Positions 1 through 64,000 of a DNA stretch of 64,000 nucleotides are shown piece after piece (position 1 is the stretch's first letter; every line of letters starts with the position of its first letter). The DNA lies in the NCBI RefSeq assembly GCF_026409565.1, contig NZ_CP112881.1, forward strand, positions 2,859,501 through 2,923,500. The letters run 5' to 3'. The notes under the pieces are model-generated. The model worked only from the letters and a program-made list of their open reading frames with translations. It had not been told where the DNA came from and ran no database searches. The position numbers were made by a program, and so were the translations under genes. Origin of the DNA: Sneathiella aquimaris (GTDB lineage Bacteria > Pseudomonadota > Alphaproteobacteria > Sneathiellales > Sneathiellaceae).

Positions 1-13
1 TCTGGAGCAGGAA

Positions 14-1060
14 ATGCAGGGCCGGGCGGAGCCATGGACGTTGGAAGCATTATTGGATTTTAACGGCCGCTTACAACGGATGGACGTCAATTACTTTGCG
101 TTCAAACCATTTCTTACATACCTTGAGGTTCAATCGCAAAGGCTTGATGAACAGACAATAAAGGCGATCAGTCTTATCAATAGCTGGAACGGGATGAGAG
201 GTAACTATCGCGGCAACGATTTACGGGGCCTGCATAAAGGTCATGTTCTTTTTTACCATTGGCTGGAAAGCCTGAACCGGCATATCGCCGCAAGACTTTC
301 TGATGACAACCTTGATGTTAGCCTGGCTGAAAGCGATACCTTTCTCTTAGGTCTTCATGAAGAGAAAAAGGACGACGGTGATGCGGATCCCTCAAAAATT
401 CAAAAGGAAAACCTGAAAAAGTGGTCGAAAACTTTTATAGGCCAGCTTGAAGCGGGCCAGATGAAATTGAAACAACCCAAACTCAATCATCCTGGCACGG
501 AAATTCCAACAATTGAAACCAGTCATAATATTCATCTGGCAAGCCGGATTATTCTTCAAAGCCTGCACGCGGCCTTTGCCGATGAACGCTTGACGATATC
601 CGGCATGAGTGAATTCCCGGAATTCTCATATGACAAATATCAGTTCTTTCTCTTGAAAGACGCCGCCGATGCCAAGTCAGTTATGCAGTCTGCCTTGTCG
701 TATGCATTGAAAAAAACGGCCGAAGACTGGCCTGAGTATGATAGCCCTTCGGCCTATATGGAACGCGAATCTGCTACCTATACAGGCCTAACGAAAACGC
801 TGGGGGCCAAGGATACCCAAATCGGTTTTAGACCTGAAGCCCTTAACACCCGGCATTTCCGAAACCGGGGAGCCTTCAACATGGGGGCCGCGCTGGGTTG
901 GTATGGCGTCGACGCAAAGAATATCAGTTCACCCGGCATTCGTGAATATCGCAATGCGCCGGGAGCAGGTCATCCAACGCCTGGTAATGGAATTGAAACC
1001 GACAATAGCGTCAATCAGCTCCCGCTCTATCAGGAAAATGACTATCGGGATATGAAATAA
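14..1060 (+). CDS. Uncharacterised protein, possibly 5'-truncated by the window edge
   Basis: I do not recognise this 348-residue protein. The frame stays open upstream of the ATG at 14 to the window edge, and no Shine-Dalgarno sequence is visible, so the true start may lie outside the window. The protein looks soluble: no signal peptide and no membrane segment. A highly charged, Lys/Glu/Asp-rich stretch lies around residues 115-150 and may be a linker between two alpha/beta or helical parts. The C-terminal 60 residues are rich in Gly, Asn and Pro (GAGHPTPGNG) and look poorly ordered. It is followed at once by a hairpin and a convergent LysR gene, so it is the last gene of its transcript. Confidence 0.6.
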   Translation: MQGRAEPWTLEALLDFNGRLQRMDVNYFAFKPFLTYLEVQSQRLDEQTIKAISLINSWNGMRGNYRGNDLRGLHKGHVLFYHWLESLNRHIAARLSDDNLDVSLAESDTFLLGLHEEKKDDGDADPSKIQKENLKKWSKTFIGQLEAGQMKLKQPKLNHPGTEIPTIETSHNIHLASRIILQSLHAAFADERLTISGMSEFPEFSYDKYQFFLLKDAADAKSVMQSALSYALKKTAEDWPEYDSPSAYMERESATYTGLTKTLGAKDTQIGFRPEALNTRHFRNRGAFNMGAALGWYGVDAKNISSPGIREYRNAPGAGHPTPGNGIETDNSVNQLPLYQENDYRDMK

Positions 1061-1076
1061 ACGAAAGATCATGTTT

Positions 1077-1105
1077 GAAAGCCCGCCGTAATTTGGTGGG
1101 CTTTC
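1077..1105. terminator. Hairpin between convergent genes
   Basis: GAAAGCCCGCC pairs with GGTGGGCTTTC across a 7-base loop: 11 pairs with one G-T wobble. It lies between the stop at 1060 (+) and the LysR stop at 1109 (-). The U-run is short on both strands, so termination strength is uncertain, but the position suits a bidirectional terminator. Confidence 0.65.
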
Positions 1106-1108
1106 AAC

Positions 1109-2014
1109 TTACAAAGCTGCGACTGTTTTCTCGATCCAACGATAAAAACTTTTTATAATAGGATCGTTCGCATTTTCCGGAAGTGTCAGTAAATAGTACC
1201 CGGAATTGAGGGATAACTGCTGAGCACCAATGGCAACCAGTTTTCCTGATGCAATATCAGTATGCACCAGACACTTTTTGGCAAGAGCAACACCTTCACC
1301 ATTTATCGCCGCTTCAATGACCATCCACTGCTGAGAGAATTCTCTCAAGTTCAAATGGCTTGTATCCTCAACACCCTGATTTTTCAAAAACTCCTGCCAG
1401 GAGGGATAATCCTGAATAACAGAAGGGTGTTTATCCATGAGCAACGGAAAATCGGTAAAGTTTTCAAGCGACAGCGGGCGACCATCCACTCCCTGCAAAG
1501 TAGCGGAGGCCACCAGCATAAGTTCGTCCCGTAGGATTTCTCGTGTCCACATATTAGCCTGATGGGCATGCCCATACCGAATGCCCACATCACCATCGGA
1601 AGGATTGAATTCATTCACTAATTCGACTGTTGATACAGAAATATCCAAATCGGGCCACAAGGAACGAAAGTCGGTTAGCCGAGGGAGTAGAAACTTCATC
1701 GCAAAAGATGCCGTTACCGAGATGATCAGGTTTTTCCGGATCTCAGGCCGTCCCACCGAACGGGTGGCACCCCGAATTTCATCCATCGCCTTTGAGATTG
1801 CTTCAAAATACAGTTGACCGGCCTCTGTGAAAGACAGCCCCCGGTTACTGCGTTGGAATAAACGACAGCCAATCCATTTTTCCAGCGCATGCACCTGCTG
1901 ACTGATCGCACCAGAGGACACCCCTAATTCTTGTGCCGCTCGGGCAATATTCAAATGCCGTCCGGCCATTTCGAACGAACGCAACGCATTTAGGGGGGGT
2001 AGAGACTCAGCCAC
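1109..2014 (-). CDS. LysR-family transcriptional regulator, GcvA-like
   Basis: This 301-residue LysR regulator has the N-terminal winged HTH (about residues 8-65, with AAQELGVSSGAISQQVHAL) followed by a periplasmic-binding-like effector domain. The opening PPLNALRSFEMAGRHLN is typical of the GcvA branch. The start is GTG at 2014 after a weak GTGAG. It is transcribed away from the argE-like/prpD/TRAP operon across a 121-base gap, so by the usual LysR logic it probably controls that operon in response to the imported substrate or a breakdown product. The effector is unknown. Confidence 0.9.
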   Translation of the reverse strand: MAESLPPLNALRSFEMAGRHLNIARAAQELGVSSGAISQQVHALEKWIGCRLFQRSNRGLSFTEAGQLYFEAISKAMDEIRGATRSVGRPEIRKNLIISVTASFAMKFLLPRLTDFRSLWPDLDISVSTVELVNEFNPSDGDVGIRYGHAHQANMWTREILRDELMLVASATLQGVDGRPLSLENFTDFPLLMDKHPSVIQDYPSWQEFLKNQGVEDTSHLNLREFSQQWMVIEAAINGEGVALAKKCLVHTDIASGKLVAIGAQQLSLNSGYYLLTLPENANDPIIKSFYRWIEKTVAAL

Positions 2015-2027
2015 CGGCTCACCATTA

Positions 2028-2039
2028 GTTTATCTAAAC
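2028..2039. promoter_or_regulatory. Candidate LysR operator in divergent gap
   Basis: GTTTATCTAAAC is an inverted repeat (GTTTA/TAAAC) between the divergent LysR gene and the argE-like gene. It overlaps an ATTAG element, and a CTAAT lies further right near 2070. GcvA-type regulators are known to bind CTAAT-like sites, so this is a plausible but unproven binding region. Confidence 0.4.
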
Positions 2040-2135
2040 ACAAAAACAGAGTTACTAAATTCCATAAAACTAATTAATTAAATATTCTATCCATAGTTTA
2101 GGGAAAAAGTCGACCATTCAATTGGATAACAAAAA

Positions 2136-3320
2136 ATGACCAGACACAATTCAAGCGTAACTCTATCAATTCTTAAGGATCTGGTTTCCTTTGATACGAC
2201 CAGTTACAAATCTAATCTCCAATTGATTGACTATGTTCACAATCTCCTTTCAACCTATGGTATTGAAGCAACGATCATAAAAGATGCGTCAGACCAAAAA
2301 GCAAATCTATACGCAGTAATCGGCCCAACCGACAAACCTGCTGTGGCACTGTCAGGGCACACGGATATTGTCCCTGTTGACGGTCAGGATTGGACCGTAG
2401 ACCCCTTTTCCCTTTCAATTAAAAATAACAGGGCCTATGGCCGTGGAACGTGTGACATGAAGGGCTTCATTGCATCTGTGTTAAGCGCGTTGCCAGCCCT
2501 CACTGAGAGGGAACTGAAACGCCCTGTCGCAATTGTCCTTTCCTATGATGAAGAGATTGGGTGCACGGGCGTTCGTCCTATGATTGAGGACCTGCTGGCA
2601 AAGAACATACAAATCGGCGGCTGTATCGTCGGCGAACCGTCTGCCATGAAAGCCGTGACAGCCCATACGGGCAAGCAGGTCTACCGCTGTTCTTTTAACG
2701 GGACCGCCATGCATTCTTCATTATCACCGGGCGGCATCAATGCAATTTCATATGCAGGGCAGGTCATCAACGAGATCAGCCGTATTGAAAAAATTCTTAA
2801 GGAAGAAAAAACCGACGACACCCGGTTTGCCTATCCCCATCCCACCATCAATATCGGAATGATTCAAGGCGGGAAAGCTGTCAATATTGTTGCCGAGCAT
2901 TGTCAGTTTGATGTGGAATGCCGCTATCCGCCTGGGTGCGACCATCGCTTGTTTACCGATGGCCTGCCTCATTTCATCGAAACACGCACGCATCCTTTAA
3001 TGGCGAAAGAAGCCGATCGGGCAGGTGCATCCTGCCAAAAAATCGTCGATTATCCAGCGTTCACAATTCCGGACGATGCTGAAGTTGTCCAACTTGCCCG
3101 GCGACTTTCTGGCTCGAACGATGATATCGCTGTGAATTACGGCACCGAAGCCGGACTGTTTAAGGCCGCCGGTTTTGAAACTGTCGTCTGTGGTCCTGGC
3201 GACATAGCGCAGGCTCATCAGGCAGACGAATTTATCGAATTAGAGCAGCTTTCATTGTGCGACAGCTTCATCCAAAACCTGGTCGGAGAACTGGTTCATG
3301 ATGGAGGGGCTCATGGTTGA
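2136..3320 (+). CDS. ArgE-like M20 deacetylase (acetylornithine deacetylase family)
   Basis: This is a 394-residue M20 metallopeptidase-fold enzyme of the ArgE/DapE group, which hydrolyses an N-acyl-amino acid amide bond with two zinc ions. Visible motifs are SGHTDIVPVDG (first zinc His and catalytic Asp), GRGTCDMKG (bridging Asp), SYDEEIGCTG (catalytic Glu pair) and GEPS. The dimerisation domain lies near residues 180-290. It sits first in an operon with an MmgE/PrpD enzyme and a TRAP transporter rather than with arginine genes. A catabolic role on an imported N-acylated compound is therefore as likely as acetylornithine deacetylation. It overlaps the next gene by 8 bases. Confidence 0.85.
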   Translation: MTRHNSSVTLSILKDLVSFDTTSYKSNLQLIDYVHNLLSTYGIEATIIKDASDQKANLYAVIGPTDKPAVALSGHTDIVPVDGQDWTVDPFSLSIKNNRAYGRGTCDMKGFIASVLSALPALTERELKRPVAIVLSYDEEIGCTGVRPMIEDLLAKNIQIGGCIVGEPSAMKAVTAHTGKQVYRCSFNGTAMHSSLSPGGINAISYAGQVINEISRIEKILKEEKTDDTRFAYPHPTINIGMIQGGKAVNIVAEHCQFDVECRYPPGCDHRLFTDGLPHFIETRTHPLMAKEADRAGASCQKIVDYPAFTIPDDAEVVQLARRLSGSNDDIAVNYGTEAGLFKAAGFETVVCGPGDIAQAHQADEFIELEQLSLCDSFIQNLVGELVHDGGAHG

Positions 3321-4701
3321 TTTGTTACCCGGCTTCGACTCGGCACGATCCATCGCAAACTGGATTTCAGAGTCGCCCATCATTACCGACCCAATGGCGA
3401 AGGAACGCGCGAAGGCTGCATTTATCGACACAATCGCCTGCATGCTTGCGGCCTGTGATGACATTGCCACCCAAACAGTTTTCAAGGCCGTTAAATATAG
3501 TGGTCAAGGGGCCTGCTCGGCCATCGGTCGCACCGAAACCTTGTCCGCTGAAAGTGCTGCCTTACTAAATGGCACCGCCGCTCACGCTCTGGATTATGAT
3601 GACAACTTTCTCCCTGCGGTTACCCACGCATCTGCCGTTCTCGTACCTTCCCTTCTTTCTTTAGGAGAAGAGGTGGGTGCGTCGGGTAACCAACTTCTTG
3701 ATGCCTATATTGTCGGGCTGGAGGTGCAGGCGTGGCTTGGTCGTTTCATGATCCCGGCGCATTATGCAGCCGGTTGGCATGCGACCTCGACGATCGGAAC
3801 AATCGGGGCCGCAGCGGCCTGCGTACGGGTTCTTACACTAGATGACCAAAGTGCGCTGGGCGCCGTCAGTCTCGCCACCAGTATGGCGAGCGGATCCAAA
3901 TTGCAGTTTGGAAGCATGGCAAAACCATTGCATGCTGGCTTGGCTGCGCGCGCTGGAATTACGGCCGCCCGGCTCGCCGCAGCAGGCGTTAATGCAAACG
4001 AAGATCCGTTTCACGGGCCTTGGGGTTTCATCAGTCTTCATCACGCCTCGCAAACCCCGACGAATGCGCCGTCGGGCCAGCTTGCTATAATTGAGGCCGG
4101 GTTGGCTCAGAAAAGGTGGCCATGCTGCGCCAGTGCGCACCGGACATTGGATGCCATTTTTCAACTTCGTCAGGAAAATGATCTCGACCCTCATCAGATT
4201 GACTATATCGAAACGACCATACCGGACTCCAACGTCAAAAATCTTCGTTTTGATAATCCTGAGAATGAAAACGAGGCCCGGTTTTCCATGCCCTATTGTG
4301 CAGCTTTAGTTGCCCTGAACGGCAAAATGTCACTTTCAGATTTCACACCTTCGGCGGTTCGACGTCCTGAAGTAAAGGCGTTTTTACCGAAAATCAGAAT
4401 GAACAGCGCCGGGCCCCAATCAGATTTTGGGACCGGTATTTGGGACATACCGGCTGAGACCAGAATTACAACAAAGCAGGGGGATGTTTTCGAAAAAATC
4501 ATATCTCACCCTGTTGGCACTATTCATCATCCAATGGGTGAAAATGAACTGTATCAGAAATTTTCAGAATGTGCGGCCTCACTCCTCTCACCAGAACAAA
4601 CAGACGAATTCTATACCCGTCTACTGAACTTTGAGAATGAGCCAGTCCGTCATATTGCTTCGCATCTAAGACGCCGCGAAGTGCCATCAACCGTAAACTA
4701 A
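3313..4701 (+). CDS. MmgE/PrpD family protein
   Basis: This 462-residue protein belongs to the MmgE/PrpD fold, which includes 2-methylcitrate dehydratase and cis-aconitate decarboxylase. Family hallmarks are the early helical domain with ALLNGTAAHALDYDD and the WHATSTIG(T)IGAAAA segment. I chose ATG 3313 because GGAGGGG stands just upstream; ATGs at 3298 and 3301 are also in frame. The substrate cannot be read from sequence. In similar loci such proteins accompany TRAP transporters and amidohydrolases, so it probably dehydrates, isomerises or decarboxylates a carboxylic acid released by the ArgE-like enzyme. Confidence 0.85.
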   Translation: MVDLLPGFDSARSIANWISESPIITDPMAKERAKAAFIDTIACMLAACDDIATQTVFKAVKYSGQGACSAIGRTETLSAESAALLNGTAAHALDYDDNFLPAVTHASAVLVPSLLSLGEEVGASGNQLLDAYIVGLEVQAWLGRFMIPAHYAAGWHATSTIGTIGAAAACVRVLTLDDQSALGAVSLATSMASGSKLQFGSMAKPLHAGLAARAGITAARLAAAGVNANEDPFHGPWGFISLHHASQTPTNAPSGQLAIIEAGLAQKRWPCCASAHRTLDAIFQLRQENDLDPHQIDYIETTIPDSNVKNLRFDNPENENEARFSMPYCAALVALNGKMSLSDFTPSAVRRPEVKAFLPKIRMNSAGPQSDFGTGIWDIPAETRITTKQGDVFEKIISHPVGTIHHPMGENELYQKFSECAASLLSPEQTDEFYTRLLNFENEPVRHIASHLRRREVPSTVN

Positions 4702-4749
4702 AAACCATAAACGGTCACACTACTAACAGGGTTAAACTAGGAGGACATT

Positions 4750-5775
4750 ATGACATCAAGACGTATTCTACTTAAATCAATTGCCGCTCTCTCAGCGGGG
4801 GTTATGCTAGCAAGCACGGCAGCCGCTGCAGAAACATATAAAATTGATGTTTCACTTGAAACCGGCCCAAATCACATCCGTAACATCAGTGTCAAAAAAT
4901 GGGCTGATGCGCTAAACGAACAGTCCAACGGACGCCTAAAAATCAATGTCTTTGAAGGAGCATCAAAATTCAAAGGCTCATCCGTCCCGACAGCATTGGC
5001 CCAAGGAACGCTCGACATGGGTGTGCCCGGCACCTGGCATCTAACAAAATTCATTCCTGACTTCGGTGTGATCTTCCTTCCCATGTTCTTTGGCCATGAT
5101 CGTCAAGTCAGTTATGCCGTAATGGACGGCGAGATTGGGAACGAACTGCGTAATAAAGTTGAAGAAAAACTGAATGTTAAAATCGTTGGCCGTTTCATTG
5201 ATATTGGCGGGGCGATCACCTTTATGAAAAGCCAGAAAATTTCTGGTCCTGACGGATACAAATCTCAGCGGATCCGCATTGCCGGTAGTGCTGCGCATGC
5301 CCGTCGGTATGAAGCTCTTGGTGCCAATGCGGTTAAAATCTCTTGGCCCGATGTGCCACAGGCTCTGCAAACCGGTATGGTTGATGGTGTGATGACCGCG
5401 TTTGAATCCGTTCGCAGTGCAAAACTCTGGGATTCTGGCATTAAATACGCGTATGTCGATCAGCATGCCTTTCACCAGTATGTTCCAATGATTAATCGCC
5501 AGCTTTGGGATTCTCTTCCTGCTGATCTGCAGGCACTTGTGGAAACAACATGGGAGAAAGCCGTGGACCCACAACGGGAATTCACAGCCCAACGGGATGC
5601 AGATGCACGGGCAGAAGCCATCAAAAATGGTATTATTGTCGTCGATGCCTCAGCAACAGATGTTGAAAAACTCCGCTCCCGGCTCATGCCTATTCAGGCG
5701 GATGTCATTAAGGAACTCCGGATTGACCCGAGCTTCGCGGACCGTGTCCAAAAGGCGATCAAATCCTCTTTATAA
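4750..5775 (+). CDS. dctP: TRAP transporter substrate-binding protein DctP
   Basis: This 341-residue periplasmic solute receptor captures a carboxylate-containing ligand and delivers it to the DctQM membrane unit. The N-terminus has SRRILLKS followed by a hydrophobic run and an ASTAAAAE cleavage region. This is close to a twin-arginine signal, so Tat export is possible. The DctP-fold core follows, with a conserved Arg region around IRIAGSAAHARRY. AGGAGG precedes the ATG with good spacing. A strong hairpin separates it from dctQ, which probably allows more receptor than permease to be made. Confidence 0.93.
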   Translation: MTSRRILLKSIAALSAGVMLASTAAAAETYKIDVSLETGPNHIRNISVKKWADALNEQSNGRLKINVFEGASKFKGSSVPTALAQGTLDMGVPGTWHLTKFIPDFGVIFLPMFFGHDRQVSYAVMDGEIGNELRNKVEEKLNVKIVGRFIDIGGAITFMKSQKISGPDGYKSQRIRIAGSAAHARRYEALGANAVKISWPDVPQALQTGMVDGVMTAFESVRSAKLWDSGIKYAYVDQHAFHQYVPMINRQLWDSLPADLQALVETTWEKAVDPQREFTAQRDADARAEAIKNGIIVVDASATDVEKLRSRLMPIQADVIKELRIDPSFADRVQKAIKSSL

Positions 5776-5794
5776 TATCGTTACGTATGCACTT

Positions 5795-5822
5795 ACGGGA
5801 AAGCAGGAACCTGCTTTCCCGT
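5795..5822 (+). promoter_or_regulatory. Intercistronic hairpin between dctP and dctQ
   Basis: ACGGGAAAGCAGG is followed after AA by its perfect complement CCTGCTTTCCCGT, giving up to 13 pairs (12 with a GAAC tetraloop). No U-run follows, so it is more likely an mRNA 3'-end stabiliser or partial attenuator than a full terminator. Such elements are common between binding-protein and permease genes. Confidence 0.75.
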
Positions 5823-5841
5823 TATAGGCAGGGGAAGTCCA

Positions 5842-6366
5842 ATGGCTTATGCAATGAAAATCATAAAAAAAATTGAACATTTTCTAATGGCAACACTCGC
5901 AACAATTTCGCTTATCCTCGCAGTCTGGGAAATGTTTATGCGATATTATTTTCCAAGTTCGTTACCTGACTGGACCTCCGAAGTCGTTATCTATCTTATC
6001 ACGGCATCTGTGATGCTTTCTGGCGGACTTCTTGTTTCTGAAAACAGGCATGTACATGCCGATTTTTTCTTGCGCATGATCCCGGCAAACCAGCAACGGT
6101 ATATGGAAATCGCCTTTTGCCTTCTCGGTATGGGGGTTTGCTACATCATCATGGAACGCGGCTTTGGCATCGTTGATTTTGCGTATCGGCTGGATGAAAG
6201 AAGCGACAGCTCCCTGCAATTCCCGGTCTACCTTTATTACGCCTTTGTACCGGCCGCTTTCGGCTTGATGCTGCTCCATTATACCCATCGGCTGTTTAGC
6301 TATATTTTCACTTTCGACATCGCGACCATGACAACGACAGAAGTTGATCTGGAAAACGCTGACTAA
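5842..6366 (+). CDS. dctQ: TRAP transporter small permease DctQ
   Basis: This 174-residue inner-membrane protein has four predicted hydrophobic segments, around residues 12-32, 45-65, 87-107 and 130-150. It has the DctQ feature of an early WEMFMRYYF and a later VSENRHVHADFF loop. It forms the scaffold subunit between the DctP receptor and the DctM channel. AGGGGA lies 7 bases before the ATG. It is co-transcribed with dctM, 21 bases downstream. Confidence 0.92.
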   Translation: MAYAMKIIKKIEHFLMATLATISLILAVWEMFMRYYFPSSLPDWTSEVVIYLITASVMLSGGLLVSENRHVHADFFLRMIPANQQRYMEIAFCLLGMGVCYIIMERGFGIVDFAYRLDERSDSSLQFPVYLYYAFVPAAFGLMLLHYTHRLFSYIFTFDIATMTTTEVDLENAD

Positions 6367-6387
6367 CCGGCCTGAACGGAGATTACC

Positions 6388-7668
6388 ATGTTTTTCCCAT
6401 CTGTATTTACGGGCCTGTTTGCGCTTCTGGCGACAGGCATGCCCATTTTTCTTGCTTTGGGTGTGATGAGCATCCTGCTTTTTTATCATGAGGGCGTTCC
6501 GTTAATTGGCATGCCCCAACTGATCGTCGATCATCTTAATTCAATCACCTTCCTTGCGATCCCGTTTTTTGTTATGGCAGCGACCTTTATGCAAAAAGGT
6601 GGCGTCGCAAAAGCACTCGTCGACTGCGCCTATGCCTGGGTTGGCAGCGCACAAGGGGGCATTGCGATAGTTTGCGTTGTTGCCACGGCTATCTTTGCCG
6701 CCATCTGCGGTTCCTCCGTCGCGACGGCTATGGCCATGGGGACAATTTTGGTTCCTGCGATGATGGAGCGAAATTACGAACGCAAATTTGCAGTCGGGAT
6801 CGTCGGTTCTTCGGGAACATTGGGCATCCTTATTCCGCCCAGCATGGCGTTCATTGTCTATGCCATCATTGCCGAACAATCGGTTCCCAGACTATTTCTG
6901 GCAGGCGTTGTGCCGGGCCTGTTGCAAGCAGGTCTTTTTATTGCATGGAGCCTCTACTACACCCGCAAGAAAAAATACGAGAGGGGGGTCCGGTTGCCAC
7001 GTGATGAGTTTATCCGTGTGAATGTAAGGGCACTGCCGGCGCTTTCTTTGCCCGTTATTGTTTTGGGCGGCATTTATGGTGGATTTGTAACCGTAACAGA
7101 GGCTGCGGCTTTATCAGCCCTGGTGGCCATCCTGATCAGTGTCTTCTTCTATAAAGGATGCACACCACAGGAGGTAATCCCCACCATTGCTGAGGCCATC
7201 AAGCGGGCAGGCACTATTGTCTTTATTATCATGATGGCTTTAGCCTTTGGTCACTGGATTACAGGGTCAGGCTTTACGCAATCGCTCACCAATATGGTGA
7301 TCGAGTATGATATTGACGGATGGCAGTTCTTGTTGCTCATCAATGTTCTCATGATTTTTCTGGGAATGTTTCTAGAGAATTTTGCCGTGCTACTGGTGGT
7401 GGTTCCCTTGGTTCTTCCACTCTTGAAACCATTAGGGATTGACCCTGTTCACTTTGCTGTAGTTGTCACGGTCAATCTGGAACTGGGTTTGTTGACACCA
7501 CCAGTTGGGTTGAACCTCTTTGTTCTGACCTCTATTACCAAGGCACCAATCAAAGAGGTAATCCAGGGTACATTACCGTTCATTCTTCTGATGTTGGTTT
7601 TCTTGATGCTGGTTACCTATATTCCAGAAATTTCTCTGTGGCTGCCCAATCTGGTCTACGGCAGTTAA
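6388..7668 (+). CDS. dctM: TRAP transporter large permease DctM
   Basis: This 426-residue polytopic inner-membrane protein is the transport subunit of the TRAP system and is driven by a sodium or proton gradient. The family motifs GSSVATAMAMG and GILIPPSMAFIVYA, and a C-terminal repeat with LTPPVGLNLFV, mark the two inverted repeats of the transporter. Length is normal for DctM. GGAG precedes the ATG. It ends the operon that begins with the argE-like gene and converges on the Hpt-like gene. Confidence 0.94.
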   Translation: MFFPSVFTGLFALLATGMPIFLALGVMSILLFYHEGVPLIGMPQLIVDHLNSITFLAIPFFVMAATFMQKGGVAKALVDCAYAWVGSAQGGIAIVCVVATAIFAAICGSSVATAMAMGTILVPAMMERNYERKFAVGIVGSSGTLGILIPPSMAFIVYAIIAEQSVPRLFLAGVVPGLLQAGLFIAWSLYYTRKKKYERGVRLPRDEFIRVNVRALPALSLPVIVLGGIYGGFVTVTEAAALSALVAILISVFFYKGCTPQEVIPTIAEAIKRAGTIVFIIMMALAFGHWITGSGFTQSLTNMVIEYDIDGWQFLLLINVLMIFLGMFLENFAVLLVVVPLVLPLLKPLGIDPVHFAVVVTVNLELGLLTPPVGLNLFVLTSITKAPIKEVIQGTLPFILLMLVFLMLVTYIPEISLWLPNLVYGS

Positions 7669-7675
7669 TAGAGAT

Positions 7676-7707
7676 CGGCGGCTATTGAAAACGTTTGATA
7701 GCCGCCG
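7676..7707. terminator. Stem-loop at convergent dctM / Hpt-like ends
   Basis: CGGCGGCTAT pairs perfectly with ATAGCCGCCG across a 12-base loop. It lies just after the dctM stop and contains the stop codon and last codons of the leftward Hpt-like gene. No U-run follows on the + side, so it may act as a shared 3'-end structure rather than a classical terminator. Confidence 0.55.
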
Positions 7708-8182
7708 ACAACATGGCTTTGAGTTCGATGCCCACCTGACCACCGTCCCCATGTATGCGCCCATTAATCGTCGCCTTCATTGCATCCGTATGCGCCTTAA
7801 TGATTTGAACATGGTTATCCGAGACACCCGCATTTGAGCCGGTGAAGTCATATAAACTATCGCCGAAAGTGGAAACGAGTGGATAGCCAAAAGTGCCCCC
7901 CTGCCCCTTCATTTCATGGGCAATTTCCTGAATTTTGCGATAGGAATTTACCCGTTTGTCCGGAAAATTCACACAGACTTCGACAAGAGCCGTCATTTTG
8001 TTCAAGGTCCCTTGAACCCAATCAGGATAATCGGAAATTACTTCCTGAAACTGGGCTTCCGTTTCTTCAATCAATTCGGGAGGGAATGAGATATTTTCCG
8101 CCGTTGCACCTATCCCCCCTGCTTTTTCCAACAAGCGGTTTCGAATACGGTAAAACCTGACACTGACTTGCGGTTTTTCCAC
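7682..8182 (-). CDS. Hpt-like (histidine phosphotransfer) domain protein
   Basis: This is a 166-residue soluble protein. The segment EIAHEMKGQGGTFGY (His at residue 89) matches the phosphotransfer-domain pattern in which a phosphorylatable His is followed by x-x-KG and small residues, inside predicted long helices. The start is GTG at 8182. Its AGGAG overlaps the receiver gene's stop codon, so the two are probably translationally coupled. An Hpt protein passes phosphoryl groups between receivers. The neighbouring receiver lacks its Asp, so the real partners must be encoded elsewhere, or this pair signals without phosphotransfer. Assignment is by motif only. Confidence 0.6.
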   Translation of the reverse strand: MEKPQVSVRFYRIRNRLLEKAGGIGATAENISFPPELIEETEAQFQEVISDYPDWVQGTLNKMTALVEVCVNFPDKRVNSYRKIQEIAHEMKGQGGTFGYPLVSTFGDSLYDFTGSNAGVSDNHVQIIKAHTDAMKATINGRIHGDGGQVGIELKAMLSAAIKRFQ

Positions 8183-8190
8183 GATGGCTC

Positions 8191-8742
8191 CTATTCGTAA
8201 ATAATCTTAACTTCTGGGCTTTTTTCATTCAAAAGACGCTTATCGTCACCTTTAAACGGTAAGTTTTTTCGCCTGCGATCAGGTCCAAAATACGTCTGGT
8301 TTTGAACAAATTGCCGTTGACTGGTAATAATCTGCATTACCTTTTCAGCAACGCTATTAACGGAAAACGGTTTGGCCATCACTTCACTGACGCCCAAATC
8401 CCTCGCCTCTTCGACTTTTTCCTTATCGCCGAAACCTGTCACCATCAAAAACGGTATAAACCGGTTAAAGCTTTCCTTGTGAGTTCGAACCCATCTTAAG
8501 AACATAAGACCGTCAATCGGAGCCATCTGCCAGTTAGAAACGATAAAATCTACCTGCATAGCACCGGCTTTGACTGGATTTTCTTTCACAAGTTTCAGAA
8601 ACTCGATCGCGTCCTTAGCTTCGCCAAATGTTTTTACAGTTCCAACGCCCAACCCCAGAAGCGTGGATTTAATCAAGGAAACCATGTAGGAATTGTCGTC
8701 AACAACGATAATTGTGAACCCGGACAGATCAAAATCGGACAC
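8191..8742 (-). CDS. CheY-like receiver protein with Asn at the phosphoacceptor site
   Basis: This is a 183-residue single-domain response regulator. The acidic pair is present (VVDDN, Asp15-Asp16), as are the conserved Thr in MVTG (102) and the Lys in MAKPFS (124). The phosphoacceptor position in VSNWQMAPIDG is Asn70, encoded by AAC, rather than Asp. The C-terminal tail carries FGPDRRRK, a motif often seen in alphaproteobacterial receiver proteins, followed by about 20 charged residues. There is no DNA-binding domain. The start is GTG with AAGGG upstream, 15 bases after the marR stop. It may work as a phosphorylation-independent pseudo-receiver. Confidence 0.85.
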   Translation of the reverse strand: MSDFDLSGFTIIVVDDNSYMVSLIKSTLLGLGVGTVKTFGEAKDAIEFLKLVKENPVKAGAMQVDFIVSNWQMAPIDGLMFLRWVRTHKESFNRFIPFLMVTGFGDKEKVEEARDLGVSEVMAKPFSVNSVAEKVMQIITSQRQFVQNQTYFGPDRRRKNLPFKGDDKRLLNEKSPEVKIIYE

Positions 8743-8757
8743 TTGTAAACCCTTGTA

Positions 8758-9210
8758 TTATGCCAACTTAGACAGCAGTTCTAATATTTTACGCTGTTCT
8801 TCATCATTTAGGGAAGCTAAAGTTTTTCGAGTCACCAAAGCGGCTGTATCGAAAAGGCTATCGGTAAGTCTTTCCCCTTCTTCGGTCAACCGAAGGAGCA
8901 TTCGCCTCTTATCATTGTCATCCGCACGCGTTTGAACCAATCCCCGGTCAATCAACCGCCGCGTCACACCTTGAATAGTCGCGGGATCCATCGCTGTCAG
9001 GCGCCCCAGATGATTTTGCGACAACTCTTTTTCATCCTTGAGTTTTGCAAGAGCCGCAAATTGCGTCGGGGTTAATTGAACATCCCCAAAATGACTTTGA
9101 AAAATAGAACTGGCCCGCTGATGCGCGCGGCGCAATAAGTGTCCTATTTGTGCCTCTACACGATATTCATGAGAGGTGTCCTCTTCAGAGGAGGTTCGTT
9201 TCTCGATCAT
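8758..9210 (-). CDS. MarR-family transcriptional regulator
   Basis: This 150-residue regulator has the MarR winged helix in the middle (LTPTQFAALAKL, then LSQNHLGRLTAMDPATIQGVTRRL) and the wing motif DDNDKRRMLLRLTEEG. MarR dimers usually repress nearby genes and release DNA when they bind a small phenolic or other ligand. It is the first gene of a leftward operon with the receiver and Hpt-like genes. A near-perfect 21-bp palindrome lies 18 bases upstream of its ATG, which suggests autoregulation of the whole operon. Confidence 0.9.
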   Translation of the reverse strand: MIEKRTSSEEDTSHEYRVEAQIGHLLRRAHQRASSIFQSHFGDVQLTPTQFAALAKLKDEKELSQNHLGRLTAMDPATIQGVTRRLIDRGLVQTRADDNDKRRMLLRLTEEGERLTDSLFDTAALVTRKTLASLNDEEQRKILELLSKLA

Positions 9211-9227
9211 TTTCTGTTCCCGACCCT

Positions 9228-9248
9228 GGCCTTACCTAAGGTAAAGCC
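9228..9248. promoter_or_regulatory. Candidate MarR operator
   Basis: The palindrome is GGC-c-TTACCT-A-AGGTAA-a-GCC: arms of 10 with one mismatched pair around a central A. It is just upstream of marR, where such repressors typically bind. MarR sites are usually 16-22 bp palindromes. Confidence 0.55.
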
Positions 9249-9260
9249 AATCAATTCTAT

Positions 9261-9818
9261 TTAACTGACAACTGTAATAGCCTCACGCCCTCTCTCAATC
9301 AACGACAACTGACCATCATTAACTGAAATTGACGTTATTGACCCATTATCCGGCTTAAAGACCAGAATCTGGTCCTTTTGTTCCAATTCTCCAACCAGTG
9401 CATTGATCACCATAAAATGTGAAAACAGAACGGCATCCTCGATCTGGCCGGAAAGGTAATCGATAATTCGTTGCCGCCAACGCAAAAGAACCTCTTCCTG
9501 CTCGGACCACGACCCTTTCATAATTTCTGACAGCCAAGCCCGTCTGCCTGAAAATGGAACATGAGCTGACGGTATTTCTGCAATCGCCGGAACAATTTCA
9601 ATTGTGCGCTTCCAAGAGGCCCGAAAAGGACTAGCTGTTTCCTGCGCTCTTTTCAATGGGCTGCTAATCAGTTTCCTAGGGCCCCCGGTCATCGCCTGAA
9701 TTTCCTGAAAGGCCTGTTCCGCCTGCTGGTGTCCCAATTCGCTCAGCCCGGGATCCGGATCTTTATCCCAACTACTTGCAGCCTCGCCGTGTCGCACGAC
9801 ATGGAGCGTCACTGACAT
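9261..9818 (-). CDS. Histidine phosphatase family protein (phosphoglycerate mutase-like, SixA-like)
   Basis: This 185-residue cytosolic enzyme has the catalytic VVRHGEAAS motif at its N-terminus, LSELGHQQA, the SSPLKRAQET arginine segment and a C-terminal LFSHFMVINAL containing the second catalytic His. These are the marks of the branch-1 histidine phosphatase fold, which hydrolyses phosphoesters or phosphohistidine. I chose ATG 9818 (AGAGG upstream); an in-frame start at 9860 would add 14 basic residues. The gene lies between marR and a divergent LysR gene. The substrate is unknown. Confidence 0.82.
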   Translation of the reverse strand: MSVTLHVVRHGEAASSWDKDPDPGLSELGHQQAEQAFQEIQAMTGGPRKLISSPLKRAQETASPFRASWKRTIEIVPAIAEIPSAHVPFSGRRAWLSEIMKGSWSEQEEVLLRWRQRIIDYLSGQIEDAVLFSHFMVINALVGELEQKDQILVFKPDNGSITSISVNDGQLSLIERGREAITVVS

Positions 9819-10071
9819 ACGATACCTCTTTTTTTTTGTTTTTTCTGGCGTTCTTGCCAATATCCCTTTTTCGCATCATTTTCATGAATTGCAAAGCCTG
9901 CCTAAGAAAATCAGTAAGAAGCTGCTGACAAACACCATCTTAATGATTTATTTTTTCATGATATACAATTAACAGTTACTTTGAAAGTATTAGGCTGGCT
10001 TTTCAATTTTTGCCATTTCAGCTAACTTCTGCTGAACAACATTATTTTGTATAACGGAAATATATCCTGCA

Positions 10072-10959
10072 ATGAACCATGCACAGCTAAAAGCCTTTCA
10101 CGCTGTCGCCGAGCACGGCCGTATCACCGCTGCAGCCAAATCACTAGGAATTACGCAACCTGCTGTCACACTTCAAATTCAGGCATTAGAGAAAAAATAT
10201 AAAATTCCGCTTTTTGATCGCAAGGGTCATTCGATTACTTTGACAAAGGCAGGCGCCCTTCTTCACAATCTTTCATCCCAGTATTTTTCATTGGAAAAAG
10301 AAGCGAATACACTTCTGACATCCATTAAGACAAAGAAATCAGCCCGCCTGACCATTTCCAGTGATCTTCCACACCGGATTTTCCCCCTTACAGAGAATTT
10401 TCGGCAGAACAGCCCCAATATTGAAATTTCTGTGACGATTTGCAACGAACGTACAATTCAGCAGAATCTTGAAGAAAGGCAATCTGATATCGGGATTTCA
10501 CAATCAGAGATAAGAAGTCCCAATATCGATTGTCTTGAAATCGGTCAGGAAGACATGACCGTAACTTTTTCCAGGGAACATCCCTTCGCAACCCGCGCGG
10601 AATTGACCCTGAACGACCTTAAAGCCAGTAATTTTCTTGTAAATAGTAGTGAAATTGGCGGAAACGCAGTGGATCAACAGATCCTGAAAACGAGTGAATG
10701 GCCAGAACTTCTGATAAAAACTTATGATAACCAGCGGCTCATACAAGAAGCCGTTGCAAACCTGCAAGGATTTGCATTTCTGTCTCCGGAAGAAGTCAAG
10801 CATGACCAAAGACTGGTATCGATCCCTGTGGTCGGATGTCCTGTAAAAAGAAAAGAATTCCTGGTTTTCCTGAAACAGAAAACAAACTTTCCGATTGTTA
10901 CGGAATTTAAAAGGTCAGTGCTCGAAACGACCGTATCTCAAAGCTCTGCAGCTTATTAG
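10072..10959 (+). CDS. LysR-family transcriptional regulator
   Basis: This is a 295-residue LysR protein. Its N-terminal HTH is NHAQLKAFHAVAEHGRITAAAKSLGITQPAVTLQI, and an effector-binding domain follows from about residue 90. The effector domain resembles the general LysR substrate fold but gives no clue to the ligand. It is divergent from the phosphatase gene and overlaps the MBL-fold gene tail-to-tail by 4 bases. The 211-base upstream gap is AT-rich and contains TTAT-N5-ATAA close to the start. Confidence 0.88.
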   Translation: MNHAQLKAFHAVAEHGRITAAAKSLGITQPAVTLQIQALEKKYKIPLFDRKGHSITLTKAGALLHNLSSQYFSLEKEANTLLTSIKTKKSARLTISSDLPHRIFPLTENFRQNSPNIEISVTICNERTIQQNLEERQSDIGISQSEIRSPNIDCLEIGQEDMTVTFSREHPFATRAELTLNDLKASNFLVNSSEIGGNAVDQQILKTSEWPELLIKTYDNQRLIQEAVANLQGFAFLSPEEVKHDQRLVSIPVVGCPVKRKEFLVFLKQKTNFPIVTEFKRSVLETTVSQSSAAY

Positions 10960-11816
10960 CATGCCATTGTTATGAGCGCAGGCTTTTCACTTTTACTAAG
11001 TTCTAAAGACAGGCCTTCTTTTGCAACGATGGTACCGTCCCATTCTTTTCTCGCGTCTTCCGCGACCTTATCCATAAACGCATCATCATGGGAAGGATCA
11101 TGATGGAATATAACCATTTGTTTTACATTTCCAGCCCGGCAGAGCCGAACACCTTCCTGCCAGGTCGAATGTCCCCAGCCGGCAAATTGTGGATATTCTT
11201 CATCTGTATAGGTGCTGTCATAAATAACCAGATCCGCCCCTTCGATTAATCCCGCAACATTTTCATCGGTTCGACCAGGCACATGCTCCGTATCTGTAAC
11301 ATAACAGACAGAGACGCCTTCATACTCAACCCGATACCCTGTACCACCATCGGGGTGGTTCAAAGGAGCCGTGCGCACATTGATACCGTCGCCAAGAGAA
11401 AACGATTCTCCTGCCTGAAAGTCGCGGAAACTAATATTTGCGGCTAATTCGGCAAACGGAACCGGAAAAGTGGGCTGACACATCTGAGAGGATAAGACCT
11501 GATGAATGCCACAGGAATGAGCCAGATGCCCCGCGTGAATTTCAATATTCACATCTTCCCGATAGACAGGAGCAAAAAACGGGAAACCATTAATATGATC
11601 CCAATGAGTGTGAGATTGAAGAAATAGGTAATCTTTAATGCCGCGGTTAATCAAGCAGTTACCAAGCATGCGGACGCCCGTCCCCGCATCGAAAATAATA
11701 ATTCGATCATTGAGAACCAATTCGACGCACGAGGTATTACCGCCATATTTCATATGATCAGCAGAAGGCGTCGCAATCGAACCTCGCACACCCCAAAATT
11801 TTACCTGTACACTCAT
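10956..11816 (-). CDS. MBL-fold metallo-hydrolase
   Basis: This is a 286-residue metallo-beta-lactamase-fold protein. FWGVRGSIATP and KYGGNTSCVEL open the domain. HTHWDHINGFP is the HxHxDH zinc motif. Further ligands are seen in LNHPDGGTGYR, VTDTEH and FHHDPSHDD. There is no signal peptide, so it is probably cytosolic. Relatives with this GVRGS..GGNTSCVE start are cyclic-nucleotide phosphodiesterase-like or RNase Z-like hydrolases of unknown substrate. ATG 11816 was chosen; TTG 11825 lies closer behind AGGAG and cannot be excluded. Confidence 0.85.
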   Translation of the reverse strand: MSVQVKFWGVRGSIATPSADHMKYGGNTSCVELVLNDRIIIFDAGTGVRMLGNCLINRGIKDYLFLQSHTHWDHINGFPFFAPVYREDVNIEIHAGHLAHSCGIHQVLSSQMCQPTFPVPFAELAANISFRDFQAGESFSLGDGINVRTAPLNHPDGGTGYRVEYEGVSVCYVTDTEHVPGRTDENVAGLIEGADLVIYDSTYTDEEYPQFAGWGHSTWQEGVRLCRAGNVKQMVIFHHDPSHDDAFMDKVAEDARKEWDGTIVAKEGLSLELSKSEKPALITMAC

Positions 11817-11864
11817 TAAGAACAAATACTCCTGAACATTAGAAGGTCAGTATACTCGATTTAG

Positions 11865-11911
11865 GAACACAAAACGACGATTGCAAATCGATAACTCACA
11901 GTTTTGTGTTC
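11865..11911. promoter_or_regulatory. Nested inverted repeats upstream of the MBL-fold gene
   Basis: GAACACAAAAC (11865-11875) is repeated perfectly inverted as GTTTTGTGTTC (11901-11911). A second palindrome, CGATT-GCA-AATCG (11877-11889), lies inside the spacer. The element sits in the 158-base gap between two leftward genes and could be an operator, or an RNA structure in the leader of the MBL gene. Confidence 0.5.
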
Positions 11912-11974
11912 ACCATCACGCCGAAAATACCCATATTTCCGCTGAGATTTGACCAGCCACTGTTTCCTGAAAGA

Positions 11975-13150
11975 CTATGCTGCTTCCTTAGGTAGAACGC
12001 GTTCTGTCAAACGTGCCCAGTAACTGGCACCAAGTGGCAGAATTGTATCGTTGAAATCATAATTAGGGTTATGCACATGACAGCTGCCTTCTCCGGCTCC
12101 ATTTGCAATCATGATGTAACAACCGGGGCGCTCCTGTAGCATCCAGGAAAAATCCTCAGCGCCCATGACGGGAACGACATCCGTATCAACACAGGCCTCA
12201 CCCACCAGCTCCTGTGCAGCTGCAATCGCCTCATCCGTCTCGTCTGGTGTATTTATGGTCGGCGCATATCGACGATCATATTCAAATTCTGCAGTTGCAC
12301 CATGTGCTGCACAAATGCCGTCAAGCACTTGCGCCATCCGACGTTCAATCATGTTCTGGACTTCCAGATCAAACGCCCGCGTGGTACCCCGGATTACGAC
12401 ATCCTCGGGTATAACATTTGTCGTATGGCCGCCGTGAATTTCGCCAACTGTAATGACTGCGGATTTCAATGGATCAACATTCCGGCTTACAATTTTTTGC
12501 CAGCCGCTGACTACGTCACAGGCGACCGTGACCGGATCCACAGTCAAATGTGGAAATGCGCCATGCCCGCCAACGCCCGTTATTCTTGCTTCAAAGAAAT
12601 CAGCAGAAGCCATCATCGGTCCTTTGCGCACGGCAAATTCCCCGACATTGAAACCGGGCATATTATGCATGCCATAAACACTATCAACCGGGAATTTTTC
12701 AAACAGGCCATCACTGATCATGACCCGTCCACCAGCAACATTTTCTTCAGCAGGTTGGAAGATAAACTGAACCGTACCATCAAAATTCTTTGTCTCAGAC
12801 AGGTATTTAGCGGCTCCGAGCAGCATAACCGTGTGCCCGTCATGCCCACAGCCATGCATTTTACCGTCCACTTGAGAGCGATGAGCAAACTCGTTCAGCT
12901 CTTGCAAATCCAATGCATCCATATCCGCCCGAAGGCCAATCGCCCGGTTACCGGAACCGGACTTCAACGTCCCGACAACCCCTGTTTTCGCCAGTCCGCG
13001 GTGGACCTCAATGCCAAAACTTTCCAGTTTTTCTGCCACAAAATCAGAAGTTTGATATTCTTCGAACGCTGTCTCAGGATGCATATGAATCCTGTGGCGC
13101 CATTCTGTCATTTCTTCGTGAATCTCTTTGATTTGTGGCAAAATCTTCAT
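11975..13150 (-). CDS. M20 amidohydrolase / aminoacylase (HipO-like)
   Basis: This is a 391-residue M20D enzyme that cleaves N-acyl amino acids or similar amides. Motifs in order are WRHRIHMHPE, LRADMDALDL, the metal-binding GCGHDGHT, the catalytic FQPAEENVAGG, GMHNMPG and, at the C-terminus, GAEDFSWML. There is no signal peptide. AAGGAG precedes the ATG. An Lrp-family regulator is encoded upstream on the same strand, separated by a 348-base gap, so amino-acid-responsive control is likely. This is the second M20 enzyme in the window and belongs to a different branch from the ArgE-like one. Confidence 0.92.
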   Translation of the reverse strand: MKILPQIKEIHEEMTEWRHRIHMHPETAFEEYQTSDFVAEKLESFGIEVHRGLAKTGVVGTLKSGSGNRAIGLRADMDALDLQELNEFAHRSQVDGKMHGCGHDGHTVMLLGAAKYLSETKNFDGTVQFIFQPAEENVAGGRVMISDGLFEKFPVDSVYGMHNMPGFNVGEFAVRKGPMMASADFFEARITGVGGHGAFPHLTVDPVTVACDVVSGWQKIVSRNVDPLKSAVITVGEIHGGHTTNVIPEDVVIRGTTRAFDLEVQNMIERRMAQVLDGICAAHGATAEFEYDRRYAPTINTPDETDEAIAAAQELVGEACVDTDVVPVMGAEDFSWMLQERPGCYIMIANGAGEGSCHVHNPNYDFNDTILPLGASYWARLTERVLPKEAA

Positions 13151-13427
13151 TCTTTACTCCTTGACTAGCAATGCGGCGCCCCTTCACTGCTATAAATTTT
13201 ACGATTTTCTGAAAATTAGAGAGGTAGGCTAACCAACGGCGACGCGCCAAACAAGGCAATAATTACGGTTGATACAAAAATTTAATAAAGATGAGAATTT
13301 GTGATCGGACTTTTGCGCCGCACCAGCACCCGTTTAACGGACCCCTTTGTCATTTACATATGAAAGACCCGCAAAACCGGCCCCTCATAGAGCCTGTAGT
13401 CCGGTACAGTCTCACAAGTCTCGATTT

Positions 13428-13448
13428 TCACCACCGCCAATGCGACAT
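13428..13448 (-). promoter_or_regulatory. Possible Trp-containing leader peptide ORF
   Basis: A perfect AAGGAG lies 7 bases before an ATG that opens the mini-ORF MSHWRW-stop, with two Trp codons in six. It sits about 280 bases upstream of the amidohydrolase start. Short Trp-rich ORFs can act in attenuation, but I see no clear competing hairpins, so this is tentative. Confidence 0.25.
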
Positions 13449-13474
13449 TCAGTTCTCCTTGAAAGGCAGACGGA

Positions 13475-13490
13475 AGAGAGAGAGAGAGAG
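13475..13490. repeat. (AG)8 dinucleotide repeat
   Basis: Eight uninterrupted AG units lie 9 bases downstream of the lrp-like stop codon. It is the only sizeable simple-sequence repeat I noticed in the window. It is not inside a recognised reading frame. Confidence 0.85.
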
Positions 13491-13498
13491 AATAAGAC

Positions 13499-13975
13499 TC
13501 ATTCCACTTCAGCAGAGACACAATCGACAAAACCAGTGTTCTTTACACTCGACAAAACCACGGTTGTTTCTGTTCGGCTCACGATCCCCGGCATCTTAAT
13601 CCGCGTAATTAACAGGTCCTCCAAATGATCCAGATCTCTTGCCAGAACCTTGAGTGAATAATTGAAGTTCCCCGTAACATGGTGGCACTCCTGAACATAC
13701 GGGATCTCGATCATTGATTTTTCAAAACCTTCAAAGGATTGCACATCGTCAATTGCCACAAAGACATATGCCAAAACCGAATAGCCCACATTCTGCGGGG
13801 CAACAACAACCGAATAATGCTGCAAGACACCTTTTGACGACAGTTTATCCAGTCGATCCTTTACGGCCGTTATCGACAAACCAACTTGTCTACCGATCTC
13901 CGCATACGCAATTCGACCATCTTTCTGGGCAATATTTAGAATCTTTCGATCAAGGCGATCCATTCCAACACTCAT
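13499..13975 (-). CDS. Lrp/AsnC-family transcriptional regulator
   Basis: This is a 158-residue feast/famine regulator. It has an N-terminal HTH (LDRKILNIAQKDGRIAYAEI, GLSITAVKDRLDKL) and a C-terminal RAM ligand-binding domain with VTGNFNYSLKVLARDLDHLE. These proteins form octamers that sense an amino acid and wrap DNA. The first ATG (13975) is used; a second in-frame ATG at 13963 is possible. It is divergent from the PiT permease gene, with an AT-rich palindrome in the gap, and lies upstream of the M20 amidohydrolase, its likely target. Confidence 0.9.
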   Translation of the reverse strand: MSVGMDRLDRKILNIAQKDGRIAYAEIGRQVGLSITAVKDRLDKLSSKGVLQHYSVVVAPQNVGYSVLAYVFVAIDDVQSFEGFEKSMIEIPYVQECHHVTGNFNYSLKVLARDLDHLEDLLITRIKMPGIVSRTETTVVLSSVKNTGFVDCVSAEVE

Positions 13976-14054
13976 TTTAACGTATAAATTTCTGTGAATC
14001 TTTATGATTTAAGAAAAAATATACTACAAAACTCATATTTACAGAAAGTATAAC

Positions 14055-14073
14055 TTATAATTCAAAATTATAA
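14055..14073. promoter_or_regulatory. AT-rich palindrome, candidate Lrp-type site
   Basis: TTATAATT-CAA-AATTATAA has perfect 8-base arms. It lies 80-98 bases upstream of the lrp-like start and in front of the PiT gene. Lrp-family proteins favour AT-rich palindromes of about 15 bp, so autoregulation is plausible. Confidence 0.45.
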
Positions 14074-14127
14074 TTCTTCCATTGCCTTTCTGGAGCTTTC
14101 TTTCTAATACTCTGCCAATTGCGAATA

Positions 14128-15654
14128 ATGACAAATCCGAGACAGTCGATAGGCGGGCCCGTGGTTAAAAAGACGCTGGATAAAGATCTAGAACGCATTG
14201 TTCAGATCGAGACACAAACGCTTCAAGCAACCCAAACATATAAATCGCTTGCGATTGCCCTTTTATTCTTACTGGGCGTCTGGCTGTTTGCCGCAAGTAT
14301 CATTGGAACGGGTGAACATTCGACCCTGATTATCATCGCGGCGATCATTGGCGGATATATGGCCCTGAATATTGGTGCCAATGACGTTGCCAATAATGTG
14401 GGGCCGGCCGTCGGTTCAAAAGCTCTGTCGATGTTTGGCGCGCTGATAATTGCTGCTATTTTTGAAGCTGCAGGTGCTATTCTGGCCGGTGGCGATGTGG
14501 TTTCTACCATTAAAAAAGGGATCATCGATCCTGCGGGCGTGGATAACAGCCAGATCTTCATCTGGGCGATGATGTCTGCTCTATTTGCGGCCGCCGCGTG
14601 GGTTAATATTGCAACATGGGTTGGCGCCCCTGTCAGCACCACACATGCTGTCGTAGGCGGCGTTATGGGGGCAGGTATTGCCGCCGCTGGCTTTGGCATC
14701 GTCAATTGGCCGACCATGTACAAGATTGCTGCAAGCTGGGTTATTTCGCCGGTCATGGGTGGCGTGATCGCCGCTTTCTTTCTGGCAATCATAAAATACA
14801 ACATCATTTATCAAGAAGACAAAGTCGCGGCGTCGAAAAGATGGGTTCCAATCCTTGTTGCAATCATGGCCGCTGTATTTTCTTCCTATTTGATCATGAA
14901 GGGCCTGAAACGGATCTGGAAGCCCGATTTTCTTGTCATTTGCGGGTTGGCGCTGGGAGTTCTTGTCGCCACCTATTTGATCGTTCGCCCGATCATTGCA
15001 AAAGCCGCGGTCGGTATGGAAAACCGGAATAAATCCGTCAGAACCCTGTTCACAATCCCTTTGATTTTGGCCGCCGCGCTCTTGAGCTTTGCCCATGGTG
15101 CAAACGATGTCGCCAATGCGGTTGGCCCGTTGGCGGCTATTGTTGACGCATCTGTTAGTGGTGAGATATCGGGCAAGGTCGGTATTCCACTATGGGTCAT
15201 GGTTATCGGGGCCGTGGGCATCAGCGCCGGGCTTTTCCTTTTCGGACCCAAACTTATTCGTACCGTTGGTGAGCAAATCACCAAGATGAACCCGATGCGC
15301 GCTTTTTGCGTCGCACTGTCGGCTGGCATTACAGTTCTTATCGCCTCTGCTTTGGGACTGCCTGTGAGCTCCACTCATATTGCCGTGGGTGCCGTTTTTG
15401 GCGTTGGCTTTTTTCGGGAATGGATAACCGAAAGACGGGCGCAACGTCTTCGCAGCGAAATCCGAAAAAACAAAATCCATCCGGAAAGTAACTTGCCGGG
15501 AACAGCGGAAGATAAAGCAATTTCCAAACGGAAAAAGCTGGTTCGCCGATCTCATCTTATGACAATCGCGGCCGCCTGGGTGATTACTGTGCCGTGCGCG
15601 GCGCTCCTTTCAGCCGGTATCTTCCTGCTCATTTCAAATTTCACATTAAACTAA
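14128..15654 (+). CDS. PiT-family inorganic phosphate permease
   Basis: This is a low-affinity phosphate (metal-phosphate) symporter of about 508 residues in the inner membrane. The duplicated PiT signature is clear: GANDVANNVGPAVGSKAL in the first half and HGANDVANAVGPLAAI in the second, each with a VSTTHA/VSSTHI partner. About ten membrane segments surround a cytosolic loop, and a basic stretch of about 45 residues precedes the last helix. The start is uncertain: ATG 14128 has no clear Shine-Dalgarno, while GTG 14161 has AGGCGGG just upstream. No PhoU-like partner gene is adjacent. Confidence 0.92.
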   Translation: MTNPRQSIGGPVVKKTLDKDLERIVQIETQTLQATQTYKSLAIALLFLLGVWLFAASIIGTGEHSTLIIIAAIIGGYMALNIGANDVANNVGPAVGSKALSMFGALIIAAIFEAAGAILAGGDVVSTIKKGIIDPAGVDNSQIFIWAMMSALFAAAAWVNIATWVGAPVSTTHAVVGGVMGAGIAAAGFGIVNWPTMYKIAASWVISPVMGGVIAAFFLAIIKYNIIYQEDKVAASKRWVPILVAIMAAVFSSYLIMKGLKRIWKPDFLVICGLALGVLVATYLIVRPIIAKAAVGMENRNKSVRTLFTIPLILAAALLSFAHGANDVANAVGPLAAIVDASVSGEISGKVGIPLWVMVIGAVGISAGLFLFGPKLIRTVGEQITKMNPMRAFCVALSAGITVLIASALGLPVSSTHIAVGAVFGVGFFREWITERRAQRLRSEIRKNKIHPESNLPGTAEDKAISKRKKLVRRSHLMTIAAAWVITVPCAALLSAGIFLLISNFTLN

Positions 15655-15660
15655 CCCGGT

Positions 15661-16557
15661 TTAAGGCAGACCATGGGCCAGAAATTCCTGGTCTGCCTTT
15701 ATTGCATCGAACAGAAAATCCAGTACCGCCCTTACCTTGGGGGTATTCTGCAACTCTTTATATGTAAGCACCCACAAATCGGCGCTACCAGAGAGCGTTT
15801 CATTAAACAAAAGATGCGTATCCGGGAATTGTGACACCATATAGTGCGGTGCAAACAGAATACCGGCACCACTTCGCACTGCCTGAATTTGAGCCGCGAC
15901 CGTATCCGTTTTCAGAACCACATCTGCAGGGCCGACAATTTGTCGTAACGTTGACGTCAAGATAAAGCCGTTCCCATTGTGGTTCCAATCGATGAATTTG
16001 TGATATTTCAGCCTGTCCGGTGTTTCAGGACACCCAAACCGGTCGATATAGGCAGTGGACAGGTAAAATCCAAAACCAACCTGTCCTGCGACCCTACCGA
16101 TCATTGTGTCGTGCTTAGGATCGTTAATGCGAACCGCGATATCAGCTTCACGCCGCCGGGGATCCAACGGTTGAACATCCAGAAGAAGTTCAAAGACGAT
16201 TTGCGGGTACTGGGTTTGAAATTCAGTTAACTTCCGGGTTAGCCAATACGCACCAAAGCCTTCTGTCGTAGATATCCGGATGCGGCCAGAAAATTCTTTA
16301 TCAAGACCTTCCAACCGCTGCTCTACCGCTGCGAACTCTGAGGAAATACTCTGAACATTCTGAAGAATCTGCGTGCCTGCATCTGTCAGGAAATACCCAT
16401 GTGAAGCACGATTGAACAGAACGGTTCCGGTGCGTTGTTCCAGTTCCGCGATTTGCCGGCCCACTGTCGGTTGACTGACGGATAGCCTTCGCGCAGCCTT
16501 AGAAAGGCTACCCTCTTCTGCAACAGCCAGAAAATAACGATATGTATCCCAATTCAT
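15661..16557 (-). CDS. LysR-family transcriptional regulator
   Basis: This is a 298-residue LysR protein. Its HTH is WDTYRYFLAVAEEGSLSKAARRLSVSQPTVGRQIAEL, and its effector domain contains GFGAYWLTRKL and the family-typical LDVQPLDPRRREADIAVR. It belongs to the branch with strong W-D-x-Y-R-Y-F starts. It is divergent from a PaaI-type thioesterase gene across a 96-base gap with two palindromes and probably regulates that gene and itself. Its last codons are inside a hairpin shared with the convergent PiT gene. Confidence 0.88.
   Translation of the reverse strand: MNWDTYRYFLAVAEEGSLSKAARRLSVSQPTVGRQIAELEQRTGTVLFNRASHGYFLTDAGTQILQNVQSISSEFAAVEQRLEGLDKEFSGRIRISTTEGFGAYWLTRKLTEFQTQYPQIVFELLLDVQPLDPRRREADIAVRINDPKHDTMIGRVAGQVGFGFYLSTAYIDRFGCPETPDRLKYHKFIDWNHNGNGFILTSTLRQIVGPADVVLKTDTVAAQIQAVRSGAGILFAPHYMVSQFPDTHLLFNETLSGSADLWVLTYKELQNTPKVRAVLDFLFDAIKADQEFLAHGLP
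15663..15700 (+). terminator. Terminator after the PiT gene
   Basis: AAGGCAGACCA pairs perfectly with TGGTCTGCCTT over a 15-base loop and is followed by TATT. It lies 9 bases after the PiT stop and inside the 3' end of the convergent LysR gene, so the sequence is both coding and structural. Confidence 0.65.
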
Positions 16558-16561
16558 ATTT

Positions 16562-16575
16562 ATACATTTTTGTAT
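16562..16575. promoter_or_regulatory. Palindrome next to LysR start
   Basis: ATACA-TTTT-TGTAT lies 5 bases upstream of the LysR start codon. Bound regulator here would block its own translation start region or promoter. It is the weaker of two palindromes in this divergent gap. Confidence 0.35.
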
Positions 16576-16597
16576 GAAGATTATTCAGATTTAGCAT

Positions 16598-16617
16598 ATT
16601 TTCGTTTAAACGAAAAT
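16598..16617. promoter_or_regulatory. 20-bp perfect palindrome, candidate LysR operator
   Basis: ATTTTCGTTTAAACGAAAAT is a perfect 20-bp palindrome midway between the divergent LysR gene and the thioesterase gene, 37 bases before the latter's ATG. A 20-bp perfect repeat is rare by chance, so it is the best candidate control site for this pair. Confidence 0.55.
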
Positions 16618-16653
16618 GACTATATTCTTTGGAGTTCTCTTGAGTAGGAAAAT

Positions 16654-17118
16654 ATGATGCCCAGTACCCCGGACAAAAAACCATTCCCCAGTGACTTCAG
16701 TCAAATGACTGGTCTTGAACAGATGCAACTGGCATTCATGAGTGGAAAACGGCCACCAATTGCCGAAACTATGAGCATCGATTTGGACAGTATTGAACAT
16801 GGCAAAGTTGTCTTCTCAGGGGAGCCGGCGGAAAAACACCTGAACCCGATCGGCTCTATCCATGGCGGATATGCTGCAACGATCCTCGATTCCGCGTTGG
16901 GATGCTCAATCCATACGACACTGGAGCCCGGTGAAAAATATACGACTGTCGACCTGAATGTAAAATATGTCCGCGGCATGAAACCGGGGATGGGCCGGGT
17001 AACCTGTACCGCCGAAGTTATTCACAAGGGCCGCAAAATTGCAACTGCTGACGCGAAGCTTGTGGGCGAAGACGGTAAAATCTACGCCCACGGAAATACC
17101 ACCTGCATCATTCTCTGA
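16654..17118 (+). CDS. PaaI-type acyl-CoA thioesterase (hotdog fold)
   Basis: This 154-residue cytosolic hotdog-fold protein carries the HGGYAATILDSALG segment, the PaaI/YbaW signature with the catalytic region at the start of the long helix. It is followed by strands YTTVDLNVKYVRGM and GKIYAHGNTTC. It hydrolyses acyl-CoA thioesters, often aryl or medium-chain ones. AGGAAAAT precedes the first of two consecutive ATGs. Its expression is probably set by the divergent LysR protein. No phenylacetate genes are nearby, so the physiological substrate is open. Confidence 0.88.
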   Translation: MMPSTPDKKPFPSDFSQMTGLEQMQLAFMSGKRPPIAETMSIDLDSIEHGKVVFSGEPAEKHLNPIGSIHGGYAATILDSALGCSIHTTLEPGEKYTTVDLNVKYVRGMKPGMGRVTCTAEVIHKGRKIATADAKLVGEDGKIYAHGNTTCIIL

Positions 17119-17135
17119 ATTCAGGTTCTAAACTC

Positions 17136-17828
17136 TTACATTGGGAACGGGGAAACGCCGATCACCATCGTGTGGAGGTGGAAAAAGGCGAAAAAGACAA
17201 AAACGCCAAGCAAAACTTTCCACCAAAGCGCCTTCACCGATAGGCTGGCACGCCCGCGAATGACGGCCAAGAACGGAACATTTGACGTATGAGCAATAAA
17301 GTCTTTCCAGTCGGCCCCGACTTCCCGTGCGCGCTTTGCATCAATGAGAAAGGTTCCGGCAAGCGCGAGGCCGCCCATCCCGCCAAAGAAAATCAGGGAT
17401 TTGAGGTCGCCGTTATTTAACAGATGCACCCCCGCCCAAAGGGTCAAAGACCACATCAGCGGATGGCGTGTAATGGCGTTCAGACCACCACGCGTTTTTT
17501 GGTCATTGATTTTTTTCTGCCCGCCGATCGCTGTTGCACTGGCACCTGTATAAGGACCAACAAACAAAATGGACGCAAGAAGCATGACAGCAATTGCGAC
17601 ATACCGCGCCCAATTCCCCACTTCCCAATAAACCGGGCCGTACGGGGCCTCAAAATAGGCCCAGATCATCCAGATCAGAGACAGGGCTGACAGAAGACTG
17701 TACCCTCCCAAATATCCGTTTAAACCAATTTTTTGAATGATTTCTTGTCTTAAAAAACTTGACGGCAAAATATGTATTACAAGGAAAAGAGCAGTGGCAA
17801 AAGCCAACGCTTCTATCGTACCGGTCAT
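17136..17828 (-). CDS. NnrU family membrane protein
   Basis: This is a 230-residue polytopic membrane protein with six or seven hydrophobic segments. It has the NnrU/isoprenylcysteine methyltransferase-like signature RHPLMWSLTLWAGVHLLNNGD and the loop GGLNAI. NnrU proteins were first found beside nitric-oxide reductase genes, but many alphaproteobacteria carry them elsewhere. No denitrification genes are seen here. I chose ATG 17828, which has GGGGGG just upstream, over ATG 17840. It converges on the thioesterase gene with a 17-base gap. Confidence 0.85.
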   Translation of the reverse strand: MTGTIEALAFATALFLVIHILPSSFLRQEIIQKIGLNGYLGGYSLLSALSLIWMIWAYFEAPYGPVYWEVGNWARYVAIAVMLLASILFVGPYTGASATAIGGQKKINDQKTRGGLNAITRHPLMWSLTLWAGVHLLNNGDLKSLIFFGGMGGLALAGTFLIDAKRAREVGADWKDFIAHTSNVPFLAVIRGRASLSVKALWWKVLLGVFVFFAFFHLHTMVIGVSPFPM

Positions 17829-17929
17829 GGAGCCCCCCATTTATCAACATTGATATCGCGCAAGCTTGGCACAGTGCTAAAACAAGAACCAGTCTGAATT
17901 TTATCAATCTCGAAAAAGTGCGATCCCGC

Positions 17930-18181
17930 TCACTTTTTTAAAGCGATAGCCTCATTTTCAAGGACATTAAAGCCTTTGTCCGTCAATTTACAAACAAGCC
18001 AGTCCTTCTTAATGGGATTGACAAACCAGGGTTCTGCCCACCCCGCCTTAATACAGCTTCGAATGGTAGCCGGGTTGATTTGCTGACCATTTCTGTCAAA
18101 CAGAGGAAGTTTTCCTCCTGCTTGGGAGTGGCCTAGCTTTAGATAGCGCAATTGCGCCTCTGATGGAGATTTTGTACCCAT
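17930..18181 (-). CDS. Small conserved-looking protein, possible winged-helix fold
   Basis: This is an 83-residue soluble protein I cannot name. It reads as helix-turn-helix-like: SEAQLRYLKLGHSQAGGKLPL, then PATIRSCIKAGWAEPW and a wing-like DWLVCKLTDKGFNVL. The order helix, recognition helix, beta hairpin ending in LTDKG resembles small winged-helix proteins. The ATG lacks a strong Shine-Dalgarno. It is divergent from gpt. Confidence 0.65.
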   Translation of the reverse strand: MGTKSPSEAQLRYLKLGHSQAGGKLPLFDRNGQQINPATIRSCIKAGWAEPWFVNPIKKDWLVCKLTDKGFNVLENEAIALKK

Positions 18182-18306
18182 GCGCTTATATTAACCGGTT
18201 TTAGAAAAAAAATACACAAAATGGGGAACTGACGTCATTCTAGCCCTTTTCAAAAATACCTAGTCGGTCTAAAGAACAGAAACGTTATCAAATGAGGTCT
18301 GAAGAG

Positions 18307-18798
18307 ATGTCCGAAGAAGCTGATTATACAAAATATTTCCCCGTCTCGTGGGAAGAGTTGCATCGCAATGGTCGAGCATTGGCATGGCGGTTGATGGAAT
18401 TGGCACCATTTAAAGGGATCGTTGCGGTTACACGGGGCGGTCTGGTGCCTGCTGCGATTGTCGCCCGGGAACTCGACGTTCGCAATATTGAAACTGTTTG
18501 TATCGCGGCTTATCGCGACGATAAAACAGTAGGCGAAGTGAATATTATCAAAGGGCTGGACATTCCAGACAATGGAAAAGGTTGGTTGATTGTCGACGAC
18601 CTCGTCGATAGCGGGATTACGGCTAAATATGTCAGAGACATGATCCCGGAAGCTCATTTCGCAACCATATATGCCAAGCCGAAAGGCCGCCAGCGCGTTG
18701 ATACATTTATAACAGAAGTCAGTCAGGATACCTGGATCCTGTTTCCCTGGGATCAAGCGCCGTCTTTTGCAAAACCGATTGTAGAAGAAACCCGCTAA
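18307..18798 (+). CDS. gpt: Xanthine phosphoribosyltransferase
   Basis: This 163-residue purine salvage enzyme transfers phosphoribose from PRPP to xanthine or guanine. The type I PRTase PRPP-binding loop is [17 protein letters not shown]. The flexible-loop region and [18 protein letters not shown] match E. coli Gpt, as does the length. I chose the ATG at 18307 with GAGG 9 bases upstream; an in-frame ATG at 18292 would add five residues. It sits 21 bases before hyi and shares its direction, so the two may be co-transcribed. Confidence 0.92.
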
Positions 18799-18819
18799 CG
18801 TTTCATCAGGAGACATCTC

Positions 18820-19602
18820 ATTCCGCACTTTGCCGCAAATTTGAGTTTCTTGTTTCAGGATGTTCCATTTCTGGATCGGTTTTCTCATGCTGCAAATGCG
18901 GGATTTAAAGGGGTTGAGTATTTATTCCCGTATGATTGGCCAGCTGATACACTGAAAGAGGAACTGGATCGCCTCCAATTGACGCAAGTACTTTTCAATC
19001 TATCGCCCGGTGACTGGTCCGCAGGTGATAGAGGTCTTGCGGCCCTTCCCGCGCGGCAAAGCGAATATCAGGCCTCTGTCGAACAGGCTTATCGTTATGC
19101 TTCGGCACTAAATTGCCAAAAATTGCATGTCATGTCCGGGCTTAGAGATACCACGCTCTCTCAAAGTCAACAACTCGATTACTTTCAACAATCCCTTGAG
19201 AAGGCAATTTCCTTTGCCCCCTCTCAGACCCTCACATTCCTGATCGAGCCCATTAACAACCATGACATTCCGGGCTATTTACTAAACGACTTTGATTTGG
19301 GATTAAGGCTGGTGAAAGAGCTCGACACTCCAAGAATTCGGCTTCAGTTTGACATGTATCATTGCCAGAGAATTCATGGCGATGTGAGCCGCCGTCTTGC
19401 GGAAGCCCTTCCCTATGTCCAGCACATTCAAATTGCCAACACACCCGGCAGAACCGACCCTGATATCGGAGAGTTAAACTATCCCTACCTTTTTGATATG
19501 CTCGACAGGGAAGGCTATGTCGGTTGGGTTGGCTGTGAGTACAAACCGATCCAGCGGTTCGACGCTCAACCGTTTCGATGGATGAGCCCGTATCTTGAAT
19601 AA
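18820..19602 (+). CDS. hyi: Hydroxypyruvate isomerase, apparent ATT start codon
   Basis: This is a TIM-barrel enzyme of about 260 residues that interconverts hydroxypyruvate and tartronate semialdehyde. Family motifs include LSFLFQDVPFLDRFSHAANA, FLIEPINNHDIPGYL (metal-binding Glu) and VGCEYKP near the C-terminus. No ATG, GTG or TTG stands at the expected start. The codon there is ATT at 18820, read as M-PHFAANLSF, matching the usual Hyi N-terminus, with AGGAG 7 bases upstream. TTG 18841 would cut into the first beta strand and lacks a Shine-Dalgarno. Either a rare AUU start or a point change is implied. Confidence 0.88.
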   Translation: MPHFAANLSFLFQDVPFLDRFSHAANAGFKGVEYLFPYDWPADTLKEELDRLQLTQVLFNLSPGDWSAGDRGLAALPARQSEYQASVEQAYRYASALNCQKLHVMSGLRDTTLSQSQQLDYFQQSLEKAISFAPSQTLTFLIEPINNHDIPGYLLNDFDLGLRLVKELDTPRIRLQFDMYHCQRIHGDVSRRLAEALPYVQHIQIANTPGRTDPDIGELNYPYLFDMLDREGYVGWVGCEYKPIQRFDAQPFRWMSPYLE

Positions 19603-19686
19603 TGCATCGGCAACCGCGCCAGTTCCGATCATCAAACAGCACCGTACGCTTGCGGAGCAATAAAAATAAGTGATAACAGTAAGCAT

Positions 19687-21486
19687 ATGGCTTTATTTGG
19701 ACACAACCTAAAACAAAAAGATCTGATTACCTCGTTCAAATCTTTGCGCAGTAATCTCTCGTTAAAACTAACGATCGCGTCATTGCTTGTTGGTCTTCTA
19801 GCCGGATATGGCGCTCTGCTTTTCAGATTACTCATCAATAACGTTCAAGAAATTTTTTATGGTTTTGATAGTGAACTTGTCGTTACCAATGCTCAGAACC
19901 TGCCTTGGTGGCAATTTCTTATTGTCCCTGTCCTCGGCGGTTTGATTATCGGTATTTTCCTGAAATATTGCATGCCCGACAGACGTCCGGAAGGCGTTGC
20001 GGATATTATCGAGTCTGTCTTGGTTAAAAGAGGGAAGATGAAGTTAATACCGGGCATTGGAACCTTTCTGACAAGTGCCGTCTCGCTCGGCACCGGTGGG
20101 TCGGGCGGTCGAGAAGGGCCAATTGCACATTTTGGTGCAATGTTGGGCAGCCAGCTCGGTCAAAGAATGCGCATTCCTTCAGCCTACTACACAACCCTTA
20201 TCGGGTGCGGTGTTGCCTCTGCTGTTGCCGCATCTTTCAACGCCCCCATTGCCGGTATGTTCTTTGCCCTTGAAGTCGTGATTGGCTCTTTCGCTACCCA
20301 GGCAGTCGCCCCTATCGTTCTGGCATCCGTCATCGGCACTGTCGTCAGTCGCGTTCATCTTGGTGACTTTCCTGCATTCATCATCCCCAATTACCAGATC
20401 GTTTCCTGGTGGGAAATTCCGGCGATCGGTCTGCTTGGCGTCGTCTCTGCCGTTGTTGGCCTCTTGTTTATCTGGAGTATTGGCTTCTCAGAACGGACCA
20501 TTGACCGCTTTAAGATTCCCGAGATTTTGCGCCCGGCCTCAGGCGGACTGGTTCTCGGCGTGATCGCATTGATGTTTCCGCAGATAATTGGAGCAGGTTA
20601 TGAGGCGACCGATAGCGCCCTTAAGGAAGAATATGACCTGATACTTCTTCTGTCGCTGATTGTTGTAAAAACGATCGCCGTTGGAATTACGACGGGCAGT
20701 CGATTTGGGGGCGGCTTTTTCTCACCCTCTCTCTTTGTTGGGGCCATGACCGGCGGCGCATTTGGCATCATCGCGGCGTCAGCATTTCCTGAATTGGCCG
20801 CCAGCAATGGGTTATATGCAATCATTGGGATGACGGCAGTAGCCTCTTCTGTTCTGGGCGCGCCCATTTCAACAATCCTCATCGTGTTTGAGCTAACCGG
20901 TGATTATAAGATCGCCATCGCGGTTATGCTGGCAGTTGCCGTTTCAACGCTCATTAGCAAACAGTTGATCGGGCGCAGCATTTTCCAGACCCAGCTTGCC
21001 GGCCGAAACATTGATATTAAGGAAAACAAAGCACTTCGATATCTGCAGAACAGGCAAGTCAGAGGGATCATGGACCGAGAGTTTGTGGAAATTTCACCCG
21101 ATGCGCATATGCCGGAACTGCGTAGCATCGCCAAAAACACTCGCCACGATAAACTGATCGTCGTTGACCCGGAAACCAAGGCCTTTGTTGGGCGTTTGGA
21201 GTTTGCTGATTTAAAGCCCCATGTTTTCGCCGATGAACTGGATCAGGACCTGACGGCAAGCGACCTTGCTCAGCAGAACAGTCCTGTTCTCTTCGCAGAA
21301 TCAAGCCTCAAATCCGCGTTGCTTATTTTGACAAAGTCCGGGGCGGATATCCTACCCGTAATCGATACGGCCAAGGACAGCAGACTTATCGGACTTTTGC
21401 ACTCCTCGGATGTATTGCGCGAATATAATGACGCCCTTCTCCACATGCAGGACGAAAAACCAACCCGAAAGAACACTGAAATTTGA
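19687..21486 (+). CDS. ClC-family chloride channel/transporter with CBS domains
   Basis: This 599-residue membrane protein has a ClC core (about residues 25-430, 10 or more hydrophobic segments) followed by a cytosolic CBS pair (about 450-580). GREGP at residues 141-145 keeps the gating Glu (143), and GGGFFSPSLFVGAM is the second filter motif. The usual GSGIP motif is not seen: RRPEGVADIIES occupies that place. The residue matching the internal proton Glu of the E. coli exchanger appears to be Val197 (ALEVV). Transport mode is therefore uncertain. CBS domains often sense adenine nucleotides. Confidence 0.9.
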   Translation: MALFGHNLKQKDLITSFKSLRSNLSLKLTIASLLVGLLAGYGALLFRLLINNVQEIFYGFDSELVVTNAQNLPWWQFLIVPVLGGLIIGIFLKYCMPDRRPEGVADIIESVLVKRGKMKLIPGIGTFLTSAVSLGTGGSGGREGPIAHFGAMLGSQLGQRMRIPSAYYTTLIGCGVASAVAASFNAPIAGMFFALEVVIGSFATQAVAPIVLASVIGTVVSRVHLGDFPAFIIPNYQIVSWWEIPAIGLLGVVSAVVGLLFIWSIGFSERTIDRFKIPEILRPASGGLVLGVIALMFPQIIGAGYEATDSALKEEYDLILLLSLIVVKTIAVGITTGSRFGGGFFSPSLFVGAMTGGAFGIIAASAFPELAASNGLYAIIGMTAVASSVLGAPISTILIVFELTGDYKIAIAVMLAVAVSTLISKQLIGRSIFQTQLAGRNIDIKENKALRYLQNRQVRGIMDREFVEISPDAHMPELRSIAKNTRHDKLIVVDPETKAFVGRLEFADLKPHVFADELDQDLTASDLAQQNSPVLFAESSLKSALLILTKSGADILPVIDTAKDSRLIGLLHSSDVLREYNDALLHMQDEKPTRKNTEI

Positions 21487-21493
21487 TAGCCTG

Positions 21494-23791
21494 ATGGATG
21501 TTCATGGTTTATACCATGCCATTATGGATGACAGTTTTGATATCGCAAATTTTGACGCTGCACCTGCACCGCAGGCGCCAGACCTTTCTTATCTCGATGG
21601 GCTGAATGACGGACAACGCTCAGCAGTTGAAGCCGTTGATGGACCTGTCCTTGTCCTAGCGGGCGCAGGAACCGGTAAAACCCGAGTCCTGATAACGCGT
21701 CTTGCCCATATTCTAAACACCCGCCCTATCAAACCATGGGAAATTCTTGCTGTCACCTTCACCAACAAAGCAGCAGCAGAAATGCGGGAAAGAACCGCCA
21801 ATATAGTAGGCCCGGCTGCCATCGAAATTAAACTGGGTACCTTTCATTCAATTGGTGTCTGGCTTCTTCGGCGCCATGCTGAACTCGTTGGATTGGGGCA
21901 GAATTACACGATTCTGGATACGGATGATCAACTTCGCCTGCTGAAACAAATCCTCACCGATAACAGTGTCGATATCAAAAAATGGCCCCCGCGCGGTTTG
22001 GCCTCTGTTATTGATCGGTGGAAGGACAAGGGGTTGCGGCCCGATCAGGTTGGACGGCAGGACAGCGAGGGTTTTGCCCATGGTAAGGCTGCCACGTTAT
22101 ACAAAGAATATCAGGATCGCCTGAAAGCCCAAAATGCATGCGACTTTGGTGACCTTCTGCTGCATCCGCTTGGTATTTTCCAAGCCCATCCGGACATACT
22201 CCAACAATATCAGAACCGGTTTAAATATATTCTGGTGGACGAATATCAGGATACAAACGTTGCGCAATATCTGTTGCTACGGATGCTTGCACAAAAGCAC
22301 AAGAACATTTGCTGCGTTGGGGATGACGATCAATCAATCTACGGCTGGCGCGGTGCCGAAGTTGGAAATATCCTGAAATTTGAAGATGATTTCCCCGGTG
22401 CGACTGTTGTCAGACTGGAACGGAATTACCGGTCTACGTCTCATATTCTAGGGGCTGCATCAGGCCTGATCGCCAAAAACGAAGGACGTTTGGGGAAAAC
22501 CTTATGGACTGAAGACAATCCAGGCGAAAAGGTCGTCCTCAAAGGGCTTTGGGATGGCAATGCGGAAGCCCGATGGGTAGCTGACGAAATTGAAAACCAC
22601 CAAAGAAAAGGCACGTCGCTGGCTGACATGGCTATTCTTGTGCGGGCCAGTTTCCAAACCCGTGCCTTTGAAGAATGCTTTATTTCAATGGGCATCCGGT
22701 ATCGTGTTATTGGCGGGCTGCGCTTTTACGAACGCCGTGAGATCCGAGATGTTCTCGCCTATTTGCGTGTTATCAATCAGGCAAATGACGACCTCGCCTT
22801 TGAACGCATATACAACCTTCCCAAACGGGGATTGGGCGCAAAGGCACTTGATAAGTTAAGAGAGATCAGCCACGAACAAGGGCTCGCCCTCTCACGAAGT
22901 GCTGCTTATGCGGCGGAAAACGCCCTGTTCAAAGGCAAAGCAAATGCCGGATTGTCCGAGCTATGCCATAACCTTACCAAATGGCGCGAATTGAAAGACG
23001 TTGTCTCCCCGTCAGAGCTTGTCGAGACCGTTCTGGAAGACAGTGGTTACTTTGCCATGTGGAAGCAGGACAAGGCCCCGGAATCTGAAGGTAAGGTGGA
23101 AAACCTGAAGGAGTTGAGCAAAGCGCTTTCCGATTATGAGGATTTAGGTGAATTTCTGGAACATGTCGCGCTTGTCATGGAAAATAATGAAGACAAATCT
23201 TCGGATATGGTCAGCATTATGACACTGCATGCCGCCAAGGGTCTGGAATATGACACCGTTTTTCTTCCCGGTTGGGAAGAAGGTTTGTTTCCGCATCAAC
23301 GGGCCTTGGACGAAAACGGCATAAAAGCGTTGGAAGAAGAACGCCGGCTTGCCTATGTCGGTATCACCCGTGCAAAAGTCCGCTGTTATGTCAGCCATGC
23401 AAGCAACAGAACAATTCACGGGCAATGGCAATCGTCCTTGCCGAGCCGTTTTGTCGACGAGTTACCACCAGAGCATATTGCATCTGAGAGTGACCAAGGT
23501 GTTTATGGAAGCCGTTCTCAATCAAATGAGATAGAAAGTTCGTGGCGCGCCAACACCGCTCAGCAACTTTCCCATGTGCTGGAACGGCGCGCCGCACAAA
23601 ATCGAAGTTTAAAAGATAACAGTACCAAGCCTGTTAATTCAGGCGATACGGGCCTTGCAATCGGTGATCGCGTTTTTCATCAAAAATTTGGTTATGGACG
23701 GGTCCTTAAAAAAGATGGCCCAAAAATGGAAGTTGCCTTCGATAAAGCAGGCACCAAGAAAGTGATGGAAAATTTTGTCGAACCAGCCTGA
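21494..23791 (+). CDS. uvrD: UvrD/PcrA-type ATP-dependent DNA helicase
   Basis: This superfamily 1A 3'-5' helicase acts in nucleotide excision and mismatch repair and replication restart. Motifs in order are GAGTGKTRVL (Walker A), FTNKAAAEMRER, VDEYQDTN (DExx box), GDDDQSIYGWRGA, VVRLERNYRS, TLHAAKGLEYD and RRLAYVGITRA. The C-terminal GDRVFHQKFGYGRVL...VAFD segment is the Tudor-like domain known in UvrD/PcrA for contacting RNA polymerase. Starts at 21494 or 21524 (765 or 755 residues) are equally plausible; neither has a strong Shine-Dalgarno. It overlaps prmA by 17 bases. Confidence 0.93.
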   Translation: MDVHGLYHAIMDDSFDIANFDAAPAPQAPDLSYLDGLNDGQRSAVEAVDGPVLVLAGAGTGKTRVLITRLAHILNTRPIKPWEILAVTFTNKAAAEMRERTANIVGPAAIEIKLGTFHSIGVWLLRRHAELVGLGQNYTILDTDDQLRLLKQILTDNSVDIKKWPPRGLASVIDRWKDKGLRPDQVGRQDSEGFAHGKAATLYKEYQDRLKAQNACDFGDLLLHPLGIFQAHPDILQQYQNRFKYILVDEYQDTNVAQYLLLRMLAQKHKNICCVGDDDQSIYGWRGAEVGNILKFEDDFPGATVVRLERNYRSTSHILGAASGLIAKNEGRLGKTLWTEDNPGEKVVLKGLWDGNAEARWVADEIENHQRKGTSLADMAILVRASFQTRAFEECFISMGIRYRVIGGLRFYERREIRDVLAYLRVINQANDDLAFERIYNLPKRGLGAKALDKLREISHEQGLALSRSAAYAAENALFKGKANAGLSELCHNLTKWRELKDVVSPSELVETVLEDSGYFAMWKQDKAPESEGKVENLKELSKALSDYEDLGEFLEHVALVMENNEDKSSDMVSIMTLHAAKGLEYDTVFLPGWEEGLFPHQRALDENGIKALEEERRLAYVGITRAKVRCYVSHASNRTIHGQWQSSLPSRFVDELPPEHIASESDQGVYGSRSQSNEIESSWRANTAQQLSHVLERRAAQNRSLKDNSTKPVNSGDTGLAIGDRVFHQKFGYGRVLKKDGPKMEVAFDKAGTKKVMENFVEPA

Positions 23792-24635
23792 CCCGACTCT
23801 CTGGCAGTTATCAATAAACCTGCCTCTCCCGGAGTCTGATGCAATTGAACAGATATTTGAAGAACATTTCCTGACAACCTCTCTTGCAGAAATTGTATCG
23901 GATGGCAGCCTTTGGCGACTGGACATTCTTTTCGACCATCAACCAGATCAGACCCTGCTAGATCAAGTTCCGGATGAATATGTTTTCGAAATTGCGCCCC
24001 TTATTCAGCGGGACTGGGTTTCAGAAAGCCAGAAACAATTACCGCCTGTTTCCGCGGGCCGATTTTACATTCATGGATCTCATGACCCCAAACATACATC
24101 CAGCTCGGTTCATGATCTGACCATTGATGCCGGGCGCGCCTTTGGTACTGGGCTCCATGAAACCACGTTTGGGTGTTTATTAGCGCTGGACGATATCCAC
24201 AAGGAACGCACCATTTTCAATGCTCTGGATCTGGGGTGCGGGTCTGGTGTTTTGGCGTTAGCCATTGCAAAAGCGTGGGGCCGCCCAGTTCTCGCCAGTG
24301 ATATTGATCCGGATGCAGTGATCACCACAAAAGAAAATGCCCGGTTAAACTGTCTTTCACCTCTCGTTCGTGTAGAAGAGGCAACTGGCTTGAATAACAG
24401 GCTTTTAGCGAAATCAGCCCCATACGACCTGATCACAGCAAATATTCTGGCATGGCCCCTCGTTGCATTGGCCCCGAAAATCACGGCCGCACTTTCCACA
24501 GGTGGCGTTCTGGTTCTATCCGGATTGCTAGGCAAGCAGGAAAATATGGTCCGAAACGCTTATCGGTTGCAGGGATTGCACCTTCATAAGCGCTACAAAA
24601 TTGGCGACTGGCATAGCCTGATCCTGAAAACATAA
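23775..24635 (+). CDS. prmA: Ribosomal protein L11 methyltransferase
   Basis: This is a 286-residue SAM-dependent methyltransferase that trimethylates ribosomal protein L11. The N-terminal L11-recognition domain is followed by the Rossmann methyltransferase domain with DAGRAFGTGLHETT, ALDLGCGSGVLALAIAKA and YDLITANILAWPL. These are all typical of PrmA, where the ANI motif replaces the usual NPPY. The start is TTG, overlapping the end of uvrD, so translation is probably coupled. The N-terminal domain looks slightly shorter and more divergent than in E. coli. Confidence 0.9.
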   Translation: MSNQPDPTLWQLSINLPLPESDAIEQIFEEHFLTTSLAEIVSDGSLWRLDILFDHQPDQTLLDQVPDEYVFEIAPLIQRDWVSESQKQLPPVSAGRFYIHGSHDPKHTSSSVHDLTIDAGRAFGTGLHETTFGCLLALDDIHKERTIFNALDLGCGSGVLALAIAKAWGRPVLASDIDPDAVITTKENARLNCLSPLVRVEEATGLNNRLLAKSAPYDLITANILAWPLVALAPKITAALSTGGVLVLSGLLGKQENMVRNAYRLQGLHLHKRYKIGDWHSLILKT

Positions 24636-24668
24636 AAAAAGCCCGGTATTATAATACCGGGCTTTTTG
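24634..24668. terminator. Bidirectional terminator after prmA
   Basis: AGCCCGGTATTA/TAATACCGGGCT is a perfect 24-base palindrome flanked by A7 on the left and T5 on the right, so it has a U-run in both directions. It overlaps the prmA stop codon and faces the convergent DUF1127 gene. Confidence 0.92.
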
Positions 24669-24689
24669 GTCACTTGGGCTTTTGCGTCG

Positions 24690-25211
24690 TTAGCTAACCT
24701 GGCGACCGTCGTTTCTTTTGGCTGTGTTATCGTTAGCCAATGGCACTTTGCCGGAGACAGCTGCGGCAACATCACCCCGTGTCAGCCCAATGTCACTTAG
24801 TTGACGGGCATCCATTGCCATCAATTGAGCAAAACCATTGCGGTGGTCGCGCCACTGCGCATAACGGCTTGCAAGAGAAGCAACAACGCCAGAGACTTTT
24901 TTCAGCAAACCGCCGTTGGACACCTGCTTACCATAAATCACTTGATCGATTTCAGCGCGGGTAATTCCGATATCACGGAGTTCCCGATTGCTCATACCGC
25001 GAAGAATAGAAGCTGCTTTGCTGTTTTCACGTCTTGTCCAAATTGCAGCGCTCAATTTTTCAGAAACTGCCGAGATCATGATCCGCAAATGTTCACTTCT
25101 CTGACGGTGCGCTTTCGCAATCAACGTATCCACATCAATCATGTTATTGTTTGCAGATACTGGGTTTAATAAAGCAAGAGCTTCAATGTCTTTGTTTGTA
25201 AAGCTAATCAT
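24690..25211 (-). CDS. Protein with two DUF1127 (YjiS-like) units
   Basis: This is a 173-residue basic, helical protein. DUF1127 normally occurs once, in proteins of about 45-70 residues, with an LxxMSxRELxDIGLTRxDI signature. Here that signature occurs twice: ILRGMSNRELRDIGITRAEI (residues 68-87) and AQLMAMDARQLSDIGLTRGDV (near residues 127-147). A helical N-terminal part with many Arg and His precedes them. Small DUF1127 proteins bind RNA or affect phosphate and carbon metabolism and sRNA turnover in some alphaproteobacteria. A tandem version may be a two-site variant. The ATG lies behind GGAGATG. Confidence 0.85.
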   Translation of the reverse strand: MISFTNKDIEALALLNPVSANNNMIDVDTLIAKAHRQRSEHLRIMISAVSEKLSAAIWTRRENSKAASILRGMSNRELRDIGITRAEIDQVIYGKQVSNGGLLKKVSGVVASLASRYAQWRDHRNGFAQLMAMDARQLSDIGLTRGDVAAAVSGKVPLANDNTAKRNDGRQVS

Positions 25212-25257
25212 TTTTCATCTCCAACACACATCGCCACTCGGTCCGGGCGCGGTGAAA

Positions 25258-25542
25258 TCAGGCAATTTTGCCGTTAAATAATTCCTGCTGGTTTTCATTC
25301 GCAGCAGCGTCAATATTCCGAAGTTCGCTTTTTACAGCTTGCTCAATTGTTGTGCGGTCCAGATCAACTTCCACGTTCCCCGTTGAGGGCTGTGTTGTCT
25401 CTGCCGAATTGTTCATATGGAAAAACGTCTTGAGCAGTGCCCAAAGTCCAGATTTAGTCTTAGTCTGAGAATCCTGAGCGACAAAATCGAAGCCATACTG
25501 CAGGTGCAGGGCTTGACCGTATTTTTCATTCCGACTAAACAT
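25258..25542 (-). CDS. Small hypothetical protein
   Basis: This 94-residue protein is not recognised. I chose the ATG at 25542 because GGAG lies 7 bases upstream; the longer reading from 25554 would place that Shine-Dalgarno inside the gene. It is polar, with one mildly hydrophobic patch (SGLWALLKTFFHM), then a Thr/Ser-rich stretch and an acidic helical C-terminus. It lies 47 bases upstream of the double-DUF1127 gene on the same strand, so the two may be co-expressed. Confidence 0.6.
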   Translation of the reverse strand: MFSRNEKYGQALHLQYGFDFVAQDSQTKTKSGLWALLKTFFHMNNSAETTQPSTGNVEVDLDRTTIEQAVKSELRNIDAAANENQQELFNGKIA

Positions 25543-25644
25543 TTTTTTCTCCATACCAAACTTACGTGATGGATCTTATATTGCACCGCACACAATAAAA
25601 AACAATACCTTAAAGGCCAAATTTGACCGCTAAGATCGAAATGG

Positions 25645-25662
25645 TGCATTGCAAAAAATGCA
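25645..25662. promoter_or_regulatory. Inverted repeat in divergent gap
   Basis: TGCATT-GCAAAA-AATGCA, with 6-base arms, lies between the small hypothetical gene (-) and the aminopeptidase gene (+). It is a possible operator for either; nothing links it to a known regulator. Confidence 0.35.
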
Positions 25663-25735
25663 TAGCTTGGATTGTATTCCCCGTGCAGATAAGCCATATT
25701 CCATGAGTAAATGATTGGAATTTCAGGGAAAGCCG

Positions 25736-27757
25736 GTGTCGGAACAGACTATGACAGCCTATTCAAAACTAGAGCAGTATATACAGGACAACAGGCGCGA
25801 TTTAGATTTCGCCTCTCTTATTTCTTCCTTAAAAGCAGCGGCAGCCGCACCAGACCGGCCGGACAATGACCGTGTCTTCTCGCATCTTGTTGGAGAACTC
25901 AACGATGATTTTCAGGATCTGATGCGTCAGGTCCGCAATGAATTCCGTCAAAATATTCAAGCCACCATTCTGTCACCGGAAGATACCGCAGACCGCTTGG
26001 AACGATTGCGAGAAGCATTATCCCAGCAAGGGGTCGACGGTTTCCTGGTTCCTTTAAGTGATGAGTTCCATGGAGAAGCCGCACCAGCGGCATCAGAAAG
26101 ATTGAAATGGCTAACCGGTTTTACTGGATCCGCCGGAATGGCGGCTGTCTTAAAAGACAAAGCCGCTATCTTTGTGGATGGTCGTTATACCTTGCAGGTA
26201 CGTCAAGAGGTTGATACCGCCTTGTTCACACCTCGTCATGTCTCTGACGAGCCTTTAACAGAATGGCTCTCCGAGAACTTACAACCCGGTGACATATTAG
26301 CGTTTGATCCCTGGCTTCATACCGAGACCAATGCCAATGCCCTAAAGGCATTAGCCCAGAAGCTCGATATAACGGTCAAAGAGATAACCCAAAATCCCAT
26401 CGACACAATTTGGGAAGACAGGCCGAAAGAACCTTTGGCGCTTGTTGTTCCGCACCCTGACGAATATTCAGGTCTTTCCTCGGCGAAGAAACGTGAAGAA
26501 CTTGCCCAAACTCTCAAGGCGAACGGTCAGGATGCGGCCATTCATACCCTACCAGATGTGTCTGCGTGGTTGCTGAATATCAGGGGCGCTGACCTTCCCA
26601 GCACACCGTTCCCGCTTGGCTTCTCTATCTCGCATAGGGACAGTACGGTTGATTACTTCATTTCTCAGGAAAAGGTATCTGATGATTTACAAGGCCATCT
26701 TGGTAATGCCGTGCGCCTTCATGATCGGGCTGAATTTGGGAACGCCCTTACGGCATTAAAGGGCAAAAATGTACAGATTGATCCAAGTTCTACCAGTCAA
26801 TGGATTGCGTCCGCCCTTATCAAAGCGGGAGCTCATATTCACCGAGCAGATGATCCTTGCATGTTGCCGAAAGCTATCAAGAACGCAACTGAGCTTGAGG
26901 GTACGCGAAACGCGCATATTAGGGATGGCGCAGCGATCGCTAAATTTCTTCATTGGTTATCAGTAGAGGCCCCCACCGGTACGATTGACGAATTGAAGGC
27001 CGAAGCGAAACTAAGATCTTTCCGTGAGGAAGGGGACCTCTTCAAGGATTTGAGCTTCTCGACGATTTCAGGGGCCGGACCAAATGGTGCGATTGTTCAC
27101 TACCGGGCGACAAAAGCGAGTAATAGACCGCTTGAAAACGGTAATCTTTATTTGGTGGATAGTGGCGGTCAATATCTTGACGGAACCACCGATATAACAA
27201 GAACGATTGCTGTTGGTTCACCGTCAAAAGAAATGATGAACCGCTTTACACTGGTCTTGAAGGGTCATATTGCGCTGGCTCAAGCCATTTTTCCAACGGG
27301 TACGACCGGTAGTCAACTGGACGCACTCGCCCGACTGCCCTTATGGTCGCAAGGACTGGACTATGACCACGGAACAGGGCATGGGGTTGGAAGTTATCTC
27401 TCTGTACATGAGGGTCCGCAGCGCATTTCAAAAATGCCAAACACCGTAGCGCTTCAACCGGGCATGATTTTATCGAACGAGCCCGGATACTATAAAACCA
27501 ACGCGTATGGCATACGGATTGAAAATCTGGTTGCTGTCCAGCCGGCTCCTGAATTGAAAGGCGCAGAACGCAACATGCTGGCCTTTGAAACACTGACTTT
27601 CGCGCCAATAGACAAACATCTGATTGACCAAACTCTATTGACTGACACTGAAAAAGCCTGGCTGAACACTTATCACCAAAATGTCTGGGACAAGATTTCA
27701 CCGCTGGTTGACGGCGACGTTAAGCGCTGGCTGAAAACCGCAACCGAGACCCTGTAA
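25736..27757 (+). CDS. Aminopeptidase P family protein with N-terminal extension
   Basis: This is a cytosolic M24 metallopeptidase of about 673 residues, removing N-terminal residues before proline. The creatinase-like N-terminal domains start only near residue 90 (RLERLREALSQQGVDGF, then WLTGFTGSAG and FVDGRYTLQ). The catalytic domain shows the five metal ligands in VDSGGQYLDGTTDITRT, GTGHGVGSYLSVHEGP, LSNEPGYY and GIRIENL. The first 90 or so residues are an extra helical segment not usual in the family. The start is GTG 25736 with AGGGA upstream; ATG 25751 is an alternative. Confidence 0.9.
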   Translation: MSEQTMTAYSKLEQYIQDNRRDLDFASLISSLKAAAAAPDRPDNDRVFSHLVGELNDDFQDLMRQVRNEFRQNIQATILSPEDTADRLERLREALSQQGVDGFLVPLSDEFHGEAAPAASERLKWLTGFTGSAGMAAVLKDKAAIFVDGRYTLQVRQEVDTALFTPRHVSDEPLTEWLSENLQPGDILAFDPWLHTETNANALKALAQKLDITVKEITQNPIDTIWEDRPKEPLALVVPHPDEYSGLSSAKKREELAQTLKANGQDAAIHTLPDVSAWLLNIRGADLPSTPFPLGFSISHRDSTVDYFISQEKVSDDLQGHLGNAVRLHDRAEFGNALTALKGKNVQIDPSSTSQWIASALIKAGAHIHRADDPCMLPKAIKNATELEGTRNAHIRDGAAIAKFLHWLSVEAPTGTIDELKAEAKLRSFREEGDLFKDLSFSTISGAGPNGAIVHYRATKASNRPLENGNLYLVDSGGQYLDGTTDITRTIAVGSPSKEMMNRFTLVLKGHIALAQAIFPTGTTGSQLDALARLPLWSQGLDYDHGTGHGVGSYLSVHEGPQRISKMPNTVALQPGMILSNEPGYYKTNAYGIRIENLVAVQPAPELKGAERNMLAFETLTFAPIDKHLIDQTLLTDTEKAWLNTYHQNVWDKISPLVDGDVKRWLKTATETL

Positions 27758-27765
27758 TCTTTCGC

Positions 27766-29877
<2,112 letters not shown>

Positions 29878-31539
29878 TTATCCTTCCATCAAACTTTTGG
29901 CTGCTGCCCTTGCTTCACTTGTGACAGTGGCTCCGGACAACATGCGCGCAATCTCCTCAGCACGTTGTGTCTCATCCAATCGATCAACTGACGTTCTGGT
30001 TGATCCGTCGGAGCCCGATTTTCGGATATTCCAATGGGCGGCGCCAGCCGCTGCAACTTGAGGTGAATGTGTTATAACCAACACCTGCAATTCATCGGAT
30101 AAACGTGACAGCCGCTCCCCCACAGCATCGGCTGTTGCTCCGCCAACACCGCGATCTACTTCATCAAAAACCAACGTAGGCGCAGATCCTGAACGCGCAA
30201 GAACGACCTTCAAGGCGAGCATAAAGCGAGATAATTCACCGCCAGATGCAATTTTAATCAAGGGCCCGGGCAAACTTCCCGGGTTGGTCGCGATTTGAAA
30301 CTCCACCCGATCCATACCGGCAGACGACCAGTTTTCTTCCGGCAATTCAAAAACAAGGGACTCAAACCGGGCGCTTCCCAGCTTCAAAGGCTCTAGCTCC
30401 GCCATCACCGCCTTATCCATCCGCTTCGCAGCTTTGATCCGTTTCTCTCGCAAATTGGACGCTGCGGCAATGAACGCTTCCCGGGCTTGTCGGGATAATT
30501 CTGTCAGACGAACGATTTCGGCATCCCCATGCTCGACCGCCTCCAATCGTTCTTGAAAGGCCTTCTGTACGACCGGGAGCTGAGACACTTCGCATTTATG
30601 CTTTCTCGCGGCGGCCCGTAGCGCAAAAAGCCGTTCTTCTACATGCTCAAGCCCTGAAGGGTCGATCTCAAGGTCCCGTCCGACCGTATCGATAATCATG
30701 GCCGCTTCCGCCATTTCAATCGCCGCACGTTCCAAGCCGTCCAATACTGGATCCAGCTTGCCCGCTGACTTTTCCACAACCCGTTCAATTGCCCGTGTCG
30801 CAGTTCTGATTTTTCCTTCGACGCCACCATGTTCGTTCAGTGCTTTTTCAGCGTCCTTAAGGGCGTCTGCAATTTTCTCGGCATGCATCAGTTCGGACCG
30901 TGCTTCCGCCAATTCTTCTTCCTCACCCTCGCGGGGCGAAAGTTCCTCCAGCTCGGCGACAACGTGGCGCAAGTATTCTTCATCTACTTTTGCCTGATTT
31001 ACAGCCTCGATTGCCTCCTGAAGTGCCGTGTTTGCGGCATGCATGTCACCATAAAGGCTTGATACGTTTTTCCGTACATTGTCCAGTTGACCGTATAGAT
31101 CGAGGATTTTCCGATGTCCTCGCGCATCCAGAAGCCCACGCTCGGCATTTTGCCCATGGATTTCGACCAGTTGTTCGCCCACCGCCTTCAGTAACGAGGC
31201 ACTTACGGATTGATCATTGATGCTGGCCCGGTTTCGGCCATCGGCGCTGATGATCCGACGAAGAACCAAAGCGTCTCCATGATCAATATCAAGATCCGTG
31301 AGCAACTCAAAAACTGGATGATTACCGGGTAACAGGAACTCAGCGCTCACCGTTCCTTTTTCCTCTCCAGCCCTGATGAGGCCCGTATCGGCGCGACTGC
31401 CGAGTGCCAACGCCAGACTATCGAGGAGGATTGATTTACCTGCACCTGTTTCACCCGTTAGAACGCACAACCCTTCTTCAAACGACAAATCCAGCTTGTC
31501 GATAAGGACGATGTTGCGAATATTAAGGGAGGAAAGCAT
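29878..31539 (-). CDS. recN: DNA repair protein RecN
   Basis: This is a 553-residue SMC-like ATPase for double-strand break repair. The N-terminal Walker A is GETGAGKSILLDSLALALGS. A central coiled-coil region (about 150-370) with many Glu and Ala follows. The C-terminal signature and Walker B segments are SGGELSRFMLALK and LVFDEVDRGVGGATADAVG, with VLVITHSPQVAA after them. Length and order are typical. It lies 11 bases after bamD and 6 before ligA. No LexA-type box is evident nearby, and any SOS control would have to act upstream of bamD. Confidence 0.97.
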   Translation of the reverse strand: MLSSLNIRNIVLIDKLDLSFEEGLCVLTGETGAGKSILLDSLALALGSRADTGLIRAGEEKGTVSAEFLLPGNHPVFELLTDLDIDHGDALVLRRIISADGRNRASINDQSVSASLLKAVGEQLVEIHGQNAERGLLDARGHRKILDLYGQLDNVRKNVSSLYGDMHAANTALQEAIEAVNQAKVDEEYLRHVVAELEELSPREGEEEELAEARSELMHAEKIADALKDAEKALNEHGGVEGKIRTATRAIERVVEKSAGKLDPVLDGLERAAIEMAEAAMIIDTVGRDLEIDPSGLEHVEERLFALRAAARKHKCEVSQLPVVQKAFQERLEAVEHGDAEIVRLTELSRQAREAFIAAASNLREKRIKAAKRMDKAVMAELEPLKLGSARFESLVFELPEENWSSAGMDRVEFQIATNPGSLPGPLIKIASGGELSRFMLALKVVLARSGSAPTLVFDEVDRGVGGATADAVGERLSRLSDELQVLVITHSPQVAAAGAAHWNIRKSGSDGSTRTSVDRLDETQRAEEIARMLSGATVTSEARAAAKSLMEG

Positions 31540-31550
31540 CTGCTACGGAT

Positions 31551-32378
31551 TTAAAAAACGGATTTCCAGGCTTTGGTAATCCAGGAATCTTCCTTTACCT
31601 CCGGCCTGAGATAATTGTCGTCAAGTAACGCATAGCTATCCTGATACCATTCGCTTCCGGGAAAGTTATATCCCAAAACTGCAGCGGCTGTTTTTGCCTC
31701 GTCTTCAATTCCAAGCGACAAATAAGCTTCTGTAATCCTGTGTAAAGCTTCGGGAACATGCGACGTTGTCTGATACCGTTCAACAACCTGACGGAACCGG
31801 TTGATCGCCGCGATGTATTTATTAGTCTTCAAATAATAACGACCAATCTCCATCTCTTTACCCGCAAGGTGATCCAGTGTCAGGTCAATCTTCAGCTGTG
31901 CATCCCGCGCATATTCTGTATTTGGAAAACGACGGACCAATGTTTGCAAAGCATCCAATGCCTGTCGTGTCACTTTCTGATCCCGGCCCACACCTGTAAT
32001 CTGTTCATAATAGGAAATGGCGATAAGATAGTAAGCATAAGGGACATCTTTGTTGCCTGGATGCAGTTCAATAAACCGTTCAGCCGCAAGAATAGCCTGA
32101 TCGTATTTATTACTCTGATAATAGGCAAATGACGACATCACCTGCGCTTTACTGGACCAGATAGAATACGGATGCTGCCGCTCCACCTCATCAAACCCTT
32201 TTGCAGCCGCTGCATATTCTTCATTATTCAGGGCAGCCAAGGCTTCGTTATACAGTTTCTGAACAGGCTGTTCCTGATAGGTATCCACCTCATCAGAACT
32301 ACACCCACCCAGCAATACGATCGCTGTTGCGCCAATTATCAACGCATTGCGAACTGTCGAATTCAAAAATTTGACCAT
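31551..32378 (-). CDS. bamD: Outer membrane assembly lipoprotein BamD
   Basis: This is a 275-residue lipoprotein of the BAM complex that inserts beta-barrel proteins in the outer membrane. A signal peptide ends at the lipobox LLGGC (Cys near residue 26). TPR repeats follow (LYNEALAALNNEEYAAAAKGFDEVERQHPYS and later copies), typical for BamD/ComL. I chose ATG 32378 behind GGAAAG; GTG 32384 adds two residues. It is the first gene of the bamD-recN-ligA set, which in many alphaproteobacteria directly follows lpxC. Here a reversed XRE gene intervenes. Confidence 0.94.
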   Translation of the reverse strand: MVKFLNSTVRNALIIGATAIVLLGGCSSDEVDTYQEQPVQKLYNEALAALNNEEYAAAAKGFDEVERQHPYSIWSSKAQVMSSFAYYQSNKYDQAILAAERFIELHPGNKDVPYAYYLIAISYYEQITGVGRDQKVTRQALDALQTLVRRFPNTEYARDAQLKIDLTLDHLAGKEMEIGRYYLKTNKYIAAINRFRQVVERYQTTSHVPEALHRITEAYLSLGIEDEAKTAAAVLGYNFPGSEWYQDSYALLDDNYLRPEVKEDSWITKAWKSVF

Positions 32379-32752
32379 ACCCACTTTCCAGGCTTTGGAA
32401 GAAAATTAGCGCCATTTTAGACAATATCAAACCGGATGGAAAGCGATGCTTCATCTTTTCTAAAGACGTGAAACAGATTCACGATAATTCAATCTTAATG
32501 GGCCTAAAAATAAAATGATATCAGAATTAACTTTTATAATACAGAATGTTAGCTTAGGTAGAATTTTAGTAGATTTTCTTTTTACAGTCCGTGTGCTACA
32601 TTACCAATAAGGGTAATTAGTATTTTCTGATCTTCTTCTGATAAGAAGTGATCCAAAGGATTGGAATTTGCGCCGTTCCCCTTACCCTTTTTATCGAAGT
32701 AGTAGTAATTTGGGTGGTCCAGACGCCCAAAGAAAGAGAAAGGTACCAGCTT
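32379..32752. promoter_or_regulatory. Divergent control region between bamD and the XRE gene
   Basis: This is a 374-base AT-rich gap with no recognisable gene. It must hold the promoters of bamD (-) and the XRE gene (+). A TATAAT at 32535-32540 could serve as a -10, but no matching -35 is obvious. Inverted repeats include ATTACC-N6-GGTAAT (32600-32617) and CTTCTT-N5-AAGAAG (near 32633-32649) on the XRE side. Confidence 0.5.
32600..32617. promoter_or_regulatory. Inverted repeat, candidate XRE operator
   Basis: ATTACC-AATAAG-GGTAAT, with perfect 6-base arms, lies 136 bases upstream of the XRE-type gene and between it and bamD. Small HTH repressors commonly bind such sites in their own upstream region. 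Confidence 0.4.
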
Positions 32753-33139
32753 ATGAGCAAACTCGCAAAACGAGTTGACGATCACGTGGGCGAACGCATC
32801 AGGGAAAGAAGAACCATGATGGGCCTAACTCAGGAACATCTAGCCCAAGCGCTTGAAATTTCCTATCAGCAGGTGCAGAAATATGAAACTGGCGCGAACC
32901 GCGTTAGTGCCGGAAGACTGTACGAGATCGCACAACGACTAGAAGTAGACGTTGCATTCTTTTTTGAACAGCTCGAACCCCTCACAACAAGCTCCCCCCT
33001 TGAACATGGTGGCAAGAACCGCTCAACAATTGAATTGGTGCGTAATTATGGTGAAATCAATGAACCTGCGGTACGCTCTGCTGTCAGCGGCTTGATAAAA
33101 AGCCTGGCCGGCAAAGAACGCAAGAGGAAATCAGCCTGA
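32753..33139 (+). CDS. XRE-family HTH transcriptional regulator
   Basis: This is a 128-residue Cro/CI-type regulator. Its five-helix HTH is RIRERRTMMGLTQEHLAQAL and EISYQQVQKYETGANRVS. A short C-terminal region ends in basic KERKRKSA. This form, with VGxRIRxRRxMxGLTQ and FQQVQKYE-like helix 3, is widespread as a stand-alone regulator in alphaproteobacteria. The ATG at 32753 (AAGG upstream) fits the HTH start; the frame is open further upstream. It is the only rightward gene between ligA and dps. Its target is unknown but may include bamD. Confidence 0.88.
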   Translation: MSKLAKRVDDHVGERIRERRTMMGLTQEHLAQALEISYQQVQKYETGANRVSAGRLYEIAQRLEVDVAFFFEQLEPLTTSSPLEHGGKNRSTIELVRNYGEINEPAVRSAVSGLIKSLAGKERKRKSA

Positions 33140-33157
33140 CGTCAGTCAGCCTCCATT

Positions 33158-33192
33158 AAAAAAGGCACGGTCATCAACCGTGCCTTTTTTTT
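33158..33192. terminator. Bidirectional terminator between XRE gene and lpxC
   Basis: GGCACGGT and ACCGTGCC form a perfect 8-bp stem with loop CATCA, flanked by A6 on the left and T8 on the right. It terminates the XRE transcript and, with its A-run read as U on the other strand, the leftward lpxC transcript. Confidence 0.93.
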
Positions 33193-33213
33193 GCATTAGT
33201 AATACTTGGTAAT

Positions 33214-34149
33214 TCAGGCTGTTGCAGGCGCCGCAGCTTGCTGCATTGGCCAATGAGCCCCGCCTATTGTAGACGCTCTCACTGGAGCTTCGGTCGTATA
33301 GCACCAGGCACGATCATCTGCCAGAAACGCATGCAGCAATTTATTGTTAAGCGCATGACCCGACCGATATCCATGGAACTGCCCGATAATTGGAGAGCCC
33401 GCCAAATACAGATCACCAATTGCATCCAAAGCCTTATGACGAACAAATTCGTCATTATACCGCAAGCCCTCTTCATTCAGAATGTCTTGACCGCTCAATA
33501 CAATTGCGTTTTCTAAAGAGCCGCCTTTCGCCAATCCCATTTCTTTCAATTGTTCAAGTTCACTTAAAAAACCAAAAGTCCGTGCCCGGCTCAGTTCGTT
33601 CTTAAAGGTGCCATTGCGCAAATTGAAACTGCAATTCTGTTTACCGATACGTTGATTGTCAAAGTCAATCTCGAAGGCAACTGACACATTATCGCCGGGA
33701 GACAAAACCGCCCGTGCATCCCCTTCAGTGACGCTGACTTCCTTCAAAACCTTGATAAACCGGCGGGGTGCAGCAAGATCTACAATGTCTGCACATTCGA
33801 TCAGAAAAACAAACGGTGCGGAGGAGCCATCCATCACTGGAACTTCAGAGCCGTTCAGCTCGACAATTGCATTATCAACACCTGTGCCGGAAAACGCTGC
33901 CATCAAATGCTCAATGGTTGCCACTTTGACACCCGCGTCATTTTGAATGGTTGTGCACATTATGAGATCAGAGACCATATTATAGCGCGCAGGGATAACC
34001 GCCACCTCTTCAGCAACATCTGTACGCTTGAAAACGATACCAGTATTGGCGGGCGCGGGCTTGATCGTCATGTTAATCAGCTCACCGCTATGAACACCAA
34101 CGCCTGTGCAGCTTATATTATTCCGTAAGGTCTTCTGATAAGTCACCAT
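33214..34149 (-). CDS. lpxC: UDP-3-O-acyl-N-acetylglucosamine deacetylase
   Basis: This is a 311-residue zinc deacetylase, the committed step of lipid A synthesis. Diagnostic parts are the N-terminal QKTLRNNISCTGVGVHSG, TIEHLMAAFSGTGVDNA (zinc His), ARTFGF, VRHKALDAIGDLYLAG (zinc His and Asp) and GYRSGHALNNKL (third zinc ligand). ATG 34149 was preferred because the family starts directly with the QxTL segment; an upstream in-frame start would add 22 basic residues. It lies downstream of ftsZ beyond a strong terminator, so it probably has its own promoter. Confidence 0.96.
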   Translation of the reverse strand: MVTYQKTLRNNISCTGVGVHSGELINMTIKPAPANTGIVFKRTDVAEEVAVIPARYNMVSDLIMCTTIQNDAGVKVATIEHLMAAFSGTGVDNAIVELNGSEVPVMDGSSAPFVFLIECADIVDLAAPRRFIKVLKEVSVTEGDARAVLSPGDNVSVAFEIDFDNQRIGKQNCSFNLRNGTFKNELSRARTFGFLSELEQLKEMGLAKGGSLENAIVLSGQDILNEEGLRYNDEFVRHKALDAIGDLYLAGSPIIGQFHGYRSGHALNNKLLHAFLADDRAWCYTTEAPVRASTIGGAHWPMQQAAAPATA

Positions 34150-34278
34150 AATATTGTGGCTTTTCCTGCTAATTTTCGACAGCTTATTTCTACTTAATTT
34201 GCTGGAGCAAGACAAATCACTCTTTGTTACTAAATATTTCCTGATTGAAACAAAAGAATTTCAGCAGGTCACCAGCAC

Positions 34279-34314
34279 AAAAAAACCGGAAGCACAGACA
34301 TGCTTCCGGTTTTA
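34279..34314 (-). terminator. Terminator of the dcw cluster after ftsZ
   Basis: AAAACCGGAAGCA and TGCTTCCGGTTTT form a 13-bp stem with loop CAGACA. On the - strand it is followed by T7. It lies just downstream of the ftsZ stop and separates the cluster from lpxC. Confidence 0.92.
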
Positions 34315-34340
34315 AAATTCAGGGCAAATCCCGTTTATGC

Positions 34341-36023
34341 TTAGTTGGCCTGACGGCGCAAGAAAGCAGGAATATCAAGAAGGTCTTCATCTTCTTTCTT
34401 TTGCTCAATTCGAACAGAAGGAGAAAGCGCTTCCTGCCTCACTGTCTCTTCAACCGGCTTGGAGGGTTGAGACGCAACAGGTTCCTGCTTTGCCTGTGCC
34501 GCGGCCTGCTCTTCTCTTGCCGCGCGCTCAGCCTCAGCTTTACGATTTACACGACCCACCCCTGTCATACGCTCAAACAGACTTGGCCCCTTGCGTTTAC
34601 GGCGTGGCTCGGAAGCCTCTTCAGCACTTCGACGCGCGTCAGGATTAATTAAATCCTCTTGACGCTTTTCAACCTTGATCACCGGCGGTGCTTTAAACGG
34701 TGCGTTATGTCCGTCTGCATTTTGACTGACAGCATCGCTCTCTTCCATTTCCACATCGATGCCGGCCAAAAGGTCAGGCTCAGTATCCAATGCAAGACTG
34801 CTCTCTGAAACAAGACCCTCGACAGATCCTGCGTGCAGGTCAGAAGAAACATTGTCTGCATCCGCACTCATCATTGGGTGACCGGCAGACGCACTATCCG
34901 GAACAATTGCACCAAATCCGGATGACGCGAAATTTTCAGCGTTCTGCGCAGGTGTCGGCGCTGGTGAAGAATTGCTACCGCCCCAGCCTGTCCGCTTGGT
35001 ATCGCCAGACACTTTCAGCAAAGATGTGACATTTGGTGCCACTGGCTGCATCTGCTCAGCCGCATCAATTCCGGTTGCCACGACGGAAACACGCATGGTG
35101 CCTTCCATGTCTTTGTCAAAAGTAGAACCAACAATAATATTGGCTTCCGGATCGACTTCACTGCGGATCCGGTTCGCAGCTTCATCCAATTCATAAAGCG
35201 TCAAATCCATACCACCCGTGATATTGATCAGAACGCCACGCGCTCCCTTCATGGAAACATCATCCAGAAGCGGGTTGGAAATAGCGGCTTCAGCGGCTTC
35301 AATGGCCCGGTTTTCGCCTTCAGCTTCACCAGTTCCCATCATCGCCTTACCCATTTCGCTCATAACGGTGTTGACGTCCGCAAAATCAAGATTGATAAGC
35401 CCAGGCATAACCATCAGGTCAGTGACGCCCCGAACGCCTGAATGCAGAACATCATCGGCCATGTTAAAAGCATCAGCGAAAGTGGTTTTTTCGTTAGCAA
35501 TACGGAATAGGTTCTGATTGGGGATAATAATCAGGGTATCAACATACTGCTGCAATTCTTCGATACCAGCTTCGGCAATCCGCATACGGTGATTGCCTTC
35601 AAACTGAAATGGCTTGGTAACCACGCCAACGGTCAAAATACCGAGTTCACGCGCCGCTTTTGCGACAATCGGGCCCGCGCCTGTTCCGGTACCACCGCCC
35701 ATTCCGGCAGTGATAAAGCACATGTGACAGCCTTTCAGATGCGAGACGATTTCGTCGATCGCTTCTTCCGCGGCCTCTGCGCCAACCTGTGGCTTGGAAC
35801 CAGCACCCAATCCTTCTGTAAGCTCAGCTCCCAGTTGAATTCGGTCTTTCGCCAAATTTTGTTTTAAAGCCTGCGCATCCGTGTTGGCAACGACGAATTC
35901 CACCCCTTGAAGTTCGGAATTGATCATATTGTTTACGGCATTGCCACCGGCACCGCCGACACCCAACACTAGGATTTTTGGCTTCAGTTCTGTTTGGTCT
36001 GGTACTGACAAATTAATCCCCAC
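34341..36023 (-). CDS. ftsZ: Cell division protein FtsZ
   Basis: This tubulin-like GTPase forms the Z-ring and has 560 residues. The GTP-binding signature is [10 protein letters not shown]. The T7 loop (NLDFADV) and the polymerisation core end near residue 320. A long, Ala/Glu/Gln-rich linker of about 220 residues follows, then the conserved C-terminal peptide [11 protein letters not shown] that binds FtsA. Such long linkers are normal in alphaproteobacteria. I chose GTG 36023 because AAGGAGG lies 8 bases upstream; a TTG 21 bases further up is in frame. The gap to ftsA is 109 bases and AT-rich and may contain a ftsZ promoter. Confidence 0.98.
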
Positions 36024-36132
36024 AGTACTACCCTCCTTCTCCAAGCAACCTGATAGTTAATTAATACCAAATATTGTGGGTAATGGAACCCTACTTCTTA
36101 CATATTGATGATTTTTGATCATTTTTTTTCAT

Positions 36133-37374
36133 TTAAAAATTCTCTTTAAACCAATTTCCGATTCGCAAAAGGCGGTTTTTCGGGGTTTTATCACCGATTA
36201 ACAGGTTTGCGTGATCGTCAAAATTTTCTTTCACCGCAAAGGATAAAAGTCCCGCGGCAGTTGCAAACGCTGGACCACCAGTTGCATCGGCTAGTGACTT
36301 AACACGCATAGGTTTACCCATGCGGACTTGTTTATCCAATATTCGACTTGCCAGCTCCTGCACTCCTGCCAGTTGAGAGCCGCCTCCGACCAACACTGCA
36401 CGTCGTCCAGCGACCTTTTCAAATCCGGATTGGGAGAGCCGATCTCTGACAAGTTCAAGAATTTCTTCAATTCTGGGCTTGATAATACCGACCAACATGG
36501 AGCGGGGAACATGGTTCGCAACTTCATGATCCGCTTCACCAATCAACGGCACATCAATCAACTCTTTTTCATCAGCAGGACTGGAAATCGCACTACCATA
36601 AAGAGTCTTCATGCGTTCCGCATTGCTGAGGGTCGTGGAAAGTCCGCGGGCAATATCATTACTAACATGCGCACTTCCGACCGGGATAACCTCATTGAAA
36701 ACCATTTCACCATCGTAAAAAACGGCGAACGATGTCGAACCACCACCAAGATCAATTACCGTAACCCCAAGATCCATTTCATCCTGAACCAGACTGGCAA
36801 GTCCCGACGCATAGGGTGCAGACACCACTTTCGCCACACTCAAGTGACAGCGCTCCACGCAATTGATCATATTGCGATACTGGCTGTTCAGGATGGAAAC
36901 CATATGCATGCTGACGCCAAGATTTTCACCATACATTCCGCGCGGATCTCGTATACCCCGGTTTCCATCAACATTGTAACCGACAGGCAGCGCATGGATC
37001 ACAGTCCGGTTTTCCGGGTTATAACTCGCCTTTGCCTCTTTTAGCGTTCTTTGCAAATCCCGCTCGCCTATTTCCTGACCGGCAAGCGACATTTCAACTT
37101 CGACTGTCTGAGAGGCCGGCTGGCCAGCAGAAACGCTCAAATACACTTCCCGAATGGTTTCCCCAGCCATTCGCTCGGCAGCATCCACAGCAGATCGAAT
37201 GGACTCCTCAGCCATCTCCATATTGGTAATACTGCCGGCCCTCAATCCACGGGCGACCTGATGACCAATACCTTTCACACGAAGACCCGAGGTTTCTTCA
37301 ACCGCCACAAAACAACAAATTTTTGTTGTTCCTATATCCAGTGCCGCTAAAGGCCCATTTCGTCCAGCTGCCAT
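36133..37374 (-). CDS. ftsA: Cell division protein FtsA
   Basis: This is a 413-residue actin-like ATPase that tethers FtsZ to the membrane. Motifs include LAALDIGTTKICCFV (phosphate 1), VTVIDLGGGSTSFAVF (phosphate 2) and VGGGSQLAGV (adenosine motif), with the 1C domain insertion near residues 85-165. The C-terminal amphipathic segment NRLLRIGNWFKENF is the membrane-targeting helix. It lies 5 bases downstream of ftsQ. Confidence 0.97.
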   Translation of the reverse strand: MAAGRNGPLAALDIGTTKICCFVAVEETSGLRVKGIGHQVARGLRAGSITNMEMAEESIRSAVDAAERMAGETIREVYLSVSAGQPASQTVEVEMSLAGQEIGERDLQRTLKEAKASYNPENRTVIHALPVGYNVDGNRGIRDPRGMYGENLGVSMHMVSILNSQYRNMINCVERCHLSVAKVVSAPYASGLASLVQDEMDLGVTVIDLGGGSTSFAVFYDGEMVFNEVIPVGSAHVSNDIARGLSTTLSNAERMKTLYGSAISSPADEKELIDVPLIGEADHEVANHVPRSMLVGIIKPRIEEILELVRDRLSQSGFEKVAGRRAVLVGGGSQLAGVQELASRILDKQVRMGKPMRVKSLADATGGPAFATAAGLLSFAVKENFDDHANLLIGDKTPKNRLLRIGNWFKENF

Positions 37375-37379
37375 TGCCC

Positions 37380-38420
37380 TTATGTTTCCTTGCCTGCATT
37401 CGCTGCCACACGGCGGAAATCTGCATCATCCGATTTCAGTCGCACATACATTTTCTGGGCCGATCTCATATCAATCGATAAAACCGCCTTGTTCAAGATG
37501 GCCTCCTCATCATGCATCCGGGCCAAACGCTGCCAGGCCTGTGCGGCGTGCTCCTCAGGGAGAAAAACCGAGACACCGTTATCAAACTCCAGGTTCCAAC
37601 GACGACCGCGGATCCGGACCGCATTTTGCAAACGGGTAAATAATTCAGGAGATCCCGCCAGAACATCGAACAGCGCTGCGGCATCCATATTCGCATCTTT
37701 CCCCACGACCTTTGGCAAATACCGGAATTCTTTACTGTCCCGCGTTGACACCACAGCCCCTTTTCGATCAATAACCACCGTTTTATTATTCGATTGCCAA
37801 CGGGCAAAGGGGCGCCTTTCCGTTACACGAATAAACACTTCATCAGGAAAACGCCGCATTACTGAGGCATGCTCAACCCAGCCAAGGCTTTCAACCCGGC
37901 GCCGGGCCTCTTCGGGATTAAAGGTTAGAATATTGTCGCCACGAACAACGCCCAGCGCCTTCATCATGTCGCGCGTTGACGTTCTTTCGCGCCCGGCAAC
38001 AGTCACTTCCTGCACCGTCAAGCCAGACGATGTCACCAATGCGTTCGTTGTTTCAGAGATCCATGCTGTCGTTCTGTCTATGACGGAATTCTGAACGATA
38101 TAGTATCCCAGACCGCCAATGGGAAGCGTGACTGTAAGAATTAACAGCGCCGGAACACCATATTTTCGGAGTCCATTCGGTGCCCCCCTTCGTTTTCCTT
38201 TGCGCCCCTGTTTTGGCGTCTTCCGACTCATGGAAAGCAGACTTACCGACAGATTGCGAAGGCCTGCAAAGAAACGACCAACAGGGTGGAAAACGGAGAA
38301 GAACGACGGTGAAGAAGCCGTCTTTTTCCGTTGCTTTTTAGGCCCTGCAGTTTTCTTTTTACGCACTTTGGGCGGCACCTTAACCGGCCGGTCCTGCGCG
38401 GAAACCTTTATCTCTCGCAT
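37380..38420 (-). CDS. ftsQ: Cell division protein FtsQ
   Basis: This is a 346-residue bitopic inner-membrane divisome protein. A long, very basic cytosolic N-terminus (about 95 residues, rich in KKKT and KRRG) precedes one membrane segment (GVPALLILTVTLPIGGLGYY). The periplasmic POTRA domain (VQEVTVAGRERTS, GDNILTFNPEEARRRVESLGWVEHASV) and the beta domain follow. The ATG at 38420 has GAGG upstream and overlaps the ddl end by 13 bases. The long basic cytosolic part is typical of this class. Confidence 0.95.
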   Translation of the reverse strand: MREIKVSAQDRPVKVPPKVRKKKTAGPKKQRKKTASSPSFFSVFHPVGRFFAGLRNLSVSLLSMSRKTPKQGRKGKRRGAPNGLRKYGVPALLILTVTLPIGGLGYYIVQNSVIDRTTAWISETTNALVTSSGLTVQEVTVAGRERTSTRDMMKALGVVRGDNILTFNPEEARRRVESLGWVEHASVMRRFPDEVFIRVTERRPFARWQSNNKTVVIDRKGAVVSTRDSKEFRYLPKVVGKDANMDAAALFDVLAGSPELFTRLQNAVRIRGRRWNLEFDNGVSVFLPEEHAAQAWQRLARMHDEEAILNKAVLSIDMRSAQKMYVRLKSDDADFRRVAANAGKET

Positions 38421-39319
38421 GACGCATCCTCTACCATCCAACGAACCAGTTCTTCAAAAGAAATACCCATATGCGCGGCAATTTCAGGAACCAGACTTAA
38501 TTCGGTCATTCCCGGCTGGGTATTCGTTTCAAGAATATAGAAATCCCCTTGCCCATCCCCGTTCAGATCATCCAGTCGAAAGTCCGACCTGCTAACCCCT
38601 TTGCATCCCAAAACCTGATGGGCCGTCACAGCCATTTGAAGAACTTCGTTATACCGATCCTGAGGCAATGGTGCAGGCATTAAATGTTCTGCTTTTCCGG
38701 CCGTATATTTGGCTTCATAATCGTAAAACCGCCCGAGAGGCTTGATTTCGACTGCCCCCAAAGCCTGATCTCCCATGACCGCAACCTGAATTTCCCGCCC
38801 CGGAATGTAGGTTTCAATCAGAACTTCATTCCCAAATGTCCACGGAATATCTTGTAAGGTTCGGTTTTCATTATCCAGAATAATGGTAACACCGACACTA
38901 GACCCTTCATTTAATGGCTTGATAACAAAAGGCTTTTCATAATCTGCGCCGTCCAAAACCTCTTTTCGCGTAACAATCCGGCCTTCTGCACATCGAAGAC
39001 CTGCCGCTTCAAAAAGCGTTTTCGCCTTTGGCTTATCCATGGCAATTGCAGAGGCCATTACACCGGAATGCGTATACGGAATACCCAGGACTTCAAGAAC
39101 TCCCTGAACGGTTCCATCCTCGCCATAACGACCATGCAAGGCATTGAAACAAACGTCAGGCGCCATCATTTCCAGAACAGACGCAATATTCCGTTCTACA
39201 TCAATTGGGATCACCTCATATCCACACCGTTCAAGCGCAGCGGCGCAGGCGCGCCCACTATCCAAAGAAACTTCCCGTTCAGCGGACCACCCGCCCATTA
39301 AAACAGCTACTTTTTTCAT
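38408..39319 (-). CDS. ddl: D-alanine--D-alanine ligase
   Basis: This is a 303-residue ATP-grasp enzyme making the D-Ala-D-Ala dipeptide for murein stem peptides. Visible are VLMGGWSAEREVSLDSG, NALHGRYGEDGTVQGVLE, PFVIKPLNEGSSVGV (ATP grasp), the omega-loop tyrosine region KYTAGKAEH and FYILETNTQPGMT (metal ligands). Its start ATGA overlaps the murB stop, and its end overlaps ftsQ. Confidence 0.97.
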   Translation of the reverse strand: MKKVAVLMGGWSAEREVSLDSGRACAAALERCGYEVIPIDVERNIASVLEMMAPDVCFNALHGRYGEDGTVQGVLEVLGIPYTHSGVMASAIAMDKPKAKTLFEAAGLRCAEGRIVTRKEVLDGADYEKPFVIKPLNEGSSVGVTIILDNENRTLQDIPWTFGNEVLIETYIPGREIQVAVMGDQALGAVEIKPLGRFYDYEAKYTAGKAEHLMPAPLPQDRYNEVLQMAVTAHQVLGCKGVSRSDFRLDDLNGDGQGDFYILETNTQPGMTELSLVPEIAAHMGISFEELVRWMVEDASCER

Positions 39320-40275
39320 GAACGGTCCTCTTTTTCATTGATCATCGCACCCGTCTCTTTTTCACCCAGGCGCACAATCTCCCATCGCAGCAGCGTGTCG
39401 AATTCCTTGAAGACCCGGCGGCGGGCTTCTTCGGCAACGCTTTCGATATCAGCAGCCGTTGCCCCGCCGTTATTGATCAGGAAATTACAGTGCTTTTCTG
39501 AAATCTGCGCCGCCCCCTTCGACAAACCACGCGCACCGACAGCATCGATCAACTCCCATGCCTTCTTACCCGGTGGATTGGCAAAGGTGGATCCACCTGT
39601 TCGACTTCTGACAGGTTGGCTATCTTCACGGCTTTTGGCAATTTCTGCCATTTTCCGGGAAATACTCGACACTTCTCCCGCGGACAGTTTAAAAACGGCT
39701 TCTGTAAAGATCCAGTCGCAGGGCAATTCGCAGTGACGGTATGAAAAACCGAAATCTTCCGCCGACACCTCATGTCGGATACCCTGACGATCATACGCGG
39801 TTGCTGATACCAGAATATCACTTATTTCATTACCATATGCGCCCGCATTCATTCGCAGAGCCCCACCAATACTTCCCGGAATACCACTCAGGAATTCCGC
39901 CTCGGTTAATCCCTTTTCTTCTGCATAGCGCGCCACCTGTAAATCACTTGCCCCGGCGCCAACACGCAACAGGTTCTCACCGATCTGTTCAATCTTGGAA
40001 AATTCACGCCCCAGCCGGATCACAACACCCCGAAAACCACTATCGCGAACCAACAGGTTCGACCCAACACCAAGAACAAAAACCGGGATATCTTCAGATG
40101 TACTTTTCAGAAAACCGGCCAAATCAGTTTCGTCAGCGGGCTTGAACAAAACATCCGCCGGACCGCCTACCTGAAACCAGGTAACCTTACTCAAAGGCAC
40201 ATCTCTTTTAATCCGCCCTTTTACCTCAGGCAGTGCCTCCGCCAATGATTGTATGTTCACAGCCATTGGGTTCAT
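39316..40275 (-). CDS. murB: UDP-N-acetylenolpyruvoylglucosamine reductase
   Basis: This is a 319-residue FAD enzyme that reduces UDP-GlcNAc-enolpyruvate to UDP-MurNAc. FAD-binding motifs are [12 protein letters not shown] and [20 protein letters not shown]. The core [19 protein letters not shown] and the active-site [20 protein letters not shown] follow; the Ser of that region donates a proton. It is a type II-like, compact MurB lacking the extra loop of E. coli MurB. The start overlaps the murC stop as ATGA. Confidence 0.97.
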
Positions 40276-41696
40276 TCTGCCTCCTCTATATCCTGACGGG
40301 CAGCAAGTTCAGAGGGCAATTTGTTTGCCCACAAAGAAATTGACCCGGCACCAAGACAAACGACAACATCACCACTGTTCGTTTCTTCGCGCACCATATC
40401 GGCAAGATGTTCCGGCCCTTCCAATGCCAGGACCCTGCGGTGACCGCGTGTTTTCAGTCCTTCTACATAACTATCCTGACTGATGCCTTCCAATGGCTCT
40501 TCACCGGCCGCGTAAATATCTGCCACGATGACAACATCAGCATCATTGAAACAGGTGCAGAAATCTTCAAAAAGATCCTTCAAACGGGAATATCGGTGCG
40601 GCTGAACCACGGCAATAATTTTACCCGTATAGGCCTGGCGGGCCGCATTCAAAACAGATGAAATCTCGACGGGGTGATGTCCGTAATCATCGATAATCGT
40701 GACACCGTCAACCTCGCCCGTTTTCGTAAATCGGCGTTTCACACCGCTGAATTCGCGCAGTGATTTTTTGAGAGTAACCTCGTCAAATCCCATTTCATGG
40801 CCCACAGCCACAGCCGCCATGGCATTTTGAACGTTATGCGCGCCGGGCATCGGCAGCTCGAACCCTTTCATAACACGGGCGTTGCCACCTGCCCGGTCAC
40901 TGATGGATACGCTAAACCTTGCGCCGCCAGCTTCATAGCGAACGTCAACCGCCCGATAATCAGCCTGCGGAGACAAGCCATAACTAATCAGTCGACGATC
41001 GGAAACCCTTCCGATTAACGCCTGGACCTCGGGATGATCAATACACAAGGCGGCAAATCCATAGAACGGGATATTTTCAACAAACGTAAGAAAGGCATCT
41101 CTTACGCCGTCAAAATCACCATAAAAATCGAGATGTTCCGGATCAATATTGGTAACGATGGCGATAGTGGCTGGAAGTTTTACAAAACTACCATCAGACT
41201 CGTCCGCTTCAACAACCATCCAGTCGCCTTTTCCAAGGCGCGCATTTGTACCATATGCATTAATAATACCGCCATTGATAACCGTCGGTTCCATTTTCGC
41301 TGTATCAAGCATCCCTGCAAGCAAGGAAGTTGTTGTTGTTTTTCCGTGGGTACCGCCAACAGCAATGGCCCAGCGAAGACGCATGAGTTCTGCCAGCATT
41401 TCCGCACGGCGGACAACCGGAATAAGGTTCGCCCGCGCTTCCTTGACTTCAGGGTTGTCGCTTTTAACCGCTGACGAAATAACAACAACGCGGCTTTCTC
41501 CGAGATTCTCTTCGCGGTGCCCAATAGACACCTTGATCCCCAGCGCCTCAAGACGCTCAACATTCGGGTTACGGGACAGGTCGGACCCTTGGACGCTATA
41601 ACCAAGATTGTGCATCACTTCTGCAATGCCGCTCATTCCAATTCCGCCGATACCAACGAAATGCACCAGGCCAATATCAAGGGGAAGCGCTCTCAT
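40272..41696 (-). CDS. murC: UDP-N-acetylmuramate--L-alanine ligase
   Basis: This is a 474-residue Mur ligase that adds L-Ala to UDP-MurNAc. The N-terminal Rossmann-like domain starts [22 protein letters not shown]. The ATP loop is [18 protein letters not shown]. Central [12 protein letters not shown] and C-terminal [10 protein letters not shown] and VVQPHRYSR are MurC-specific. ATGA overlaps link it to murG upstream and murB downstream. Confidence 0.98.
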
Positions 41697-42838
41697 GCCG
41701 CGACCTTTCCGTTCGAGCGAGAGGTCCCGCTTTTAGTCGATTTGTTTAATTTTGCTACCATGTCTGCCAATTTCTGCGCGGCGTTAATTTCGCCAAGTTG
41801 GGCAGATGCTCTTGCCATACAGGTCAGTTTGTCCGGATGGCTGAAAAGATCCTCTAAATGACCTTTTAGCGAGGTCACAGAAAACTCATCCTGAAGGATC
41901 AATCGGGCGGCCCCTTTTGCAACTTCATTCTCAGCATTTTTAAGCTGATGGTTATCCATTGCAAACTTGTAGGGCACCAAAATCGCGGGCCGACCAGACA
42001 CCGTAAGTTCAGCAATTGTGGAAGCCCCAGAGCGGGTAATCGCCAGATGACAGTCGTTTAGTAATTCAGGAACATTATCAAAAAAGGCCGCGAGGGTCGT
42101 TGTCACTGATGTTTTCTGATAGGCCGCCTCGACACGGGCAAGATCTTCTGGCCGGCATTGCTGAATGACATGAAGCCGTGATTGCAAACTGTCTGGAAGA
42201 TCAGCGATCGCCGCTGGTACAACATCTGAAAGCACTGTCGCCCCTTGACTGCCGCCCAGGATCAAAAGCTTGATCGGATCTTTGACGGTGGGTTCAGCGT
42301 ATCCGCGCCCATGCAATGCAATAATTTCCTGGCGAACCGGATTTCCTGTAAAACTCATTTTTGAGGCAATCTCACGCGCACCGCTTTCTGTATGATGGAA
42401 CGATGTCGCAATCTTCTTCGCCATACCGGACAGCAACCGGTTGACCCGGCCAAGGACAGCATTTTGCTCGTGCAAGATCAATGGCACACCCAAAAAGGAT
42501 GCCGCTGCAGCGGGGGGCATGGATGGGTACCCACCGAAACCTACAACCACGTCCGGCTTTAACTTTCTTAGAATAAAAATCGATTGAAGCGTTCCAAGCA
42601 ACAGCTTGAACCCTGCCACCAGCTTGCCCAACACGCCTCCAACAGAGGGGGACGCTGAAGTGACAGGCACAATCTTAACCCCGGGGAAAAGCTGTTCGTA
42701 TTTTTCGCCCCGCTGATCAGTCATCAGTGTAACGTCCATATTGCGGGAGATTAACTCCTCGGCGAGCGCGCGCGCAGGGAAGATATGTCCACCGGTTCCG
42801 CCACTGGCCAGAACGATATGTTTGCGTTTTTCAGTCAT
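41693..42838 (-). CDS. murG: Lipid II synthase (undecaprenyl-PP-MurNAc-pentapeptide GlcNAc transferase)
   Basis: This is a 381-residue peripheral GT28 glycosyltransferase on the inner face of the cytoplasmic membrane. It turns lipid I into lipid II. The N-terminal glycine-rich loop is [19 protein letters not shown], the second is [10 protein letters not shown], and the donor site contains [21 protein letters not shown]. Its ATG overlaps the ftsW stop by one base (TAATG). Confidence 0.98.
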
Positions 42839-43959
42839 TACACATCACCTGAACCCACACGGCGCCGGCTGAATGCCAGCAACATTCCCATCAGAAACGC
42901 CAATGCCAGCATGGAGGAACCGCCATAAGAAATAAAAGGTAGGGTCATGCCTTTCGTTGGCATCAGACGAAGGTTCACCCCCATATTGATAATAGCCTGC
43001 AATCCAAACTGCGTTAGCAACCCGGCCGCGGCCAACACGACGAAGAAGTTTTTCTCGGCGAGCAGCCGGCTTAAGCCTCTCAGAATGACAAAAGCAAACA
43101 GTGCAACAAGAACCAGACAGAATAGAACGCCGAACTCTTCACCAACCACGGCAAAAATAAAGTCTGTATGCGCATCAGGAAGAACCGTTTTCACCGATCC
43201 GTCCCCGGGCCCCACTCCAAAAAAACCGCCCGTTTGAAAGGCTTCCATTGCGCGCTCGATTTGATAATTTCCGCCGCCAGAAGGGTCCATAAAACGATCA
43301 ACGCGGCTGGCAACATGTGGAAACAGGGTATAGGCCATTGCGGCACTGACTATGCCGATGCCAAGGAACATGACAACCCAGATAATTGGCAGGCCTGCGA
43401 GAAAGAACTGTGCAAACCAGACCGCTGAAATAACCAGCGTCATCCCGACATCCGGTTGGGCGAGCAGCAAGCCGACAACCATAACGAAAAGCCCCATCGA
43501 GATCAGGTTGCCAGGAATTTCGTCGCTTTTACGTTGCTGAGCAAACATCCAGGCAGCAACGACCGCAAAGGAAGGCTTTAAAAACTCGGTAGGTTGCAAT
43601 GTAAAACTTCCAAAATGCAGCCAGCGCTTTGCGCCTTTCACTTCTGGGCCAACCAGCAAAGTCGCCACTGTCAGCAGAACACAAACGCCGAAAACAATAA
43701 CCGCAAGCCGTCTCACCCATAAGGGGGACATCAAGGAAATTGAAAAAATAATGCCAATGGCCACAGGCAGATAAAAGAACTGACGTTTCACAAAGTGAAA
43801 ACTATCCAGACCGATACGTTCGGCCACTGCCGGACTGGCAGCCAGCACCATCATTCCGCCCATTGCGAGCAACAGGCCCACGGCCAGCAACGTCCAACGA
43901 TCGACAGTCCACCACCACCGACCAACAACCGATCTATCCAGCCGCGTAAATGTCGTCAT
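42838..43959 (-). CDS. ftsW: Peptidoglycan glycosyltransferase FtsW
   Basis: This is a 373-residue SEDS-family septal polymerase with about ten membrane segments. It polymerises lipid II with its partner FtsI. Conserved SEDS features include KRWLHFGSFTLQPTEFLKP, the LLAQPDVGMT loop with catalytic Asp, DFIFAVVGEEFG and GMTLPFISYGGSSMLALAFLMG. ATGA overlaps join it to murD upstream. Confidence 0.97.
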   Translation of the reverse strand: MTTFTRLDRSVVGRWWWTVDRWTLLAVGLLLAMGGMMVLAASPAVAERIGLDSFHFVKRQFFYLPVAIGIIFSISLMSPLWVRRLAVIVFGVCVLLTVATLLVGPEVKGAKRWLHFGSFTLQPTEFLKPSFAVVAAWMFAQQRKSDEIPGNLISMGLFVMVVGLLLAQPDVGMTLVISAVWFAQFFLAGLPIIWVVMFLGIGIVSAAMAYTLFPHVASRVDRFMDPSGGGNYQIERAMEAFQTGGFFGVGPGDGSVKTVLPDAHTDFIFAVVGEEFGVLFCLVLVALFAFVILRGLSRLLAEKNFFVVLAAAGLLTQFGLQAIINMGVNLRLMPTKGMTLPFISYGGSSMLALAFLMGMLLAFSRRRVGSGDV

Positions 43960-45329
43960 GAACGCTCCCCTTCCACCAAAGTGCGAAACGCATCACCGCG
44001 CGCTTCGAAGCTTGGAAACTGATCGAAACTGGCCGTCGCGGGAGATAACAGGATCACGCATTCCTCATCAAAGGCCTTGGCATCGGACAATGCCGACTGG
44101 AAAGCGGCTTTCAACTCTTTACATTTTTCAAGCTTTACATGCCCCGCCAAGGTGGTTTCAAACTGGTCCGCGCATTCACCAATCAGATAGGCTTTTTGAA
44201 TTCTGGAAAAATAGGGAGAAAGGCTCTCAATCCCTCCCGATTTTGCACGTCCGCCGCAAATCCAGAAGATATTCTCAAATGACGACAATGCCTTTTCCGC
44301 AGCTTCCGCATTGGTGGCTTTCGAGTCATTTACAAATCGAATTTTTCCTTTTTTGTCGATCTGTTCCATCCGATGGACCAGGCCGCCAAAACTTCGCAAG
44401 CCTTTTTCAATCTGCTCATTATCCAGCCCCAAGGAACGAACAACACTAACAGCCGCCGCTGCGTTCTGCCAGTTGTGGACACCTCTCAAGCTATCGACAT
44501 TGCTTATATCAATGGACCAGCCCATGCCCCGTTCAGTCTTATCCGTCAAAATACCGTTCAGCACATAAATGCCGGTTTGCAAAGGACGTTTGGTTGAAAT
44601 GGGAAGCACACGCTGAGCACCATTTTTAAGGATATCCTCTGCCATGAGCTGGCAGAACGGATCATCTGAATTTATGACCGCCACTCCCTCTGAGGTCTGT
44701 TTCTGGAAAATACGCTGTTTGACAGACGCGTAGTGCTGAATATCGCCATGCCGATCAAGATGATCCGGCGTAACATTCAGAATAACCGCAATATCGGCCT
44801 GCCATGAAGGTGTCAGATCCAGTTGATAGGAAGATAATTCAAGAACATAGACCCCGTCTTGCCCCAACTGCGGCAAATCCATAACCGGCGTACCAATATT
44901 TCCGCCCATTGCAGTCTCGCAATTATTCACAGCCAGGATATGATTGATCAGCGCGGTTGTTGTTGATTTACCATTGGTTCCTGTAATTCCAACAACTCTA
45001 CCCGCCTCTTTTTCCTGCATAAATATTTCCACATCGCCGACGATTGGAATGTGGTTCTTCTGGGCTTTTTTAACAACAGGGTGGGGTTCAGGATGCGTCA
45101 GGGGAACACCAGGACTCAGAACCAGGGCATCGACAGAAGACGTTTCAGTGCCACCGAAGTTCTGAACAGAAAGGCCCATTTCCTGAGCCGCACTCCGCCG
45201 TCCTTCATTATCATCCCAAACAAAGACACGCGCCTGTCCCTCTTGCAACCGCAAAGCTGTTGCAAATCCGCTTTTACCAAGACCAAAAACGGCTATTTCT
45301 TTATTTTCAAACGCGTGACTTTTCATCAT
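43956..45329 (-). CDS. murD: UDP-N-acetylmuramoyl-L-alanine--D-glutamate ligase
   Basis: This is a 457-residue Mur ligase adding D-Glu. The N-terminal uracil-binding domain is VFGLGKSGFATALRLQEG. The ATP loop is GITGTNGKSTTTALINHIL. ELSSYQLDL and NVTPDHLDRHGD are MurD-typical, and NDSKATNAEAAEKAL lies in the C-terminal domain. Two adjacent ATGs (45329 and 45326) follow AAAGGA. Confidence 0.97.
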   Translation of the reverse strand: MMKSHAFENKEIAVFGLGKSGFATALRLQEGQARVFVWDDNEGRRSAAQEMGLSVQNFGGTETSSVDALVLSPGVPLTHPEPHPVVKKAQKNHIPIVGDVEIFMQEKEAGRVVGITGTNGKSTTTALINHILAVNNCETAMGGNIGTPVMDLPQLGQDGVYVLELSSYQLDLTPSWQADIAVILNVTPDHLDRHGDIQHYASVKQRIFQKQTSEGVAVINSDDPFCQLMAEDILKNGAQRVLPISTKRPLQTGIYVLNGILTDKTERGMGWSIDISNVDSLRGVHNWQNAAAAVSVVRSLGLDNEQIEKGLRSFGGLVHRMEQIDKKGKIRFVNDSKATNAEAAEKALSSFENIFWICGGRAKSGGIESLSPYFSRIQKAYLIGECADQFETTLAGHVKLEKCKELKAAFQSALSDAKAFDEECVILLSPATASFDQFPSFEARGDAFRTLVEGERS

Positions 45330-45333
45330 TCCT

Positions 45334-46422
45334 TTATCTCAGTTTCAACGACGCGAGGCCGATCAATGCCAGGATCACGGCAATAATCCAGAACCGAATA
45401 ACGATTGTGGGTTCAGCCCAACCTTTCTTTTCATAGTGATGATGCAAGGGTGCCATCCTGAAAACACGTTTCCCTGTTAATTTGAACGAGGCAACCTGAA
45501 CAATCACTGACACGGTTTCCAGAACGAACAAACCACCAATAACCGCAAGAACAATCTCATGCCGGGTTACAACGCTGATCGCGCCTAAGGCGCCCCCCAT
45601 CGCAAGAGATCCCGTGTCCCCCATAAAGACCATCGCCGGCGGGGCGTTAAACCACAGAAACCCAAGGCCCGCACCGATCAAGGCACCGCAAAAAACGAGC
45701 AATTCTCCCGCTCCCGGCACCGTCCTGATCTGCAGATAATCTGAGAAAACCGTATTACCCACCAGATAGGCAATCAGACCAAACGAGGTTCCAGCAATCA
45801 TGACCGGCACAATGGCAAGACCGTCCAGCCCGTCTGTTAAATTAACAGCATTGGACGCACCGACCATAACCAGCATGCCAAAAGGGATATAAAACCAGCC
45901 CAGATCAATCAGGACGTTCTTCAGGAAGGGAATGGTCAACCCCATCGCAATATCGGGATTACTTGTTTTAACAATCCACATCGTTGCAGCAAACGAAATG
46001 AGGATCTCCATCAATAGTTTGACTTTACCGGGGACGCCTTTTGGATTGTGCCGACTAACCTTCAGATAGTCATCGGCAAAACCAATTGCGCCGAACCCTA
46101 ACGTCACCAGCAAAACCGACCAAACATAGGCATTTGTCAAATCGGCCCACAAAAGTGTAGCAGTACCAAGCGCAAGCAGAATCAAAAAGCCGCCCATCGT
46201 TGGTGTGCCCTGCTTTGCAATAATATGGGACTCTGGTCCATCATCCCGGATGGGTTGTCCTCTATGCTGCTTGCTTTTCAGCCAGTTAATGACCATTGGC
46301 CCGAAGATGAAACTGATCATCAGGGCAGTCATAATGGCGCCGCCAGTCCGAAATGTCAGATACCGGAACAGATTAAAAATTGCGAAGTCGTCTGCTAATG
46401 GATAAAGAAAATTATATAACAT
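45334..46422 (-). CDS. mraY: Phospho-N-acetylmuramoyl-pentapeptide transferase
   Basis: This is a 362-residue polytopic membrane enzyme that makes lipid I from UDP-MurNAc-pentapeptide and undecaprenyl phosphate. Motifs are [27 protein letters not shown] (the DD pair), [10 protein letters not shown] and [20 protein letters not shown], and the late loop [14 protein letters not shown]. Ten membrane helices are expected. It is 4 bases upstream of murD and 2 bases after murF. Confidence 0.98.
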
Positions 46423-46424
46423 CC

Positions 46425-47864
46425 CTACACCCCTTTATCCGCGACTGCCGATACGTCTTTGGACCTTGCCTGAACGGCATCCAACACTACTTTCATTTTA
46501 CTTCCCAAAGAACCCTTGATCAAAACGATGTCCCCAGCTGAAATATCGTGTAACAGCGGTGCCACCAGATCATTGGAACTGGTGCCATAACCGGCTTGTT
46601 TAGTGTTCGGAAGAACGTCAAATAAATACCGCATATTGGGACCGCACGCATATACCATATCAATGCCGTTCGCCAAGATATCATTTGCCAACTCAGCATG
46701 AATTTCAGGAGATTTTTCGCCCAATTCTCTCATATCTCCCAAAACCGCTATTTTTCTCCCGCCATGGGGGATTGTATGGCGCCCCAACACACGAAAGGCC
46801 GCTTGCATAGCGACAGGACTGGCATTGTAACTCTCATCAATAACCTTGAACGAACCACCATCACAGGGAACCTCAATTACCACCCCTCTGCCGCTCGGTG
46901 CGACCATCGTTCCCAAAGAGTGGCAGGCCTGCTGCAAATCTCCACCCAAGGATTTCACAATCCCTAAAACGCCCAAAATATTTTGCACCCAGTGACGTCC
47001 CGGAACGGACAGTGTAAATGCATGTCGTTCACCAGAGACATCTGCTGTAATACTGCTGCTAGTGGGCAATAATTCGACTTCTTCAAGGTGAATTGTGGCA
47101 GAAGGTGACTCGCCGAAATAAACGATGTCAAAACCGCCTGTTTTTTCCGCTTCTTTTGTCAAGACAGGACAATGGGTATCGTCAGCGTTAAGCAGAAGAA
47201 GCCCGTTCTCTTCGATACCCTCGCAGATTTCGGCTTTAGCCAGAGCGATTTCATCTGTGCTTTTAAAAAATTCTGTATGGGCGGCGGCAATTGCTGTGAT
47301 CATCGCAATATGAGGGCGAACCATGCGCGATAACGGCCCAATTTCGCCTGGATGGTTCATACCCAGCTCGAATATGCCATATTCAGCGTCGGCAGGCATC
47401 CTTGACAACGACAAAGGGACGCCCCAATGATTGTTGAAACTGCCCACGCTGCAATGGGTCCGGCCCTGCTGCTTCAGAATATGCGCAAGTGTTTCCTTGG
47501 TACTTGTTTTACCCACACTGCCCGTAATCGCAACGATTTTTGCCCGGCTCCGCTGCCGAGACGCGCGCGCAAGATCTTCCATGCCGGCCTGAGTATCAGG
47601 AACCAATACAAGCCTGCGGCAGTACTTCGCTGACAATCCTTCTGGAATATGATCAACGATCGCGGCACTGGCGCCGTTTGCAAGCGCCTGCTCGACATAA
47701 TCATGGCCATCGTTATTCGGGCCTACAATAGCAATGAACAAGTCTTCCTTTTGTACAGAACGGCTATCAATTGTCACGCCGTTTGCAAGCCAGGAAGTAT
47801 CGTCACAGGCACCTTTCGTGGCGGCAAGTATTTCAGATGCTGACCAAAGGGGTTCTGCCGTCAT
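46425..47864 (-). CDS. murF: UDP-N-acetylmuramoyl-tripeptide--D-alanyl-D-alanine ligase
   Basis: This is a 479-residue Mur ligase that adds the D-Ala-D-Ala dipeptide made by Ddl. The ATP loop is [34 protein letters not shown] and [15 protein letters not shown] are MurF-specific, and [14 protein letters not shown] marks the C-terminal domain. The ATG overlaps the murE stop by four bases. Confidence 0.97.
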
Positions 47865-49315
47865 TTTCCCGCCTCCAATCGGCTTGTGATCCGCTGGGCG
47901 ACTTCTTTATCGTTAAAAGAAATAACCGTATCCCCAATAATTTGGCCGCTTTCATGTCCTTTTCCGGCAATCAGGACGATATCATCATTGGCCGCACGGC
48001 TTAGCGCTTCATGAATGGCCTGTTCCCGGTCAGCAAATTCTTTGGCTTGCGGACATGCGGCGAGTATCTCAGATCGGATCTGGGCTGCATTTTCAGTTCT
48101 TGGATTATCGTCAGTCACATAGACGATGTCTGCAAATTCTGCGGCCACTCGCCCCATTACAGGGCGTTTGGTTTTATCCCGGTCACCACCGCATCCAATT
48201 ATTGCATGGATAGCGCCATGCGCATGCGGTCGCAATGCTTTCAGGACCGTTTCCAATGCGTCCGGTGTATGGGCAAAATCAACATAGACGTCAGCTCCGG
48301 CAGGTGTTTTAGCCACCAGCTCCATTCGGCCCGGCACATTCCCGATTGTTGGCAACACAGACAATGCGCTTGCGAACCCGCCCCCGGCACTTATCACCAA
48401 ACCTAGCGCACAAAGCATGTTCATTGCCTGAAATTCACCAGCGACTTTAAGTTCAACCACGCAGCGGTTCCCAAAAGCTTCCAAAGTAATATCCTGCCCG
48501 GCGCCGTGTGACGTTACATCCAGTATTTTTAACTGATCGCCTGAACGACCGTAGCTGAGGACGGACAGACCGCGCATTTCGGCGGCATCCTTAAATCGGA
48601 AATATTCAGGAACATCCGCGTTAAGAACTGCTGTTCCACCAACAGCAACAACACGATCGACCAAGCCCAGCTTGGCTTTCAGATACCCTTCTTTGCTTTC
48701 ATGGTAATCAAGATGATCATGAGTAAGGTTTGTAAACCCTCCCGCACAAATATCGATCCCATCAAGCCGGTTTTGATCGAGCCCATGGCTGGACGCCTCA
48801 ATTGCAAGATGCGTTACCCCTTCATCAACTAAATAGGCCAACTTTTTGTGGAGTAAAACAGGCTCTGGCGTCGTGTAAATTAAGGGCAACGTCTGCTGTG
48901 CTGTAACAACGCCCAATGTCCCCAGGCTCGCCGCCTGTAATCCAAGCCCCTGCCAAATCTCCCGAACAAAATGCGCGACAGATGTTTTGCCGTTTGTTCC
49001 GGTCACTGCTACGACCGTTTGGGGCACCTTTTTGTAAAACCGTGCAGCAAGAAACGCGAGCTCCCGCCGGGGGTTATCAACCTGGTGACAATATAAGGGG
49101 CAATCCGACGGGTCATATCCGCTATCCGTCAGGATGGCAATGGCACCCTGCTCAACCGCGGATTTGATATAATTTCGACCATCCAGCCCCGTGCCAACGA
49201 GGGCGGCGAAAATATAGCCAGGGGCAACCTCACGGCTGTCTGCGGTCAATCCCTTTACGTCAACGTCATTTGCCAGATGGCTCGGATCTATTTGCAGGAG
49301 ATCAGAAAGTTTCAT
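47861..49315 (-). CDS. murE: UDP-MurNAc-L-Ala-D-Glu--meso-diaminopimelate ligase
   Basis: This is a 484-residue Mur ligase adding the third stem residue. The ATP loop is VTGTNGKTSVAHFVREIW. The substrate motif TDDNPRTENA is the DNPR signature for meso-diaminopimelate, as expected in a Gram-negative. EASSHGLDQNRLDG and NLTHDHLDYHES are family motifs. I start at ATG 49315 with GGGAG upstream; it overlaps the ftsI end by 14 bases. Confidence 0.97.
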   Translation of the reverse strand: MKLSDLLQIDPSHLANDVDVKGLTADSREVAPGYIFAALVGTGLDGRNYIKSAVEQGAIAILTDSGYDPSDCPLYCHQVDNPRRELAFLAARFYKKVPQTVVAVTGTNGKTSVAHFVREIWQGLGLQAASLGTLGVVTAQQTLPLIYTTPEPVLLHKKLAYLVDEGVTHLAIEASSHGLDQNRLDGIDICAGGFTNLTHDHLDYHESKEGYLKAKLGLVDRVVAVGGTAVLNADVPEYFRFKDAAEMRGLSVLSYGRSGDQLKILDVTSHGAGQDITLEAFGNRCVVELKVAGEFQAMNMLCALGLVISAGGGFASALSVLPTIGNVPGRMELVAKTPAGADVYVDFAHTPDALETVLKALRPHAHGAIHAIIGCGGDRDKTKRPVMGRVAAEFADIVYVTDDNPRTENAAQIRSEILAACPQAKEFADREQAIHEALSRAANDDIVLIAGKGHESGQIIGDTVISFNDKEVAQRITSRLEAGK

Positions 49316-51086
49316 GTTTCTTCTCCCGTGAGTAAATTGGAATATGCAAGGCTTTCTGGACAGAAGGGCTTTCTTCATCCATCGGCTTAATCTTCAAAAT
49401 AGGGGCGATCCGGGTGATTACCCGACTGACAATAGGGGCCGTCGTCCAACCTGCGCTTCTGAAGCCATAAGTGGAGGAATTACCCTTGGGCTCATCCAAC
49501 ATAGCGAACACGACATAACGGGGGTCATTCATTGGAAACGCACTGACAAAAGACGTAATCAAAGCATCTCTCTTATATCGCCCATTAACCGCTTTTTCCG
49601 CAGTACCTGTCTTCCCGCCGACCAGATACCCAGTTGCAGCCGCTTTTTTACCGGTTCCTTTTTCCACAACAAGTCTCATCAACCGGCGGACAACATCTGA
49701 AACCTGTTTGCGAATAACCTGCTTGCTTTCCACCGAAGCGTCACTGTTCTTTTTCAAGATTGTTGGCTGTATCAATTGCCCGCCATTTACGATCGCACCA
49801 ATCGCGGCACTAAGTTGAAGCGGGCTCACCGACAGGCCATGTCCATACGAAATAGTCATGGTCTCAAGCCTATTCCAACGAGGCGGCAAAATTGGGGCAC
49901 CAACTTCAGGAAGTTCAATCACCGGTTTGTCCAACAGTCCTAATCGGCGCAAGAATGCCTTATGTCTCTTAGGGCCGATAGCCTCTGCCATTTTTGCTGT
50001 CCCGATATTGGACGAGTACATGTAAATTTCCGGAACGGACAACCATCTTTTCTTGGCGTGGTCATCCCGAATCCTGAATCCGGCGATCCGAATAGGATTG
50101 GTCGCATCATATCCATCGCGCAGGGAAACCGATCGGTGCTCCAGCGCCATCGCTGTTGTAAAAGTCTTAAACGTGGACCCCATCTCGTAAACACCAAGGG
50201 TCGTTTTGTTAAACTTACTATCAACCGGATAGTCTTTTGGCCGATTGGGATCGAAGTCCGGCAGGGATGCCATCGCCACCACTTCACCGGTTGTAACATC
50301 CAAAACCATGCCCGACGCCCCGATCGCCCGGAATACGGACATATACTGAGCAAGTTCATCTCGAAGGGCATGCTGTACACGCACGTCAACGGACAAGTTT
50401 ATTCCGGCCTGCTTCGTGCCATTTTTGCCAGCCAGCTGATCGTCAAAATATTTCTCAGCGCCAGCGATGCCGTTATTGTCAATATCGGTATAGCCGATCA
50501 TATGAGATACAAGTGAACCAAGTGGATAGAACCGTTTTTCCTCATCTTCAAAAAACAGCCCGGGAATACCCAAATCATTAACGGCCCGGTGTTGTGCAGG
50601 TGTCAAATGACGCTTGATCCAGACGAAATTCCGTTTTGCCGATAATTTTGTGGAGAGTGATGCTTCATTCAAATCATCAAATACGCCGCGCAGCTTTTGG
50701 ACGGCATAATCAACATTTAGAATTTTCCGGGGATCCGCATACAAAGAAACTGTATTCAGGGTCGTTGCCAGCAAAACCCCATTTCGATCATAGATTTCCG
50801 CGCGCGCGCCCAAGGGTTGGGTAAGTCCTGATTTTTTCGGGGCAATATTGGCAACCTCTTCCTCAGTGCCAATCCCGCTCCAGGCAAGACCCACCAACCG
50901 TCCGGCAAGCACGACAAAGCAAAAAGCGAATAGAAAGCCCGCCACAACCAAACGGTTACGGCCCTGCTCCAACGTTTCTTTTGCACTGCCTTCCAAATGA
51001 ATGGAGGGTTTGGTGCGGCTTACGGTGAAACGGCCATCCGCATCCATATTGCCATGGGTTAAAACGGGAAAAGGATCGCCGCTCAT
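49302..51086 (-). CDS. ftsI: Septal transpeptidase FtsI (PBP3)
   Basis: This is a 594-residue bitopic penicillin-binding protein. A basic cytosolic N-terminus of about 45 residues precedes one membrane segment (LVVAGFLFAFCFVVLAGRLV). A PBP dimerisation domain and a transpeptidase domain follow, with the three active-site motifs STFK (near residue 310), SSN and KTGT. It crosslinks septal peptidoglycan together with FtsW. The ATGA start overlaps the ftsL stop. Confidence 0.97.
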   Translation of the reverse strand: MSGDPFPVLTHGNMDADGRFTVSRTKPSIHLEGSAKETLEQGRNRLVVAGFLFAFCFVVLAGRLVGLAWSGIGTEEEVANIAPKKSGLTQPLGARAEIYDRNGVLLATTLNTVSLYADPRKILNVDYAVQKLRGVFDDLNEASLSTKLSAKRNFVWIKRHLTPAQHRAVNDLGIPGLFFEDEEKRFYPLGSLVSHMIGYTDIDNNGIAGAEKYFDDQLAGKNGTKQAGINLSVDVRVQHALRDELAQYMSVFRAIGASGMVLDVTTGEVVAMASLPDFDPNRPKDYPVDSKFNKTTLGVYEMGSTFKTFTTAMALEHRSVSLRDGYDATNPIRIAGFRIRDDHAKKRWLSVPEIYMYSSNIGTAKMAEAIGPKRHKAFLRRLGLLDKPVIELPEVGAPILPPRWNRLETMTISYGHGLSVSPLQLSAAIGAIVNGGQLIQPTILKKNSDASVESKQVIRKQVSDVVRRLMRLVVEKGTGKKAAATGYLVGGKTGTAEKAVNGRYKRDALITSFVSAFPMNDPRYVVFAMLDEPKGNSSTYGFRSAGWTTAPIVSRVITRIAPILKIKPMDEESPSVQKALHIPIYSREKKHETF

Positions 51087-51508
51087 TTGACGATCCTCGC
51101 TGCCTGATTGTTTTTCTTAAATGACGCCAAATGCATAGGCCCCCGGACAGGTGGCTTGGACTGCCATTTTTTCAGGCCGGGGCGTTTACGTGGCACCGGT
51201 ATCGCTTTCGTCGAAACCATATAAGGATCAATAGCTCTTCGCGGGACCTCTCCCAAGGTCGCCACCTGATGAGGCGATACGAGTAACAACGGCAGATACT
51301 TGGCCGCTAAGGCCTGTAATTTTTCCGGCCTGTTTTCATAAGCCCATTCAGCTTTCAAAATACGGATTGCCTGCTTGTTCTTGGAAATATCTCTCCGCAA
51401 CTCGCTCAAATCCTTCTCAAGCTGCTGTGTTTCGTAATACAGCTGATAAGGAATGTAAGATACGATGGCGATGGCGATAACCATGGCAAGTGTAATTGTT
51501 CTTTTCAT
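51083..51508 (-). CDS. ftsL: Cell division protein FtsL
   Basis: This is a 141-residue bitopic divisome protein. One N-terminal membrane helix (ITLAMVIAIAIVSYIPYQLY) is followed by a coiled-coil-like leucine/lysine-rich segment (residues 27-65) and a basic C-terminal tail of about 60 residues. Sequence is poorly conserved, as usual for FtsL. Position between rsmH and ftsI, with ATGA overlaps on both sides, makes the call safe. Confidence 0.92.
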   Translation of the reverse strand: MKRTITLAMVIAIAIVSYIPYQLYYETQQLEKDLSELRRDISKNKQAIRILKAEWAYENRPEKLQALAAKYLPLLLVSPHQVATLGEVPRRAIDPYMVSTKAIPVPRKRPGLKKWQSKPPVRGPMHLASFKKNNQAARIVK

Positions 51509-52458
51509 GCCACATCTCCCCAGACAGGAGCCTCGGTACGCACAGCGCCACGCAAGCGGGCCGACCGTGACCGGGGATTTTGTGACGCCTCAACTTCACG
51601 CGCCTTGATTGCACCGCGCTTCACCAATTTAAAAGACGGGGCAGGCCCATCTTCCCCTGGCGGCAAATGGCGAGAGGGATTTGCCCGCGCTGAAGACCGT
51701 TCCGTCAGGAATTTCTTCACCCGGCGATCTTCCAGACTGTGAAAAGACACAACAGCCAAACGACCACCCGGCGCCAGCAATTTCTCTGCCGCGGCCAACC
51801 CCTGATCAAGCTGGCCCAACTCATCATTTACAAATATTCTCAGGGCCTGAAACGTCCGGGTTGCAGGGTTAATACCCTTCCCCGTAGGACGCACCACTGT
51901 TGCGACCGCGTCGGCCAGCTCCAATGTAGTGGAAAAAGGCTTCTCCTGCCGTTGAGCAACCAGAACCTTGGCGATTGCACGGGACCGGCGCTCTTCACCA
52001 TAGTGGAAAATAATGCGGGCCAGCTCGGCTTCTGATTCAGAATTCACCACATCAGCGGCCGTTGGCCCATCTGCAGACATTCGCATATCAAGAGGCCCAT
52101 CCCGCATAAACGAGAACCCGCGTTCTGCTTCATCGATCTGCATGGAAGAAACACCAATATCCAACGCAATTCCGTCAACCGCAGAGACACCTACCTTTGC
52201 CAAAAGCGCCTGCATATCGGCGTAACAGCCCTCCAGCACTTGCAGTCGACCCGGAAACTCCTTTTCCATCACACGCCCCATAGCAATGGCGCGGGGATCC
52301 CGATCAATGCCGTAGACCTTACAGTCTGATGCTTCGAGGATCGCGCGACTGTAACCACCAGCCCCGAAAGTACCATCAACGATGACCTCACCGGAGGCCG
52401 GCTTCAAAACGTCAAGAACCTCATCTAAAAGAACAGAAATATGTGGATGGTCAGTCAT
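51505..52458 (-). CDS. rsmH: 16S rRNA (cytosine-1402-N4)-methyltransferase
   Basis: This is a 317-residue SAM-dependent methyltransferase (formerly MraW) modifying C1402 in the ribosomal decoding site. It starts HPHISVLLDEVLDVL, then VDGTFGAGGYSRAILE (SAM loop), DIGVSSMQIDEAERGFSF, PATRTFQALRIFVNDEL and VVSFHSLEDRRVKKF. ATG 52458 has GGAGG 5 bases upstream and overlaps the mraZ end by 8 bases. The longer open frame upstream only shadows mraZ. Confidence 0.97.
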   Translation of the reverse strand: MTDHPHISVLLDEVLDVLKPASGEVIVDGTFGAGGYSRAILEASDCKVYGIDRDPRAIAMGRVMEKEFPGRLQVLEGCYADMQALLAKVGVSAVDGIALDIGVSSMQIDEAERGFSFMRDGPLDMRMSADGPTAADVVNSESEAELARIIFHYGEERRSRAIAKVLVAQRQEKPFSTTLELADAVATVVRPTGKGINPATRTFQALRIFVNDELGQLDQGLAAAEKLLAPGGRLAVVSFHSLEDRRVKKFLTERSSARANPSRHLPPGEDGPAPSFKLVKRGAIKAREVEASQNPRSRSARLRGAVRTEAPVWGDVA

Positions 52459-52918
52459 TTGCACCCTCCGCCATCCGGGCTGACTTACGGGCTCTTTTTG
52501 CCCGGGCGCGTTCTTTCGCGGCCGCGATATTCGCCTCGTAAGCCTTTGGCTCCCATATGCGGAAACTGTCACCCCGTCCGGCGAAAACACAGGCATCCTG
52601 AATACCAACGGCACGCAACATTTCCAGAGGAATAACAATTCGCCCATCGCCATCGATCGGCAATTCGACAGACTCGGCCATCAACACATCCGCGTCAGAA
52701 TCCTGCTCTTCTGAATACAGATCCAAACGGCCAAGACTCTCCAGCAGACCCTCCATGACGTCCATGCCACAAGCGTTGATCGCGTCGCCCCCAATAGTCG
52801 GAAACAGGATGACGGTCGTATAGCCTTTTTCTGCCAAGGTCGCACGAAAGCGGGCTGGCACGGACACCCTCCCCTTCTTATCAACCTTGTTTAAATATTT
52901 AGACAGAAACAGGGCCAT
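52451..52918 (-). CDS. mraZ: Transcriptional regulator MraZ
   Basis: This 155-residue, AbrB-fold DNA-binding protein is the first gene of the dcw cluster. Two SpoVT-AbrB-like repeats are visible: NKVDKKGRVSVPARFRATL and ELPIDGDGRIVIPLEMLRAVG. The DxxGR core is present in both. In E. coli MraZ forms a ring and represses its own operon through direct repeats spaced by one DNA turn; similar 10-bp-phased repeats lie upstream here. The C-terminal helix is Ala/Arg-rich. Confidence 0.97.
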   Translation of the reverse strand: MALFLSKYLNKVDKKGRVSVPARFRATLAEKGYTTVILFPTIGGDAINACGMDVMEGLLESLGRLDLYSEEQDSDADVLMAESVELPIDGDGRIVIPLEMLRAVGIQDACVFAGRGDSFRIWEPKAYEANIAAAKERARAKRARKSARMAEGAND

Positions 52919-52969
52919 TAAGCCTCACCCTCAAAAAACTCCCTCTCCCACCGGTCAAAACCGAAATAT

Positions 52970-53030
52970 ATGGTGCTGACATGGTATAATATGGAATATC
53001 ATGGAATTATATGTCCGTCAATGGAGATAT
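52970..53030. repeat. 10-bp-phased ATGG direct repeats, candidate MraZ operator
   Basis: ATGG or ATGT begins at 52970, 52981, 52991, 53001, 53011 and 53021, so steps are 11, 10, 10, 10 and 10 bases. Units such as ATGGTATAAT, ATGGAATATC and ATGGAATTAT are also alike in their AT-rich second half. They start 52 bases upstream of mraZ and cover its likely promoter. The phasing matches the one-turn spacing of MraZ repeats known in E. coli. Confidence 0.65.
52993..53021 (-). promoter_or_regulatory. Candidate mraZ promoter
   Basis: Read on the - strand, TTGACG (53021-53016) and TATTCC (52998-52993) are separated by 17 bases. The -35 is good and the -10 weak. The promoter lies within the ATGG repeats, so a repressor bound there would block polymerase. 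Confidence 0.4.
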
Positions 53031-53083
53031 GCCGAAAAACCTTGGATTTACAGGCATTTCAAATAATCAACGAAGTAACGATT

Positions 53084-53099
53084 TTAAGTTTTTCTTAAC
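53084..53099. promoter_or_regulatory. CtrA-type box
   Basis: TTAA-GTTTTTC-TTAAC is an exact match to the CtrA consensus TTAA-N7-TTAAC known from Caulobacter and relatives. It lies about 166 bases upstream of mraZ and 239 upstream of dps. CtrA ties division genes to the cell cycle in alphaproteobacteria. Confidence 0.55.
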
Positions 53100-53283
53100 C
53101 ATTATTTTCACCACACAAGAACTTGTGCCGAATAATTACGTTTTCTCTAATTGACCACTATGTTCATCTTTTGTTCTTTTTAAATTGAGTGAAAAATGGA
53201 GTCCAAGTAGAAAGACGTTTCTTGACGCAAGATGTGAAATTTATTTTTTAGTGAGGGTTTAAAAACGAAAAAAAGACCCTAAA

Positions 53284-53300
53284 TCTAGAATCATTCTAAA
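53284..53300. promoter_or_regulatory. ICE-type (Irr) box upstream of dps
   Basis: TCTAGAATCATTCTAAA matches the iron control element TTTAGAA-N3-TTCTAAA at 13 of 14 fixed positions. It ends 37 bases before the dps ATG, where Irr binding would block transcription when iron is short. Irr regulates iron storage genes this way in other alphaproteobacteria. Confidence 0.65.
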
Positions 53301-53337
53301 CTAATTTTCTATAAGGAAAGCCAAAAAGGGGAACAGA

Positions 53338-53808
53338 ATGAGCAAAATCGATATTGGCATTAATTCAAACGATATGGATAAGATTGCAGATGGTTTGAAA
53401 CATTTGCTCGCGGATTCCTACACCCTGTATCTGCAAACCCATAATTTCCACTGGAACGTAACAGGGCCGAAATTCCGGGATTTGCATTTGATGTTTGAGG
53501 AACATTACACGGAACTGGCTATCGCCGTGGACGATATTGCCGAGAGAATTCGCACTTTGGGGGTCGCCGCCCCGGGCACCTACAAAGCCTTTAACGAACT
53601 CAGTGCAATCGAAGAAATAGACGGCGTCCCTGACGCCGAGGAAATGGTTTCAATCCTCACCAAAGGTCACGAACAAGTTGTACGAACCTGCCGGAAGGTT
53701 TTGGCCGTCGCGCAAGAGGCGGACGACGAGTCGACTGCGGCTCTGGTGTCGGATCGCATGAGGATCCATGAGAAAACCGCCTGGATGCTTCGCTCACTGC
53801 TAAAATAA
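53338..53808 (+). CDS. dps: Dps-family ferritin-like protein
   Basis: This is a 156-residue, four-helix DNA-protection protein that forms a dodecamer, oxidises Fe(II) with peroxide and stores iron. The inter-subunit ferroxidase ligands are seen as His38 (NFHWNV), His50 (DLHLMF), Asp65 and Glu69 (DDIAERI). There is no Lys-rich N-terminal tail, so direct DNA binding may be weak. The gene stands alone behind an ICE-type box and is followed by a terminator-like hairpin. Confidence 0.94.
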
Positions 53809-53811
53809 GGG

Positions 53812-53850
53812 AAAAGGGCGCAGCACAACCGCTGCGCCCCTTCCTTTCTT
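53812..53850 (+). terminator. Terminator after dps
   Basis: GGGCGCAGC and GCTGCGCCC form a perfect 9-bp stem over loop ACAACC, followed by a pyrimidine run CTTCCTTTCTTTC. It lies 7 bases past the dps stop. Confidence 0.8.
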
Positions 53851-53877
53851 TCTGGGCCAAACCTGATATAAGCAGTC

Positions 53878-54342
53878 ATGACTGAAATTTATATCGACGC
53901 AGATGCGTGTCCTGTCAAAGACGAAATCTACCGCGTAGCCGGCCGCCACAACCTGAAAACGTTTGTTGTCAGCAACAGCTGGATGCGGATCCCTCCGAGT
54001 GAATTGATCGAGCAAATTGTTGTCGATGATGGTTTTGATGCCGCTGACAACTGGATCGCTGAGAAAGTAACGGATCAGGATGTGGTTATCACCTCCGACA
54101 TTCCGTTGGCGGACCGGTGTTTGAAGAAATCAGCGATCGTCCTCAATTCATCAGGTAAACCTTTTACAAATCAGTCTATTGGCATGTCTTTGGCAATGCG
54201 TGACCTGAACGCACATTTGCGGGAAACTGGTGAAATCTCAGGATATAATGCCGCTTTCACGAAAAAAGACAGATCCAGTTTCCTGAACAATCTGGAGAAT
54301 ATACTGCAAAAACTGAAAAAAGGTCAGCGCCCCCGGTTTTAA
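53878..54342 (+). CDS. YaiI/YqxD family protein (DUF188)
   Basis: This is a 154-residue protein of the UPF0178 family, a PIN-like fold of unknown function. The signature IYIDADACPVKDEIYRVA is at the N-terminus, followed by VVITSDIPLADRCL and a C-terminal TKKDRSSFLNNLE. Three conserved Asp residues suggest metal binding and possible nuclease activity, not proven. It lies 69 bases after dps beyond a terminator and converges on the antiporter gene. Confidence 0.9.
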   Translation: MTEIYIDADACPVKDEIYRVAGRHNLKTFVVSNSWMRIPPSELIEQIVVDDGFDAADNWIAEKVTDQDVVITSDIPLADRCLKKSAIVLNSSGKPFTNQSIGMSLAMRDLNAHLRETGEISGYNAAFTKKDRSSFLNNLENILQKLKKGQRPRF

Positions 54343-54354
54343 CGGTCAGGAGTT

Positions 54355-56277
54355 CTAATGGAGGATTTCAGACCTCTCATGGGATTTCCCATGCTTTTCT
54401 TCCTGTTCCTGTCGATAATCGCTTAACGTACCATCCAGGGTTCGTTCGATTATCTCTTCCAGCGCACGGGCAGTATTGACCCGCCCCATGTAAACATAAT
54501 CAGCCCCCGCCTCGTAAATATCTTTGGCGTTCAGTGGTTGCTCGGCATTGGAAATAACAATAGCGTCCGGATTGATCTGGCGAATGGTTTGAACAAGTTT
54601 ATGGTTGCTTGTGCCACGCAGAATATCGTCAGAAATCGTTGCGACAACGACCTTTGCTTTTTCAATGCCTGAATGACTGAGTGTTTGTTCACTAGCAAGA
54701 TCACCATATCGCACCCCGACCCCCAGTCGCCGAATTGCAGCATGAATTTGCACATTAAAATCAATTACCAGGATTTTTTTCAGAAGCTCAGGCCTGTGTT
54801 CACTGATTTCATGCAATAACGACGAAGCGACACGATGAAACCCTAACAGCACGATCTCAGGATTAGCCTCAAGCTCATTCGATGAAACAGGCGGTTCTTT
54901 GAAACCCAGACGATGTAGAACAGGCGCCATATGGCCATAAAATCGATGGGCGTTTCGGTATAGAACAGGGGTCAACAACGCTGTCATAACAAACCCGAAT
55001 ATAATTGCACCCGACATATCACTTGAGATATGGCCAAGCTGGCTCCCCAAATATGCAATGACAAGACCAAATTCCGAAAGTTGCGCCAACCTTAATGATG
55101 TAACCTGAGCCAGTCGCTGGTCACCGCCAGTGATGTAGAACAAAGGGAAGAAAACAATTTGCCGGCTTAACAGTGAAAATACAGCGAGAACAACAGCCAG
55201 AGCCGGAACTATAAAGTTGTCCAGGACAGGTACACTCATACCCAAACCAACAAAAAACAACACGATAAAGAAATCGCGAACAATACCCACCTTGGCGATA
55301 ATGTCCCGGCTGTACGGGAGAGCCGCAATTGTCATACCTGCAATCAGAGCACTCATCCCTGACCCCACCGACAATGTCACGTCCAGGTCGAAAATTGCCC
55401 CTGCCATAAGATCCAGGCTACTACCAATAAAAACGACGGAGAAACACCATCCAATAGAGGCGACAAAAATCATTTGGGGCTCTTTCGCAAGCCACTTAAA
55501 AGTCTGCGCAATAAAGCCCTTTGCCAACAGATAGGAAATAGCGACCAGCAAAAACATACCAAGAAACGAGATGAGGACAGTCGTTAGCTCAGGAGAGTTA
55601 AACGTTGGCTGCAACGTCAGAACAATAACCGCCCAGATATCCTGAAAGACCAGAAGGCCCAAAGAAAGATGACCGGATTCAGTATCCAATTCATAATTTT
55701 CCTGAAACATCTTAACAACCAGGAGAGTCGACGATCCGGCGATAAAGATTCCAAAGTAAAGCGCATCATAATCACCGGGGAATGCATTTGAAAAACCCAG
55801 CCATATAAGAGCTTTAACCACCAGAACACCAAATAAAACCGTCAGCGGATACTGCAATATTCCCGAAGTGATGATGACTTTTCCGCTCTTTGCAATTTTG
55901 CGGATATCAATCTCAACACCGATCATGAACAATAACAGGATGAAGCCCAGCTCCGCGATGGTCTCAATATTCCGCGGATCCGTGATTAACTTAAAACCAA
56001 CCGGGCCCACAAGAATGCCCGCCAGCAGGAAAGCGGCAATACTTGGAATTTTAAATCGGGCAAAAAGGATGGCGAGTAGACTGGCTGAAAACAGGCAAAT
56101 TCCAATATCATACACCAATGGTTCCAGATGACCGCCAGCGGCGTTAGCCGTCGACGTTCCAACCAGAGAGAATACCAGCACTTGGAAAAAATGCCGGAAA
56201 CTGGTTTTCAATGGCGCGCTGATATTCACATTCTTCCCCGTCTTTTCTACCCTTATAAATCTGTCCCTGAAAGGCAT
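54355..56277 (-). CDS. CPA2 monovalent cation:proton antiporter with TrkA-N domain (KefB/C-like)
   Basis: This is a membrane protein of about 640 residues with 12 or so helices, then a cytosolic RCK/TrkA-N domain (from about residue 465). LLAGILVGP and FMIGVEIDIRKI are CPA2 signatures. The nucleotide loop reads VLLGFHRVASS, so the GxGxxG motif is degenerate. The N-terminus is unsure: ATG 56277 lacks a Shine-Dalgarno, while GTG 56229 follows GGGGAAG and would expose a signal-peptide-like segment ending TSTANAAG. The gene starts only about 24 bases downstream of the rnpB 3' end. Confidence 0.87.
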   Translation of the reverse strand: MPFRDRFIRVEKTGKNVNISAPLKTSFRHFFQVLVFSLVGTSTANAAGGHLEPLVYDIGICLFSASLLAILFARFKIPSIAAFLLAGILVGPVGFKLITDPRNIETIAELGFILLLFMIGVEIDIRKIAKSGKVIITSGILQYPLTVLFGVLVVKALIWLGFSNAFPGDYDALYFGIFIAGSSTLLVVKMFQENYELDTESGHLSLGLLVFQDIWAVIVLTLQPTFNSPELTTVLISFLGMFLLVAISYLLAKGFIAQTFKWLAKEPQMIFVASIGWCFSVVFIGSSLDLMAGAIFDLDVTLSVGSGMSALIAGMTIAALPYSRDIIAKVGIVRDFFIVLFFVGLGMSVPVLDNFIVPALAVVLAVFSLLSRQIVFFPLFYITGGDQRLAQVTSLRLAQLSEFGLVIAYLGSQLGHISSDMSGAIIFGFVMTALLTPVLYRNAHRFYGHMAPVLHRLGFKEPPVSSNELEANPEIVLLGFHRVASSLLHEISEHRPELLKKILVIDFNVQIHAAIRRLGVGVRYGDLASEQTLSHSGIEKAKVVVATISDDILRGTSNHKLVQTIRQINPDAIVISNAEQPLNAKDIYEAGADYVYMGRVNTARALEEIIERTLDGTLSDYRQEQEEKHGKSHERSEILH

Positions 56278-56300
56278 CAAGTGTATCAAGACATGATAAA

Positions 56301-56684
<384 letters not shown>

Positions 56685-56688
56685 GCCC

Positions 56689-56717
56689 TGCTTACCCCTG
56701 TCTGCTCAATTGGTCAA
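56689..56717 (-). promoter_or_regulatory. Candidate rnpB promoter inside the amidase gene end
   Basis: On the - strand TTGACC (56717-56712) and TAAGCA (56694-56689) are 17 bases apart, with the rnpB 5' end about 5 bases downstream. The -35 coincides with the last Leu-Thr codons of the amidase gene. Confidence 0.45.
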
Positions 56718-57419
56718 GCGAAGGACGCAGTTTTGTATGGATTTGGCCATTATACGGGTTTCCGCATCAGCAATACCGTCCACTTTCTCCTGTCGCCAGT
56801 GACGCTGAAACGCAGCTGTCACATCCTGTAGATTTTCACTTCCTACCTCATATCCGATAACATCCAGAGCATGCCGAAAGTCGTCGTCGGAAACGGGCCC
56901 TTCGCTTTGAACCGCTTCAGGCCACAATCCGACCCCGTTTTCAGCCAAGCGCTTCCAGTCAAACAATTCTCCGGGATCCTGTTTTCGTCCCGGGGCAAGG
57001 TCAGAATGTCCAATGACATTAAAACTGGCAATCTGATGCCGCTCAACAATCGATTTGGAAAGCGAAATAACCGATTGCATCTGTCTCTCAGAAAACTGAC
57101 GATACCCGAATTCGTGCCCCGGATTAACGATTTCAATCCCGATGGAGGCTGAATTGATATCCGTTTCGCCCCGCCAACTCCCAAGACCAGCATGCCAGGC
57201 CCGCTTCTTTTCATCCACTAATTGATAAACGGCACCCTCTTCATCGATGAGATAATGCGCACTTACCTCAACCTTTGGATCACATAATCGTGCGAGCGCT
57301 TCCTGCGTATTTTTCATGCCCGTATAATGCTGCACCAGGATGGTCGGCGTTTTTTTATCGCGCCTTTGATTGAAGTTAGGAGAGGGGTGCCAGAGGATGT
57401 TAATGTCTGTGTCCGCCAT
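56706..57419 (-). CDS. AmpD-like N-acetylmuramoyl-L-alanine amidase
   Basis: This is a 237-residue zinc amidase that cleaves the bond between MurNAc and L-Ala. The amidase_2 domain shows ILVQHYTGM (zinc His), ASIGIEIVNPGHEF (catalytic-region Glu) and GHSDLAPGRKQDPG (zinc His and Asp). A C-terminal helical peptidoglycan-binding-like domain of about 70 residues follows. There is no signal peptide, so it probably acts in the cytosol on recycled anhydro-muropeptides. The ATG at 57419 comes directly after the stop of the J-domain gene. Confidence 0.9.
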   Translation of the reverse strand: MADTDINILWHPSPNFNQRRDKKTPTILVQHYTGMKNTQEALARLCDPKVEVSAHYLIDEEGAVYQLVDEKKRAWHAGLGSWRGETDINSASIGIEIVNPGHEFGYRQFSERQMQSVISLSKSIVERHQIASFNVIGHSDLAPGRKQDPGELFDWKRLAENGVGLWPEAVQSEGPVSDDDFRHALDVIGYEVGSENLQDVTAAFQRHWRQEKVDGIADAETRIMAKSIQNCVLRLTN

Positions 57420-57421
57420 CT

Positions 57422-58165
57422 CTAAATATTGCGATGCTTGCAAAGCTCGTCATAAGCGCTATTTATAATTGCCAATTTTTCATTGGCCACATCGACAAAT
57501 TCCTGCGGCAACCCCTGTGCCATGACTTTGTCCGGATGATTATCCCTGATTAACGCCCGATAGGCTTTCTTCAGATCCGCGTCCGAGATATCTTTGGTCA
57601 CCCCGAGGATTTGATAAGGGTCCCGGACGTCTTCACCCACATGATATCCCCGGAAACGATCAAAATCGTCATCGCTAAAACCGAAAATTAGGGCAATATT
57701 TTTCAAGTAAGCATATTCATCTGGATGAAGAACCCCATCGGCCATTGCAATGGAAAACAAACCATGTAGCAAATCTTCCATAACCTGAGGCGTGTCACGG
57801 AACATCTTTTCGACCTGCTGGGCATACCCCTCGTAGCCAGCTGTGCTTTGCCGCGCCCGATCGAAGACCTTTGCAAAATTTTTCTGTTCTTCCGGCGGGA
57901 TACGAAAAACGCGCTTGAACGCGTCAACCTCGTCCCGGGTCACAACACCATCAGCTTTTGCAAGCTTGGCGCCAAGCGCGATAACAGCAATTGTGAAGGC
58001 GACCTGCTTTAGCCCCCCACCATCTGCAACACTGTCTCCCTCTGAATCAGGGCCTTCTCTATATTTATCAACGACATGTCCAGCAATACCGCCCACGAGA
58101 GCGCCCAAAGGGCCACCGAGCAAAAGACCTGCTGCACCGCCGAATATCTTTCCCCAAACCGCCAT
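57422..58165 (-). CDS. DjlA-like J-domain cochaperone with TerB domain
   Basis: This is a 247-residue protein. A Gly/Leu-rich N-terminal hydrophobic segment (GGAAGLLLGGPLGALVGGI) probably anchors it in the membrane. A TerB-like domain (about 60-165, with DGVVTRDEVDAF and DGVLHPDEYAYL) follows. A C-terminal J domain (PYQILGVTKDISDADLKKAY) with the HPD motif stimulates DnaK. The architecture matches DjlA. I chose ATG 58165. It is 2 bases upstream of the amidase, a pairing that suggests an envelope-related job. Confidence 0.9.
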   Translation of the reverse strand: MAVWGKIFGGAAGLLLGGPLGALVGGIAGHVVDKYREGPDSEGDSVADGGGLKQVAFTIAVIALGAKLAKADGVVTRDEVDAFKRVFRIPPEEQKNFAKVFDRARQSTAGYEGYAQQVEKMFRDTPQVMEDLLHGLFSIAMADGVLHPDEYAYLKNIALIFGFSDDDFDRFRGYHVGEDVRDPYQILGVTKDISDADLKKAYRALIRDNHPDKVMAQGLPQEFVDVANEKLAIINSAYDELCKHRNI

Positions 58166-58324
58166 AAACTCACTTTCCAAACAACATGTTCTCACCATAC
58201 TAACAGTGCAGGAATGAAACGGCTAGTCGACATCACTGTGATTATTTAGCGAACAGATCAGCAATAAGGCGCTTCAATTTGTCCGTTTTAAGGCATAAAT
58301 TGACTTTTTGTCGAAAGATAGACG

Positions 58325-58353
58325 GTCACAGAATTTGATACACTTTCTGTCAC
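58325..58353. promoter_or_regulatory. Inverted repeat upstream of the MFS gene
   Basis: GTCACAGAA and TTCTGTCAC are inverted repeats with one mismatch across an 11-base spacer, ending 24 bases before the MFS ATG. Position suits an operator overlapping the promoter. Confidence 0.4.
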
Positions 58354-58377
58354 AACTTTTAATCCCGGATAAAATGC

Positions 58378-59586
58378 ATGACAGTAAAACAATGGCAAAA
58401 ACCAGAATATCTTCTCATGGTCACCGCTGCGGGGTGGGGCGCGGGCTTTGCAACGTGGCTTGCTTTGCTCAACAATTTCGCCGTTGACGCCATCAATTTC
58501 ACTGGCCGTGAAATCGGCATCCTGCAATCCTTACGTGAAGTTCCGGGATTATTGGCCTTTACCGTTATCTTTGTCCTTTTGATTATTGCTGAACAGCGCC
58601 TGCTGATGATTTCGTTGCTCGTTTTCGGGATTGGTGTCGCAATTACAGGGCTGTTTCCGTCAGAGATAGGCTTCTACCTGACCACAATTCTCATGTCTGT
58701 TGGTTTTCACTATCACGAAACCCTACGGCAATCCCTGACCTTACAACTTGTTTCAAAAGAACGTACGCCACTTGTTATGGGCCGTCAAATATCGGCACAG
58801 GCATTTGCCTCACTTGCCGTTTACGGCTTGATTTATTGTGCGACAAAATTTGCTGGACTGGATTTTGCCATCATTTATGCGTTAGGCGGTGGTGTTGCTG
58901 TCTTTACCGCTTTGATCACCTGGTCGGCCTACCCGTTATTTGAAACCAAAGTGCATCAAACCAAAACCATTGTGTTGAGAAAACGCTATTGGCTATATTA
59001 CGCCCTGACCTTCCTGTCTGGTGCGCGGCGGCAGATATTTATGGTTTTTGCAGGCTTTATGATGGTCGAAAAATTTGGATACGCCATATCCACCATTACG
59101 GCCCTTTACCTTTTGAACCATGCCATCAATATTTTTCTAGCACCTAAAATTGGTCGCCTGATTTCCCATTGGGGTGAAAGAAAGGCTCTTATTTTTGAAT
59201 ATGTTGGTCTCATGATGGTGTTTACTGGCTACGCGTTTGTAGAAGATAGCAATCTGGCGGCCGGACTGTATGTCGTTGACCATTTATTCTTTGCTTTTGC
59301 GATCGGCATCAAAAGCTATTTCCAGAAGATCGCCGACCCGAAAGACATGGCTTCCACGGCGAGTGTCAGCTTTACCATCAACCACATCGCCGCGGTGGTC
59401 ATACCGGTTCTGTTTGGTATTTTGTGGTTGACGTCACCCGCCAGTGTTTTTCTGGCCGGGACAGCAATGGCCGCGTTCTCTTTGATATGTTCATTTAACA
59501 TTCCCAGGCAGCCAGCACCAGGGAACGAAACAATCAAAGGCCCACGCTTCCCGCAGGACGATGTTTTGATCGCCGAAAAAATCTAG
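58378..59586 (+). CDS. MFS transporter
   Basis: This is a 402-residue, 12-helix major facilitator protein of the inner membrane. Helices are evident, for example GWGAGFATWLALLNNF and LLAFTVIFVLLIIAEQRLLMISLLVFGIGVAI, with a short central loop (about residues 190-205). The loop after helix 8 (LIGRLISHWGERKAL) is the MFS motif-A-like element. Substrate cannot be deduced. It converges on the cco operon, and its stop codon overlaps the ccoS end by 4 bases. Confidence 0.87.
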   Translation: MTVKQWQKPEYLLMVTAAGWGAGFATWLALLNNFAVDAINFTGREIGILQSLREVPGLLAFTVIFVLLIIAEQRLLMISLLVFGIGVAITGLFPSEIGFYLTTILMSVGFHYHETLRQSLTLQLVSKERTPLVMGRQISAQAFASLAVYGLIYCATKFAGLDFAIIYALGGGVAVFTALITWSAYPLFETKVHQTKTIVLRKRYWLYYALTFLSGARRQIFMVFAGFMMVEKFGYAISTITALYLLNHAINIFLAPKIGRLISHWGERKALIFEYVGLMMVFTGYAFVEDSNLAAGLYVVDHLFFAFAIGIKSYFQKIADPKDMASTASVSFTINHIAAVVIPVLFGILWLTSPASVFLAGTAMAAFSLICSFNIPRQPAPGNETIKGPRFPQDDVLIAEKI

Positions 59587-59729
59587 TCTTCGTCTTCATC
59601 AAATAAAATCCGGTTGGCGGCGCCATCCAGATCATCATACTGACCGGATTTTAAGCTCCATAAGAAGGCTGCCAAGCCAAGCCCCCCCATGAATAACGCA
59701 ATCGGGATCAGGTAAATCAGGGCACTCAT
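59583..59729 (-). CDS. ccoS: cbb3-type cytochrome oxidase assembly protein CcoS
   Basis: This 48-residue membrane protein has a single helix (LIYLIPIALFMGGLGLAAFL), then WSLKSGQYDDLDGAANRILF and an acidic DEDED end. This is the standard CcoS pattern. It is required for heme and copper cofactor insertion into cbb3 oxidase. The ATG overlaps the ccoI stop as ATGA, so it is translationally coupled. Its stop overlaps the convergent MFS gene by 4 bases. Confidence 0.93.
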   Translation of the reverse strand: MSALIYLIPIALFMGGLGLAAFLWSLKSGQYDDLDGAANRILFDEDED

Positions 59730-62044
59730 ACCATATCCTTTTTATCCGACAATTTCAGACGCATGGAATTGAACACAACAACCAAAGAGGACGCTGACAT
59801 TGCGATAGAGGCAAACAAGGGGGTTACAAAACCCATCACGGCCAATGGAACCGCAATAGCGTTATACAGAAAGGCCAAACCGAAATTCTGAATCACGAGG
59901 CGATGCGATAGCCGGGCAACTTTAACTGCCTCTACAACCGCCCCAAGATAGCGCCCCTGAAACACAAAGTCTGCAGCAGTTTGGCTGATATCTGAGGCCG
60001 TTGACGGCGACATGGAAACGTGGGCCGCCGCCAGGGCAGGCGCGTCATTCAGGCCATCACCCACCATCATTACTATGGATCCCTGCTCTTTCAAGGCTTC
60101 CAGATGCGCAACTTTACCTTCAGGCTTTATCCCCGCTTTCCAATAATCAATACCGGCGGCATGGGCAATTTCCGAGGCTACTTCATTTCTGTCACCGGAC
60201 AAAAGCTCGATCCGTAACCCCATCGATTTAAGTTGTGAAATCGTTTTTCGAGCATCCTCACGCAAGCGATCTGAAAAAGAAAACTGAACCGCGTCAGAAC
60301 ATGGGCGCTTCAGCCACATTTCAGGCCCGGTAGGGATCGGTGCATTTTCACCATCGACACCACACCATTCACGGCTTCCCAGCCGAATTTCCCCGTCACC
60401 GAAATCAACCGCCAATCCGGCGCCCGGATGTTCTGTAACACCTTCGCATCCAGTTGCACCGCCCGCGGCACGAACCACGGCCTGCGCCAAAGGGTGGCGA
60501 CTGGTCAGCGCTATATCAGCGGCGAGTTTCAAATCCTCATCGGTGACAGTGCCGCCATTAATAAATTCGAGTCGCCCTTCCGTCAGCGTCCCTGTTTTAT
60601 CAAAAACAATGGTATCAACCTTGGCCAGCTTTTCCAGGCCATCTGCGGCCTTTACCAAAATACCTTTTCCCAGCAAACGGCCACTGGCAACGACCTGTAC
60701 GACAGGAACAGCCAGCCCCAAAGCGCAAGGACAGGTAATGATCAGAACCGCGACCGCCTGCAACAGCGACAATTGCCAGTCATTTCCAAGCAACCACCAT
60801 CCCGCAAATGTCAGGGCAGCCAGAATATGAACAACAGGGGCATAATATTCTGCGACCCGGTCGGCAAGCCGTACATATTTCGCCCGGCCCTGTTCGGCAT
60901 TTTCCATAAGTCGGACAATATCCCCAAGAAGGGTATTATCGCCGGTTTTCGTGGCCTTCACCTGAACGGGTCCCGTCAGGTTTAAGGTGCCTGCAAAAAC
61001 AGAAGCGCCAATCCCGGCCTCTTCAGGAAGACTTTCGCCGGTCACCAGACTATTATCAATACTGGTTCGGCCCAGAATGATATCTCCATCAATCGGGAAC
61101 CGGTCACCAACAGCCACATGAACACAGGTCCCCGGCGTCACTGCGTCTACTGGTATGGATTTATGGGAACCGTCTTCCTCTACAACAGTGGCGGCAACCG
61201 CTTTCATTAACAATAGGCGCTCCGCTGCTGAGCGGGCTTTACTTCGCGCCCGGTTATCCAGGAAACGTCCAATCAGCAGGAAGAACAGAAGGGTTACAGC
61301 AGCATCAAAATAGGCATATTCACCGCTTTGAATTGTCTCCGCCAGGCTCATTCCAGTGGCCAATATAACTGCCAGGGAAATAGGGACATCCATATTAAGG
61401 CGACCCGCCCGCAATGCACCGATTGCAGACTGAAAGAAGACCTGACCAGAATATGCAACGGCGGGCATCGCAATCAGTGCGGAAATCCAATGCATAAAAT
61501 CACGGGTTGCGACCCCCATATCCTCAGAAAACAGCCCCGCCCAAACCGAAACAGACAAAAGCATAACGTTCATGGCGGCGAAGCCAGCGACACCCAGTGC
61601 TTTTAAAAGGCGGCGATCCTCATCCTCAGAGGCCGACTGCATCATTTCTGCGTTATAGGGGGTCAGTGGATACCCAAGATCAATAACGGGCTTGACGATA
61701 TCAGCCGCTTCCGCGGCGTTTTCATCCCAGCGCACCAGCAAGCGTCGAGTAGAGAAATTAACCCGACCATCGAGAACCGCTTCCTGACGGTTCAAGGCCT
61801 TTTCAATACTGCGAATACAATTGGCGCAATGCATATTTTCCACAAGAAGATGCAACATCGCATACCCATCTTCATCATGGGTCACAAAAGCCTTGGGATC
61901 TGCCGATACGAAATCCAAGTAATCGGCTTGCGGACCCGATGAACGGGCCAAGGCAATTGCCCCGCCAGCACAACAGTTTCCACCCCCGTCCCGAAAGACG
62001 TTTGAGGATAAGAGGCTTTGGGAAGGCTGCGTTACTTCACCCAT
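59726..62044 (-). CDS. ccoI: Copper-transporting P-type ATPase CcoI (FixI)
   Basis: This is a 772-residue P1B-type ATPase exporting copper for cbb3 oxidase assembly. A Cys pair lies near the N-terminus (GGNCCAGGA), then a heavy-metal-associated domain (NMHCANC). The membrane copper site is ITCPCALGLAVP. The phosphorylation loop is FDKTGTLTEG, and the hinge is MVGDGLNDAPAL. A conserved HP pair is seen in SRHPLAQAVV. Length and domain order are normal for the CcoI branch. Its start overlaps ccoH by 13 bases. Confidence 0.96.
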   Translation of the reverse strand: MGEVTQPSQSLLSSNVFRDGGGNCCAGGAIALARSSGPQADYLDFVSADPKAFVTHDEDGYAMLHLLVENMHCANCIRSIEKALNRQEAVLDGRVNFSTRRLLVRWDENAAEAADIVKPVIDLGYPLTPYNAEMMQSASEDEDRRLLKALGVAGFAAMNVMLLSVSVWAGLFSEDMGVATRDFMHWISALIAMPAVAYSGQVFFQSAIGALRAGRLNMDVPISLAVILATGMSLAETIQSGEYAYFDAAVTLLFFLLIGRFLDNRARSKARSAAERLLLMKAVAATVVEEDGSHKSIPVDAVTPGTCVHVAVGDRFPIDGDIILGRTSIDNSLVTGESLPEEAGIGASVFAGTLNLTGPVQVKATKTGDNTLLGDIVRLMENAEQGRAKYVRLADRVAEYYAPVVHILAALTFAGWWLLGNDWQLSLLQAVAVLIITCPCALGLAVPVVQVVASGRLLGKGILVKAADGLEKLAKVDTIVFDKTGTLTEGRLEFINGGTVTDEDLKLAADIALTSRHPLAQAVVRAAGGATGCEGVTEHPGAGLAVDFGDGEIRLGSREWCGVDGENAPIPTGPEMWLKRPCSDAVQFSFSDRLREDARKTISQLKSMGLRIELLSGDRNEVASEIAHAAGIDYWKAGIKPEGKVAHLEALKEQGSIVMMVGDGLNDAPALAAAHVSMSPSTASDISQTAADFVFQGRYLGAVVEAVKVARLSHRLVIQNFGLAFLYNAIAVPLAVMGFVTPLFASIAMSASSLVVVFNSMRLKLSDKKDMV

Positions 62045-62526
62045 ATCCGTTTCTCCACACGGTAAGGTTTGTCAAATCCGCCACCTTTCAGCGTAATCAG
62101 CAGATCCCATTGGCCCGGCTCAGCAAACGTGGTTTCCAACTCAAACCCTGAACGGGTCGGAACCATAGTAAAAACCTGATCCTTGTCTTCTCTTGCAGGT
62201 CGGCTGACCAACAGGAACGCTCCGATATCGTTGACCTTCTGATTTTGCTTGTCGGAAACAGTTAAAGAAAGGAATACTTTTTTGTCTTCCAGAATGTCAA
62301 CGACCAGATCAGTCTTCCAGCCGCGTGCTTGTTGATCCTCAAAGCGGGAAATCTCTTCATTATAAGACAGACCTTTTTTATAGGCATCCTGCACAGAAAT
62401 ACCGGAAAAACTGGTCAGTGCGAAATAAACGAAGACACCGTTCACCGCGAACATGACGCCAAAAAATCCAGCCAACATGTAAAAAACATGAATGCCTTTG
62501 AGTTTACGAGGGATCGCTGACTCCAT
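62032..62526 (-). CDS. ccoH: FixH family protein CcoH
   Basis: This is a 164-residue bitopic membrane protein. One N-terminal helix (FYMLAGFFGVMFAVNGVFVYF) is followed by a periplasmic beta-rich domain with GWKTDL and LEDKKVFLSLTV, typical of FixH. CcoH stabilises the assembling cbb3 complex, apparently through CcoN. The ATG overlaps the ccoG stop by one base. Confidence 0.93.
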   Translation of the reverse strand: MESAIPRKLKGIHVFYMLAGFFGVMFAVNGVFVYFALTSFSGISVQDAYKKGLSYNEEISRFEDQQARGWKTDLVVDILEDKKVFLSLTVSDKQNQKVNDIGAFLLVSRPAREDKDQVFTMVPTRSGFELETTFAEPGQWDLLITLKGGGFDKPYRVEKRIWVK

Positions 62527-63983
62527 TATTTCGGTCCTTTAAAGGTTGTTTTCTGAATTTCAGTCAGTCCATTCATGAGGTCTTTTACAACGATCGAAAT
62601 ATCCTGACTGCTGTCCGTCAAATCACTGTCAGGGGCTGAAACAAACAGTTTCACACTGGACAAAGCATCACCCGGCACAGGGACAATCATTTCAGGGTGT
62701 CTTGGGCCTTCTACCTGTAACCAGGCCGATGAATTGGGTAGCCCTTCAATGGTTATCTGAAACCGCCGGTCTTCATGTATTTTGTTTAAAATCTTGACCG
62801 TATATCCGTTTCGAATTTGCCCGTCCGAAAGGGTAACAAACAGTGGGTTCCGATCGCGGATCACGTTCACATCCAAAACCGACCGGTTCAGCAATGTAAA
62901 CAGCATAACCCCGCCCACAACAGACAACAGAGCAACATAGGCAAGCGTCCGGGGACGGATCAGACGAACCTTTAGCTTTTTATCCGGCGTCTTATCGAAT
63001 TGCCCTTCATGGGTATCATAACTGATTAACCCTTTTGGAAGGCCAACCTTTTCCATCACACTATCACATGCATCAATACATAGGGCGCAAGTAATACATT
63101 CCAACTGGGCACCGTCGCGGATATCAATCCCCATCGGGCAGACCGCAACACACTGGTTACAGTCGATACAGTGTCCGCGGCCTTCCCATGTATCATTTTT
63201 CTTATGAGGGCCGCGAGGTTCACCGCGGGGTGCATGATAGGTAACCGTCAGGGTTTCCTCATCAACCATAGCCCCCTGGATACGCGGCCAAGGGCACATA
63301 TAGGTGCATACCTGTTCGCGCATCAATCCGCCAAAAACATAAGTCGTGGCTGTCAGGACTGCCACACTGGAGTAAGCGATAACCTGCGCTTCTCCTACCA
63401 GAAGTTCTTTTAACAGGGTCGGCGCATCTGCAAAATAAAAAACCCATGCACCGCCTGTCAGCAACCCAATAAGCAACCAGACGCTATGTTTGACAAACCG
63501 TTTTGCAAATTTGCCACCGGTCATTTTTGCCTTATCAAGCTTCAGACGCGCATTTCGATCACCCTCGATTGCCCGTTCGACGAAAATAAACAAATCTGTC
63601 CAGACAGTTTGTGGACAGGAGTAACCGCACCATGCGCGGCCAAATAACGACGTAACCAGAAAAAGGGCCAGTGCGGAAAGGATCAATATCCCCGTGATAT
63701 AATAGACTTCCTGTGGCCACAGCTCGATAAAGAAGAAGTAAAACCGGTTATGATGAAAATCAACCAGGACGGCCTGATCAGGGGCGCCAACACCCCGATC
63801 CCAACGGATCCAAGGGGTGATATAGTAAATTGCCAGAGTAATCCCCATAATAATCCACTTAAGACGCCGAAATTTACCGGTCGCCCGTTTGGGTTGGATT
63901 TTCTCGCGTTTCTTGTAAAGGGACCGGTTTTCTTTTTTATTGACGGCTTGAACGTCAACTTTTTCCACGGGTGTGTGCACCAC
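62526..63983 (-). CDS. ccoG: Cytochrome oxidase accessory protein CcoG (FixG/RdxA), start possibly outside window
   Basis: This is a membrane iron-sulfur protein of 485 residues as read. Membrane helices surround GYSCPQTVWTDLF. Two ferredoxin-type 4Fe-4S motifs are CIDCNQCVAVCPMGID and CITCALCIDACD. A C-terminal periplasmic immunoglobulin-like domain follows. It acts as a cupric reductase feeding copper to CcoI in known systems. GTG 63983 has no visible Shine-Dalgarno and the frame stays open to the window edge, so the true start may be beyond it. ccoNOQP would be expected upstream. Confidence 0.95.
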   Translation of the reverse strand: MVHTPVEKVDVQAVNKKENRSLYKKREKIQPKRATGKFRRLKWIIMGITLAIYYITPWIRWDRGVGAPDQAVLVDFHHNRFYFFFIELWPQEVYYITGILILSALALFLVTSLFGRAWCGYSCPQTVWTDLFIFVERAIEGDRNARLKLDKAKMTGGKFAKRFVKHSVWLLIGLLTGGAWVFYFADAPTLLKELLVGEAQVIAYSSVAVLTATTYVFGGLMREQVCTYMCPWPRIQGAMVDEETLTVTYHAPRGEPRGPHKKNDTWEGRGHCIDCNQCVAVCPMGIDIRDGAQLECITCALCIDACDSVMEKVGLPKGLISYDTHEGQFDKTPDKKLKVRLIRPRTLAYVALLSVVGGVMLFTLLNRSVLDVNVIRDRNPLFVTLSDGQIRNGYTVKILNKIHEDRRFQITIEGLPNSSAWLQVEGPRHPEMIVPVPGDALSSVKLFVSAPDSDLTDSSQDISIVVKDLMNGLTEIQKTTFKGPK

Positions 63984-64000
63984 GGTTTTACTCCAGTCGG

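Follow-up and report, generated by a model that had tools for sequence, protein, structure and literature searches.

AUU pairs with the initiator anticodon at two of three bases and is disfavoured by initiation factor IF3, a bias that a good Shine-Dalgarno site partly offsets. Starts of this kind seldom come to notice, since gene finders look for ATG, GTG, or TTG. One source names infC and pcnB as the sole AUU-initiated genes of Escherichia coli (PMC9410913). The odd start of infC is described as conserved and autoregulatory (PMC5472188), and pcnB is a chromosomal gene other than infC whose expression is limited by its AUU (PMC9410913, PMC1780047). Four AUH starts have been reported in Staphylococcus aureus; for the three AUU/AUA starts tested with reporters, output in poor medium was about 10% of that from AUG, and the AUA start of ccpN reached up to 30% in rich medium (PMC13009471). 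The reporter-tested starts include that of citZ, a metabolic gene with a lineage-specific AUA, while cvfC1 (AUU) and ccpN (AUA) were also tested by ribosome profiling (PMC13009471). Further examples are the GTC start of Streptomyces sigR, which is repressed by IF3 (PMC5472188), and lepA of Borrelia burgdorferi and Bacillus licheniformis, for which AUU was proposed from homology, the full-length protein needing it (PMC1780047).

Here we describe an isomerase gene of Sneathiella aquimaris, located in a window of 64,000 nucleotides (the whole stretch of DNA analysed), that is likely translated from an AUU codon at position 18820 following a lineage-specific change of ATG to ATT. Among the described systems it resembles citZ most, both being metabolic genes with an AUH start in one lineage. 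The citZ, cvfC1, and ccpN starts were tested with reporters and the AUU of pcnB was experimentally demonstrated, whereas the AUU of the isomerase is proposed from sequence. With pcnB it would share an AUU start outside infC, and with E. coli infC an AUH codon behind a Shine-Dalgarno site; however, the start of infC is conserved and autoregulatory, while the ATT described here is found in one lineage and belongs to a metabolic enzyme. The infC, cvfC1, and ccpN genes of S. aureus, a member of a different phylum, are reported to have extended Shine-Dalgarno motifs, whereas the isomerase gene has the 5-nt core only. Streptomyces sigR also carries an odd start outside infC, but it encodes a regulator and its odd start, GTC, is conserved. 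The AUU of lepA, another gene and in other phyla, was proposed from homology alone and, like that of the isomerase, is a candidate start. AUU starts are thus known (infC, pcnB, and S. aureus cvfC1, with AUA in ccpN and citZ), and what is new here is the isomerase gene; no paper on an AUU start of hydroxypyruvate isomerase was found among the open papers searched.

Placement of the start codon

The hyi/otnI-like gene (a xylose-isomerase-like TIM barrel of 260 aa) occupies positions 18820..19602 of the plus strand, from ATT 18820 to a TAA stop. It lies downstream of gpt, the xanthine phosphoribosyltransferase gene (18292..18798, plus strand), whose TAA stop (18796-18798) is in frame with the isomerase gene and 21 nt before the ATT. 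The gpt stop is followed by CGT TTC ATC AGG AGA CAT CTC ATT CCG CAC TTT GCC GCA AAT TTG. Inspection of this sequence found no in-frame ATG, GTG, or TTG between the gpt stop and TTG 18841 (18841..18843, plus strand), the nearest standard start, in agreement with a sequence-only reading of this DNA that had reported no standard codon at the family start and whose coordinates are correct. Three in-frame codons before TTG 18841 are one base from ATG (ATC 18805, AGG 18808, and ATT 18820), and the ATT (18820..18822, plus strand) is preferred because it alone combines the start position of the family with an upstream Shine-Dalgarno site. That site, AGGAG at 18808..18812 of the plus strand, lies 7 nt before the ATT (spacer ACATCTC), just where the same reading had placed it, and its predicted duplex energy of -7.4 kcal/mol ranks third of the 22 genus loci. 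As other candidates, ATC 18805 has no Shine-Dalgarno site (duplex 0.0 kcal/mol), AGG 18808 falls inside the Shine-Dalgarno word and was set aside by inspection, and CTC 18817, two bases from ATG, was likewise set aside by inspection. The solved structures closest in sequence are 3ngf and 1k77 (E. coli YgbM), and both bear out the proposal that the ATT stands where Met is expected; residue 1 of the query aligns with Met1 of 1k77 and with chain residue 9, an M, of 3ngf, without an N-terminal gap.

The stretch upstream of TTG 18841 looks like protein. Among 103 relatives, A6 and N7 are invariant (103/103), position 4 is always F or L (103/103), and P2, kept in the window gene, is P in 73/103; this conservation suggests that codons 2-8 are coding. 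L8 is found in 100/103. In the predicted structure (mean pLDDT 93.2), built with 43 of the fetched or window proteins in the alignment, residues 3-7 form strand beta-1. The Shine-Dalgarno duplex weakens from -7.4 kcal/mol for ATT 18820 to +1.4 kcal/mol for TTG 18841. The invariant residues, beta-1, and the duplex energies together argue for a start upstream of TTG 18841. Although that TTG is the first standard start, and although gpt and hyi share one frame, translation from TTG 18841 or as a gpt-hyi read-through product is very improbable. The TTG has no Shine-Dalgarno site, and starting there would delete residues 1-7, including invariant A6 and N7 and, as had been claimed, the first strand of the barrel; read-through would require suppression of the gpt TAA, and nothing was seen in its favour.

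The bare motif means nothing by itself, since AGGAG-N7-ATT occurs at chance frequency in the window (2 observed vs 2.05 expected). Genes called by a purpose-written script contain 3,948 ATT codons in frame in their interior, and 51 of these (1.3%) have a 5-nt Shine-Dalgarno word 5-9 nt upstream. The exact AGGAG-N7 arrangement was seen before six interior codons out of 122,868, and in no case was the codon ATT. At an ATT fixed by homology, the chance of a 5-nt Shine-Dalgarno word in that range is about 1%; the AGGAG here, at 7 nt, is properly spaced. RNA folding at the start is ordinary (z 0.29, with 113 of 200 shuffles folding at least as well), and the predicted minimum-energy form pairs the AGGAG. 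Translational coupling to gpt is possible; the 21-nt gap is the longest of the 22 genus loci (the others range from -1 to 15 nt), so coupling is not favoured relative to congeners.

Positions 18250-18888 of the window also contain a 212-codon open reading frame on the minus strand, overlapping gpt and the 5' end of hyi in antisense. It has no Pfam match and is probably spurious.

A putative start codon seen in one genome

To compare starts, 110 loci were gathered, comprising the best 30 matches of 60 genomes, among them that of the window itself, together with the 80 best of 93 from a second collection. Removal of L091, in which the match begins at residue 31, and of five duplicates left 104 distinct loci. 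Standard starts were counted within codons -8 to +3, with ATG taken first where several occur. By this count 103 of the 104 loci have a standard start (95 ATG, 5 GTG, and 3 TTG), the sole exception being the window gene. Within Sneathiella, orthologues were identified in 21 of the 23 other genomes, with none in G004 and only a weak match in G006, both of which are incomplete. All 21 start at ATG, GTG, or TTG, which leaves the window gene as the one member of the 22 in the genus with ATT. The orthologue alignment that had been suggested as a check, run here with congeners, finds the ATT not conserved, and a non-standard start shared among relatives, as in infC and sigR, is not seen. The sequence-only reading had offered either tight translational control or a recent point mutation. 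A change from ATG to ATT fits better, and with none of the 21 congeners starting at ATT, IF3 control maintained by selection is not supported. The ATT was seen once, in one assembly, and the closest orthologue found is about 55% identical, in collections that hold one genome per species and the second of which may omit records very near the window's genome.

A codon present in one assembly only, against standard starts at 103 other distinct loci, is also what a base-call or assembly error would produce if the true genome had ATG or another standard start at 18820. We consider this unlikely. The assembly is one contig and 100% complete by the tool's figure, the site is not in a homopolymer, and few of the residual errors in finished genomes fall in a start codon. 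Eight of ten nearby frames match Pfam without an evident break and two match none, which has little bearing on single bases.

For translation from AUU 18820, the history and mechanism that we infer are as follows. The third base of an ATG would have changed in this lineage to give ATT, a parsimonious single-base history. Guided by AGGAG 7 nt upstream, fMet-tRNA would initiate at the AUU, perhaps assisted by ribosomes terminating on gpt 21 nt upstream, and initiation would be sensitive to IF3. Behind a good Shine-Dalgarno site, an AUU would yield a limited amount of protein, perhaps about one tenth of what an AUG would give. By analogy with the described AUH starts, the change from ATG to ATT probably lowers isomerase expression.

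Identity and metabolic setting

The gene product matches the Pfam xylose-isomerase-like TIM barrel (PF01261) at 128.5 bits, against a gathering score of 31.1. Its score for the NCBIfam 2-oxo-tetronate isomerase OtnI (NF043033) is 324.8 bits, which misses the cut-off of 325 by 0.2 bits, and its score for the NCBIfam hydroxypyruvate isomerase (TIGR03234) is 291.6 bits, below the cut-off of 353.45. Since both are under their cut-offs, the name hyi is loose and uncertain. The gene is single-copy in a genome of one contig (3.94 Mb).

Glyoxylate carboligase (gcl) exceeds its cut-off in none of the 24 genus genomes, several of which are incomplete. Of the same 24 genomes, 5 have the OtnK-type kinase domain (SBD_N); the genome studied here is not among them. 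With neither gcl nor an OtnK-type kinase domain found here, the pathway partners of the isomerase are not evident.

The gpt gene adjoins the isomerase gene in all 22 genus loci. We know of no pathway linking the two.

Divergence of the isomerase

In a tree whose tool is unsure in placing long rows such as that of the window hyi (0.70), the isomerase groups with its Sneathiella counterparts in a clade of 22 rows (support 100/95). On this placement, and on adjacency to gpt in 22/22 genus loci, acquisition from outside the genus was rejected. The end branch of the window hyi (0.70 changes/site) is the longest in the genus, the next being 0.55, although the window hyi also lacks a sister row. In leave-one-out sets of genus-invariant columns, the window hyi keeps 55/61, more being lost than in any congener, whereas none of the other 21 retains fewer than 61/64. 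Where gpt identity is 86-90%, identity of the window hyi averages 51.3% (6 pairs) vs 62.7% among congeners (24 pairs). This faster divergence would also fit relaxed selection; weaker constraint, or quicker change in a gene of low expression, may underlie it.

The long branch, the lost columns, the low identity, and pathway partners that are not evident would be consistent with a gene freshly inactivated, in which the change from ATG to ATT ended translation too recently for the open frame to have decayed. However, this explanation is quite unlikely. The window hyi frame has no stop or frameshift, its Shine-Dalgarno site is intact and good, and the conserved E143, D178, Q204, and E240, which we take to be the metal-binding residues, are retained. 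The OtnK-type kinase domain is also absent in 18 of the 23 other genus genomes, yet all 21 orthologues found have a standard start. Retention of 46 of the 49 columns conserved in 95% of relatives, together with the unbroken frame, indicates that the protein was under selection along most of its branch. We propose that the frame has remained open owing to the residual protein that an AUU behind a good Shine-Dalgarno site would still yield.

The codon-usage score of hyi (0.048 per codon) is below that of 97.6% of 335 called genes, which were themselves chosen for high score. Poor codon usage was rejected as evidence that the gene is weakly expressed or decaying; the ATG-started orthologues L017 (0.039) and L020 (0.048) score as low, so the codon-usage score says nothing about the ATT. 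A coding-potential screen for other non-standard starts in the window and 400 kb (363 genes called) has low power over few codons and gave no rate, and hyi itself scored under its calling threshold (12.4 vs 15).

Probable AUA starts of infC and possible IF3 control

Genes for IF3 (infC) were found in 23 of the 24 genus genomes (L111-L131, L132, and L133). All 23 begin with ATA preceded by AGGAG, and the stretch from the preceding stop to the ATA contains no standard start. In the genome studied here, infC (L132) lies on the minus strand at about 3595900-3596200 of the contig and has the arrangement AGGAG-AAAGTAA-ATA, with the same core and spacing as hyi. The conservation of this codon, and the use of such starts in other bacteria, suggest that the genus reads AUH starts elsewhere, namely the AUA of infC. 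Among the best 30 of 143 class matches by score, which are not a random draw, 18 infC loci appear to have ATA behind a Shine-Dalgarno-like word. No paper on an infC AUA start codon in Alphaproteobacteria was found among the open papers searched.

From the known behaviour of AUH codons, the isomerase start may be expected to be sensitive to IF3. The shared Shine-Dalgarno layout of the genus infC genes, and the repression by IF3 of an odd start outside infC that is described for sigR (PMC5472188), would be compatible with an AUU kept by selection as a control point, at which the IF3 level sets isomerase output as in infC or Streptomyces sigR. This is highly improbable, given that ATT stands at the start of one orthologue out of 22 in the genus. 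To our knowledge, there is no functional link between this isomerase and translation. It is very unlikely, too, that the isomerase is a second IF3-sensitive gene here besides the AUA-initiated infC, with output following free IF3 and an AUU that may be kept for low dosage. Translation from an AUU left by a lineage-specific base change is the reading we prefer.

The N-terminal domain of IF3 in this genome scores 77.6 bits, the lowest Pfam score of the 143 matched class genomes; two congeners in that sample score 88-89 bits and most others more than 100. The congener G007 scores below it, at 76.7 bits, in the search of the genus. Start discrimination by the IF3 of this genome might differ.

Conclusions

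An AUU start in the isomerase gene changes no general idea. Standard start prediction would call this isomerase seven residues short, or broken, and in Sneathiella it would overlook IF3 or truncate it. The gene is a clean test case, in that homology places the start to within one or two codons and the alternative deletes a strand of the barrel. The infC gene of the same genome provides a natural AUH comparison with equal Shine-Dalgarno spacing.
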